From contig CADBWK010000019.1 of the NCBI GenBank assembly GCA_902798385.1, positions 1 to 33,585 on the forward strand: a stretch of 33,585 nucleotides of DNA, given 5' to 3'. The position numbers and the translations under genes are program-made. Source of the DNA: an uncultured Bacteroidales bacterium. GTDB taxonomy: Bacteria; Bacteroidota; Bacteroidia; Bacteroidales; Paludibacteraceae. Numbering within the stretch: position 1 is the stretch's first letter; every line of letters starts with the position of its first letter. A model generated the notes under the pieces. That model had not been told where the DNA came from and did no database searches. It worked only from the letters and a program-made list of their open reading frames with translations. Positions 1 through 33,585 of this stretch are shown here, in pieces.

Positions 1-379
1 GGCAAAAGTAACTTGGAGTGCCGGTATCGACAATGTATCCGGCGCATTGGCAAAACCGGGTAGTAACCCCCAACACAGTTGTGAAAAGATGCTGATGGCA
101 ACCCACCGTGTAGCACCGACTGAGAACCCCAATTGTAACCGTCTTTACCTGCGTAAGAAGACGAAGATCAAAGTGTCGCAGTCGTCTCGTTCTCTGAACG
201 CTCGTGCACGTTTCACCGCGGTTCGCGAGGCAGTGGAACTCCGCAAGACCGACTTGCAGAAGATCACGCAGGACAAGGCTGCGTTCGAGGCTCAGAAGAA
301 CACCGCCGGCGGCAAGAAGACCATGAAGGCGTACTTGTGGAAAGTCTGTGGTCAAGAGTACGACGCTCAGCACAGCTAA
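1..379 (+). CDS. Conserved hypothetical protein, 5' edge cut by window
   Basis: The reading frame is open from base 2 to a TAA at 377-379 and gives about 125 residues beginning AKVTWSAGIDNVSGALAKPG. Base 1 is a G in the position of the third base of a codon, so the start ATG probably lies just across the window edge and almost the whole gene is present (inference). The protein is basic and soluble-looking, with no signal peptide or membrane segment. It resembles a short hypothetical protein I recall from Bacteroides relatives, with the same N-terminal style and a C-terminal block GGKKTMKAYLWK. I do not know a function. A strong hairpin terminator follows 20 bases after the stop. Confidence 0.75.
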   Translation, partial: AKVTWSAGIDNVSGALAKPGSNPQHSCEKMLMATHRVAPTENPNCNRLYLRKKTKIKVSQSSRSLNARARFTAVREAVELRKTDLQKITQDKAAFEAQKNTAGGKKTMKAYLWKVCGQEYDAQHS

Positions 380-398
380 TCATCGGCTTCGGCAAAAA

Positions 399-437
399 GA
401 AAGGGGTCACCTCAATGGCGATCCCTTTCGTTTTTTT
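399..437 (+). terminator. Rho-independent terminator after the first gene
   Basis: A 10-bp stem pairs 399-408 with 420-429 (one G-U pair), with an 11-base loop, followed by a run of seven T at 431-437. It closes the gene ending at 379. Confidence 0.85.
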
Positions 438-455
438 ACTTGTATAACGCTGACA

Positions 456-676
456 TTATTTTACCTGCGTTCCTTGTGCATTATAGACCTTACCGTCGCG
501 AATAATGTACAGGATTCCGTTCTGCATCACTTTCTGCGAACCTTCTACTTCCTTCACGACATTTTCGATAGCTGTCGGTGCGTTGTCCGGTACAATCTCA
601 ACCGTCTTGATGTAAGCGCCGGCATCTGTATCAATGCCATCAGCGCGACACTCAAAAAAGTCGAAAATTTCTTCAT
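456..676 (-). pseudogene. Remnant of a secreted protein: signal peptide plus out-of-frame C-terminal tail
   Basis: Reading leftward, an ATG at 676 opens a good signal peptide (MKKFSTFLSVALMALIQMPA), but that frame soon turns arginine-rich and stops. In another frame, from about 620 to a TAA at 456-458, comes a sequence containing PTAIENV and NGILYIIRDGKVYNAQG, the style of tail found at the C-terminus of many secreted Bacteroidales proteins. The two parts look like the ends of one secreted protein whose middle is lost and whose frame is broken. It lies 18 bases after the ribD stop on the same strand. It could instead be a very short secreted peptide with a frameshift or sequencing error; no promoter of its own was found. 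Confidence 0.5.
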
Positions 677-694
677 AACTCTTAGATTTTTTAG

Positions 695-1726
695 TTAAAC
701 AATATGTGAGATTGTATAAAGTTGATGTCCGTCAATTGTCTCGCATCCATCGGGCAAATCGATCTTCGGTGCAGCCACACCTTCGCCGATGGTTAACTCA
801 GGCGCTACCTCCACGTGAATCTCATCCCATATACCCGTTCCTAATATATGGTTCAGCAGCGTTGTGCCTCCTTCAACCAATATCGAGTGGATATTCCGTT
901 TTGCCAAATCTTCCAAAATATACGGCCAATCGGTGCGCTCACGATACACAATTGTCTCGATTCCATCGGAGAAAATCCGCGCATCAGCAGGTATCCGATT
1001 ATGCCGATCTACGGTCACACGAATAGGGTTTCTTCCTTCCCAGTGCGTGTTCAACAATCGCGGGTTATCCAACAGCACCGTATTCGTTCCTACCATAATG
1101 GCCATATTCTCCGCCCGCATGCGATGAACAATCTCTTTGGTTTTGGGAGTGGAAATAGCTAACGCGCCATTAAGATGTTGTCCCGTAACCCCTAACCCGT
1201 CACCTATACCCCGTTTCCTATCAATGAAGCCATCCGCTGTTTGTGCCCATTTTAGAATCACGTACGGTCTGTGTTTCTCGTGCAGGCACAGGAATCGCTT
1301 ATTCAACTCGCGGCACTCTTTCTCCATCACACCGACTACCACTTCAATCCCCGCCTCACGCAGCATCTGCACACCTTTGCCTGCCACCAGCGGATTTGGG
1401 TCTAACATTCCTACAACTACACGTCCTACACCTTTCTCAATGATCAATTTCGCGCACGGAGGAGTTTTTCCATAATGGGAGCAGGGTTCGAGTGAGACGA
1501 ATAAAGTACAATCTTTATAACTCTTGACTCTTGACTCTTGACTCTCGGCTCTCTTAAAGCAATTTACCTCCGCATGTCCTTCTCCGTATTTCTCATGCCA
1601 TCCCTCTGCCAAGATTTTACCGTCCGCATCCACCAGCACCGCACCCACCATCGGATTTGGCGCTACATAATACTCCCCGCGGCGGGCAATTTCGATACAA
1701 CGTGCAATATAATTTGCGTATTCCAT
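695..1726 (-). CDS. ribD: Bifunctional riboflavin biosynthesis deaminase/reductase RibD
   Basis: RibD carries out two riboflavin pathway steps: deamination of diaminohydroxyphosphoribosylaminopyrimidine and reduction of the ribosyl side chain. The 343-residue protein has the N-terminal zinc deaminase domain, with APNPMVGAV near residue 22, HAE at 51-53 and PCSHYGKTPPC with Cys82 and Cys91, then a C-terminal reductase domain with ILVEGGTTLLNHIL. Length is normal for the family. The ATG at 1726 puts APNPMVGAV at the usual distance. Between HAE and the PC motif lies a low-complexity stretch (residues 62-70) encoded by a heptanucleotide tandem repeat. It is divergent from prmC with only 22 bases between start codons; I found no clear promoter for ribD, which would have to lie inside prmC. 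No other riboflavin gene is in the window. Confidence 0.95.
   Translation of the reverse strand: MEYANYIARCIEIARRGEYYVAPNPMVGAVLVDADGKILAEGWHEKYGEGHAEVNCFKRAESQESRVKSYKDCTLFVSLEPCSHYGKTPPCAKLIIEKGVGRVVVGMLDPNPLVAGKGVQMLREAGIEVVVGVMEKECRELNKRFLCLHEKHRPYVILKWAQTADGFIDRKRGIGDGLGVTGQHLNGALAISTPKTKEIVHRMRAENMAIMVGTNTVLLDNPRLLNTHWEGRNPIRVTVDRHNRIPADARIFSDGIETIVYRERTDWPYILEDLAKRNIHSILVEGGTTLLNHILGTGIWDEIHVEVAPELTIGEGVAAPKIDLPDGCETIDGHQLYTISHIV
1521..1548. repeat. In-frame heptanucleotide tandem repeat inside ribD
   Basis: Three perfect CTCTTGA units (1521-1541) and a degenerate fourth, written on the plus strand. On the coding strand they give SQESRVKS in the loop between the two halves of the zinc site of RibD. 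Confidence 0.9.
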
Positions 1727-1744
1727 TTTTTTGTAGTATCTTTG
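1713..1744 (+). promoter_or_regulatory. Bacteroidota-type promoter for prmC
   Basis: TTTG at 1713-1716, a 20-bp spacer and TATCTTTG at 1737-1744. The -33 box lies inside the first codons of ribD. Transcription should start about 7 bases later, at or within the GTG of prmC, so the message is probably leaderless. Confidence 0.8.
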
Positions 1745-1748
1745 CAGC

Positions 1749-2561
1749 GTGAAACAACTGATTAACGATATTACCGCTCAATTGGAGACCGTTTACCCGA
1801 AAGACGAAGCGCAAGCTTTGGCTTGGTGGATCATAGAGGAATCAACCGGTCTCAGTCGCTCACAACTGCTTTGCGACTGCAAAGGTACAAAAAATATTTC
1901 AAACTTGCAAGAGATAATTGCACGTTTATTGCATTTTGAGCCGATTCAATACATTTTCGGGCATACTTTATGGTGCGGGCTAGACCTGAAAGTTACTCCT
2001 GCCACCCTCATTCCCCGTCCGGAAACCGCCGAACTCGTTGATAGAATAACCAATAACCAATTACCAATTACCAATTGCCGCGTCCTGGATATAGGAACGG
2101 GTAGCGGTTGCATCGCAATTGCGCTCAAGAAAGCCCATCCGGAATGGCAAGTAACCGGCATAGACATCTCCCCCGAAGCGATTGAAGTGGCGCGAGAGAA
2201 TGCTCGCCGCAATAAGGTAGAAATCGATTTCCAAGTAGCCGATATTTTCTCCGATGGAATCGGGACTTTTGACATCGTTGTGAGTAATCCGCCATACATC
2301 TGCGAGCACGAGAAAGATTCGATGCGACCGAACGTATTGGAGTACGAACCGGCAACTGCATTGTTTGTTCCGGATAACGACCCGCTCCGTTTCTATCGCC
2401 GCATCGCTGAATTGAAATTAGGCAAGTTCCTTTTCTTTGAGATCAATGAGGCCTATCCGCAAGAACTGTCTGATAAGCTGGGCGAATTAGGTTATACCGA
2501 CATACAAATAACGAATGACATCTATGGCAAACCGCGAATTATCGAAGGCCGAATGGCTTGA
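1749..2561 (+). CDS. prmC: Release factor glutamine N5-methyltransferase PrmC
   Basis: PrmC methylates the glutamine of the GGQ motif in class 1 peptide release factors, using S-adenosylmethionine. The 270-residue protein has the N-terminal helical domain, PRPETAELV near 90-97, the SAM-binding DIGTGSG at 114-120 and the catalytic NPPY at 180-183. The start is a GTG at 1749; homology to the usual N-terminus supports it, although the promoter predicts a transcript beginning almost on that codon. Residues 100-110 (ITNNQLPITNC), just before the SAM motif, come from five heptanucleotide repeats and are not part of the usual fold. The 3' end overlaps recX by about 40 bases, so the two are probably cotranscribed. 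Confidence 0.95.
   Translation: MKQLINDITAQLETVYPKDEAQALAWWIIEESTGLSRSQLLCDCKGTKNISNLQEIIARLLHFEPIQYIFGHTLWCGLDLKVTPATLIPRPETAELVDRITNNQLPITNCRVLDIGTGSGCIAIALKKAHPEWQVTGIDISPEAIEVARENARRNKVEIDFQVADIFSDGIGTFDIVVSNPPYICEHEKDSMRPNVLEYEPATALFVPDNDPLRFYRRIAELKLGKFLFFEINEAYPQELSDKLGELGYTDIQITNDIYGKPRIIEGRMA
2045..2079. repeat. In-frame heptanucleotide tandem repeat inside prmC
   Basis: Five contiguous 7-base units: AATAACC, AATAACC, AATTACC, AATTACC, AATTGCC. They encode the ITNNQLPITN segment between two conserved PrmC motifs. Confidence 0.95.
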
Positions 2562-2958
2562 TAAATGTGAGGCCTATTGTGCGAAATCCGAACACTGCGC
2601 AGCGGATGTTCTGCGTAAATTATATGAGTGGCAAGCACCCGCAGATTTCTCCGATGAAATCGTGGAAAGTCTCTACTCCAACGACTTCCTGAACGATGCC
2701 CGTTTTTGTCATGCGTACGTGCATGATAAGGTCGAATATCAAAGCTGGGGACGCTTGAAGATCCAAGCCGGACTTCGTGCACTCGATCTGCCGGATTCCG
2801 ACATTCGCGATGCCCTCGCTACCATCGATGAAAGTGTTTATTTCAAAAATCTCCGTGCTCTTATCGTTTCCCGCAAGTCCGATCCTGAAGAGAAACGCCT
2901 CCGTTTCCTCGCCCAGAGAGGTTTCACGTACGAAGAAATCTCAAAATGTAGTAAATAA
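2515..2958 (+). CDS. recX: RecX family regulatory protein
   Basis: RecX proteins bind RecA filaments and limit recombinase activity. This 147-residue protein has the helical three-repeat layout of the family: YCAKSEHCAADVLRKL, then DARFCHAYVHDKVEYQSWGRLKIQAGLRA with the characteristic F-A-x-x-Y and WG-x-x-KI elements, and a C-terminal EEKRLRFLAQRGFTYEEI repeat. It starts inside the end of prmC; ATG codons at 2515 and 2524 are both possible and the second leaves slightly less overlap. No ribosome binding site separates them. recA is not in the window. Confidence 0.85.
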   Translation: MTSMANRELSKAEWLDKCEAYCAKSEHCAADVLRKLYEWQAPADFSDEIVESLYSNDFLNDARFCHAYVHDKVEYQSWGRLKIQAGLRALDLPDSDIRDALATIDESVYFKNLRALIVSRKSDPEEKRLRFLAQRGFTYEEISKCSK

Positions 2959-2989
2959 ATGCTATTTTTTGCAAAAAAATAACGAAATA

Positions 2990-3021
2990 TTTGGTCAATT
3001 CAAATTTTTGTAGTAATTTTG
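2990..3021 (+). promoter_or_regulatory. Bacteroidota-type promoter for rpsO
   Basis: TTTG at 2990-2993, 20-bp spacer, TAATTTTG at 3014-3021. It leaves a leader of about 90 bases before rpsO. That is room for S15 autoregulation, but I could not identify a convincing pseudoknot. Confidence 0.8.
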
Positions 3022-3116
3022 CAGCCGCTTTTGGAGAAAAGCATTAAATCCGGCGAAGTTGTGATCCTCGCGATGCTGCTTTAGCCGACATTGTTAAACT
3101 AAAAAAGAAGACAGAA

Positions 3117-3386
3117 ATGTATTTAACTTCTGAGAAGAAAGCTGAGTTGTTCGCTAAATACGGCAACGACGCAAAGAACACCGGTTCTGCAGAGAGCCAA
3201 ATCGCATTGTTTACTTTCCGTATCAACCACCTGACGGAGCACTTGAAAGAGAACCGTAAGGACTTCGGTACGGAGCGCGCTTTGACCGCATTGGTAGGTA
3301 AGCGTCGTCGTATGCTGGATTACTTGAAGGCAAAAGACATCGAGCGCTACCGTGCAATCATCAAAGAACTGGGTATTCGTAAATAA
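3117..3386 (+). CDS. rpsO: 30S ribosomal protein S15
   Basis: S15 binds the central domain of 16S rRNA early in small-subunit assembly. The 89-residue protein is the normal length and carries TGSAESQIALFTFRINHLTEHLK and the C-terminal GKRRRMLDYL with the family's RNA-contacting residues. It is a single-gene unit between its own promoter and a hairpin at 3412-3441 that also contains the hflX promoter. Confidence 0.98.
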   Translation: MYLTSEKKAELFAKYGNDAKNTGSAESQIALFTFRINHLTEHLKENRKDFGTERALTALVGKRRRMLDYLKAKDIERYRAIIKELGIRK

Positions 3387-3411
3387 TTTTACGGAAAATT
3401 TCAGAAAAGAA

Positions 3412-3441
3412 TGGCATATGCTTGCATATGTCATTTTTTTT
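3412..3441 (+). terminator. Terminator after rpsO, overlapping the hflX promoter
   Basis: Stem 3412-3420 with 3425-3433 (one G-U pair), loop CTTG, then eight T at 3434-3441. The loop is also the -33 box of the next promoter and the T run is part of its spacer. Confidence 0.7.
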
Positions 3442-3452
3442 GTGTATCTTTG
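3421..3452 (+). promoter_or_regulatory. Bacteroidota-type promoter for hflX-hpt
   Basis: CTTG at 3421-3424, 20-bp spacer, TATCTTTG at 3445-3452. It implies a leader of about 9 bases before the ATG at 3468. Confidence 0.8.
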
Positions 3453-3467
3453 CACCCGCAAAGATGT

Positions 3468-4709
3468 ATGATTGAGATTAAGCCGTACATAGAGCATGCT
3501 GTTTTGGTGGGATTGATCACGCCTAATCAACCGGAAGAGCGCACAAAAGAGTATCTGGATGAGTTGGCCTTTCTGGCTGACACACACGGCATTGTGCCGG
3601 TTAAACGATTCACGCAGCGATTAGATCAACCGAACTCTACGACCTATGTCGGAGAAGGTAAGTTAGAGGAAGTACGGCAGTATATTATTGACCGCGAGCA
3701 TAGCGAAGAGCCGGTAGATGTGGTTATTTTCGATGATGAGTTGAGTCCGCGGCAGATACGCAACCTCGAGAAAGCGATCAATCACAGGGAGAAGCATCCG
3801 GCTAATGTGCGGGTGATAGACCGAACGATTCTTATTCTGGAGATTTTCCTGCAGCGCGCCCAGACTTCCTACGCGAAGACGCAGGTCGAGATGGCGCATC
3901 TGCAGTATATGTTGCCGCGTTTGACGCGTATGTGGAGTCACTTGGACAGGCAACGAGGCGGTGGTGGTACGAACCGTGGTATGGGTGAGACGCAGATAGA
4001 GGCGGATAAGCGGGTTATCGGTCAGCGCATCGCGTTGCTGCGAGAGCAGTTGAAGACGATCGACAAACAGATGGCGACGCAGCGTCAGCACCGGGGTAAG
4101 ATGGTTCGTGTGGCGCTGGTGGGCTATACGAACGTGGGGAAGAGCACGCTGATGAACCTGCTGAGTAAGAGTGAGGTCTTTGCGGAGAATAAGCTGTTTG
4201 CGACGCTGGATACAACGGTACGCAAAGTGACGATCGAGAACCTGCCGTTCCTCTTGAGCGATACGGTAGGGTTTATCCGGAAACTACCGCATCATTTGGT
4301 GGAGTCCTTCAAATCGACGCTGGATGAGGTGCGTGAGGCGGACTTGCTGATTCATGTGGTAGATATCAGCCATCCGAACTTTGAGGAGCAGTACGAGGTG
4401 GTGCAGCAGACGATTGCCGACATATGCAAAGAGGACAAACCGACGGTGGTGGTGTTCAACAAAGTGGACGCATTCACCTATGTGCCGAAAGAGGAGGATG
4501 ACTTGACGCCGATCCAGCGGGAGAACTTGTCTTTGAATGATTTAGAGAAGAGTTGGATGGCGCGTTTGGGTGAAGATTGTATCTTTATCTCGGCGAAGAA
4601 TAAGGAAAATATTGACGCGCTGCGCGCGCTGATGTACGAACGCATCAAGGCGATACATGTGCAGCGTTATCCGTATAATGATTTTCTTTTTCAAAACTAC
4701 GATGTATGA
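3468..4709 (+). CDS. hflX: GTPase HflX
   Basis: HflX is a ribosome-associated GTPase that splits stalled 70S ribosomes under stress. The 413-residue protein has the N-terminal HflX domain (TYVGEGKLEEV), the linker with RGGGGTNRGMGETQIE, then a G domain with GYTNVGKSTL near residues 218-227, DTVGFIRKLPHHLV and NKVD. An upstream in-frame ATG at 3411 exists, but it lies before the promoter and inside the terminator hairpin, so the ATG at 3468 is preferred. The stop codon overlaps the start of hpt by four bases (ATGA), indicating cotranscription. Confidence 0.95.
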   Translation: MIEIKPYIEHAVLVGLITPNQPEERTKEYLDELAFLADTHGIVPVKRFTQRLDQPNSTTYVGEGKLEEVRQYIIDREHSEEPVDVVIFDDELSPRQIRNLEKAINHREKHPANVRVIDRTILILEIFLQRAQTSYAKTQVEMAHLQYMLPRLTRMWSHLDRQRGGGGTNRGMGETQIEADKRVIGQRIALLREQLKTIDKQMATQRQHRGKMVRVALVGYTNVGKSTLMNLLSKSEVFAENKLFATLDTTVRKVTIENLPFLLSDTVGFIRKLPHHLVESFKSTLDEVREADLLIHVVDISHPNFEEQYEVVQQTIADICKEDKPTVVVFNKVDAFTYVPKEEDDLTPIQRENLSLNDLEKSWMARLGEDCIFISAKNKENIDALRALMYERIKAIHVQRYPYNDFLFQNYDV

Positions 4710-5251
4710 GAAGTATTGACGAACAAGGTTATCATTTTGAAGAATGGCTGACTCCGGCGCAGATCGCGAAGGATGTACAGCAAGTAGCAGACCAGATCAG
4801 TGCGGACTATAAGGACAAAGAACCGCTCTTTGTGATTGTGCTTAACGGTGCTTTTGTGTTTGCAGCCGATCTTATCCGAGGGTTGGACAAGGACATTCGT
4901 TGCGAAGAGACGTTTATCCGTGTCAGCTCGTATTACGGCATGCAGACGACCGGTCAGTTGCAATTCATCGTTCCGCTGCAGCAAGTAGTGGAGAATCGCG
5001 ATGTGATCATTGTAGAGGACATCGTGGATACCGGTCTGACGATTCATCAGCTGAAGGCGCATCTGCGTGGACTCGGTGCATCATCCGTACGTGTCACTAC
5101 GATGTTGTTCAAGCCCAATAAACTCGAATACGACGATGCAAAACCCGACTATATCGGCCGCGAAGTAACAGATGAATTCGTTATAGGCTGCGGTCTGGAT
5201 TTCGATGGTTTCCGCCGCAATCTCGATGCTATTTATAAAGTTAAGGAATAA
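4706..5251 (+). CDS. hpt: Hypoxanthine phosphoribosyltransferase
   Basis: This enzyme salvages hypoxanthine (and usually guanine) to the nucleotide using PRPP. The 181-residue protein has the PRTase signature IIVEDIVDTGLT at 101-112, the flexible-loop RVSSYYG around 72-78 and a C-terminal DEFVIGCGLDFDGFRRN typical of the family. It overlaps hflX by four bases. The window also holds prs, which makes its cosubstrate PRPP, but far away and in a different operon. Confidence 0.95.
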   Translation: MRSIDEQGYHFEEWLTPAQIAKDVQQVADQISADYKDKEPLFVIVLNGAFVFAADLIRGLDKDIRCEETFIRVSSYYGMQTTGQLQFIVPLQQVVENRDVIIVEDIVDTGLTIHQLKAHLRGLGASSVRVTTMLFKPNKLEYDDAKPDYIGREVTDEFVIGCGLDFDGFRRNLDAIYKVKE

Positions 5252-5290
5252 AGAATTAACGGAAATATTAACAATTTAACATTTAACACC

Positions 5291-7072
5291 ATGAACGAAG
5301 AATTGAAAAAAGTAATGGAGGTTGCTAAGGTGTGGACCAAGGAGCCTTTTGATGCTGAGACTCGTGCTCAAGTGAAAGCGATGATGGAAGCAGAGGACAA
5401 GACCGAATTGATCGATGCTTTCTATCGTACGTTGGAATTCGGTACCGGCGGTCTGCGCGGTATCATGGGTCCGGGTACCAACCGCATGAACAAGTACATC
5501 GTAGCCATGGCAACCCAGGGTTACGCCAACTACATGCTGAAAGTGCAGAAAGAAGGCGGTTTCCAAAACGTACAGAACGGTCGCGTAGCTGTGGTGGTTG
5601 GTCATGACTGCCGTAACAACGGTCGTCTCTTCGCGGAGACTGTGGCAAACATCTTCTCGGCTAACGGCATCAAGGTGTATCTGTTCGAGAGCCTTCGTCC
5701 TACTCCGGAGTGTTCGTTTGCTATCCGTCACCTCAAATGTCAAGGCGGTGTGAACGTTACCGCTTCGCACAACCCCAAAGAGTATAACGGTTACAAGGCA
5801 TACTGGGAGGATGGTTCTCAGGTGCTCCAACCGCATGATCAAGGTATCATCAACGAGGTGAACAAAGTGACCCTCGCGGACGTAAAATGGGAGGCTAATA
5901 AGGATCTCATCGAGATTATCGGAGGCGAGATGGACTACGATTACATGATGGCGGTTAAGAGCGTCATGATCGACCAGGATTCTATCCTTCGTCAGAAAGA
6001 CCTCAATATCGTTTACACCCCGATGCACGGTGCAGGTCGTCAGATCGTTCCGATGTGTCTCCGCAGCTGGGGCTTCCAGAACATCCACGTAGTACCCGAG
6101 CAGATGGTAATCGACGGTAACTTCCCGACGGTTGTTTCCCCGAACCCGGAGAACGCTGAGGCTATGACCCTCGGTATGAAACTCGGTACGAAGTTAGGCG
6201 CTGACCTCGTGATTGCTTCGGATCCGGATGCAGACCGTATCGCTATCGTTTGCCGTAACGACAAGGGCGAGTGGGTGATCATCAATGGTAACCAGACCAA
6301 TATCATGTACCACTACTACATCATCAACAACATGAAACGTCTGGGCAAGCTGCGCGATGATATGTATATCGTGAAGACCATCGTTACCTCGGAGTTGATT
6401 CGCAAGATTGCTGATGCGCAGGGTGTTACGCTGACCGATGAATATACTGGCTTTAAGTGGATTGCTAACCGCATCCGTATGTGGGAAGGCAAACGCAAAT
6501 ATATCGGTGGTGGTGAGGAGAGCTTCGGCTTCCTGCCGTACGACGCTGTTCGCGATAAATGCTCGCCTTCGGCTATCTGCTTGATCTGCGAGATCGCTGC
6601 GTATGCAAAAGACAACGGTATGACGCTGTACGACTACCTGCTTAAGATCTACGAGGACTATGGTTTCCAGAAAGAGACCACGATCAACGTCGTTCGTCCG
6701 GGTAAGACGGGCGCTGAGGAGATCGCACAGATGATGGTGGACTACCGTGCTAACGCTCCGAAGGAGATCGCCGGTGAGAAGGTCATCAAGATCAAAGACT
6801 TCAAGCTCCTCAAGCAACAAGAGCTCAAGGACGGCAAGTGGGTGGAGAGCCCGATCGAGATGCCGCTGAACGCTACGAGCAATGTACTCCAGTACTTCAC
6901 CGAGGGTGGCCTCAAGGTTTCCGTTCGTCCGTCAGGAACCGAACCGAAGATCAAGTTCTACTTCGAGATCCCGGTTAAATCCGGCAAACCGTTCACCGGT
7001 GCTGACTACGAGCGCTGCACCGCTGAGGCGGATGCCCGCGTTCCGGCCATCAAGGCAAGCCTTGGATTGTAA
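5291..7072 (+). CDS. Alpha-D-phosphohexomutase (phosphoglucomutase/phosphomannomutase)
   Basis: The enzyme moves phosphate between C6 and C1 of a hexose, feeding sugar nucleotide synthesis. The 593-residue protein shows the four family sites in order: TASHNPK with catalytic Ser159, the metal loop DPDADR at 311-316, the sugar loop GGGEES at 406-411, and the phosphate loop RPSGTEPK near 546. The length matches the long phospho-sugar mutase group (PgcA-like) rather than AlgC-type enzymes. Sugar preference (glucose or mannose) cannot be read from sequence. It lies 39 bases after hpt, with no recognisable promoter, and ends at a strong bidirectional terminator. Codons are highly biased, suggesting high expression. 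Confidence 0.93.
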   Translation: MNEELKKVMEVAKVWTKEPFDAETRAQVKAMMEAEDKTELIDAFYRTLEFGTGGLRGIMGPGTNRMNKYIVAMATQGYANYMLKVQKEGGFQNVQNGRVAVVVGHDCRNNGRLFAETVANIFSANGIKVYLFESLRPTPECSFAIRHLKCQGGVNVTASHNPKEYNGYKAYWEDGSQVLQPHDQGIINEVNKVTLADVKWEANKDLIEIIGGEMDYDYMMAVKSVMIDQDSILRQKDLNIVYTPMHGAGRQIVPMCLRSWGFQNIHVVPEQMVIDGNFPTVVSPNPENAEAMTLGMKLGTKLGADLVIASDPDADRIAIVCRNDKGEWVIINGNQTNIMYHYYIINNMKRLGKLRDDMYIVKTIVTSELIRKIADAQGVTLTDEYTGFKWIANRIRMWEGKRKYIGGGEESFGFLPYDAVRDKCSPSAICLICEIAAYAKDNGMTLYDYLLKIYEDYGFQKETTINVVRPGKTGAEEIAQMMVDYRANAPKEIAGEKVIKIKDFKLLKQQELKDGKWVESPIEMPLNATSNVLQYFTEGGLKVSVRPSGTEPKIKFYFEIPVKSGKPFTGADYERCTAEADARVPAIKASLGL

Positions 7073-7087
7073 CACGACCCAAGTAAT

Positions 7088-7119
7088 AAAAGAAGGCTCG
7101 CACTTGCGAGCCTTCTTTT
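7088..7119. terminator. Bidirectional terminator between convergent genes
   Basis: A perfect 15-bp inverted repeat (7088-7102 with 7105-7119) with a two-base centre, A-rich on one side and T-rich on the other. It serves the mutase gene from the left and the AsmA-like gene from the right. Confidence 0.92.
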
Positions 7120-7120
7120 G

Positions 7121-8749
7121 TTAATCCTTAATGGGCACGTATTTCTTATTGGACACTTGCTTGTGTACAAACAGTCCGGGGAGAAGCGTCTCCATCGCGC
7201 CGTCGATACACGGTCCGAACAGATACAGCGGGAAGGGTTTCCATTCGTTGCGCTTCCACGATACCTCATACGCACGCGGGTGGATATCTACGGCCGTCGG
7301 GTTGCTCTTCGGCAGAAGCGTATTAGCCAGCGTCGTAAAGGTCTTCGCGTTCTTGGTCACGATCTTGTAAGGGATGTCATCTTCCTGATAAACCTGTACA
7401 TGAAGCCCGTGATAGAGCATTTTGAAGGTACCGGATGCTTTCTCGCTGTTACCGGTGTACTGGGTCTCTAAATCATCCAACTGCAACTCGCATGTCATAC
7501 CGACGAGCGGGCGAAGGAAGGTGTTCAGATAGTTTGCATTGATATTCGTAGCATGTAGCTTCATTCCGAAATCACACGCTTTGTTCATCGTCATGCTGAA
7601 CGATGCTTTGGCTTGACCCTTCTGGATAGGACAGGTGCCCCCGGCGGTCATGATAGCGCCGCGTTTGTTAGTCACGTTATCTACGGCTGCCTGGATTCCT
7701 TTGAGATGCAGCTCACCACAATTGACATTCGTGCTGGCGAACTCGATATCGATCTTGTTGATATGTGCGTCAACATGGTTGATCATGAAGTGTGCGGGGA
7801 TGGACATCAGGATCTCTTGCGGCATAGCAAACGGCTCTTTCGGCGCGTAGCGCTCATCGCGGAAGATATCCATCGATGCTACTACCACTTTGATTTTGTC
7901 TAATGTGAAGTCCTTGGCCAGAGCTTTGCGAATCGGGTTAAGAGGGGACGTAGCCACGCTCTGTACGGTCATATCCATCCAGGTCACCGGCTCTTTGACC
8001 ATGTCACCTAATTTCTTACGCGGCATCGTGTTGGCGATACGCGTGGTACCAATACGCAATGCGCCTTGGTCGCTATGCTCGATATCATTAGTCTCCAGAC
8101 GCATCATGCCGTCAGGAAGAGTGACCGCTGCATGGCCCAGCGAGAAAGCGTAAACGGAGTCGCAGTACGTGAAGACAGAGTCATATGCCAGATCATGTAC
8201 CGTCAGCGAGCAATCATTAACCTCCAGATCCAGAGGCGTGCGGACGCTGTGCAGCTTGAAATCCGCATCCTTGAGGTGGAAAGCCATCAGTTTGAAGAAA
8301 TCAAACTGGTTATTCGCTTTCTCCAGACCTTTGTCTTTGATTTGCGGGAAACAACGCTCCGGTTGGTTCTCATCCAGCCAAAGCTCTACTTGCGGGTGCT
8401 TGATACGTACGTCGCTGACAAGCAGACGTTTCTTCAACAGCAGCGTATAGAACACACGACCTACGTCCACGCGATCGACGTGTATATCGATGCCGGGAGC
8501 CATTTTATCTTTGCCTTCCTGCTCTCCGCGATACGAGAAATGCAGGTCTGTCACACTCGCTGTACCGCTGAGGAAACGCAGGTGTATGTCACCACAAGAC
8601 GCTTCGCAACCCGGCAGGTCTGCCAGAGATTTGTCCACTTCGCGGTTTACCATGTACGAAACGATGATGTCCGCGCATAAGAATGCGATTCCTAAAATGG
8701 CGATGATGACGCCTAATGTGATTAGGGTGATTTTGCTACCTTTTTTCAT
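7121..8749 (-). CDS. AsmA-like/DUF748-type membrane-anchored periplasmic protein
   Basis: The 542-residue protein begins with a short basic segment and one membrane helix (residues about 7-29), followed by a long beta-rich region without catalytic motifs. The layout (N-terminal anchor, amphipathic strands such as VNREVDKSL, GDIHLRFLSGTASVTDLHFSYRG and KHPQVELWLDENQ) is that of AsmA-like or DUF748-like proteins, which form elongated lipid-transfer or envelope-homeostasis structures in the periplasm. I cannot place it in a particular subfamily. It starts 4 bases after the stop of the tcdA-like gene and is probably in its operon. Confidence 0.65.
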   Translation of the reverse strand: MKKGSKITLITLGVIIAILGIAFLCADIIVSYMVNREVDKSLADLPGCEASCGDIHLRFLSGTASVTDLHFSYRGEQEGKDKMAPGIDIHVDRVDVGRVFYTLLLKKRLLVSDVRIKHPQVELWLDENQPERCFPQIKDKGLEKANNQFDFFKLMAFHLKDADFKLHSVRTPLDLEVNDCSLTVHDLAYDSVFTYCDSVYAFSLGHAAVTLPDGMMRLETNDIEHSDQGALRIGTTRIANTMPRKKLGDMVKEPVTWMDMTVQSVATSPLNPIRKALAKDFTLDKIKVVVASMDIFRDERYAPKEPFAMPQEILMSIPAHFMINHVDAHINKIDIEFASTNVNCGELHLKGIQAAVDNVTNKRGAIMTAGGTCPIQKGQAKASFSMTMNKACDFGMKLHATNINANYLNTFLRPLVGMTCELQLDDLETQYTGNSEKASGTFKMLYHGLHVQVYQEDDIPYKIVTKNAKTFTTLANTLLPKSNPTAVDIHPRAYEVSWKRNEWKPFPLYLFGPCIDGAMETLLPGLFVHKQVSNKKYVPIKD

Positions 8750-8753
8750 GTGA

Positions 8754-9452
8754 TTATAATTTGATTTGTTTGTAAGTATCGTTGATGACGAGGGACGCCA
8801 GGGTTAATCCGAATGCAGCGGTGACCTGCATGAGGCTGCCTCGTGTCTCACATTGTTGTGCTTGTTCGGTCGAGTAGACGCAACGTATCTTCTTGTGCGG
8901 ATATCTATCCAATCGTTTCATCCGTGCCCGAACGGCTTTGGCGAGTGCGTCGCCTTGGATGGACATCAACTCGCCGGTCGTGACCTGGGTCGGATCGAAC
9001 CGCAGCGCAGCGCCCATGGAAGAGAAGGTCTTCAACGCGCGTACGCGTGACGCGTATAATATAAGGTCTGTCTTGTCCGGAACGCTGTCGATGGCATCGA
9101 TGACATAGTCATAATCCGCTAATCCTTTTTCCGCTAACCACTCGTTGTTAACCATCTCCGGAATAGCGGTGATCTCCGCTTCGGGATTAATGGATAGCAG
9201 CCGTTCGCGGAGCGCGAAGACCTTCGGCTGACCGAGCGTGGCGCGCGTAGCAGGCAGTTGACGATTGATATTGGACGGTTGTACCGTGTCGCCATCGACG
9301 ATGGTCAGATGGGTCAGTCCGGTACGAATCAGACACTCTGCCGCCCAAGAGCCTACGCCTCCGACACCGAAGAGGATGACGCGTTTGGTGCGCAGGGCTT
9401 GCATAGCCTCTGCACCCAATAATACTTCGCTTCGAGAGAAGAAATCGTCCAT
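8754..9452 (-). CDS. tcdA: tRNA threonylcarbamoyladenosine dehydratase (ThiF/E1-like)
   Basis: TcdA-type proteins use ATP to cyclise t6A at position 37 of ANN-decoding tRNAs. The 232-residue protein has the E1-like nucleotide site GVGGVGSWAAE near residues 29-39, DGDTVQPSNINRQ and VIDAIDSVPDK, and a late STEQAQQ segment, as in the YgdL/TcdA group. The ATG at 9452 fits the family N-terminus (MDDFFSRSEVLLG) and lies about 20 bases after a good promoter; an upstream in-frame ATG at 9494 would precede transcription. MoeB or ThiF are less likely because the CxxC zinc pairs are not evident. Confidence 0.88.
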   Translation of the reverse strand: MDDFFSRSEVLLGAEAMQALRTKRVILFGVGGVGSWAAECLIRTGLTHLTIVDGDTVQPSNINRQLPATRATLGQPKVFALRERLLSINPEAEITAIPEMVNNEWLAEKGLADYDYVIDAIDSVPDKTDLILYASRVRALKTFSSMGAALRFDPTQVTTGELMSIQGDALAKAVRARMKRLDRYPHKKIRCVYSTEQAQQCETRGSLMQVTAAFGLTLASLVINDTYKQIKL

Positions 9453-9471
9453 AATTCTTCCTTTTCGCCTG

Positions 9472-9503
9472 CAAAAATACAAAAAAAATATCATTTATGC
9501 AAA
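9472..9503 (-). promoter_or_regulatory. Bacteroidota-type promoter for the tcdA operon
   Basis: On the minus strand, TTTG at 9503-9500, 20-bp spacer, TATTTTTG at 9479-9472. It is nearly back-to-back with the tRNA-Leu promoter, 15 bases away. Confidence 0.75.
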
Positions 9504-9518
9504 AAAAATTGCTAAAAA

Positions 9519-9550
9519 TTTGGTCAATTCAAAAAAAAGCAGTACTTTTG
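9519..9550 (+). promoter_or_regulatory. Bacteroidota-type promoter for tRNA-Leu and rpsU
   Basis: TTTG at 9519-9522, 20-bp spacer, TACTTTTG at 9543-9550. The -33 region (TTTGGTCAATTCAAA) is the same as at the rpsO promoter. Confidence 0.8.
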
Positions 9551-9584
9551 CACCCGCTTTTCGCTCAAAAAAGGCAAAAAGCAA

Positions 9585-9664
9585 GCCCAGGTGGCGGAAT
9601 TGGTAGACGCGTTGGTCTCAAACACCAATGGGAAACCGTGCCGGTTCGATCCCGGCCCTGGGTA
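9585..9664 (+). tRNA. tRNA-Leu (anticodon CAA)
   Basis: A full cloverleaf can be drawn: acceptor GCCCAGG (9585-9591) with CCTGGGT (9657-9663), D arm with GGTAGACGC, an anticodon stem TTGGT/ACCAA around the loop CTCAAAC giving anticodon CAA, a class II variable arm, and a T arm with GGTTCGATCCC. The discriminator is A and CCA is not encoded. Its 3' end from 9643 onward is part of a 35-bp tandem duplication that runs into the rpsU leader. Confidence 0.95.
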
Positions 9665-9712
9665 CAAGAAAGGAGGTGGTTCGATCCCGGCCCTGGGTAC
9701 AAGAAAGGAGGT
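9643..9712 (+). repeat. Perfect 35-bp tandem duplication of tRNA-Leu 3' end plus Shine-Dalgarno
   Basis: Bases 9643-9677 are identical to 9678-9712 with nothing between them. Each copy holds the T arm and acceptor 3' strand of tRNA-Leu, a short AC-AAGA linker and an AAAGGAGGT. The second copy leads into rpsU. Confidence 0.95.
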
Positions 9713-9714
9713 GA
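9704..9714 (+). promoter_or_regulatory. Full-length Shine-Dalgarno of rpsU
   Basis: AAAGGAGGTGA, 6 bases before the ATG at 9721, complements nearly the whole 16S 3' end. It stands out because the other genes here have no such signal. In Flavobacterium johnsoniae, as I recall it, bS21 helps hide the anti-Shine-Dalgarno and a strong rpsU signal allows autoregulation. A second copy (9669-9677) is part of the duplication. Confidence 0.85.
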
Positions 9715-9720
9715 ATAGCA

Positions 9721-9915
9721 ATGATTATCGTTCCTGTTAAAGAAGGTGAGAATATCGAGCGCGCGATCAAGAAGTTCAAACGCAAATTCGATAAGACGGG
9801 TGTCGTAAAAGAGCTCCGTCGCCGTCAGCAGTTCGACAAACCGAGCGAGCTGAAACGTGTGAAGATGGCGCATGCTAAGTATGTGCAGTCGTTACATGCT
9901 CACGACGATATGTAA
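9721..9915 (+). CDS. rpsU: 30S ribosomal protein S21
   Basis: The 64-residue protein has the bS21 opening MIIVPVKEGENIERAIKKFKRK and the basic helix GVVKELRRRQQFDKPSELKR. In Bacteroidota ribosomes bS21 sits by the 16S 3' tail and contributes to sequestering the anti-Shine-Dalgarno. Here it follows tRNA-Leu by about 55 bases and probably shares its transcript, separated by RNA processing. Its TAA (9913-9915) directly abuts the recG stop (9916-9918) on the other strand, with no terminator between. Confidence 0.97.
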   Translation: MIIVPVKEGENIERAIKKFKRKFDKTGVVKELRRRQQFDKPSELKRVKMAHAKYVQSLHAHDDM

Positions 9916-12006
9916 TTAGCTTATATCGCTCCAATTATGCGCTTCGATACGTAAAGTATCGAGGCGTCTTTTGTATATACGGTTCATCTCGTCCTCCAAG
10001 AGCGGATCCTGATCGAGAATGTCTTTCGCAGCTTGTCGTGCAAGGGCCACGAGCCGACCGTCGGTGGCGAGGTTGGCGATATGCAGGTCAAAAGGAGTAC
10101 CGGACTGCAACGTTCCTTCCAAATCACCGGGTCCGCGTAACTGTAGGTCTGCCTCCGCTATACGGAATCCGTCATTGGTCTCCACCATGATATTCATCCG
10201 CTTGCGGGTGTCGGTACTTATCTCATCATTGGTCAGCAGAATACAATAACTCTGGTCTCCGCCGCGACCTACGCGTCCGCGGAGCTGATGCAACTGGCTG
10301 AGTCCGAATCGTTCGGCATTCTGAATGACCATAACGGTTGCGTTGGGCACATTGACACCGACTTCGATGACGGTGGTGGCTACTAAGATCTGGGTCTCTC
10401 CGCTCGCAAAACGCTGCATCTGCAGGTCTTTGTCAGCCGCTTTCATCTGCCCGTGAACCATAGAGATGCGGTACTCGGGAAACGCTTCGCACAGTTTATT
10501 ATAGCCGTTCTGCAGATCCTCTAAGTCCATGCTTTCATTCTCCTTGATGAGCGGATAAACGACATATATCTGCCGTCCGGCTTGGATCTGCTTAAGCAGG
10601 AAGGAGTATATCTGCGCCTGGCGTATGATGGAATAGTGGATGGTCTGTACCGGCTTGCGGCCCGGCGGTAGTTCATCGATGATGGATACATGCAAATCGC
10701 CGTACACCGTCATTGCTAATGTGCGCGGGATAGGTGTCGCCGTCATGACGAGTATATGCGGCGGCATCTGGTTCTTAGTCCATAACTTAGCGCGTTGGGC
10801 GACTCCGAAGCGGTGCTGTTCGTCTATAACGACAAAACCGAGGTTGTTCCATTGTACCTTGTCCTCCAATAACGCGTGCGTACCTATTAATATATGTATC
10901 GTGCCGTTCATCAGGCCGTTGTGAATCGGTACGCGGTTCTTGGCGGAGGTCGAACCGGTCAGCAACGCCACGTGTACGGCATCACCAAGGGGAGCCAGGA
11001 AGTTCTTTAGGGTCTCATAGTGTTGATTCGCAAGGATCTCCGTTGGCGCCATGATACAGGTCTGATACCCGTTGTCAACGGCGAGTAAGCAGCAGAGGAG
11101 TGCCACGAGCGTCTTTCCCGAACCCACATCTCCTTGGAGAAGACGGTTCATCTGATGCCCCGACTTGAGATCATCGTGTATCTCGTGGATAACGCGTTTC
11201 TGGGCATTGGTCAGGTCGAACGGCAAGGCTTTGTATAATGCATGGAACCGACTTCCGACGAGGGGCATGGTGAAACCGGGATTCAGTTCCCGCCGTTTCA
11301 TCTGGCGCAGGATCTGCAACTGCACGTAGAACAGTTCTTCAAACTTCAGCCTTGCCCGCGCGTTCTGCATGGAGAGGGAGTCTTTCGGAAAATGCACATT
11401 GATCAGCGCATCGGTGAGGTTCATCAGCCGGTATTGTTGGAGCACATCCATACCTATCGTATCCTGTACACCGTGTTTGAGATCCGGTAGCAGTCCGGCT
11501 ATCATCATACGCATGGCCTTCGAGTTGATGCCATGCTTCTTCATTGTCTCCGTGGTGTTATAATAGGGTTCGAGACCCTGTGTCATCTCCGGCGTGACCT
11601 TTGACATCGGCGTCAGTTCCGGATGCACGAAGTTATAGATATGATTGAAGCGGGAAGGTTTACCGAAGAGCAGGTACTTGATTCCTCGTTGGAGTTTGAC
11701 ATATTGTACGCCGCGGAACCATACCAATTCGCATTGGTGCGTACCGTCGAAGAATGTCGCACTGAGTCGCTGCGCTTTGCCTATACCGACCGTGTGCCAT
11801 TCGGTGACCTCTCCGATGATCTGAACGTACGTGTCCTCGTCATCCAGTTCGGCTATCTTGTAGAAACGACTGCGGTCGATATATTTGTACGGATATTGAC
11901 GAACGAGATCGAGCGCGGTATTGACACCGAGCTCTTTACGAAGAATGTCGGCACGTTTGGCACCGACATTCTTACAATAGCTTATATCACTACAAGCCAG
12001 ATCCAC
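9916..12006 (-). CDS. recG: ATP-dependent DNA helicase RecG
   Basis: RecG remodels stalled replication forks and branched recombination intermediates. The 696-residue protein has an N-terminal wedge/OB domain (about residues 45-130), Walker A GDVGSGKT at 292-299, the DEQH box at 395-398 followed by RFGVAQR, then the second helicase domain with TTVIEVGVNVPNATVM and QLRGRVGRG, and the RecG C-terminal GPGDLEGTLQSG. The start is a GTG at 12006, 2 bases after the tonB stop, which indicates cotranscription with tonB. Length is normal for the family. Confidence 0.97.
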   Translation of the reverse strand: MDLACSDISYCKNVGAKRADILRKELGVNTALDLVRQYPYKYIDRSRFYKIAELDDEDTYVQIIGEVTEWHTVGIGKAQRLSATFFDGTHQCELVWFRGVQYVKLQRGIKYLLFGKPSRFNHIYNFVHPELTPMSKVTPEMTQGLEPYYNTTETMKKHGINSKAMRMMIAGLLPDLKHGVQDTIGMDVLQQYRLMNLTDALINVHFPKDSLSMQNARARLKFEELFYVQLQILRQMKRRELNPGFTMPLVGSRFHALYKALPFDLTNAQKRVIHEIHDDLKSGHQMNRLLQGDVGSGKTLVALLCCLLAVDNGYQTCIMAPTEILANQHYETLKNFLAPLGDAVHVALLTGSTSAKNRVPIHNGLMNGTIHILIGTHALLEDKVQWNNLGFVVIDEQHRFGVAQRAKLWTKNQMPPHILVMTATPIPRTLAMTVYGDLHVSIIDELPPGRKPVQTIHYSIIRQAQIYSFLLKQIQAGRQIYVVYPLIKENESMDLEDLQNGYNKLCEAFPEYRISMVHGQMKAADKDLQMQRFASGETQILVATTVIEVGVNVPNATVMVIQNAERFGLSQLHQLRGRVGRGGDQSYCILLTNDEISTDTRKRMNIMVETNDGFRIAEADLQLRGPGDLEGTLQSGTPFDLHIANLATDGRLVALARQAAKDILDQDPLLEDEMNRIYKRRLDTLRIEAHNWSDIS

Positions 12007-12008
12007 GA

Positions 12009-12689
12009 TTATTGAAGCTTGAAGTTAACCGGAACCGTGTATTTTACACGAACAGCTTTACCACGTTGCTTACCCGGTTTCCATTTCGGCATCGATTTGA
12101 TGACACGAACGGCCTCTTTGTCCAGCGACGGGTCACCACCCGAACGAACAACCTCTACATCAACGATCGAACCGTCTTTGTTCACCACGAACTGGCAGAT
12201 AACACGACCTTGGATACCGTTCTCCTGTGCGATAACCGGATACTTCACGTTCTCGCTCAGGTACTTGAACAGTGCTTGCTGTCCACCCGGGAACTCAGGC
12301 ATCGACTCTACGATGACGAAGACTACTTCTTCTTCCTCTTCCTCTACCGGAGCCTCTACCGGCGCAGCGATAACCACTTCAGCCTCCTTGTCGTCCTCGG
12401 TGTTCACCTCGATCGACTCGGTCTCGACGTTATCCTCCACTACGTTCAGCACCTCAACCTCTTGTACAGCAGGGGGTGGAGGGGGAGGAGGAGTCTCTTG
12501 ACTCGTCTGCTGGATATCGATTTCTTCCTCAATGAGGAAGTCCGTATCCTGTACTTCGTACTTCGTGACCTCTCTTTCGGTCCACTCCAGCGCCACAAAA
12601 ACAAGGCTGAGCGTAAATACCAAACCCATCAATACATAGACGAGTTTGTCCTTCTCCAAGCTGGCTTTTTCAGATTTCTTTACTTGCAT
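12009..12689 (-). CDS. tonB: Energy transducer TonB
   Basis: TonB couples the inner-membrane proton gradient to outer-membrane TonB-dependent receptors. The 226-residue protein has one N-terminal membrane helix (about 16-34), a proline run (residues about 66-72), a long acidic linker ending in six glutamates, and the C-terminal TonB domain from MPEFPGGQQALFKYL through PVIAQENGIQGRV to VPVNFKLQ, the form common in Bacteroidota. No exbB or exbD is nearby. It has its own promoter and lies upstream of recG with a 2-base gap; it may also receive read-through from the polysaccharide genes. Confidence 0.93.
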   Translation of the reverse strand: MQVKKSEKASLEKDKLVYVLMGLVFTLSLVFVALEWTEREVTKYEVQDTDFLIEEEIDIQQTSQETPPPPPPPAVQEVEVLNVVEDNVETESIEVNTEDDKEAEVVIAAPVEAPVEEEEEEVVFVIVESMPEFPGGQQALFKYLSENVKYPVIAQENGIQGRVICQFVVNKDGSIVDVEVVRSGGDPSLDKEAVRVIKSMPKWKPGKQRGKAVRVKYTVPVNFKLQ

Positions 12690-12728
12690 ATCTTGTGTTT
12701 TTTAGGTCGTGATTATCAAAATCGGCTA

Positions 12729-12760
12729 CAAAGATACTACTTTTTTGCGATTTGTGCAAA
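12729..12760 (-). promoter_or_regulatory. Bacteroidota-type promoter for tonB-recG
   Basis: On the minus strand, TTTG at 12760-12757, 20-bp spacer, TATCTTTG at 12736-12729. The -33 box is 4 bases past the stop codon of the upstream glycosyltransferase gene, with no terminator between. Confidence 0.8.
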
Positions 12761-12764
12761 TTTT

Positions 12765-13667
12765 TTAGATAAATTTTCGTAAAATAGTATATAATAAACT
12801 ATTTTTTAGCCCTTTTTGTTTCAGTTTCTGTTTCCAAGGCCGTGGTTTATAATCGTTGAGTAGTTCCGGAGTGATTAAGTTAGGGGCATTAAACTGATAG
12901 ATTAGATTCATTCTTTTTGCGAACAAATAATCCTTTGCTTCTTGCTCCGAGTACCCCACTTTTCCCGAGAAGCACTCATCTAACCATTTCCACATGCGGC
13001 ATCGCTCTTCGTGCAAGCGCAAGATGTCTTCGGCTTTCCGTGGCTGAGATACGGATACGTGATCTCTCCAAACCGCTGTTTTCTGAGGCAGATATGCCCA
13101 TTGCGTTCGTTGATAAAATACACCGTATAGGGGATAGTCCAACCAAAGGAAATGCTGTGCCGTAATAGTGTCTAATAACTGGTAACTCAGCAGGTTGGCG
13201 CGGAAAACCACGGTGCAATTGGCAAAACCCGGAGAATCGATGCCGTACACCCCTTCTCTTTGTCCGAAAGTCCACGTCTTTTGACCGGACATAGTACGAC
13301 CGTTCGTATGTACGAATCCTACCTCCGAGTGGCAGCGCAAGTAGTCGATTTGCAGTTGGAGCTTGTGTGAATCTGTCCAGTAGTCATCGCCGTCTAACAT
13401 CGCGATATATTCGCAATCATCCGCTATAATACGGCGATAGAGGTCGATGGTATTGTTTGTCAAACCGGTATTGTTCTCTCTGCGAACATATATAATACGC
13501 TTGTCTTGTTGTGCATGGCGCTCGCATATAGCCTGCGTACCATCAGACGATGCATCGTCCCCGATATAGATGCGGATGGGCTCGTCGCACTTCTGGGCCA
13601 AAACACTTTCTATCGCTTGGGCGATGAAGGCTTCCTGATTATATGTCGTGATACAAACCGCTATCAT
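12765..13667 (-). CDS. Glycosyltransferase family 2
   Basis: The protein of 300 residues begins MIAVCITTYNQEAFIAQAIESVL, the standard GT2 nucleotide-sugar fold, followed by IGDDASSDGT and the metal-binding LDGDDYW, as in GT-A enzymes that extend O-antigen or capsule chains. The ATG at 13667 overlaps the flippase stop by four bases (ATGA) and is preferred over an upstream in-frame codon at 13697. It is the last gene of the ssb-led polysaccharide cluster. Donor and acceptor sugars cannot be predicted. Confidence 0.9.
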   Translation of the reverse strand: MIAVCITTYNQEAFIAQAIESVLAQKCDEPIRIYIGDDASSDGTQAICERHAQQDKRIIYVRRENNTGLTNNTIDLYRRIIADDCEYIAMLDGDDYWTDSHKLQLQIDYLRCHSEVGFVHTNGRTMSGQKTWTFGQREGVYGIDSPGFANCTVVFRANLLSYQLLDTITAQHFLWLDYPLYGVFYQRTQWAYLPQKTAVWRDHVSVSQPRKAEDILRLHEERCRMWKWLDECFSGKVGYSEQEAKDYLFAKRMNLIYQFNAPNLITPELLNDYKPRPWKQKLKQKGLKNSLLYTILRKFI

Positions 13668-14902
13668 CGCGAGATACGCTTGGACAACAAATAACAAAAG
13701 AGTATTTCTATAAATCCGGATAACATAATGCCTGCTGCAACCATGGAGATACTATGCCATACATATAAACCTGCCAGCGAAAGAAGCACACAACTGACGA
13801 ATGCAATCACCTGATCAAGGGTGATATAATAATAACGATAGGCAGGAATAAACACAAAGTTCACATACGCCCCCACTACCAGATTAGTATAGATGGCGGT
13901 GCTCAGAATAATGGTTACGGGTACTGCTCCCAGCATCTCCATACCGCCGAGAACGAGCACAAGCGGATAACTCAACAAGGCTACCAGCACTGCAAAACTG
14001 ATGCCGATCACACGCTCGTATTTCAAGATACGCCGTACCCTGTTGGGCGTCGCATTATCCACCACTTCCGGGAAAAGAGCGCCGTTGATATTTTGGGTAA
14101 AGAATCTGGGAATCGTGACAATTTTCTCGGCCAGGTCGTAGATAGCTACCTCTCCGATTCCAAAACTGTGTTTGATAATCGCCTTGACTGCTAATGCTTT
14201 GAAACTGCTCGTAAGGGAAGTCGCAAAGAAAGGAGTGGAATCATGCAGTAGCACGCGCAACCTCGCCGTTGTAATACGCTGCAATCGGATTCCGTCCACG
14301 AAAAGGCATATATATGCAATCAGGGTGCCTAAAACGACAGAAGACATCACGATAAAAGCGTATACGCCTATATCCTCCGGCACATGCACTAACCATATTA
14401 TCAGCGGAATAGTACTAAGCCGAAGCGCCAAGTTAATGTACGTAACGAACTTCATCTTCTTCAGTCCCTGAAAATACCATACAGGAAAGAGACTTGTGGC
14501 TATTAACTGAATGAACGTCATCAGACATAGCCGGAAGTGATTTTGCATAAACGGCACACAGTAAATACAAATCACGAACGCGATAACGCACAGTGCAATA
14601 AATCCCGACTTCAGCAGCAAGGCACTCGTCACCACTTTGCTTCGTTCAACAAGGTCGTTGCGCGCTTGTACAATCGCCTTGGCACATGGCGAATCGAACC
14701 CGTAGTCTATAACTGCCTGAAAAAAAGTAGCTATAGTAAATGCATAGATATATGCTCCGTACGCATCCTTGCCGGTCATGCGGATGACATACGGATAGAT
14801 AATCAGTCCTATCAATGCACTGAATATACTGAGTGCTGTCATAAAGGAATAATTCTCCAACACGCGCGTCTCACGCAGCCGCTGTAAAAAATGTATATTC
14901 AT
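13664..14902 (-). CDS. Wzx-like polysaccharide flippase
   Basis: The 412-residue protein is almost entirely hydrophobic, with about twelve predicted membrane segments, and opens with NYSFMTALSIFSALIGLIIYPYVIRMTGKDAYGAYIYA, the pattern of the MOP/Wzx flippase family that moves lipid-linked oligosaccharides across the inner membrane. Internal VWYFQGLKKMKFVTYIN and FIEILFCYLLSKR also match. It overlaps the GT2 gene by four bases and the GT4 gene by four bases (14899-14902). No Wzy polymerase was found in the window. Confidence 0.88.
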   Translation of the reverse strand: MNIHFLQRLRETRVLENYSFMTALSIFSALIGLIIYPYVIRMTGKDAYGAYIYAFTIATFFQAVIDYGFDSPCAKAIVQARNDLVERSKVVTSALLLKSGFIALCVIAFVICIYCVPFMQNHFRLCLMTFIQLIATSLFPVWYFQGLKKMKFVTYINLALRLSTIPLIIWLVHVPEDIGVYAFIVMSSVVLGTLIAYICLFVDGIRLQRITTARLRVLLHDSTPFFATSLTSSFKALAVKAIIKHSFGIGEVAIYDLAEKIVTIPRFFTQNINGALFPEVVDNATPNRVRRILKYERVIGISFAVLVALLSYPLVLVLGGMEMLGAVPVTIILSTAIYTNLVVGAYVNFVFIPAYRYYYITLDQVIAFVSCVLLSLAGLYVWHSISMVAAGIMLSGFIEILFCYLLSKRISR

Positions 14903-15942
14903 GGACGATAAGGACTCAATGCCTGCTCATAAATGCTTTTTAGTTTCTTGCCTATAGCCTCAGCGCTAAACCGGTCTGTATGCTCTTGGGGCTTGACGCT
15001 TGACGCCGGGCTCCACAAAATTGTTTCCATGAACTCTGCAAAACGTCCGGGTTTGTTTTGTGCGATCTCCTGCGGCACAAGGAGAGCTGCCAATTCATCG
15101 GCTATACCGACAGGAGTGGAGAGGATGGGTAAACCGGCTGCGGCGGCTTCCGCGAGGACGACACCGTACGTCTCATAACGACTGGAGAGCACGAAGGCAT
15201 CTGCACGGTGCATCTCGTCCGCCACTTCGCGCGGTGTCAACTCGCCTGTCCAACGCAGCAATCCTTCGGGGATGTCCAAGTGATCTGCATAACGGCGTAC
15301 ATCATTAAAATCGATACCCGTGCCGACGAGAACCAATTGCCAGTCTTGGCGTTTCTCAGAGAGCATCTTCGCTGCCCGCAAAAGGCCTTTTACATTCTTG
15401 GCTCTCTCGTCGAAGCAGCTGACATGAAGGAGCGTCTTGACGCTTGACTCTTGGCTCTTGACTCTTGGCTCAAAGAAGAAATCGTCCACTACATTATCGA
15501 TTTGTCTCCAATGTTCATTGCGCATCCCGCAGGTCTGCATGGCTTCGGCTTGCCGGTCACTGACAGTCAGAATCATGGATGCTTCTTCGGCGATATGTCG
15601 ATAGAGTGCGCGTTTAATGCGAGACATCCGCATAAACTGCCCGTTTTCAGGTAAGTAGCCGCTCCAATGCTCGACGATGATGTATGGGATTTTTTTGCTA
15701 TCCAACAAGGCTAAGGCCAGTAACCCTTGCTTCTGAATGACGTTCAGTTGCACGATGTCAGGTATCCATCCTGCGCGTTGGAGCAAGCGCCATTGACGCC
15801 ATGTATCTTTTAGGTCTTGCGAATGGATCACGCGTACGTCCACTCCCTGCGCACGAACCGCCTCCACGTGCTTCTGTACGAAAAGACCGGACATCTCATC
15901 CTTCTTTGAAGGATACCAAGGAGTGAGGAAGAGAACTTTCAT
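14899..15942 (-). CDS. Glycosyltransferase family 4
   Basis: A GT-B fold glycosyltransferase of 347 residues: N-terminal MKVLFLTPWYPSKKDEMSGLFVQKHVEAV, a hinge HWSGYLPENG, and the donor site SSRYETYGVVLAEAAAAGLPILSTPVG with the E-x7-E signature of GT4. A TTG just before the ATG at 15942 is also open, but the ATG overlaps the preceding stop by one base and is the better choice. Two heptanucleotide repeat tracts lie inside the gene and encode SQESSVK-like segments, one in the linker between the two domains and one near the C-terminus. Confidence 0.9.
   Translation of the reverse strand: MKVLFLTPWYPSKKDEMSGLFVQKHVEAVRAQGVDVRVIHSQDLKDTWRQWRLLQRAGWIPDIVQLNVIQKQGLLALALLDSKKIPYIIVEHWSGYLPENGQFMRMSRIKRALYRHIAEEASMILTVSDRQAEAMQTCGMRNEHWRQIDNVVDDFFFEPRVKSQESSVKTLLHVSCFDERAKNVKGLLRAAKMLSEKRQDWQLVLVGTGIDFNDVRRYADHLDIPEGLLRWTGELTPREVADEMHRADAFVLSSRYETYGVVLAEAAAAGLPILSTPVGIADELAALLVPQEIAQNKPGRFAEFMETILWSPASSVKPQEHTDRFSAEAIGKKLKSIYEQALSPYRP
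14983..15010. repeat. Heptanucleotide repeat near the 3' end of the GT4 gene
   Basis: Four 7-base units (CTCTTGG, GGCTTGA, CGCTTGA, CGCCGGG), more diverged than the other tracts. They encode part of SPASSVKPQEH. Confidence 0.75.
15434..15468. repeat. In-frame heptanucleotide tandem repeat in the GT4 gene
   Basis: Five 7-base units (GTCTTGA, CGCTTGA, CTCTTGG, CTCTTGA, CTCTTGG), the same unit as in ribD. They encode EPRVKSQESSVK between the two domains of the transferase. Confidence 0.92.
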
Positions 15943-16901
15943 CAATGCATACCTATCTCGCGCAGCTTTTGAAACCAGATTGCGAGGCGGAAAATGGGTT
16001 TGTAATATTTCTCTACCGCGTAATAGGGAGTAGGCGTGGAAGCGAATTGTTTGTAGTGTTTGGCGGTTCCTTTGCTCATCGAACCCTCGAAATCAAACAT
16101 CACATGTTTCTCCCGAGCCCGTTTCATGGCTTCGAGTACCAATAGCGCACCAGCACCGGAATCGGCATAGGTCGGGTCATAAGCGGGAATGAGATAGTAC
16201 ATGTATGATTTATCCCATACAAGGAACGCTGCGGCATGTACATGACCGTCCGCATCGCATATACTGAGTATCTCGCATTGGTTGAAACGTTTCGCTTTGC
16301 GCTCTAAGACCAGAAGGAACTCGCGCGTGTAACTGATTTTACGTTTGCGCGCGGCGAGGCATTGCGTATGGAAACGGTAAAAGTCCTCGATGTCCATGTT
16401 CCGTTCGGCATGAAGGCTCAGCGCTTTCTGGAGCTGACGACGTTTGTTCTTGCTGAAGGACTCAATCAGTTTATTGAGGTCGCTCAGGTCATCCACGCGA
16501 TAGGTGACCCGCTCCTTCTTCTTGAAACCGAGCGCTTGGAGCGCATCGACACACAGACTGCCCGGCAGGAATTGCTGGTAGTAATAGGCGAGTCCCATGC
16601 CGTCCAACTGCTCTTTGATCTGGCGGCACACCTCGGCGGTCTTCCATTTGTCGGCCGTGATATCCGGCGTTACCCATATACCGCCGACGGGAGTCTGCTG
16701 AGGCATGAGGATGTATTTGTACCACAGGCGTTTACGCAGCAGGTACGGCATCGCACCGACGATGTTGCCCTCGCTGTCTTCCGCCAACAGGACATCCCAT
16801 TCTTTGCCTGCACAGACGGCGTCCATCCACCAAGGCATCATGAACAACGGCACGTACTCCTGCGCCGCTGCCCATGCACTATATCGCTCTTTATTGGTCA
16901 T
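15942..16901 (-). CDS. FemAB/GNAT-like acyltransferase
   Basis: The 319-residue protein begins like FemAB-type transferases of Bacteroidales (FMMPWWMDAVCAGKEWDVLLAED, then GAMPYLLRK) and has a later acetyltransferase-like half with AAAFLVWDKSYMYYLIPAYDPTYADSGAGALLVLEAM and FDFEGS. FemAB proteins attach amino acids to peptidoglycan stems, but in surface-sugar clusters relatives are thought to acylate sugars or lipid carriers. Its place between ssb and the GT4 gene, overlapping both, fits the latter (inference). Substrate unknown. Confidence 0.75.
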   Translation of the reverse strand: MTNKERYSAWAAAQEYVPLFMMPWWMDAVCAGKEWDVLLAEDSEGNIVGAMPYLLRKRLWYKYILMPQQTPVGGIWVTPDITADKWKTAEVCRQIKEQLDGMGLAYYYQQFLPGSLCVDALQALGFKKKERVTYRVDDLSDLNKLIESFSKNKRRQLQKALSLHAERNMDIEDFYRFHTQCLAARKRKISYTREFLLVLERKAKRFNQCEILSICDADGHVHAAAFLVWDKSYMYYLIPAYDPTYADSGAGALLVLEAMKRAREKHVMFDFEGSMSKGTAKHYKQFASTPTPYYAVEKYYKPIFRLAIWFQKLREIGMH

Positions 16902-17368
16902 CTGAATATTCCGTTAAAGAATCCGTTCTCTTCGGGGTTTTGTGCCTCTTGTGCGCCATCATTAGGCGCTTCTTGTGCCTCATCATTGAGCGGCTCTGCC
17001 GCGCTCATTTCATCATTGTTCTTCCGGTAGATCTCCGGACGGTAAAGAATCTGAATGTTCTCTGCGATCACTTCGGTCTTACGGCGGATCTGACCGTCTT
17101 TCTCCCAAGAGCGTGTTTTGAGTTTTCCTTCTACATACACCTTCATGCTCTTTCTGAGGTTCTGTTGTGCCCATTCGGCAAGGTTGCGCCATAGCACGAT
17201 CGAGTGCCATTCCGTGACGTCCGGAACCTGAGTTCCGTTCTGCATCACATAACCGCGCTCCGTGGTCGCAAGATTAAATGTTGCAATGGCTACTCCTCTG
17301 TCCAAGTAACGTACTTCGGGATCTGCACCTACGTTACCAATCAAAATCACTTTGTTTACGCTTGACAT
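16898..17368 (-). CDS. ssb: Single-stranded DNA-binding protein
   Basis: The 156-residue protein has the SSB OB fold: MSSVNKVILIGNVGADPEVRYLDRG, ATFNLATTERG, TEWHSIVLWRNLAEWAQQNLRKSMKVYVEGKLKTRSW. The C-terminal third is an acidic, glutamine- and asparagine-containing linker. It ends GFFNGIFR and lacks the DDLPF-type acidic tip through which SSB usually recruits partners. It overlaps the FemAB-like gene by four bases and so heads the polysaccharide operon. Its leader contains 39 bases made only of A and C. It may be a secondary SSB; the main copy would be elsewhere. Confidence 0.93.
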   Translation of the reverse strand: MSSVNKVILIGNVGADPEVRYLDRGVAIATFNLATTERGYVMQNGTQVPDVTEWHSIVLWRNLAEWAQQNLRKSMKVYVEGKLKTRSWEKDGQIRRKTEVIAENIQILYRPEIYRKNNDEMSAAEPLNDEAQEAPNDGAQEAQNPEENGFFNGIFR

Positions 17369-17447
17369 ACTAATTAGATTTATTTGTTTTGTGTGTTTGT
17401 GTTTTTTGTTTGTTTTTTGTGCTTGTTTGTGCGTTTCAAAACCTTTG
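17369..17447 (-). promoter_or_regulatory. A/C-only unstructured leader of ssb
   Basis: The leader runs about 79 bases. From 17421 down to 17383 the message strand contains only A and C, and no G occurs until 17371. It cannot form internal pairs. It might be a binding site for the protein the gene encodes. Confidence 0.6.
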
Positions 17448-17453
17448 CGCCTG

Positions 17454-17485
17454 CAAAGGTACTGCTTTTTTTTGATATGTGCAAA
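17454..17485 (-). promoter_or_regulatory. Bacteroidota-type promoter for the ssb operon
   Basis: On the minus strand, TTTG at 17485-17482, 20-bp spacer, TACCTTTG at 17461-17454. Confidence 0.8.
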
Positions 17486-17531
17486 TATTTTCGCTTTTTT
17501 TATATTCCCAAGATTTTTCCCAAGTCAAAAA

Positions 17532-17563
17532 TTTGCATATCTCTAAAGAAAGCAGTATCTTTG
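17532..17563 (+). promoter_or_regulatory. Bacteroidota-type promoter for the lipoprotein/radical SAM operon
   Basis: TTTG at 17532-17535 followed by CATAT, 20-bp spacer, TATCTTTG at 17556-17563. Divergent from the ssb promoter, 46 bases away. Confidence 0.82.
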
Positions 17564-17588
17564 CACCGGATTTCAAAAAACACGTACT

Positions 17589-18038
17589 ATGAAAGCGAAG
17601 TTTTTACAGTGCATCAATGCTTTGTTAGAGGCAGCTATTATCGGGTTAATCGGTACTTCTTTCAGTAACTGTCGTACCAAGTATGGAGTACCTGAATTGG
17701 AATACGGATCACCTTATGCCACATATGAGGTGTCCGGTGTAATAACCGATGAAGAGGAGAAACCCGTCGCTAACATACGCGTAACCGTGCAAAACGATGG
17801 TTACCAAATATTACCGGAAGCGTATTCAGAGGAAGATGGGCTGTATTCCGCGAAAAATGACAGAGCGTTTCCTTTTTCCCGTGTCGAGATTATTGCGGAA
17901 GATACATCGGGCGTGTATTCCCCTGATACCGCACGTGTAGACGTACGGTATGATCGCACGGGAGTTTCCTCAAGTGACAATTGGAATGAAGGAAGCGCAT
18001 CTATTCTACAAGATTTCCAATTGAAGAAGAAAAAATGA
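17589..18038 (+). CDS. Lipoprotein A of the rSAM/lipoprotein system
   Basis: The 149-residue protein has a signal peptide with a lipobox-like end and Cys28 (TSFSNC), then KYGVPELEYGSPYATYEVSG and a small beta-sandwich domain of carboxypeptidase-regulatory type (GVITDEEEKPVANIRVTV) ending DFQLKKKK. It overlaps the radical SAM gene by four bases. Such pairs are catalogued, as I recall, as NCBIfam TIGR04134 (lipoprotein) with TIGR04133 (enzyme); the chemistry is unknown. The YG motifs close to the lipidated cysteine are the family's hallmark and the obvious candidate target (inference). It is homologous to the lipoprotein at 19641-20063: DTSGVYSPDTARVDV there reads DTSGIYEPDSVRVEV. Confidence 0.85.
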   Translation: MKAKFLQCINALLEAAIIGLIGTSFSNCRTKYGVPELEYGSPYATYEVSGVITDEEEKPVANIRVTVQNDGYQILPEAYSEEDGLYSAKNDRAFPFSRVEIIAEDTSGVYSPDTARVDVRYDRTGVSSSDNWNEGSASILQDFQLKKKK

Positions 18039-19105
18039 ATCTGCGCCTCAAAATATCGTTGTGGTTAGAGAGTATACGGCGGCAGAATCTGAAAAAGATT
18101 CATCCGTTGCAGCAACTCTTCTGGGAGTCTACGTTACGTTGTAACGTTCATTGTCTGCATTGTGGAAGCGATTGTATTTCTTCCGTTCAGACACCGGATA
18201 TGCCGGCAGCTGATTTTCTGAAAGTCATTGATACCGAAGTGACTCCGCATGTTGATCCGCATAAAGTGCTTGTCATCATCTCCGGCGGTGAGCCGTTGAT
18301 GCGTAAGGACTTGGCGGATATCGGCCGGGCGCTATGCCAGCGCGGGTATCCCTGGGGTATGGTAACGAACGGTTTGGCACTGACGGAGAAAAAGTTCCGT
18401 GAGTTGCGTGCAGCAGGTCTGCGTTCTATCACGATTTCCTGTGATGGTCTTGAGAAAGATCATGTATGGCTTCGTCAGCATCCTTTGGCTTTTGAGGGAG
18501 CGGTGCGTGCTATCAAGTTATGCGCGGCAGAAAAGAAACTGGCTTGGGATGTGGTTACATGCGTTAATCAGCGTACGATTGATCATCTGTCGGAAATACG
18601 GGAGATGCTATGGGATTTGGGTGTACGTGACTGGCGTGTGTTCGGTATCGACCCTATGGGTCGTGCGGCCGATAATCCGGAGTTGATTTTGACGGATGAG
18701 CAGTTCGGGAAGCTGATGGATTTCATCGTTTCCGAACGTGAGGCGGGACGTCATGTGTCGTACTCGTGCGAGGGTTATTTAGGTACGTACGAAGGCCGCG
18801 TGCGCGATCATTTATATCAATGTTCGGCAGGTATCAGCGTGGCGTCTATTCTGATCGACGGTTCGATCTCAGCCTGTACGTCCATTCGCGGCAAGTACTA
18901 TCAGGGAAATATCTACAAAGACTCGTTCTGGGATGTCTGGGAGAACGGTTTTCAGCCGTACCGTGACCGTTCCTGGATGAAGGAATTGGCGCCCTGCAAG
19001 GACTGCAAAGCGTTTTCGTTCTGCGAAGGGAACGGCATGCATCTCCGTCGTGAAGACGGCAGTCTCATGCTTTGCCATCTCCACCGGTTAGGACAAGACC
19101 GATAG
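18035..19105 (+). CDS. Radical SAM/SPASM enzyme of the rSAM/lipoprotein system
   Basis: The 356-residue enzyme has the CX3CX2C cluster motif at Cys36, Cys40 and Cys43 (plus Cys47), GGEPL at 84-88, and a C-terminal SPASM domain with cysteines at 263, 281, 321, 324, 330 and 347, enough for auxiliary Fe-S clusters. SPASM radical SAM enzymes typically modify peptides or proteins. It is cotranscribed with lipoprotein A (ATGA overlap), whose precursor is the likely substrate. It would act in the cytoplasm, before export of the lipoprotein. No terminator with a T run follows; only a short palindrome spans its stop codon. Confidence 0.9.
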   Translation: MNLRLKISLWLESIRRQNLKKIHPLQQLFWESTLRCNVHCLHCGSDCISSVQTPDMPAADFLKVIDTEVTPHVDPHKVLVIISGGEPLMRKDLADIGRALCQRGYPWGMVTNGLALTEKKFRELRAAGLRSITISCDGLEKDHVWLRQHPLAFEGAVRAIKLCAAEKKLAWDVVTCVNQRTIDHLSEIREMLWDLGVRDWRVFGIDPMGRAADNPELILTDEQFGKLMDFIVSEREAGRHVSYSCEGYLGTYEGRVRDHLYQCSAGISVASILIDGSISACTSIRGKYYQGNIYKDSFWDVWENGFQPYRDRSWMKELAPCKDCKAFSFCEGNGMHLRREDGSLMLCHLHRLGQDR

Positions 19106-19458
19106 ATCGGTTCGAAGCTTACATCCTGTGCCATTCGGACAGCTTGAACCCGTGCTTCGTGACGTTTGTGCGGATGAACGGGTGTGAGAAAGAGTTGAAA
19201 GACGCGGCGACCGTGCCAAACGGTGTGACCGCGTTTGTTTTGTGCCCGGCAAATGATCCAAAAACCACATGCTTCAGCCTCTTTGAGGGTATTGACGCGG
19301 CAGGTATAACTTTGAATGAGAGGATTAGTAAAGATGATCTCGATGCAGTTAGGCGATTTTCGACTGCGCCGATGCACTATTTGTGCCCCCAAAGTGTTCT
19401 TGATGGTGAAAAATACCTCGTATAGAACGGGGTTTATGTGGTTGTTTCTTCTGTTCAT
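18952..19458 (-). CDS. Uncertain ORF downstream of a strong promoter
   Basis: Reading leftward from an ATG at 19458, a frame of 168 residues (MNRRNNHINPVLYEVFFTIK and onward) remains open to 18952. I recognise no family; it is rich in arginine and histidine, with no signal peptide. In favour: a full promoter at 19600-19569 points at it and nothing else. Against: its last 154 bases run antisense through the radical SAM gene, no ribosome signal is visible, and a plus-strand frame of similar size exists. The real product could be a shorter protein, a truncated gene or a non-coding RNA. Confidence 0.35.
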   Translation of the reverse strand: MNRRNNHINPVLYEVFFTIKNTLGAQIVHRRSRKSPNCIEIIFTNPLIQSYTCRVNTLKEAEACGFWIICRAQNKRGHTVWHGRRVFQLFLTPVHPHKRHEARVQAVRMAQDVSFEPIYRSCPNRWRWQSMRLPSSRRRCMPFPSQNENALQSLQGANSFIQERSRYG

Positions 19459-19507
19459 TTTAGTGTTCGTAAGTATGGTGTTACAGGAGTGTGTATAAAT
19501 CACGGGA

Positions 19508-19555
19508 TATATACAAAGTATATATAGGGTGCAGGATGATGCGCTCCATCTCCTG
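19508..19555 (-). promoter_or_regulatory. Two hairpins in the leader of the minus-strand transcript
   Basis: Just after the predicted start (about 19561), bases 19532-19555 form a 9-bp hairpin with one bulge (CAGGA/TCCTG then GATG/CATC around a 5-base loop). A second, TATATAC/GTATATA, is at 19508-19524. Neither has a T run. Confidence 0.55.
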
Positions 19556-19568
19556 TTTAAATCTGCTG

Positions 19569-19600
19569 CAAAGATACGAAAAGTTTTTGGAATATGCAAA
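19569..19600 (-). promoter_or_regulatory. Bacteroidota-type promoter reading into an unannotated transcript
   Basis: On the minus strand, TTTG at 19600-19597 followed by CATAT, 20-bp spacer, TATCTTTG at 19576-19569. As good a match as those of known genes. Confidence 0.78.
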
Positions 19601-19640
19601 TTTTGCTGACCAAAAATATTAAAAAATGCAAAAAATGCGT

Positions 19641-20063
19641 TTATTCCTTTTTTCTTAGTTGGAAATCCTGTTTGACAACGAAAGAGCCTTCTGACCATTT
19701 TGTTTTAGTAGCTGGATCAACTACCACTTCCACACGTACCGAATCGGGTTCGTAGATGCCGGATGTGTCTCGGGCAACTATATCTATGGAATCAACGGTA
19801 GGGAAGTAGCCTTGTCGAATCAGGTAGTTGCCTTCTTTATCGGAATATTTCCCGCAGACCGGGCATCCTCGATATTTGACAGTCACTTCGACGTTTTCTA
19901 TTGGTTCGTTCCCCTCGTTTGTTATTTCGCCGGATGCTTCAAATTCAAAATTGGGTTCATAAGTTGTCCCATAGCAAGCCGCAAAGGTGAAAGCGACGCC
20001 GGTAAGCATGCAGAGCTTAATGCACATACGGAGGATTTTATCCCACAACAATCGAGTTTTCAT
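19641..20063 (-). CDS. Lipoprotein B, paralogue of the rSAM-associated lipoprotein
   Basis: The 140-residue protein starts at the ATG at 20063, 27 bases after its promoter's -7 box. A signal peptide ends at Cys30 (FTFAAC) and is followed immediately by YG, then NFEFEASGEITNEGNEPIENVEVTV, a CPVCG loop and the ending VVKQDFQLRKKE. It matches lipoprotein A across the whole mature domain. The Cys-Tyr-Gly start is the form I associate with the rSAM/lipoprotein family, so it is probably a second substrate of the radical SAM enzyme (inference). It has its own promoter, divergent from the TPR/HTH regulator. The extra CxxC pair is absent from lipoproteins A and C. Confidence 0.85.
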   Translation of the reverse strand: MKTRLLWDKILRMCIKLCMLTGVAFTFAACYGTTYEPNFEFEASGEITNEGNEPIENVEVTVKYRGCPVCGKYSDKEGNYLIRQGYFPTVDSIDIVARDTSGIYEPDSVRVEVVVDPATKTKWSEGSFVVKQDFQLRKKE

Positions 20064-20089
20064 AGTTCCTGATCTTTTGAAATCCGGTG

Positions 20090-20121
20090 CAAAGGTACTA
20101 CTTTTTTCGGAGATATGCAAA
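20090..20121 (-). promoter_or_regulatory. Bacteroidota-type promoter for lipoprotein B
   Basis: On the minus strand, TTTG at 20121-20118 followed by CATAT, 20-bp spacer, TACCTTTG at 20097-20090. Confidence 0.8.
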
Positions 20122-20160
20122 TTTCTGACTTGGGAAAAAAGTTGGGAAAGAGCAAAAGAA

Positions 20161-20192
20161 TTTGTGTATGTCGCAAAAATTATGTATCTTTG
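20161..20192 (+). promoter_or_regulatory. Bacteroidota-type promoter for the TPR/HTH regulator operon
   Basis: TTTG at 20161-20164, 20-bp spacer, TATCTTTG at 20185-20192, giving a leader of about 9 bases. The 39 bases between this -33 box and that of lipoprotein B would be the place for a shared operator. Confidence 0.8.
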
Positions 20193-20207
20193 CAGCGTGA
20201 AATAATC

Positions 20208-21440
20208 ATGAACAACAAACGGTACATAGTGTGGGCGCTATTGTTGTGTCTCCTTGCTTGCGGAAGACCGACTGCTGAAAAATATTATCATCAAGGGCGT
20301 ACTCATCGGGCACAAGGGGAAGCGGTAGCAGCGATGAATTCGTTCATAGCAGCCACGCGTGTGTGCTCGAACGAGTATGTGTTTATAGGTCGTTCGTACA
20401 GCAACATGGCCAACATGTGCCGGATAGGCGAGCGTCATGACTTGGCGTATACGTTGTACGGGCAATCGGCACAGCAGTTTCTGTCCGCCAAAGACAGCTT
20501 GCTTTTCGCCTATGCCCTGAATAATATGGCATGGGAGCAAGCGGTACAAGGAAATAAACAGGCGGCTGAGACACTAGTTGATTCGGCGGTTTTTGTATGT
20601 TCTGACATCGCGGTTGTTTGCAAAACGATAGAGACTCGGGCGGCTGCTTGCCTGTATACAGGAGAGTATGATTCCGTGCTTAGTTATCTGCAAAAAGTTC
20701 CGATGAAATCGGGAGATCTTATCTATTGTTCGATTCTGCGAGCTCAGGCATTTACATTGCTCGGACAATGCGATTCGGCTTTGTCGTATGCCCGCCAAAT
20801 AGCGGTTCAAACGGATAATCCGCGCTATCTGGACGATGCCTATTATATCTTGATACATTGCGACAGCTGTGCCGATGCAGATGAGGTGCGAGATCTGGCG
20901 ACAATTCGCACCGACATACAACGCTCGCTGGAGCGGAATAATCCGGAATGGACGCAAGCGATGTTGTTGGCAGAGGAATCTTTAGCGGCTCCAATAAGTC
21001 CGATGAAATCGGTTGTTTTTGCTCTTTTAGCGATTGCCTTTCTGTTGATAATATGGATGATATATTCGTTTGTATCCCGCAAGCGAAGACAGAGGACGGC
21101 CGAAGAGGAGCTGGAGCGACAATGTGTGCTGTTGTGTAATAGCGCAGATATTAAAAACGAATTAAAATGGGATGATTATACGCAGTTCTGTGATGTATGT
21201 AATAAACGTTTGTTAGGAATCGCCGAGGAACTGCAGATGCGCGGATTAAACGAACGAGAGGTGAGACGGAGCGTCCTATTTATGATCGGTCTTTCGTATG
21301 CTGAGATAGCCGATATTCTCTATCGTGCGGAAAGCGGGATAGGAAAGGATAAGTATAGTATAGCAAAACGCTTAGGTGTCAGCGTCAAAGAGTTGCAAAA
21401 CACCCTGAAGGAGATGGCGTGTAAAAAAGAAAATGCGTAA
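20208..21440 (+). CDS. Membrane-bound TPR transcriptional regulator with lipoprotein-type signal
   Basis: The 410-residue protein has an N-terminal signal ending in a lipobox (CLLAC, Cys18), a helical tetratricopeptide-type region (about 30-255), one membrane helix (about 269-288) followed by RKRRQR, and a C-terminal region (about 347-405) with LSYAEIADILYRAES, GKDKYSIAKRLGV and KELQNTL, a helix-turn-helix pattern seen in Bacteroidales TPR regulators. The likely topology is a periplasmic sensor and cytoplasmic DNA-binding tail. The ATG at 20208 fits the promoter; an earlier in-frame ATG at 20115 precedes it. It is divergent from lipoprotein B and overlaps the next gene by 8 bases, so it probably regulates this cluster (inference). 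Confidence 0.78.
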   Translation: MNNKRYIVWALLLCLLACGRPTAEKYYHQGRTHRAQGEAVAAMNSFIAATRVCSNEYVFIGRSYSNMANMCRIGERHDLAYTLYGQSAQQFLSAKDSLLFAYALNNMAWEQAVQGNKQAAETLVDSAVFVCSDIAVVCKTIETRAAACLYTGEYDSVLSYLQKVPMKSGDLIYCSILRAQAFTLLGQCDSALSYARQIAVQTDNPRYLDDAYYILIHCDSCADADEVRDLATIRTDIQRSLERNNPEWTQAMLLAEESLAAPISPMKSVVFALLAIAFLLIIWMIYSFVSRKRRQRTAEEELERQCVLLCNSADIKNELKWDDYTQFCDVCNKRLLGIAEELQMRGLNEREVRRSVLFMIGLSYAEIADILYRAESGIGKDKYSIAKRLGVSVKELQNTLKEMACKKENA

Positions 21441-21945
21441 ATGGATGGTTTACATAGGTTTGTTGTTTAGCGCTTGTCTGATGGCATCGCAGAACACGAT
21501 CCAGATTCCACTTTACATGTCGGAGTTCCGCGGTTTGCCTGCCGATAACCCAACGGGAAGTACGCCAGATCCGACTGATCCGACGCAGTTTCGCGCATCG
21601 CTCACAGGCAACACGCTTACGATAGAAACGCAGGTAGGTGAGGTATCGTATGTGGTTGTGACGGAGACGCAAAGTGAGCGTAACAATGAAGATTATTTCT
21701 TCGGCTTGAGTGATGGTGTCATTACTTGTCCAATCACGCGGCAGGGGCATTATACGATTTATATCGGTCATTGGAAGACGGATTTCAAAGGCGACATATA
21801 TGTGTACGATTTGAGTATCTGGGATTTGTGTGGCCGGCTTGTCCAGAATCAAACGATTGATGTGCCGGCTTTAAATCCGGGCAGTTATGCGATCTATCTT
21901 AGGACTACCTTCGGTAAAACCAGTTCCAAAATACGCAAACTATGA
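21433..21945 (+). CDS. DUF3244-like secreted protein with a sorting-domain-like end
   Basis: The 170-residue protein has a signal peptide (about residues 1-19), then IQIPLYMSEFRGLP, a short proline/threonine linker, and a beta-rich domain (about 50-170) ending LNPGSYAIYLRTTFGKTSSKIRKL. The first part resembles DUF3244; the last 40 residues resemble the Type IX secretion A-type sorting tail (G-x-L, then LxxGxY and GK). I cannot tell whether it is exported that way; no other T9SS component is in the window. It overlaps the regulator upstream by 8 bases and lipoprotein C by four bases. Confidence 0.65.
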   Translation: MRKWMVYIGLLFSACLMASQNTIQIPLYMSEFRGLPADNPTGSTPDPTDPTQFRASLTGNTLTIETQVGEVSYVVVTETQSERNNEDYFFGLSDGVITCPITRQGHYTIYIGHWKTDFKGDIYVYDLSIWDLCGRLVQNQTIDVPALNPGSYAIYLRTTFGKTSSKIRKL

Positions 21946-22361
21946 AAAGATATATCTTATATTGGATGATTCTAGTCGTCTGCACGCTTAGCGGATGTGC
22001 AAAGAGCGACCATGAACCTAATCTTCCTTCTTCTCATGAGTTTGAAGGTGCGCCCAGATTGGTGATCTGCGGACAGGTTCAGAACGAGTCGGGAGAAGCG
22101 TTGGAAGGCATCTATGTTGCCGTGTATGGCGTGCGGACAGAAAACGAAAATGATCTGGCTGGTTATAACTACGCGTTGACGGATACTGCCGGAGAATACA
22201 CGATCATACGTTACCGCGGTCGAGAGACGCCTTCTTCGATAACCGTAGTGGTGACCGATCCGTATGAAGTGTATAGTGCACAGGACGAAGACTTTGATGT
22301 CCGCTACGATTCGGGTGGTAACGGCTTCGTTACTGCAGATTTTGTGCTAAAAGCGCAATAA
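21942..22361 (+). CDS. Lipoprotein C, similar to the rSAM-associated lipoproteins
   Basis: The 139-residue protein has a signal peptide and lipobox (TLSGC, Cys19), an acidic linker (KSDHEPN), and the same beta-sandwich domain as lipoproteins A and B: ICGQVQNESGEALEGIYVAVYG, DTAGEYTIIRYRG, VVVTDPYEVYSAQDEDFDVRYD and a closing ADFVLKAQ. It has no Tyr-Gly pair after the cysteine, so it may be a diverged relative that is not modified. It is the third gene of the TPR/HTH regulator operon (ATGA overlap with the DUF3244-like gene). I see no T-run terminator in the 100 bases after it. Confidence 0.78.
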   Translation: MKRYILYWMILVVCTLSGCAKSDHEPNLPSSHEFEGAPRLVICGQVQNESGEALEGIYVAVYGVRTENENDLAGYNYALTDTAGEYTIIRYRGRETPSSITVVVTDPYEVYSAQDEDFDVRYDSGGNGFVTADFVLKAQ

Positions 22362-22459
22362 ATAAAGAGTTGCATACACGAGCATACGCTATCCGAATGG
22401 CCTTAGGCTCTTTAATAATCGCGAAATTATATTTCGTCCGACAAAAAAATGCGCAAAAA

Positions 22460-22491
22460 CTTGCATATATGCAATTTTTGTTGTATCTTTG
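22460..22491 (+). promoter_or_regulatory. Bacteroidota-type promoter with TTGCATATATGCAA palindrome
   Basis: CTTG at 22460-22463, 20-bp spacer, TATCTTTG at 22484-22491. The -33 box is the left edge of a perfect 14-bp palindrome at 22461-22474. Confidence 0.8.
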
Positions 22492-22526
22492 CAGCCGGAA
22501 TTGAAATGAGCAACAATTTATATATT

Positions 22527-23624
22527 ATGAAACACACATTTCTTTGGGTGGCAGCGCTGCTGCTGACGTTTAGCGCTTCGATGAGCGCAGGGAACAAGAA
22601 ACAGGCTGCGGACGAGAACCTGAGCAAGGGTCAGTATGTCCGCTGTATCGCTTTCTACAATCTGGAGAACCTCTTCGACACGATCCATGACGAGGGTAAG
22701 AACGACTACGAGTACTTGCCGGACGGCGGTATGAAATGGACGTCGATGAAGTACGAGAACAAGATCAAGCGGATGGGTTACGCGGTAGCTCAGCTCGGTA
22801 CGGATTACGATCCGCGCGGTGCGGCATGTATCGGCGTGGCCGAGGTGGAGAATATCGGCTGTTTGTATGACCTGTGCGCAGAGACGAACAGTAAGTACGG
22901 TCGCCGTCTGAAACCGATTCTGTTGGAAGGTCCGGACCGCCGTGGTGTCGATGTAGGCTTCCTCTATGACTCGGTGCTCTTCAAGCCGTCGAAGGTGGCT
23001 GGTTATGAGTTGAAGGCCCATTATGCGGATGGCGGTGTGATCAAAACCCGTCTGCAGTTGCTCGTTTCGGGTTATCTGATGGGTGACGGTAAGCCGGAGA
23101 AGATCCATATGATCACGAACCACTGGCCGAGCCGTTACGGCGGTGAGTTGTCCAGCCGTCCGGGCCGTGACACGGCAGCGATGCTGACGATGCAGATCTG
23201 CGACTCGATCTATATGAAAGAGCCGAACGCAAAGATCATCATCATGGGTGACTTGAACGATGACCCGGATAACCACAGCTGCAAAGACGTGCTCAAAGCA
23301 CGCAAGAAACCGCAGCAGGTTGAGCCGAAGGGCTGGTACAACACGATGTGGATCCACTTGGCTAACGGTACCGGTACGCTGTACTATAACGGCGGATGGA
23401 ACCTGTTCGACCAGATCATCATCTCCGAGCCGTTGCTCAACGAAGACAAGGAGAGCGGCAGATGGGCATATTGGAAATCGCAGGTGTTCAACAAACCGTT
23501 CCTGACCGTTCAAGAGGGTAAGGACAAAGGTGCTCCGCTGCGTACGCACAAAGCCGGCGTTTGGCAGAACGGTTACGGAGACCACTTCCCGACGATGATT
23601 TATCTGATTCGCAAGAAAGAGTAA
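22527..23624 (+). CDS. Secreted endonuclease/exonuclease/phosphatase-fold protein
   Basis: The 365-residue protein starts with a signal peptide (MKHTFLWVAALLLTFSASMSA) and has the EEP-fold signature: AFYNLENLFDT near residue 45, GVAEVEN with the metal-binding Glu, NHWPSRYGG, IIMGDLNDDPD and the terminal GYGDHFP with the catalytic Asp-His. It should be exported; it could hydrolyse nucleic acid or a phosphodiester of another kind. In-frame starts at 22449 and 22506 also exist; the ATG at 22527 gives the clean signal peptide. It is the first gene of a run of tightly packed genes through sufD. Confidence 0.9.
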   Translation: MKHTFLWVAALLLTFSASMSAGNKKQAADENLSKGQYVRCIAFYNLENLFDTIHDEGKNDYEYLPDGGMKWTSMKYENKIKRMGYAVAQLGTDYDPRGAACIGVAEVENIGCLYDLCAETNSKYGRRLKPILLEGPDRRGVDVGFLYDSVLFKPSKVAGYELKAHYADGGVIKTRLQLLVSGYLMGDGKPEKIHMITNHWPSRYGGELSSRPGRDTAAMLTMQICDSIYMKEPNAKIIIMGDLNDDPDNHSCKDVLKARKKPQQVEPKGWYNTMWIHLANGTGTLYYNGGWNLFDQIIISEPLLNEDKESGRWAYWKSQVFNKPFLTVQEGKDKGAPLRTHKAGVWQNGYGDHFPTMIYLIRKKE

Positions 23625-23628
23625 TACT

Positions 23629-23937
23629 ATGCAATTACGGAGAGAATCGGCGCCTATTCAGTTGCGTAACTACGGACGAATAGTGCAAGATATGATCGCT
23701 TATGCCTCCACCCTTCCCAACGGAAAGGATCGGGATGCGCTCGAGGTGTACATCGCGCAGTGTATGCGTCAACGCAATCTCGTTTGGAACCGCGATCAGG
23801 AATCCGGCATGGGGCGTATCAAAGAAGATATCATCCGTTTGTCGGACGGTAAGTTGCGCTGCGAGTCAAAGGCTTTTGAGCAGTTGCTGGCGCAGCCTAA
23901 TGCGCAAAACAAGAGTGCAAAGAAAAACAAAAAATAA
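23629..23937 (+). CDS. DUF4290-like protein, short form
   Basis: A 102-residue soluble, basic protein beginning QLRRESAPIQLRNYGRIVQDMIAYA, which matches the opening of DUF4290, a Bacteroidota family of unknown function (LPEYGRNIQ-type motif). Family members I recall are about twice as long, so this is either a short version or a different family with a similar start. It lies 4 bases after the EEP-fold gene, and its stop overlaps the prs start by one base. Confidence 0.6.
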   Translation: MQLRRESAPIQLRNYGRIVQDMIAYASTLPNGKDRDALEVYIAQCMRQRNLVWNRDQESGMGRIKEDIIRLSDGKLRCESKAFEQLLAQPNAQNKSAKKNKK

Positions 23938-24896
23938 TGGAAAACAATTATCGGTTTAAGATTTTTGCCGGCTCGAAGGGTCAGGCTCTGGCGCAACGCG
24001 TATGCGAAGAGTTGGGCTGCCAGTTCGGCAAAGTGCGTGTCGATCGTTTCTCCGACGGCGAGTTCTGTGCTTACTTCGAAGAGTCCGTTCGTGGTCAAAA
24101 CGTGTATTTAGTTCAGTCCACTTGCCCGTCGAGCGACAACCTCATGGAGTTGTTGCTGATGATCGACGCCGCCAAGCGTGCGAGTGCATCCAAGGTGATT
24201 GCGGTCATTCCGTATTTCGGTTGGGCGCGTCAGGATCGTAAAGACAAACCGCGTGTGTCGATCGGCGCTAAGTTAGTAGCGAACATGCTGCAGACCGCCG
24301 GCGCAGACCGCGTGATCACCGTTGATCTGCATGCCGATCAGATTCAGGGATTCTTCGATATTCCGGTCGATCATATCTACGGATCGAATGTGCTGGCACC
24401 GTACGTGGCTTCGCTTAATTTGAAAAAACTGATCGTTGCATCGCCGGACGTGGGTGGTTCAAAACGCGCGTCTAATTTCTCGAAGAAACTGCATCTTCTG
24501 ACGGATCGCGAGGTGCCGATGGTCATCTGCTACAAGAACCGTCCCGATTTCAATAAAGTGTCCGAAATCAAAGTGCTGGGAGACGTGTATGGCAAGGATG
24601 TCGTTATCTTCGACGATATCGCTGACACCGCCGGTACACTCTGCAAGGCTGCTGAGGTGATGAAAGAAGGAGGAGCCAAGTCCGTGCGGGCGGTGGTGAC
24701 GCACGCCGTGTTGAGCGGTAATGCCTGCCAACGTATCGAGGAGTCGGCACTGGAGGAACTGGTTTGCACCGATTCGATACCTGTGGATCCGGGTTGTTGT
24801 TCTAAACTGCATATAGAGAGTCTTGCTGTACCTATCGCGCACACGATCCGTGCGATCCAGAATCACACTTCGATCAGCGAGACGAATATACGATGA
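23937..24896 (+). CDS. prs: Ribose-phosphate pyrophosphokinase
   Basis: Prs makes PRPP from ribose 5-phosphate and ATP, feeding nucleotide, histidine and tryptophan synthesis. The 319-residue protein has the family order: FAGSKGQALAQRV, RFSDGEFCAYFEESVRGQNVYLVQS, PYFGWARQDRKDKPR, TVDLHADQIQGFF, and the PRPP-binding VVIFDDIADTAGTLCKA near 222-238. Length is normal. It starts at TAATG with the preceding stop and overlaps the M28-family gene by four bases (ATGA). Confidence 0.97.
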   Translation: MENNYRFKIFAGSKGQALAQRVCEELGCQFGKVRVDRFSDGEFCAYFEESVRGQNVYLVQSTCPSSDNLMELLLMIDAAKRASASKVIAVIPYFGWARQDRKDKPRVSIGAKLVANMLQTAGADRVITVDLHADQIQGFFDIPVDHIYGSNVLAPYVASLNLKKLIVASPDVGGSKRASNFSKKLHLLTDREVPMVICYKNRPDFNKVSEIKVLGDVYGKDVVIFDDIADTAGTLCKAAEVMKEGGAKSVRAVVTHAVLSGNACQRIEESALEELVCTDSIPVDPGCCSKLHIESLAVPIAHTIRAIQNHTSISETNIR

Positions 24897-25879
24897 TGAG
24901 AAGAAATATATTACTAGGCGCCCTGGGTTTCCTGGGAGTCCTAGGTATCCTGGTGTCCTGTTCAAAGAAAGCGGCCGTGATAGAGCGGCCGGCTTTTAAC
25001 TCCGACAGTGCGTATGTGTATATAGAGCGCCAGATGGCCTTTGGTCCGCGTGTGCCGAACAGCGAGGCGCATACGCAGTGTGCCGTGTGGCTGATCGAGC
25101 AACTGCGTGCTTTCGGAGCGGAGGTGGAGTTACAAAAAGGCTTCATGCCGGACTATCGCGGGAATAACCAGCAGATATATAATATCATAGGGCATTTCTA
25201 TACCGAAGAGACGAAAGACCGTCCGCGTATCCTGCTGGGTGCGCACTATGACACGCGTCCATGGAGCGACGAGGAAGAAGACTATAACGACCGCTTCTAC
25301 AATGTGCCCGGTGCGAACGACGGCGCGAGTGGTGTAGGTGTGTTGCTCGAGGTGGCTCGTCAGTTAGGACTGCGTATGGCTGATTCGACCTTCACGATGC
25401 CGGTGGATATCATCTTCTTTGACTGCGAAGACATGGGTACGCCGCGTGTCTATACCGGTCTGGAGCGCGAAGATACATGGTGCCTGGGTAGTCAGTTATG
25501 GGCCACCCATTATATGCAGAAGAAGAATCCCCAATACCGCTTTGGTATCATCCTCGATATGATTGGAGCACCGGATGCTACGTTCCCCAGAGAGATGTAC
25601 TCCACCCAGTATGCCGCCAATTATCAGCAGCAGATCTGGCACTCGGCCGAGCAGTTAGGTTACGGTGCGATGTTCAACAACCAGCAGTCGTACCCGATCA
25701 CAGACGATCATTATTACATCAATTATATCGCCGGCATCCCCTGCGTGGACGTGATCCACTATGATATCCGCAATGCGACGGGTTTCCCGTGGTGGTGGCA
25801 TACACGCAATGACGACATGAGTAACATCAGTAAAGCCACGCTACAGGCAGTCGGCGAAGTGGTGATGGCTCAATTGTAA
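24893..25879 (+). CDS. M28-family/glutaminyl-peptide cyclotransferase-like lipoprotein
   Basis: The 328-residue protein has a signal peptide with lipobox (LVSC, Cys23), then a zinc aminopeptidase fold: GAHYDTRPW at 116-124, PGANDGASG at 139-147, FFDCEDMG at 175-182 and HTRNDDM at 303-309. These are the metal and active-site segments shared by M28 peptidases and secretory glutaminyl cyclases; in Bacteroidales such lipoproteins are usually glutaminyl cyclases that form pyroglutamate on exported proteins. Which reaction it performs needs an assay. It would sit in the periplasm or on the outer membrane. ATG codons at 24893 and 24896 are both possible. Confidence 0.82.
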   Translation: MMRRNILLGALGFLGVLGILVSCSKKAAVIERPAFNSDSAYVYIERQMAFGPRVPNSEAHTQCAVWLIEQLRAFGAEVELQKGFMPDYRGNNQQIYNIIGHFYTEETKDRPRILLGAHYDTRPWSDEEEDYNDRFYNVPGANDGASGVGVLLEVARQLGLRMADSTFTMPVDIIFFDCEDMGTPRVYTGLEREDTWCLGSQLWATHYMQKKNPQYRFGIILDMIGAPDATFPREMYSTQYAANYQQQIWHSAEQLGYGAMFNNQQSYPITDDHYYINYIAGIPCVDVIHYDIRNATGFPWWWHTRNDDMSNISKATLQAVGEVVMAQL

Positions 25880-25905
25880 ATGGTAAATGATAAAATGGTA
25901 AATAA
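25877..25905. repeat. Heptanucleotide-type repeat at the M28/sufC junction
   Basis: Units TAAATGG, TAAATGA, TAAAATGG (8 bases), TAAATAA. They include the stop codon of the upstream gene and the start of sufC, and encode MVNDKMVNN. Confidence 0.75.
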
Positions 25906-26647
25906 TCTTTTAGTCATAAAAGATCTCCATGCTTCGATAGGCGGCAAAGAGATATTGAAAGGCGTTAACCTCGTGATTAACGAAGGCGAGGTGCATGCCA
26001 TCATGGGACCGAACGGAGCAGGCAAGAGTACCTTGAGTGCGGTCTTGACCGGTCACCCGGCGTACGAGGTGACGAGCGGTGAAGTATGGTTGAAAGGCGA
26101 GAACCTGTTAGCGATGGAGCCGGAGGTTCGCGCACGCGCAGGCGTGTTCCTTTCTTTTCAATATCCCGTTGAGATTCCGGGCGTCAGTATGACCAATTTT
26201 ATGCGCACTGCCCTCAACGAGAAACGGGCGTACGAAGGCAAAGAACCGCTGAGTGCGAAGGAGTTTTTGGGGTTGATGCGTGAGAAGAAGCAACTGCTGG
26301 AGTTGCCGGACAAACTGAATAACCGCTCGGTCAACGAAGGCTTCTCCGGTGGAGAAAAGAAGAAAAACGAGATCTTCCAGATGGCGATGTTAGAACCTTG
26401 TCTGGCCATCCTCGATGAGACAGACTCCGGCCTGGATATTGATGCGCTGCGGATTGTAGCAGAAGGCGTCAACCGTCTCAAGACCCCGCAGAACGCATCG
26501 ATCGTCATCACCCACTATCAGCGTCTGCTTGATTATATCGTGCCGGATTTTGTGCATGTACTGGCAGACGGTAAGATCGTAAAGACCGGCGACAAGACGC
26601 TGGCACTCGAACTCGAAGAGAAAGGATATGAGGGTCTCCAAGGGTGA
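25880..26647 (+). CDS. sufC: Fe-S cluster assembly ATPase SufC
   Basis: SufC is the ABC-type ATPase of the SufBCD scaffold. The 255-residue protein has Walker A GPNGAGKS at 43-50, the family's FQYPVEIPGVS, ABC signature FSGGEKKKNEI, Walker B LAILDETDSGLDID and the H-loop ITHYQRLL. The ATG at 25880 follows the upstream stop with no gap; an in-frame ATG at 25895 is also possible, and the residues between come from the repeat described separately. sufC is normally preceded by sufB, but here the upstream gene is the M28-family lipoprotein and no sufB or sufS is in the window. Confidence 0.96.
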   Translation: MVNDKMVNNLLVIKDLHASIGGKEILKGVNLVINEGEVHAIMGPNGAGKSTLSAVLTGHPAYEVTSGEVWLKGENLLAMEPEVRARAGVFLSFQYPVEIPGVSMTNFMRTALNEKRAYEGKEPLSAKEFLGLMREKKQLLELPDKLNNRSVNEGFSGGEKKKNEIFQMAMLEPCLAILDETDSGLDIDALRIVAEGVNRLKTPQNASIVITHYQRLLDYIVPDFVHVLADGKIVKTGDKTLALELEEKGYEGLQG

Positions 26648-27251
26648 CATATTCGAGCGGGTCTTTGTCAATGAGCCGGAGGTCGGTTTGAAAATCGAAC
26701 AGGAAGCCGGTTCGCGCGTGAAGATCGTGGTGGTCAATTTTGCCCCGGGCACGAACCGCATCACCGTTGAACAACTCGGAGAGGGCTGTGAGACGGAGAT
26801 ATACGCGCTTGCGTACCTGCATCACGATGAAGCTGTCACGACCGAGACGCATGTGAAGCATGCCGTGGGTGGCGGCACATCGAATCAGTTGATTAAGTTC
26901 GTGCTCGATGACCAAAGCCGCGGACGGTTTATCGGCGATCTGAAGATCGTGAAGGATGCCCAGCAGACCGAAGCGCATCAGACGAATCGCAATCTGCTGT
27001 TGAGCGAGGAGGCCGAGATGCGTACCCAACCGCAGTTGGAGATTTATGCGGACGATGTGAAAGCGACGCATGGAGCCTCCACCGGACAACTCGATGAGTC
27101 AGCCCTTTTCTACATGCAGCAACGAGGCATCGACAAACAAAAAGCGCGCCAACTCTTGGTTAACGCGTTTATGAAAGATGTCCTCAATACGATTTCCGAT
27201 GAAGCCCTTCGCGAGCAATTACTGAACGCGATTGATGGCGTAGTCGAGTAG
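26628..27251 (+). CDS. sufD: SufD, C-terminal half only
   Basis: SufD pairs with SufB on the SufBC2D scaffold. The 207-residue protein covers only the C-terminal core: a beta-helix portion with GSRVKIVVVNFAPG, then HVKHAVGGGTSNQLIKFVLDDQSRGRFIGDLKIV, AQQTEAHQTNRNLLLSEEAE, LEIYADDVKATHGASTGQLDESALFYMQQRGI with the conserved His148, and the helical tail. Usual SufD is about 450 residues; roughly the first 200 are missing. The frame is intact, with an ATG at 26628 overlapping sufC by 20 bases. The DVKxxHGAxxGQLD form marks it as SufD rather than SufB. Its 3' end overlaps the convergent synthase gene by 33 bases. Confidence 0.85.
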   Translation: MRVSKGDIFERVFVNEPEVGLKIEQEAGSRVKIVVVNFAPGTNRITVEQLGEGCETEIYALAYLHHDEAVTTETHVKHAVGGGTSNQLIKFVLDDQSRGRFIGDLKIVKDAQQTEAHQTNRNLLLSEEAEMRTQPQLEIYADDVKATHGASTGQLDESALFYMQQRGIDKQKARQLLVNAFMKDVLNTISDEALREQLLNAIDGVVE

Positions 27252-28214
27252 AGCCAAGAGGCTGCTTTTTTCATCACTGTCACGGAAGATACTCAAGGCT
27301 TCCGTGGCTTGTTTTTTATAACTCAACATCTTCTGTACGGCGTACTCGTCTCCATGGAAACGTAGCACGAAGGACTTGATTTCCTCGAGGAGCCGTGTCT
27401 CTTCTTCCTGAGGCATGGATGCCTCGCAGATGCGTTCCCCTTTCTTGCGGATCTCTGCCGCCTCTTCTTGTGGGGCGCGGCGCAGCGCTTCGATGAGCGG
27501 CAACGTCACTTTGCCGTCCCTTAGATCACTCATCGTCGGTTTGCCTAACTCCTCGAGATCGCTATAATCGAAGATATCATCTTTGATCTGGAAGCATAGT
27601 CCGAGCAGCCGTCCGTACTCGCGCAGTGCCGTGCGTTGACGAGGGGTACAACCGGCACTCTCCGCACCGGCTTCCGCGCAGGCTTGGAAGAGTTGTGCGG
27701 TCTTCTGGTCGATGACCCGCATATAACGCTCTTCGTCGATCCACATCGACTGCCCGAAATGCAGTTGCAGCATCTCTCCGCTGCTGAGGTTGCGTCCTAA
27801 GTTAGAGACGATCTCCAGAATACGGATGTTGCGCACTTCCGCCACGAGTCCGATCACTTTGGCGAGCATATAATCGCCGGTCAAGACTGCCACTTTATTG
27901 CTCCACTGCGTATGTATGGCAGGTTGTCCGCGTCGGGTGTCCGAGCTATCAACGACGTCGTCATGCACGAGGCTGGCGTTATGCAGCATCTCCAGCGCCA
28001 CCGCTGCGCGCAGGGTCTTGTCTGTGATAGGATTGCATAATTGGGCGCATAACAATACAATCAGCGGCCGCAGCTGTTTGCCGCTGCGCGCCGCGATGTA
28101 TTGGAGTACGGTTTGTTGCAAACGTTCGTCGGCCTGCATGTAATCATGCATCAACCGTTCGTACCGTTTCCATTCCGCCTCAACAGGTCTTTTTATGTCT
28201 GCTAAACCAGCCAT
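27219..28214 (-). CDS. ispB: Polyprenyl (octaprenyl-type) diphosphate synthase
   Basis: A trans-prenyltransferase that elongates isoprenoid chains for quinones. The 331-residue protein has GKQLRPLIVLL, the first aspartate-rich motif HDDVVDSSDTRRG, the substrate-lid GDYMLAK, and the second motif KDDIFDYS. Small residues before the first motif (MLHNASLVHDDVVD) suggest long-chain products as in octaprenyl or heptaprenyl synthases, but chain length is not certain. It is downstream of efp (18-base gap) and its end overlaps sufD on the other strand. Confidence 0.9.
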   Translation of the reverse strand: MAGLADIKRPVEAEWKRYERLMHDYMQADERLQQTVLQYIAARSGKQLRPLIVLLCAQLCNPITDKTLRAAVALEMLHNASLVHDDVVDSSDTRRGQPAIHTQWSNKVAVLTGDYMLAKVIGLVAEVRNIRILEIVSNLGRNLSSGEMLQLHFGQSMWIDEERYMRVIDQKTAQLFQACAEAGAESAGCTPRQRTALREYGRLLGLCFQIKDDIFDYSDLEELGKPTMSDLRDGKVTLPLIEALRRAPQEEAAEIRKKGERICEASMPQEEETRLLEEIKSFVLRFHGDEYAVQKMLSYKKQATEALSIFRDSDEKSSLLALLDYAINRVQ

Positions 28215-28232
28215 CGGCTGTGGGTGAATGGC

Positions 28233-28796
28233 TTAACGAACACGCTCGCAGTAGGAACCGTCACGGGTGTCCACGCGAACGATCTCGCCCTCGTTGATGA
28301 ACAACGGTACACGGATCTCAGCGCCGGTCTCCAAGGTAGCCGGTTTGAGTGTGTTGGTAGCGGTGTCGCCCTTCAGACCCGGCTCGGTGTAGGTGATCTG
28401 CAACTCTACCTTTGTCGGCAGTTCAGCGAACAGGATGGTGTCGCTGGTAGCATCGGAAACCACCTCAACGGTCATACCCTCTTTGAGGAAGTCCACACCC
28501 GTGATGAGGTCATGCGCGATAGGCACTTGCTCAAAAGTCTCGTTGTTCATGAAGATATAGTCTGCACCTTCCTTGTAAAGGAACTGATACGGACGACGCT
28601 CAACGCGTACATCTTCCAGTTTCTCACCGATGTTGAAGCGGCGCTCCAGAACGCGACCATCCACTACATCTTTGAACTTAACACGCATAATCGTGTTACC
28701 TTTACCCGGCTTAACGTGCAAAAACTCAATTACAAAATACAGACGGCCGTCCATGCGAATGCATACGCCGTTTTTGATGTCTTGACTGTTTATCAT
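28233..28796 (-). CDS. efp: Elongation factor P
   Basis: EF-P relieves ribosome stalling at polyproline stretches. The 187-residue protein has the three-barrel layout, with KPGKGN carrying the tip lysine at position 32 where modification may occur, and the C-terminal signature IRVPLFINEGEIVRVDTRDGSYCERV. No epmA/epmB or earP gene is nearby. The proline run in TonB in this same window is a plausible client (inference). The promoter at 28864-28833 is interleaved with that of the divergent MarC gene. Confidence 0.97.
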   Translation of the reverse strand: MINSQDIKNGVCIRMDGRLYFVIEFLHVKPGKGNTIMRVKFKDVVDGRVLERRFNIGEKLEDVRVERRPYQFLYKEGADYIFMNNETFEQVPIAHDLITGVDFLKEGMTVEVVSDATSDTILFAELPTKVELQITYTEPGLKGDTATNTLKPATLETGAEIRVPLFINEGEIVRVDTRDGSYCERVR

Positions 28797-28832
28797 ACTA
28801 GTATAAAATTATATATTTTCGAAAAATCGGTG

Positions 28833-28864
28833 CAAAAGTACTAAAAAATTTGCATATATGCAAG
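28833..28864 (-). promoter_or_regulatory. Bacteroidota-type promoter for efp
   Basis: On the minus strand, CTTG at 28864-28861, 20-bp spacer, TACTTTTG at 28840-28833. It overlaps the divergent promoter at 28849-28880. Confidence 0.8.
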
Positions 28865-28880
28865 AATTTTTGTAATTTTG
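28849..28880 (+). promoter_or_regulatory. Bacteroidota-type promoter for the marC operon
   Basis: TTTG at 28849-28852, 20-bp spacer, TAATTTTG at 28873-28880. The two -33 boxes of this and the efp promoter are the two edges of one palindrome, TTGCATATATGCAA at 28850-28863. Confidence 0.8.
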
Positions 28881-28902
28881 TGCCCTAATTCGATAAAATG
28901 CT

Positions 28903-29514
28903 ATGAATACATTACAAGAATTCTTCGGTGAATTTGATATATGGCAAGTGTTGTCGTCCTTTATCTTCCTGATAGCCATTATTGACCCGTTCGGCAATAT
29001 TCCCATCACTATAGCGATGGAGCAGAGGGGCATTAAGATACATGCCGGAAAAGTATGTATCGCGAGTCTCATTATTCTGATGGCCTTCTTGTTCTTAGGC
29101 GAATGGATACTCAAACTGTTCGGCGTGCAAATCGAGTATTTCGCGATTGCCGGTGGTTTTGTCATCTTCCTGATGGCGCTGGAGATGGTTTTGGATATTG
29201 TGATTTTCCAGAATGACAAGTTAGAAGGCGAAGTGGGATCGGGTAGTTCAATCGTGCCCTTGGCTTTCCCGATGTACGCGGGACCCGGTGCATTTACGGC
29301 GCTTTTGGCCATCACGGCGGAATATAGTACGGGCAATCTGTGTATCGCGTTGATATTGTGTATGATCACGCTGTATCTGGTGCTGATAGGTACCAATTGG
29401 TTAACGAAGTACCTGGGTAATACAGCGTTGTATATCATTCGCAAGTTCTTCGGCATCATCGTATTGGCGATTGCTTGCAAGCTGATGTTTGGTAATCTGG
29501 CAATAATATTTTAA
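28903..29514 (+). CDS. MarC family integral membrane protein
   Basis: The 203-residue protein has six hydrophobic segments and the MarC signatures IAIIDPFGNIPI near residues 25-36, FAIAGGFVIFLMALEMV and PLAFPMYAGPGAFTALL. MarC proteins are membrane proteins of uncertain role, once linked to multiple antibiotic resistance and now considered doubtful transporters. It is the first gene of an operon with rpiB and the following genes; only 11 bases separate it from rpiB. Confidence 0.92.
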   Translation: MNTLQEFFGEFDIWQVLSSFIFLIAIIDPFGNIPITIAMEQRGIKIHAGKVCIASLIILMAFLFLGEWILKLFGVQIEYFAIAGGFVIFLMALEMVLDIVIFQNDKLEGEVGSGSSIVPLAFPMYAGPGAFTALLAITAEYSTGNLCIALILCMITLYLVLIGTNWLTKYLGNTALYIIRKFFGIIVLAIACKLMFGNLAIIF

Positions 29515-29525
29515 TCGAACAAGAT

Positions 29526-29975
29526 ATGAAAAGTTTTAGTGAAATGACCATCGCGTTGGCAAGTGACCACGCAGGTTTTGCGCTCAAGCAGAAAGTACAG
29601 TTGTTCTTGGAGGATAACGGTGCTAAAGTAAAGGATTTTGGTTGCTACAGCACCGAGAGTTGTGACTATCCTGACTTTGCGCACCCTCTGGCAGAAGCCG
29701 TTGAGAAGGGTGAGTTTGAGTTCGGTATTGTTATCTGCTCGACCGGTAACGGTATCTGCATGACGGCGAACAAACACCAGGGTATCCGTGCTGCATTGTG
29801 CTGGGAACCCCGATTGGCAGAATTGGCTCGTGCACACAACAATGCGAATGTATTGGGTCTGCCGGCTAATTTCGTTTCCGCTGTTCAGGCTCTGGATATC
29901 GTTCGTACCTTCTTCCAAACGGATTTTGAAGGCGGGCGCCACGAGCGTCGTATCAACAAGATTGCGATCCATTAA
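29526..29975 (+). CDS. rpiB: Ribose 5-phosphate isomerase B
   Basis: RpiB interconverts ribose 5-phosphate and ribulose 5-phosphate. The 149-residue protein has IALASDHAGFALKQ near 10, DYPDFAHPLAEAV, the active-site loop ICSTGNGICMTANKHQGIRAALCW and HNNANVLGLPAN. Length is normal for the family. RpiB homologues can also be allose or galactose 6-phosphate isomerases; the residues here fit RpiB. Confidence 0.93.
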   Translation: MKSFSEMTIALASDHAGFALKQKVQLFLEDNGAKVKDFGCYSTESCDYPDFAHPLAEAVEKGEFEFGIVICSTGNGICMTANKHQGIRAALCWEPRLAELARAHNNANVLGLPANFVSAVQALDIVRTFFQTDFEGGRHERRINKIAIH

Positions 29976-29991
29976 GTATATAGGTTCGCGC

Positions 29992-30936
29992 GTGCGCAAC
30001 GCTTGGCGTTGCTACGTTAGTTATGCACTGAGCCTCTTTGGCTCGGTGCGTATCGTTCATAGGCCTATGTTTGTCTCCGTCGAACCCGCGGCTATCTGTC
30101 AGTTACACTGTCCGGAGTGTCCGGTGGGGATGCGTAAGGGAGAACGATTAGCGGATAGAGTTGAGCGGTTTATGTCACGCGAAGTGTGGGAGCGGGTCTT
30201 GGAGCAGATCGCTCCTTATGCCCACACGGTGCAGTTCTATTTTCAAGGCGAACCTCTCCTTAATAGAGACCTGCCGCAGATGATTCGCGAGGCGCACGAG
30301 CGGGGACTCTATACGATCGTGAGCACGAACGCGCAGGCGTTGACAATGGAGATGGCGGAGGAGCTGGTGAAGGCAGGCTTGAGTAAGATTATCGTGTCGA
30401 TGGATGGCCTGACAGAAGAGACCTACGCGGCGTATCGCGTGGGAGGAAGTTTGGAACAATGTACGCATGCTCTGTCTTGCTTAAGGGAAGCCAAAGAACG
30501 TCTGCGCGGAGGAACGATCATTGAGTTACAATGCTTACGTTTGCGCTCGAACGAGCACGAATGGAAAGAATTCCAAAAGCGTTATAAGGCATTCGGAGCG
30601 GACAGGCTGGTGTTTAAAACCGCGCAGTTGTACGACTATTCGGATGGTCATCCGCTGATGCCTTCGGACGAGCGGTATAGCCGTTATACGAAGGGAGTGG
30701 ACGGACATTATCACCGCAAACCGATAGGACGTGGTTGTCTTCGTGTATGGAGCGGCGTGGTGATCACGACCACCGGAGAGGTCTTGCCGTGCTGTTATGA
30801 CAAGGCGCATGCACATGCATATGGGAATATAATGAAAGAGTCATTGGAGACTCTCTTTGGTAATGAGCGGGCGCTCGCTTTCCGTAAAGCCGCGCTCCAA
30901 CAAAGTCCGGATATATGCAAGCAATGTTGGAAATAA
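29992..30936 (+). CDS. Radical SAM/SPASM domain protein
   Basis: The 314-residue protein, from a GTG at 29992 (an ATG at 30067 would remove much of the N-terminus), has the CX3CX2C motif at Cys36, Cys40 and Cys43 within PAAICQLHCPECPVG, FQGEPLLN, then STNAQ and IVSMDG, and a SPASM-like end with CLRVWSGVVIT, LPCCYDKAHA and CKQCW. It resembles radical SAM proteins of Bacteroidales that I recall as uncharacterised. Substrate unknown; no small peptide precursor was seen next to it. It follows rpiB by 16 bases and overlaps the MBL gene by 13 bases. It is not close in sequence to the lipoprotein-linked enzyme at 18035. Confidence 0.82.
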   Translation: MRNAWRCYVSYALSLFGSVRIVHRPMFVSVEPAAICQLHCPECPVGMRKGERLADRVERFMSREVWERVLEQIAPYAHTVQFYFQGEPLLNRDLPQMIREAHERGLYTIVSTNAQALTMEMAEELVKAGLSKIIVSMDGLTEETYAAYRVGGSLEQCTHALSCLREAKERLRGGTIIELQCLRLRSNEHEWKEFQKRYKAFGADRLVFKTAQLYDYSDGHPLMPSDERYSRYTKGVDGHYHRKPIGRGCLRVWSGVVITTTGEVLPCCYDKAHAHAYGNIMKESLETLFGNERALAFRKAALQQSPDICKQCWK

Positions 30937-31529
30937 AGACATTTGAGTTTGGTCCTTTTGCAACCAATATGTACATCGTATCGGATGAGGCGGGCAATGC
31001 CCTGCTGATCGATCCGGCATGCTCGAATGCGTACGAGCAGCAGACGCTATATCGCTACGTGCAAGAGAATCATCTGAACATTCAGGCGATTATCGCGACG
31101 CATGGTCATCTGGATCATTTATGGGGTGCTAAATGGGCATGTGAGCAGTGGCATACGCCGGTGATGATACATGAGGCGGACATCCCCATGGCGCAGGCGA
31201 TGCAGCAGCAATACAACTTATTCGGTATCCGTGCCACGGCAGAGTCCTTTCCCATAGAACCGCTGCCGGAATCTATTCCTTTCTTTCAGGTGCTTCACAC
31301 CCCTGGGCACACTCCGGGTTCGATATGTCTCTATCGCTCGGAAGAAGGGCTTTTGCTATCGGGTGACACCCTCTTTCGGATGGGGTACGGTCGAACCGAT
31401 CTACCAGGTGGTCATATGGGCCAATTGATGGAATCACTTGAGACGCTCTTTACGCTACCTTCCGGCGTACGCGTTTATCCGGGGCATGGCGAATTCACCA
31501 CGATCGGTGCAGAAAATAATAGGTGGTAA
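30924..31529 (+). CDS. MBL-fold metallo-hydrolase
   Basis: A 201-residue glyoxalase-II-like hydrolase with THGHLDHLWG (HxHxDH near residue 60), the second metal segment LHTPGHTPGSICLY, LSGDTLF and PGHGEFTTIGAENN. This form, without extra domains, is common in bacteria and hydrolyses thioesters or related esters; the substrate is unknown. An in-frame ATG at 30915 is also available; the start at 30924 gives less overlap with the upstream gene. A terminator follows at 31572-31604. Confidence 0.9.
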   Translation: MLEIKTFEFGPFATNMYIVSDEAGNALLIDPACSNAYEQQTLYRYVQENHLNIQAIIATHGHLDHLWGAKWACEQWHTPVMIHEADIPMAQAMQQQYNLFGIRATAESFPIEPLPESIPFFQVLHTPGHTPGSICLYRSEEGLLLSGDTLFRMGYGRTDLPGGHMGQLMESLETLFTLPSGVRVYPGHGEFTTIGAENNRW

Positions 31530-31571
31530 TATGTAGAAAAATTGACAAAAAAGGTAGAAAAGCGTGCAAAG

Positions 31572-31604
31572 TGGCATATACATTTGTATATGTCATTTTT
31601 TTTT
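31572..31604 (+). terminator. Terminator overlapping the uxaC promoter
   Basis: Stem 31572-31582 with 31585-31595 (one G-U pair) around a two-base centre, then nine T at 31596-31604. Its centre is part of the -33 box and the T run lies in the spacer of the uxaC promoter, as in the rpsO/hflX case. Confidence 0.7.
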
Positions 31605-31614
31605 ATTACCTTTG
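31583..31614 (+). promoter_or_regulatory. Bacteroidota-type promoter for uxaC-kdgK
   Basis: TTTG at 31583-31586, 20-bp spacer, TACCTTTG at 31607-31614; the leader before uxaC is about 40 bases. Confidence 0.8.
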
Positions 31615-31660
31615 CAGTCGCAATATGCGACAAATCATTTAACACGATAAATTCTATCTT

Positions 31661-33076
31661 ATGAAAGCTTTCATGGACAAAGATTTCCTGCTGCAAACAG
31701 CGACTGCACAGGAGTTGTATCACAATCATGCGGCTAAAATGCCGATCATCGATTATCACTGTCACCTTATTCCCCAAATGGTAGCGGAGAACAAACGTTT
31801 TGAGTCGATCGCACAGATCTGGCTCATGGGCGACCACTACAAATGGCGCGCGATGCGTTCCAACGGTGTGGATGAGAAATACTGCACCGGTAAGGACACG
31901 ACGGACTGGGAGAAATTCGAGAAATGGGCAGAGACCGTTCCTTATACTTTCCGCAACCCGCTCTATCACTGGACGCATTTGGAGTTGAAAACCGCTTTTG
32001 GTATCGAGGAGCGTCTGAATCCCGAGACCGCACGTGCTATCTATGACAAGTGCAACGACCTGATCGCGAACGATCCGAAGTTCTGTCCGCAGGGTCTGAT
32101 GAAGCACTACCACGTAGAGCTCGTTTGCACAACCGATGATCCGGCTGATAGTCTGGAGTGGCATAAGATGCTGAAGGATGATCCGAAGGCAGAGGTTCGT
32201 ATGTTGCCTACTTGGCGTCCGGACGCCGGTATGAATATCGAGGCGGCTACATGGAAGGCATATATTGAGAAACTCGCGCAAGTAGCAGGCATGGAGATTC
32301 GTAACTTCGCGGACCTGGTAGCGGCGCTGCAGAAACGTCATGACTTCTTTGAGTCGATGGGTTGCCGTCTTTCTGATCACGGTATCGAGGAGTTCTACGA
32401 TGAGCCATATACCGACGCAGAGATCAATGCAATCTTCGAGAAAGCCCTTGCAGGCAAAGAGCTCAGCGCTTATGAGATTCGTCAGTACAAGCACGCTTAC
32501 CTGCACGCTCAGGCAGAGATGGACTACGCTTCGGGTTGGACCCAGCAATACCACTACGGCGCGATCCGTAACAACAACTCCAAGATGTTCGCACAACTCG
32601 GAGCAGACACCGGTTTCGACTCCATCGGCGAGTTCACGACCGCAAAAGCGATGAGTCATTTCCTGGATGAGATGAACAGCGAAGGACACCTCGCTAAGAC
32701 CATTCTCTATAACCTCAACCCGTGCGCTAATGAGGTCATCGCTACTATGCTCGGTAACTTCCAGGATGGTTCCGTTCCGGGTAAGATCCAGTTCGGTTCC
32801 GGTTGGTGGTTCCTCGATCAGAAGGACGGTATGGAGAAACAGATGATGGCTTTGAGCAACCTCGGTCTGTTGAGCCGCCTCGTAGGTATGTTAACCGACA
32901 GCCGTTCGTTCCTCTCGTACCCGCGTCACGAGTATTTCCGTCGTACGCTGTGTAACATCCTCGGCAATGACATCGAGAACGGCATGATTCCGTACACCGG
33001 CTACGAGAAAGCCCGCGTGCAACAGATGGTAGAGGATATCTGTTATAATAATGCAAAGAATTATTTTAAATTTTAA
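31661..33076 (+). CDS. uxaC: Glucuronate (uronate) isomerase
   Basis: UxaC converts glucuronate to fructuronate and galacturonate to tagaturonate, the first step of hexuronate breakdown. The 471-residue protein has the amidohydrolase-type metal motif HCHL (His33, His35) in IIDYHCHLIPQM, then TTDDPADSLEWHK, LPTWRPD, GCRLSDHGIEE and the C-terminal GMLTDSRSFLSYPRHEYFRR, all characteristic of UxaC. Length is normal. kdgK follows 5 bases later. uxaB/uxuB and the dehydratases are not in the window. Confidence 0.97.
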   Translation: MKAFMDKDFLLQTATAQELYHNHAAKMPIIDYHCHLIPQMVAENKRFESIAQIWLMGDHYKWRAMRSNGVDEKYCTGKDTTDWEKFEKWAETVPYTFRNPLYHWTHLELKTAFGIEERLNPETARAIYDKCNDLIANDPKFCPQGLMKHYHVELVCTTDDPADSLEWHKMLKDDPKAEVRMLPTWRPDAGMNIEAATWKAYIEKLAQVAGMEIRNFADLVAALQKRHDFFESMGCRLSDHGIEEFYDEPYTDAEINAIFEKALAGKELSAYEIRQYKHAYLHAQAEMDYASGWTQQYHYGAIRNNNSKMFAQLGADTGFDSIGEFTTAKAMSHFLDEMNSEGHLAKTILYNLNPCANEVIATMLGNFQDGSVPGKIQFGSGWWFLDQKDGMEKQMMALSNLGLLSRLVGMLTDSRSFLSYPRHEYFRRTLCNILGNDIENGMIPYTGYEKARVQQMVEDICYNNAKNYFKF

Positions 33077-33081
33077 ATACT

Positions 33082-33585
33082 ATGGCTAAAATTATTACGT
33101 TGGGCGAGATCATGCTTCGCCTGAGTCCGGAAGGACAAGATCGTTTCATTCAGTCTGATCATTTCCGTATCATCCCCGGTGGTGGTGAGGCTAACGTAGC
33201 TATCTCGTGCGCTAACTATGGTCACGAGGCGTATCTGGTTACCAAACTGCCGAAACACGAGATAGGTCAGATTGCCGTTAACTCGCTGCGTCGTTATGGC
33301 GTGAAGGACGATTACATCGTTCGTGGCGGTGACCGCGTAGGTCTGTACTACTGCGAGACCGGTGCTTCGATGCGTCCGTCGAAGGTTATCTACGACCGTG
33401 CTCACAGCGCCATCGCTGAGGCTGATCCGAAGGATTTTGACTTCGACAAGATCATGGAAGGCGCAGCTTGGTTCCACTGGAGCGGAATCACTCCGGCTAT
33501 CTCGGACAAAGCTGCTGAGATCACCAAACTCGCTTGCGAGGCGGCTAAACGTCATGGCGTAACCGTTTCGGTTGACCTGAACTTC
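33082..33585 (+). CDS. kdgK: 2-dehydro-3-deoxygluconokinase (PfkB family), cut by window end
   Basis: The first 168 codons of a PfkB-type sugar kinase: MAKIITLGEIMLRLSPEG at the N-terminus, the substrate loop GGGEANVAISCANYG, and EIGQIAVNSLRRYGVKDDYIVRGG. The gene runs off the end at SVDLNF, before the ATP-binding half. Its position right after uxaC supports KDG kinase, which phosphorylates 2-keto-3-deoxygluconate at the end of hexuronate breakdown, over fructokinase or ribokinase. Confidence 0.9.
   Translation, partial: MAKIITLGEIMLRLSPEGQDRFIQSDHFRIIPGGGEANVAISCANYGHEAYLVTKLPKHEIGQIAVNSLRRYGVKDDYIVRGGDRVGLYYCETGASMRPSKVIYDRAHSAIAEADPKDFDFDKIMEGAAWFHWSGITPAISDKAAEITKLACEAAKRHGVTVSVDLNF

Follow-up and report, generated by a model that had tools for sequence, protein, structure and literature searches.

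A YGxP motif in the lipoproteins that accompany TIGR04133 radical SAM enzymes is a putative modification site resembling splicease substrates

TIGR04133 and TIGR04134 form the NCBIfam "radical SAM-associated putative lipoprotein" pair, and both are hypothetical equivalogs. PlpXY-type spliceotide systems excise tyramine at an XYG motif. We take PlpX to be a member of TIGR04103, although the paper describing it gives IPR026482. Published PlpXY splice tags contain LYGLP. One report describes PlpX as acting on Xaa-Tyr-Gly (PMC11002830), and two others call spliceotide products protease inhibitors (PMC11117315, PMC10373908). Among the papers searched, we found none naming TIGR04133, TIGR04134 or "radical SAM-associated putative lipoprotein," although Scott et al. 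2022 (doi 10.1016/j.chempr.2022.09.017) may cover part of this ground. Likewise, we found none combining at least four of the six terms lipoprotein, splicease, Bacteroidetes, radical SAM, YGxP and tyramine. The text examined from a Bacteroidales RiPP survey (PMC10352776) contains "lipoprotein" 0 times and TIGR04133 0 times.

The window analyzed here is the whole of a 33,585-nucleotide stretch from an uncultured Bacteroidales bacterium. The host is a gut or rumen bacterium. Open reading frame calls on the window recovered lipoprotein A, the enzyme, lipoprotein B and the genes R, X and C where a first-pass annotation of this DNA had placed them. Gene overlaps are 4 bases for A and the enzyme, 8 bases for R and X, and 4 bases for X and C. 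The features are as follows.

17532..17564, + strand: promoter-like match 5' of A (TTTGCATAT ... TAnCTTTGC pattern), 1 mismatch
17560..17578, + strand: 19-base leader stretch 5' of A, same as before B (upstream alignment)
17589..18038, + strand: lipoprotein A, with signal peptide, lipobox Cys28, stalk and beta-domain (TIGR04134, 86.8 bits)
17679..17693, + strand: KYGVP (residues 31-35 of A), the first putative modification site (sequence; motif statistics)
17700..17714, + strand: EYGSP (residues 38-42 of A), the second putative modification site (sequence; alignment of A-type proteins)
18035..19105, + strand: radical SAM/SPASM enzyme (TIGR04133, 525 bits)
18140..18163, + strand: CxxxCxxC SAM-cluster cysteines C36, C40 and C43 of the enzyme, within CxHCGS
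18773..18793, + strand: GYLGTYE of the enzyme, resembling a segment of nif11_3/GDL enzymes
19641..20063, - strand: lipoprotein B, whose signal peptide and anchor are those of the B family and whose beta-domain is A-like (TIGR04134, 43.5 bits)
19968..19976, - strand: CYG at the lipidated Cys of B, a doubtful site lacking xP (sequence)
20075..20093, - strand: 19-base leader stretch 5' of B, same as before A (sequence identity)
20089..20121, - strand: promoter-like match 5' of B, 0 mismatches
20208..21440, + strand: R, with lipobox, TPR region, one membrane helix and a weak HTH
21012..21068, + strand: membrane helix of R, residues 269-287
21433..21945, + strand: X, a probable secreted small protein of no clear family (weak Por_Secre_tail, E 0.013)
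21942..22361, + strand: lipoprotein C, with a domain homologous to that of A and lacking YGxP (TIGR04134, 22.7 bits; profile comparison)

Profile searches place the enzyme above the TIGR04133 cut-off (525 versus 425 bits) and A above that of TIGR04134 (86.8 versus 39.8 bits). Their genes adjoin, which bears out the earlier assignment of the two to the catalogued family pair. A TIGR04133 enzyme was found in 77 of the 150 related genomes searched, and the cultured commensal Bacteroides clarus is among the bacteria that have the pair (L157). B and C had been proposed to share the domain of A, and with the TIGR04134 model this was recovered in part: B passes narrowly (43.5 bits), whereas C falls below the cut-off (22.7 bits, E 8.1e-5). 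Alignment of B and C with A had been set beforehand as a refuting test, and both do align. A and B are 31% identical (E 1e-23), and a profile of 18 A-type sequences (B among them) matches one of 6 C-type sequences over 130 columns (probability 98.6, E 1.4e-15).

The same genome carries a second collinear set on another contig, C39, in the order R-X-C-A-B-E, where E is the enzyme. Of 18 places with close relatives of R, 11 have the enzyme within ~5 kb and 3 more have an A or B gene instead. In view of this proximity and the second set, the neighborhood is real, and the expanded locus of the first-pass annotation is upheld by members that recur together. An alternative is that R-X-C is an unrelated module lying beside the pair by accident. 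TPR proteins resembling R are frequent in these genomes, and at 4 of the 18 places the stretch read around R-X-C contains neither the enzyme nor A or B, with contig ends nearby in some. However, simple arithmetic for a ~2-Mb genome puts the chance proximity of enzyme and R at ~0.6% per place, and in five loci (L013, L209, L210, L211 and L212) the R-X-C genes are interspersed with A, B and the enzyme on one strand. We therefore regard accident as decidedly improbable. R had been described as a membrane TPR/HTH protein; the TPR region and one membrane helix are evident, but the HTH is seen only weakly, as a Pfam Sigma70_r4_2 match below the cut-off (E 0.0062). The control of the set by R that had been suggested earlier stays conjectural. 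We infer that R-X-C may be an accessory module linked to the pair, possibly one that senses the envelope, in which C would be an unmodified homologue.

The promoter pattern noted before A and B is present at both genes. However, it is widespread in this genome, with 160 matches when up to 3 mismatches are allowed compared to 0 in a reversed control, and the idea that the set has a promoter of its own was therefore dropped. Beyond this pattern, the sequences upstream of A and B are alike over ~110 bases, with an alignment score of 142.5 compared to 54.5 for the best of 300 shuffles, and they include an identical 19-base stretch.

The companion of the enzyme is a YGxP motif more than the shared domain that had been thought to follow it. 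Among 134 loci, which are mutually related and therefore not independent tests, YG.P is present in 128 of 200 lipoprotein-like open reading frames up to 1.5 kb upstream of the enzyme, compared to 17 of 645 elsewhere, and 12 of these 17 are evident family members placed elsewhere. In total, 184 motifs were observed, whereas shuffled sequences gave a mean of 4.2 and a maximum of 12. Both central residues are specific: FG.P was counted twice, WG.P and HG.P 0 times, and nine alternative residues at the Gly position total 24. No YG lipoprotein is visible in 8 of 132 loci. In full, the motif is X-Y-G-x-P, where X is mostly K, M or E; it belongs to the mature portion of the lipoprotein, and its usual place is the stalk that follows the lipidated Cys. 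Many of the proteins that carry it are short lipopeptides devoid of the domain, and in relatives many are not long enough to reach the TIGR04134 cut-off (0 of 10 scanned did).

These findings sort the three lipoproteins. A, proposed earlier as a substrate, carries KYGVP and EYGSP, and the YG of the latter is invariant in 18 of 18 aligned A-type proteins. The same proposal is doubtful for B, whose CYG lacks the P and reads CYA in several B relatives. C was said to have no YG; it does hold VYGVRT inside its domain, but without the following xP. Its description as a relative lacking the site agrees with the absence of YG.P from all 18 C-type sequences read (7 + 11).

A search for other partners pointed to the same proteins. 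For open reading frames of 130 or more residues lying within 4 kb, 64 of 134 loci had a member of the lipoprotein family, and every other family was limited to 12 loci or fewer. Same-strand frames of 45-129 residues within 1 kb yielded YG lipoproteins in 33 loci and B-family members in 7; no other convincing recurrent small family was found in 145 loci. Two downstream small families (7 and 5 loci) were set aside because by eye they resemble frames inside other genes, as was an in-frame enzyme extension with HEFGH, a single case (L058).

It is conceivable that YGxP is a recognition or structural stalk element, for example for sorting or for packing against the domain, and that the enzyme alters another residue or another protein. 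The motif often adjoins the domain (YGxPYAxxEVxG), and part of its conservation could therefore be structural. However, it is found one to five times per protein, also in lipopeptides without the domain, and C-type proteins have the domain without the motif. We find this alternative unlikely. Modification at YGxP, as first suggested for YG, is instead probable, and the site is well supported.

The possible chemistry is suggested by analogy. A Nif11 precursor beside the cyanobacterial (Nostoc) "nif11-class radical SAM maturase 3" ends in LYGLPPELF, and locus L080 of the present set reads KYGIPPELL. CxHCGS is found in 13 of 13 TIGR04133 rows, 6 of 6 nif11_3/GDL-like rows and none of the 6 rows from other families; for G[YF]xGxYE the counts are 11 of 13, 5 of 6 and 0 of 6. 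Overall sequence kinship of TIGR04133 to PlpX-type enzymes is nevertheless weak. Of the other NCBIfam models, TIGR04103 fits the window enzyme best, at 115.4 bits, which is below its cut-off of 725 and by a small margin above other SPASM models (TIGR03913, 111.9; AhbD, 109.4). In a plasmid search, the Nostoc enzyme (110 bits) was outscored by GDL enzymes (117) and by an Agathobacter radical SAM protein whose role is unknown (142). The joining branch in our tree is weak (91/59, with outgroups from plasmids only). Among 296 Bacteroidota genomes, one TIGR04103-like locus was found at E ≤1e-80 and none over the cut-off; its YG peptides resemble those of GDL systems. No splicease-named entry was found by sequence among solved structures for the window or the Nostoc enzyme (7 distinct sequences each).

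An alternative is another Tyr-centered reaction by the same enzyme at the same site, such as a Tyr-ring cross-link (cyclophane or ether), side-chain oxidation or epimerization. SPASM enzymes are chemically diverse, and several of their models score nearly as high as TIGR04103 does. C245, invariant in TIGR04133, has no counterpart in the nif11_3 enzyme, where CxGGC is found instead, and the Nostoc protein in the place of a PlpY-like (RRE) partner matches no open reading frame of 145 loci at E ≤10. Against such reactions, XYGxP is the motif of splice precursors, Phe and Trp rarely replace Tyr (2 and 0 versus 184), and there is hardly any departure from Gly, a residue that offers no side chain for a cross-link. 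We consider another reaction a real possibility, if one that we doubt.

Splicing itself we judge an even call, and the whole explanation, in which the enzyme is a lipoprotein maturase that splices A at XYGxP stalk sites, has in our view about equal chances of being right or wrong. The enzyme would act on A, and perhaps B, before export, and the modified stalk would end up between the lipid anchor and the beta-domain. The signal peptide might serve as leader; conservation of this segment clearly exceeds that of the mature part in the B family alone (0.79 versus 0.41, 8 short members), whereas the values for short lipopeptides outside it are 0.37 and 0.32. After export and lipidation, the protein would display reactive ketoamides on its stalk that, by analogy with spliceotides, could act as protease inhibitors in which X (K and E in A) takes the P1 position. 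More speculatively, Bacteroidota may make membrane-anchored spliceotides, in which TIGR04133 enzymes splice lipoprotein stalks at one to five sites with the signal peptide as leader. This would yield periplasmic or cell-surface multiheaded ketoamide protease inhibitors whose P1 residue (K, M, E or L) varies by head, watched by the R-X-C envelope module. If splicing is correct, ribosomally made beta-amino residues would be present in the lipoproteins of Bacteroidota that are common in gut and rumen, and the present TIGR04134 model would miss part of the substrate family. Because the motif points to the site and a related system predicts the product mass, a pair of unknown function becomes testable in one co-expression.

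Three described systems bear comparison. GDL systems (TIGR03913 with DUF1843 peptides) have enzymes 48% identical to the Nostoc enzyme, in a clade adjoining TIGR04133, and YG near the start of 6 of 10 partner peptides read. However, these are small peptides without a signal peptide, and YGxP occurs in none of the 6. PlpXY and nif11_3 systems share with the window XYG in the partner (KYGVP and EYGSP in A; LYGLP in the Nostoc precursor and splice tags) and, in the enzymes, CxHCGS and mostly G[YF]xGxYE. They differ in their Nif11 or nitrile-hydratase-like leader, to which A has no family match and in place of which it has a lipoprotein signal peptide, in their PlpY-like partner and in their auxiliary-cluster cysteines. 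The third is the TIGR04133/TIGR04134 pair, already catalogued as hypothetical, to which the adjacent enzyme and A, and narrowly B, belong. The window adds to that pair a second lipoprotein, the subthreshold homologue C and the R-X module, and the second set on C39 and the likeness to splicease substrates extend what the first-pass annotation had described.

The first-pass annotation's six genes were confirmed at their positions in the window:

17589-18038, forward strand: lipoprotein A
18035-19105, forward strand: radical SAM/SPASM enzyme
19641-20063, reverse strand: lipoprotein B
20208-21440, forward strand: R, with a lipobox, a TPR region and a single strong membrane helix, plus a weakly matched HTH
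21433-21945, forward strand: X, a small, probably secreted protein
21942-22361, forward strand: lipoprotein C

In profile searches, the enzyme belongs to TIGR04133 (525 bits; cut-off 425). Against the lipoprotein model TIGR04134 (cut-off 39.8 bits), A (86.8) and B (43.5) score above the cut-off and C (22.7) below it. Judged by profile comparison, C is homologous to the A-type proteins despite this score: an A-type profile (18 proteins including B) matched a C-type profile (6 proteins) with probability 98.6 and an E value of 1.4e-15 over 130 columns, and the proposed relationship of B and C to A is thereby upheld. The domains of all three resemble CarboxypepD_reg below Pfam cut-offs; among the 18 A-type proteins, 14 reach an E value of 0.01 or lower against that family. 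The window also encodes a second radical SAM/SPASM protein (29788-30936, forward strand) that is not of TIGR04133 (41.5 bits); a frame at 30915-31529 overlaps and follows its gene.

The annotation suggested surveying this neighborhood in other genomes, and R-X-C and the enzyme do recur together. A homologue search of related genomes placed R (at least 48% identity) at 18 places among the matches listed, with the enzyme within about 5 kb at 11 of these: twice in the window's own genome (G000) and in G015, G063, G059, G064, G021, G022, G031, G086 (contig C60) and G018, whose copy of the enzyme is partial and lies at the end of the contig. Three listed places (G086 contig C45, G004 and G002) have R with an A or B gene and no enzyme in the stretch read, and four (G079, G042, G045 and G027) have R without enzyme, A or B in that stretch; several of these contigs stop a short way off. 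C is present at 17 of the 18 places, always downstream of R and X, and at the eighteenth the contig stops inside X. With E as the enzyme, the arrangements include R-X-C-E, R-X-C-A-E, R-X-C-B-E and A and B genes ahead of R. The rSAM/lipoprotein locus of the window is real and expanded, and its kind recurs. Proteins that resemble R at lower identity are frequent in these genomes, so the TPR architecture is by itself unspecific.

The second set in G000 lies on C39, a 4.8-kb contig:

712-4661, one strand: R, X, C, A, a short B-like lipopeptide and the enzyme, in that order

Its R and enzyme are 59% and 86% identical to those of the window. This set may be a stray contig from a relative rather than a paralogue, since among the same-genus genomes listed with a match only G000 (1.92 Mb, 44 contigs, 74% complete) carries the whole enzyme gene twice; in two further genomes a single enzyme gene is split into two pieces.

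The upstream regions of A and B are alike (alignment score 142.5; shuffled maximum 54.5), and these genes are therefore probably expressed in a similar way; A and R upstream regions score 56, close to that maximum. On C39, the R and A promoters are identical across a 33-base pattern. This long promoter-like pattern (TTTGCATAT, an A-tract and TAnCTTTGC) has 160 copies in G000 at up to 3 mismatches and no matches in the reversed control. Its copies in the window are:

17453-17485: promoter-like pattern
17532-17564: promoter-like pattern
20089-20121: promoter-like pattern

The enzyme's constant companion is a motif, Tyr-Gly-x-Pro (YGxP) in the lipoprotein stalk, more than the domain. We assembled 145 enzyme loci selected from matches (the window, C39, 60 stretches from relatives among the places listed, 3 from plasmid records and 80 from genome contigs, the top-ranking of 580 confirmed matches), with non-identical enzymes in 134. 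Within these 134 selected loci, YGxP occurs in 128 of 200 lipoprotein-like ORFs that precede the enzyme by at most 1.5 kb on its own strand and in 17 of the remaining 645 (Fisher test, 7e-79, a value that exaggerates independence because the loci share kinship). Twelve of those 17 were judged family members lying downstream, on the opposite strand or farther away. The motif was counted 184 times; 200 shuffles gave 4.2 on average and no more than 12. Among 132 loci with at least 400 bases upstream of the enzyme, an automatic rule (YG and then a P at the second to fourth residue past G) finds the motif in 107, and inspection by eye adds 14 whose carriers had escaped the lipobox rule or lie downstream or farther off. 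A single locus has CYG lacking the P, another two contain only some other YG, and in eight (L058, L061, L065, L071, L074, L094, L136 and L152) no YG lipoprotein was seen.

Mature carriers exceed 110 residues in 85 cases, have 85 or fewer in 37 and are intermediate in 6; none of 10 short carriers scanned reaches the TIGR04134 cut-off (top score 32 bits). Four sites occur in L059 and five in L080. All 18 aligned A-type proteins share one YG, and the following P is at least 90% conserved. Against 184 intact motifs, Tyr is replaced by Phe twice and by Trp or His never, and Gly 24 times in total over the nine other residues counted. The preceding residue varies (K 55, M 48, E 41, L 16, C 9, A 6, V 5, others 4) and is mixed within 28 of 43 multi-site proteins. 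YGxP is a well-supported putative site of enzyme action.

Three further arrangements were observed. A 280-residue TIGR04134 lipoprotein from Parabacteroides (L109, 4138-4980) seemingly repeats its beta-domain behind a single EYGSP stalk site; three short lipopeptides with YG sites stand in succession ahead of one enzyme (L090, 9007-9750, reverse strand); and in G090 an enzyme frame extends in frame by ~680 residues that include HEFGH and a stretch resembling a lipobox (L058, 5907-9011, reverse strand), which, found once, points to fused genes or the loss of a stop codon.

The annotation had cast A and B as substrates and C as an unmodified partner. A fits, with two sites (KYGVP and EYGSP), as does C: none of 18 C-type sequences read has YGxP, although several have YG within the domain and the C of C39 has YGNEP close to its end. 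Having the domain without the site, C is a natural control. B is a doubtful substrate because its CYG lacks the following xP; some relatives have CYA instead. B combines a B-family signal peptide and anchor with an A-like domain, and its 8 short relatives average 79% identity in signal peptides and 41% in mature parts, compatible with a leader role for the former. The remaining short lipopeptides show only a slight excess (0.37 versus 0.32).

A known chemistry at a similar site is that of the splicease PlpX, which excises tyramine from Xaa-Tyr-Gly to leave an alpha-keto amide, with PlpY as its RRE protein (PMC11002830). Natural PlpXY sites are MYG and LYG; an FtsZ tag ending RPLYGLPI was rejected at both sites tested, whereas longer or differently placed GYGLPI tags in FtsZ were accepted (PMC10533398). 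On a Nostoc plasmid, a gene annotated as nif11-class peptide radical SAM maturase 3 is preceded by one for a Nif11 precursor with C-terminal LYGLPPELF, which the KYGIPPELL of the L080 lipoprotein resembles, and followed by one for a 71-residue protein, perhaps a counterpart of PlpY. The model for this maturase, TIGR04103, scores best for the window enzyme among the other NCBIfam models and also hits each of the 26 aligned enzymes, but its margins are small and many SPASM models match as well. More telling as a splicease link, at the level of aligned residues, are CxHCGS (13/13 TIGR04133 rows, 6/6 rows like the maturase or the TIGR03913 (GDL) enzymes, 0/6 other-family rows) and G[YF]xGxYE (11/13, 5/6 and 0/6); of the two, a radical SAM protein from Agathobacter carries only CxHCGS. 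In the tree, TIGR04133 adjoins the maturase/GDL clade with weak support (91/59).

Several differences count against the link. The auxiliary-cluster cysteines of TIGR04133 are unlike those of the maturase, to which the window enzyme is only 26% identical; against the window enzyme, the Nostoc enzyme has a lower bit score than enzymes of the Agathobacter and GDL kinds; some B relatives have CYA; and no PlpY-like partner was found in the 145 loci, small ORFs included. Extending the search to small ORFs left the odds of a splice reaction unaltered. Splicing at YGxP is the best-supported chemistry, with about an even chance of being correct. DUF1843 or DUF1843-like peptides adjoin GDL-type enzymes at L107, L111, L113 and L200, and 6 of 10 read have YG near the start, which suggests that these enzymes may likewise act on XYG. 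Spliceotide products have been termed protease inhibitors (PMC11117315, PMC10373908); were the stalk spliced, the residue ahead of YG (K, M, E or L) would adjoin a ketoamide.
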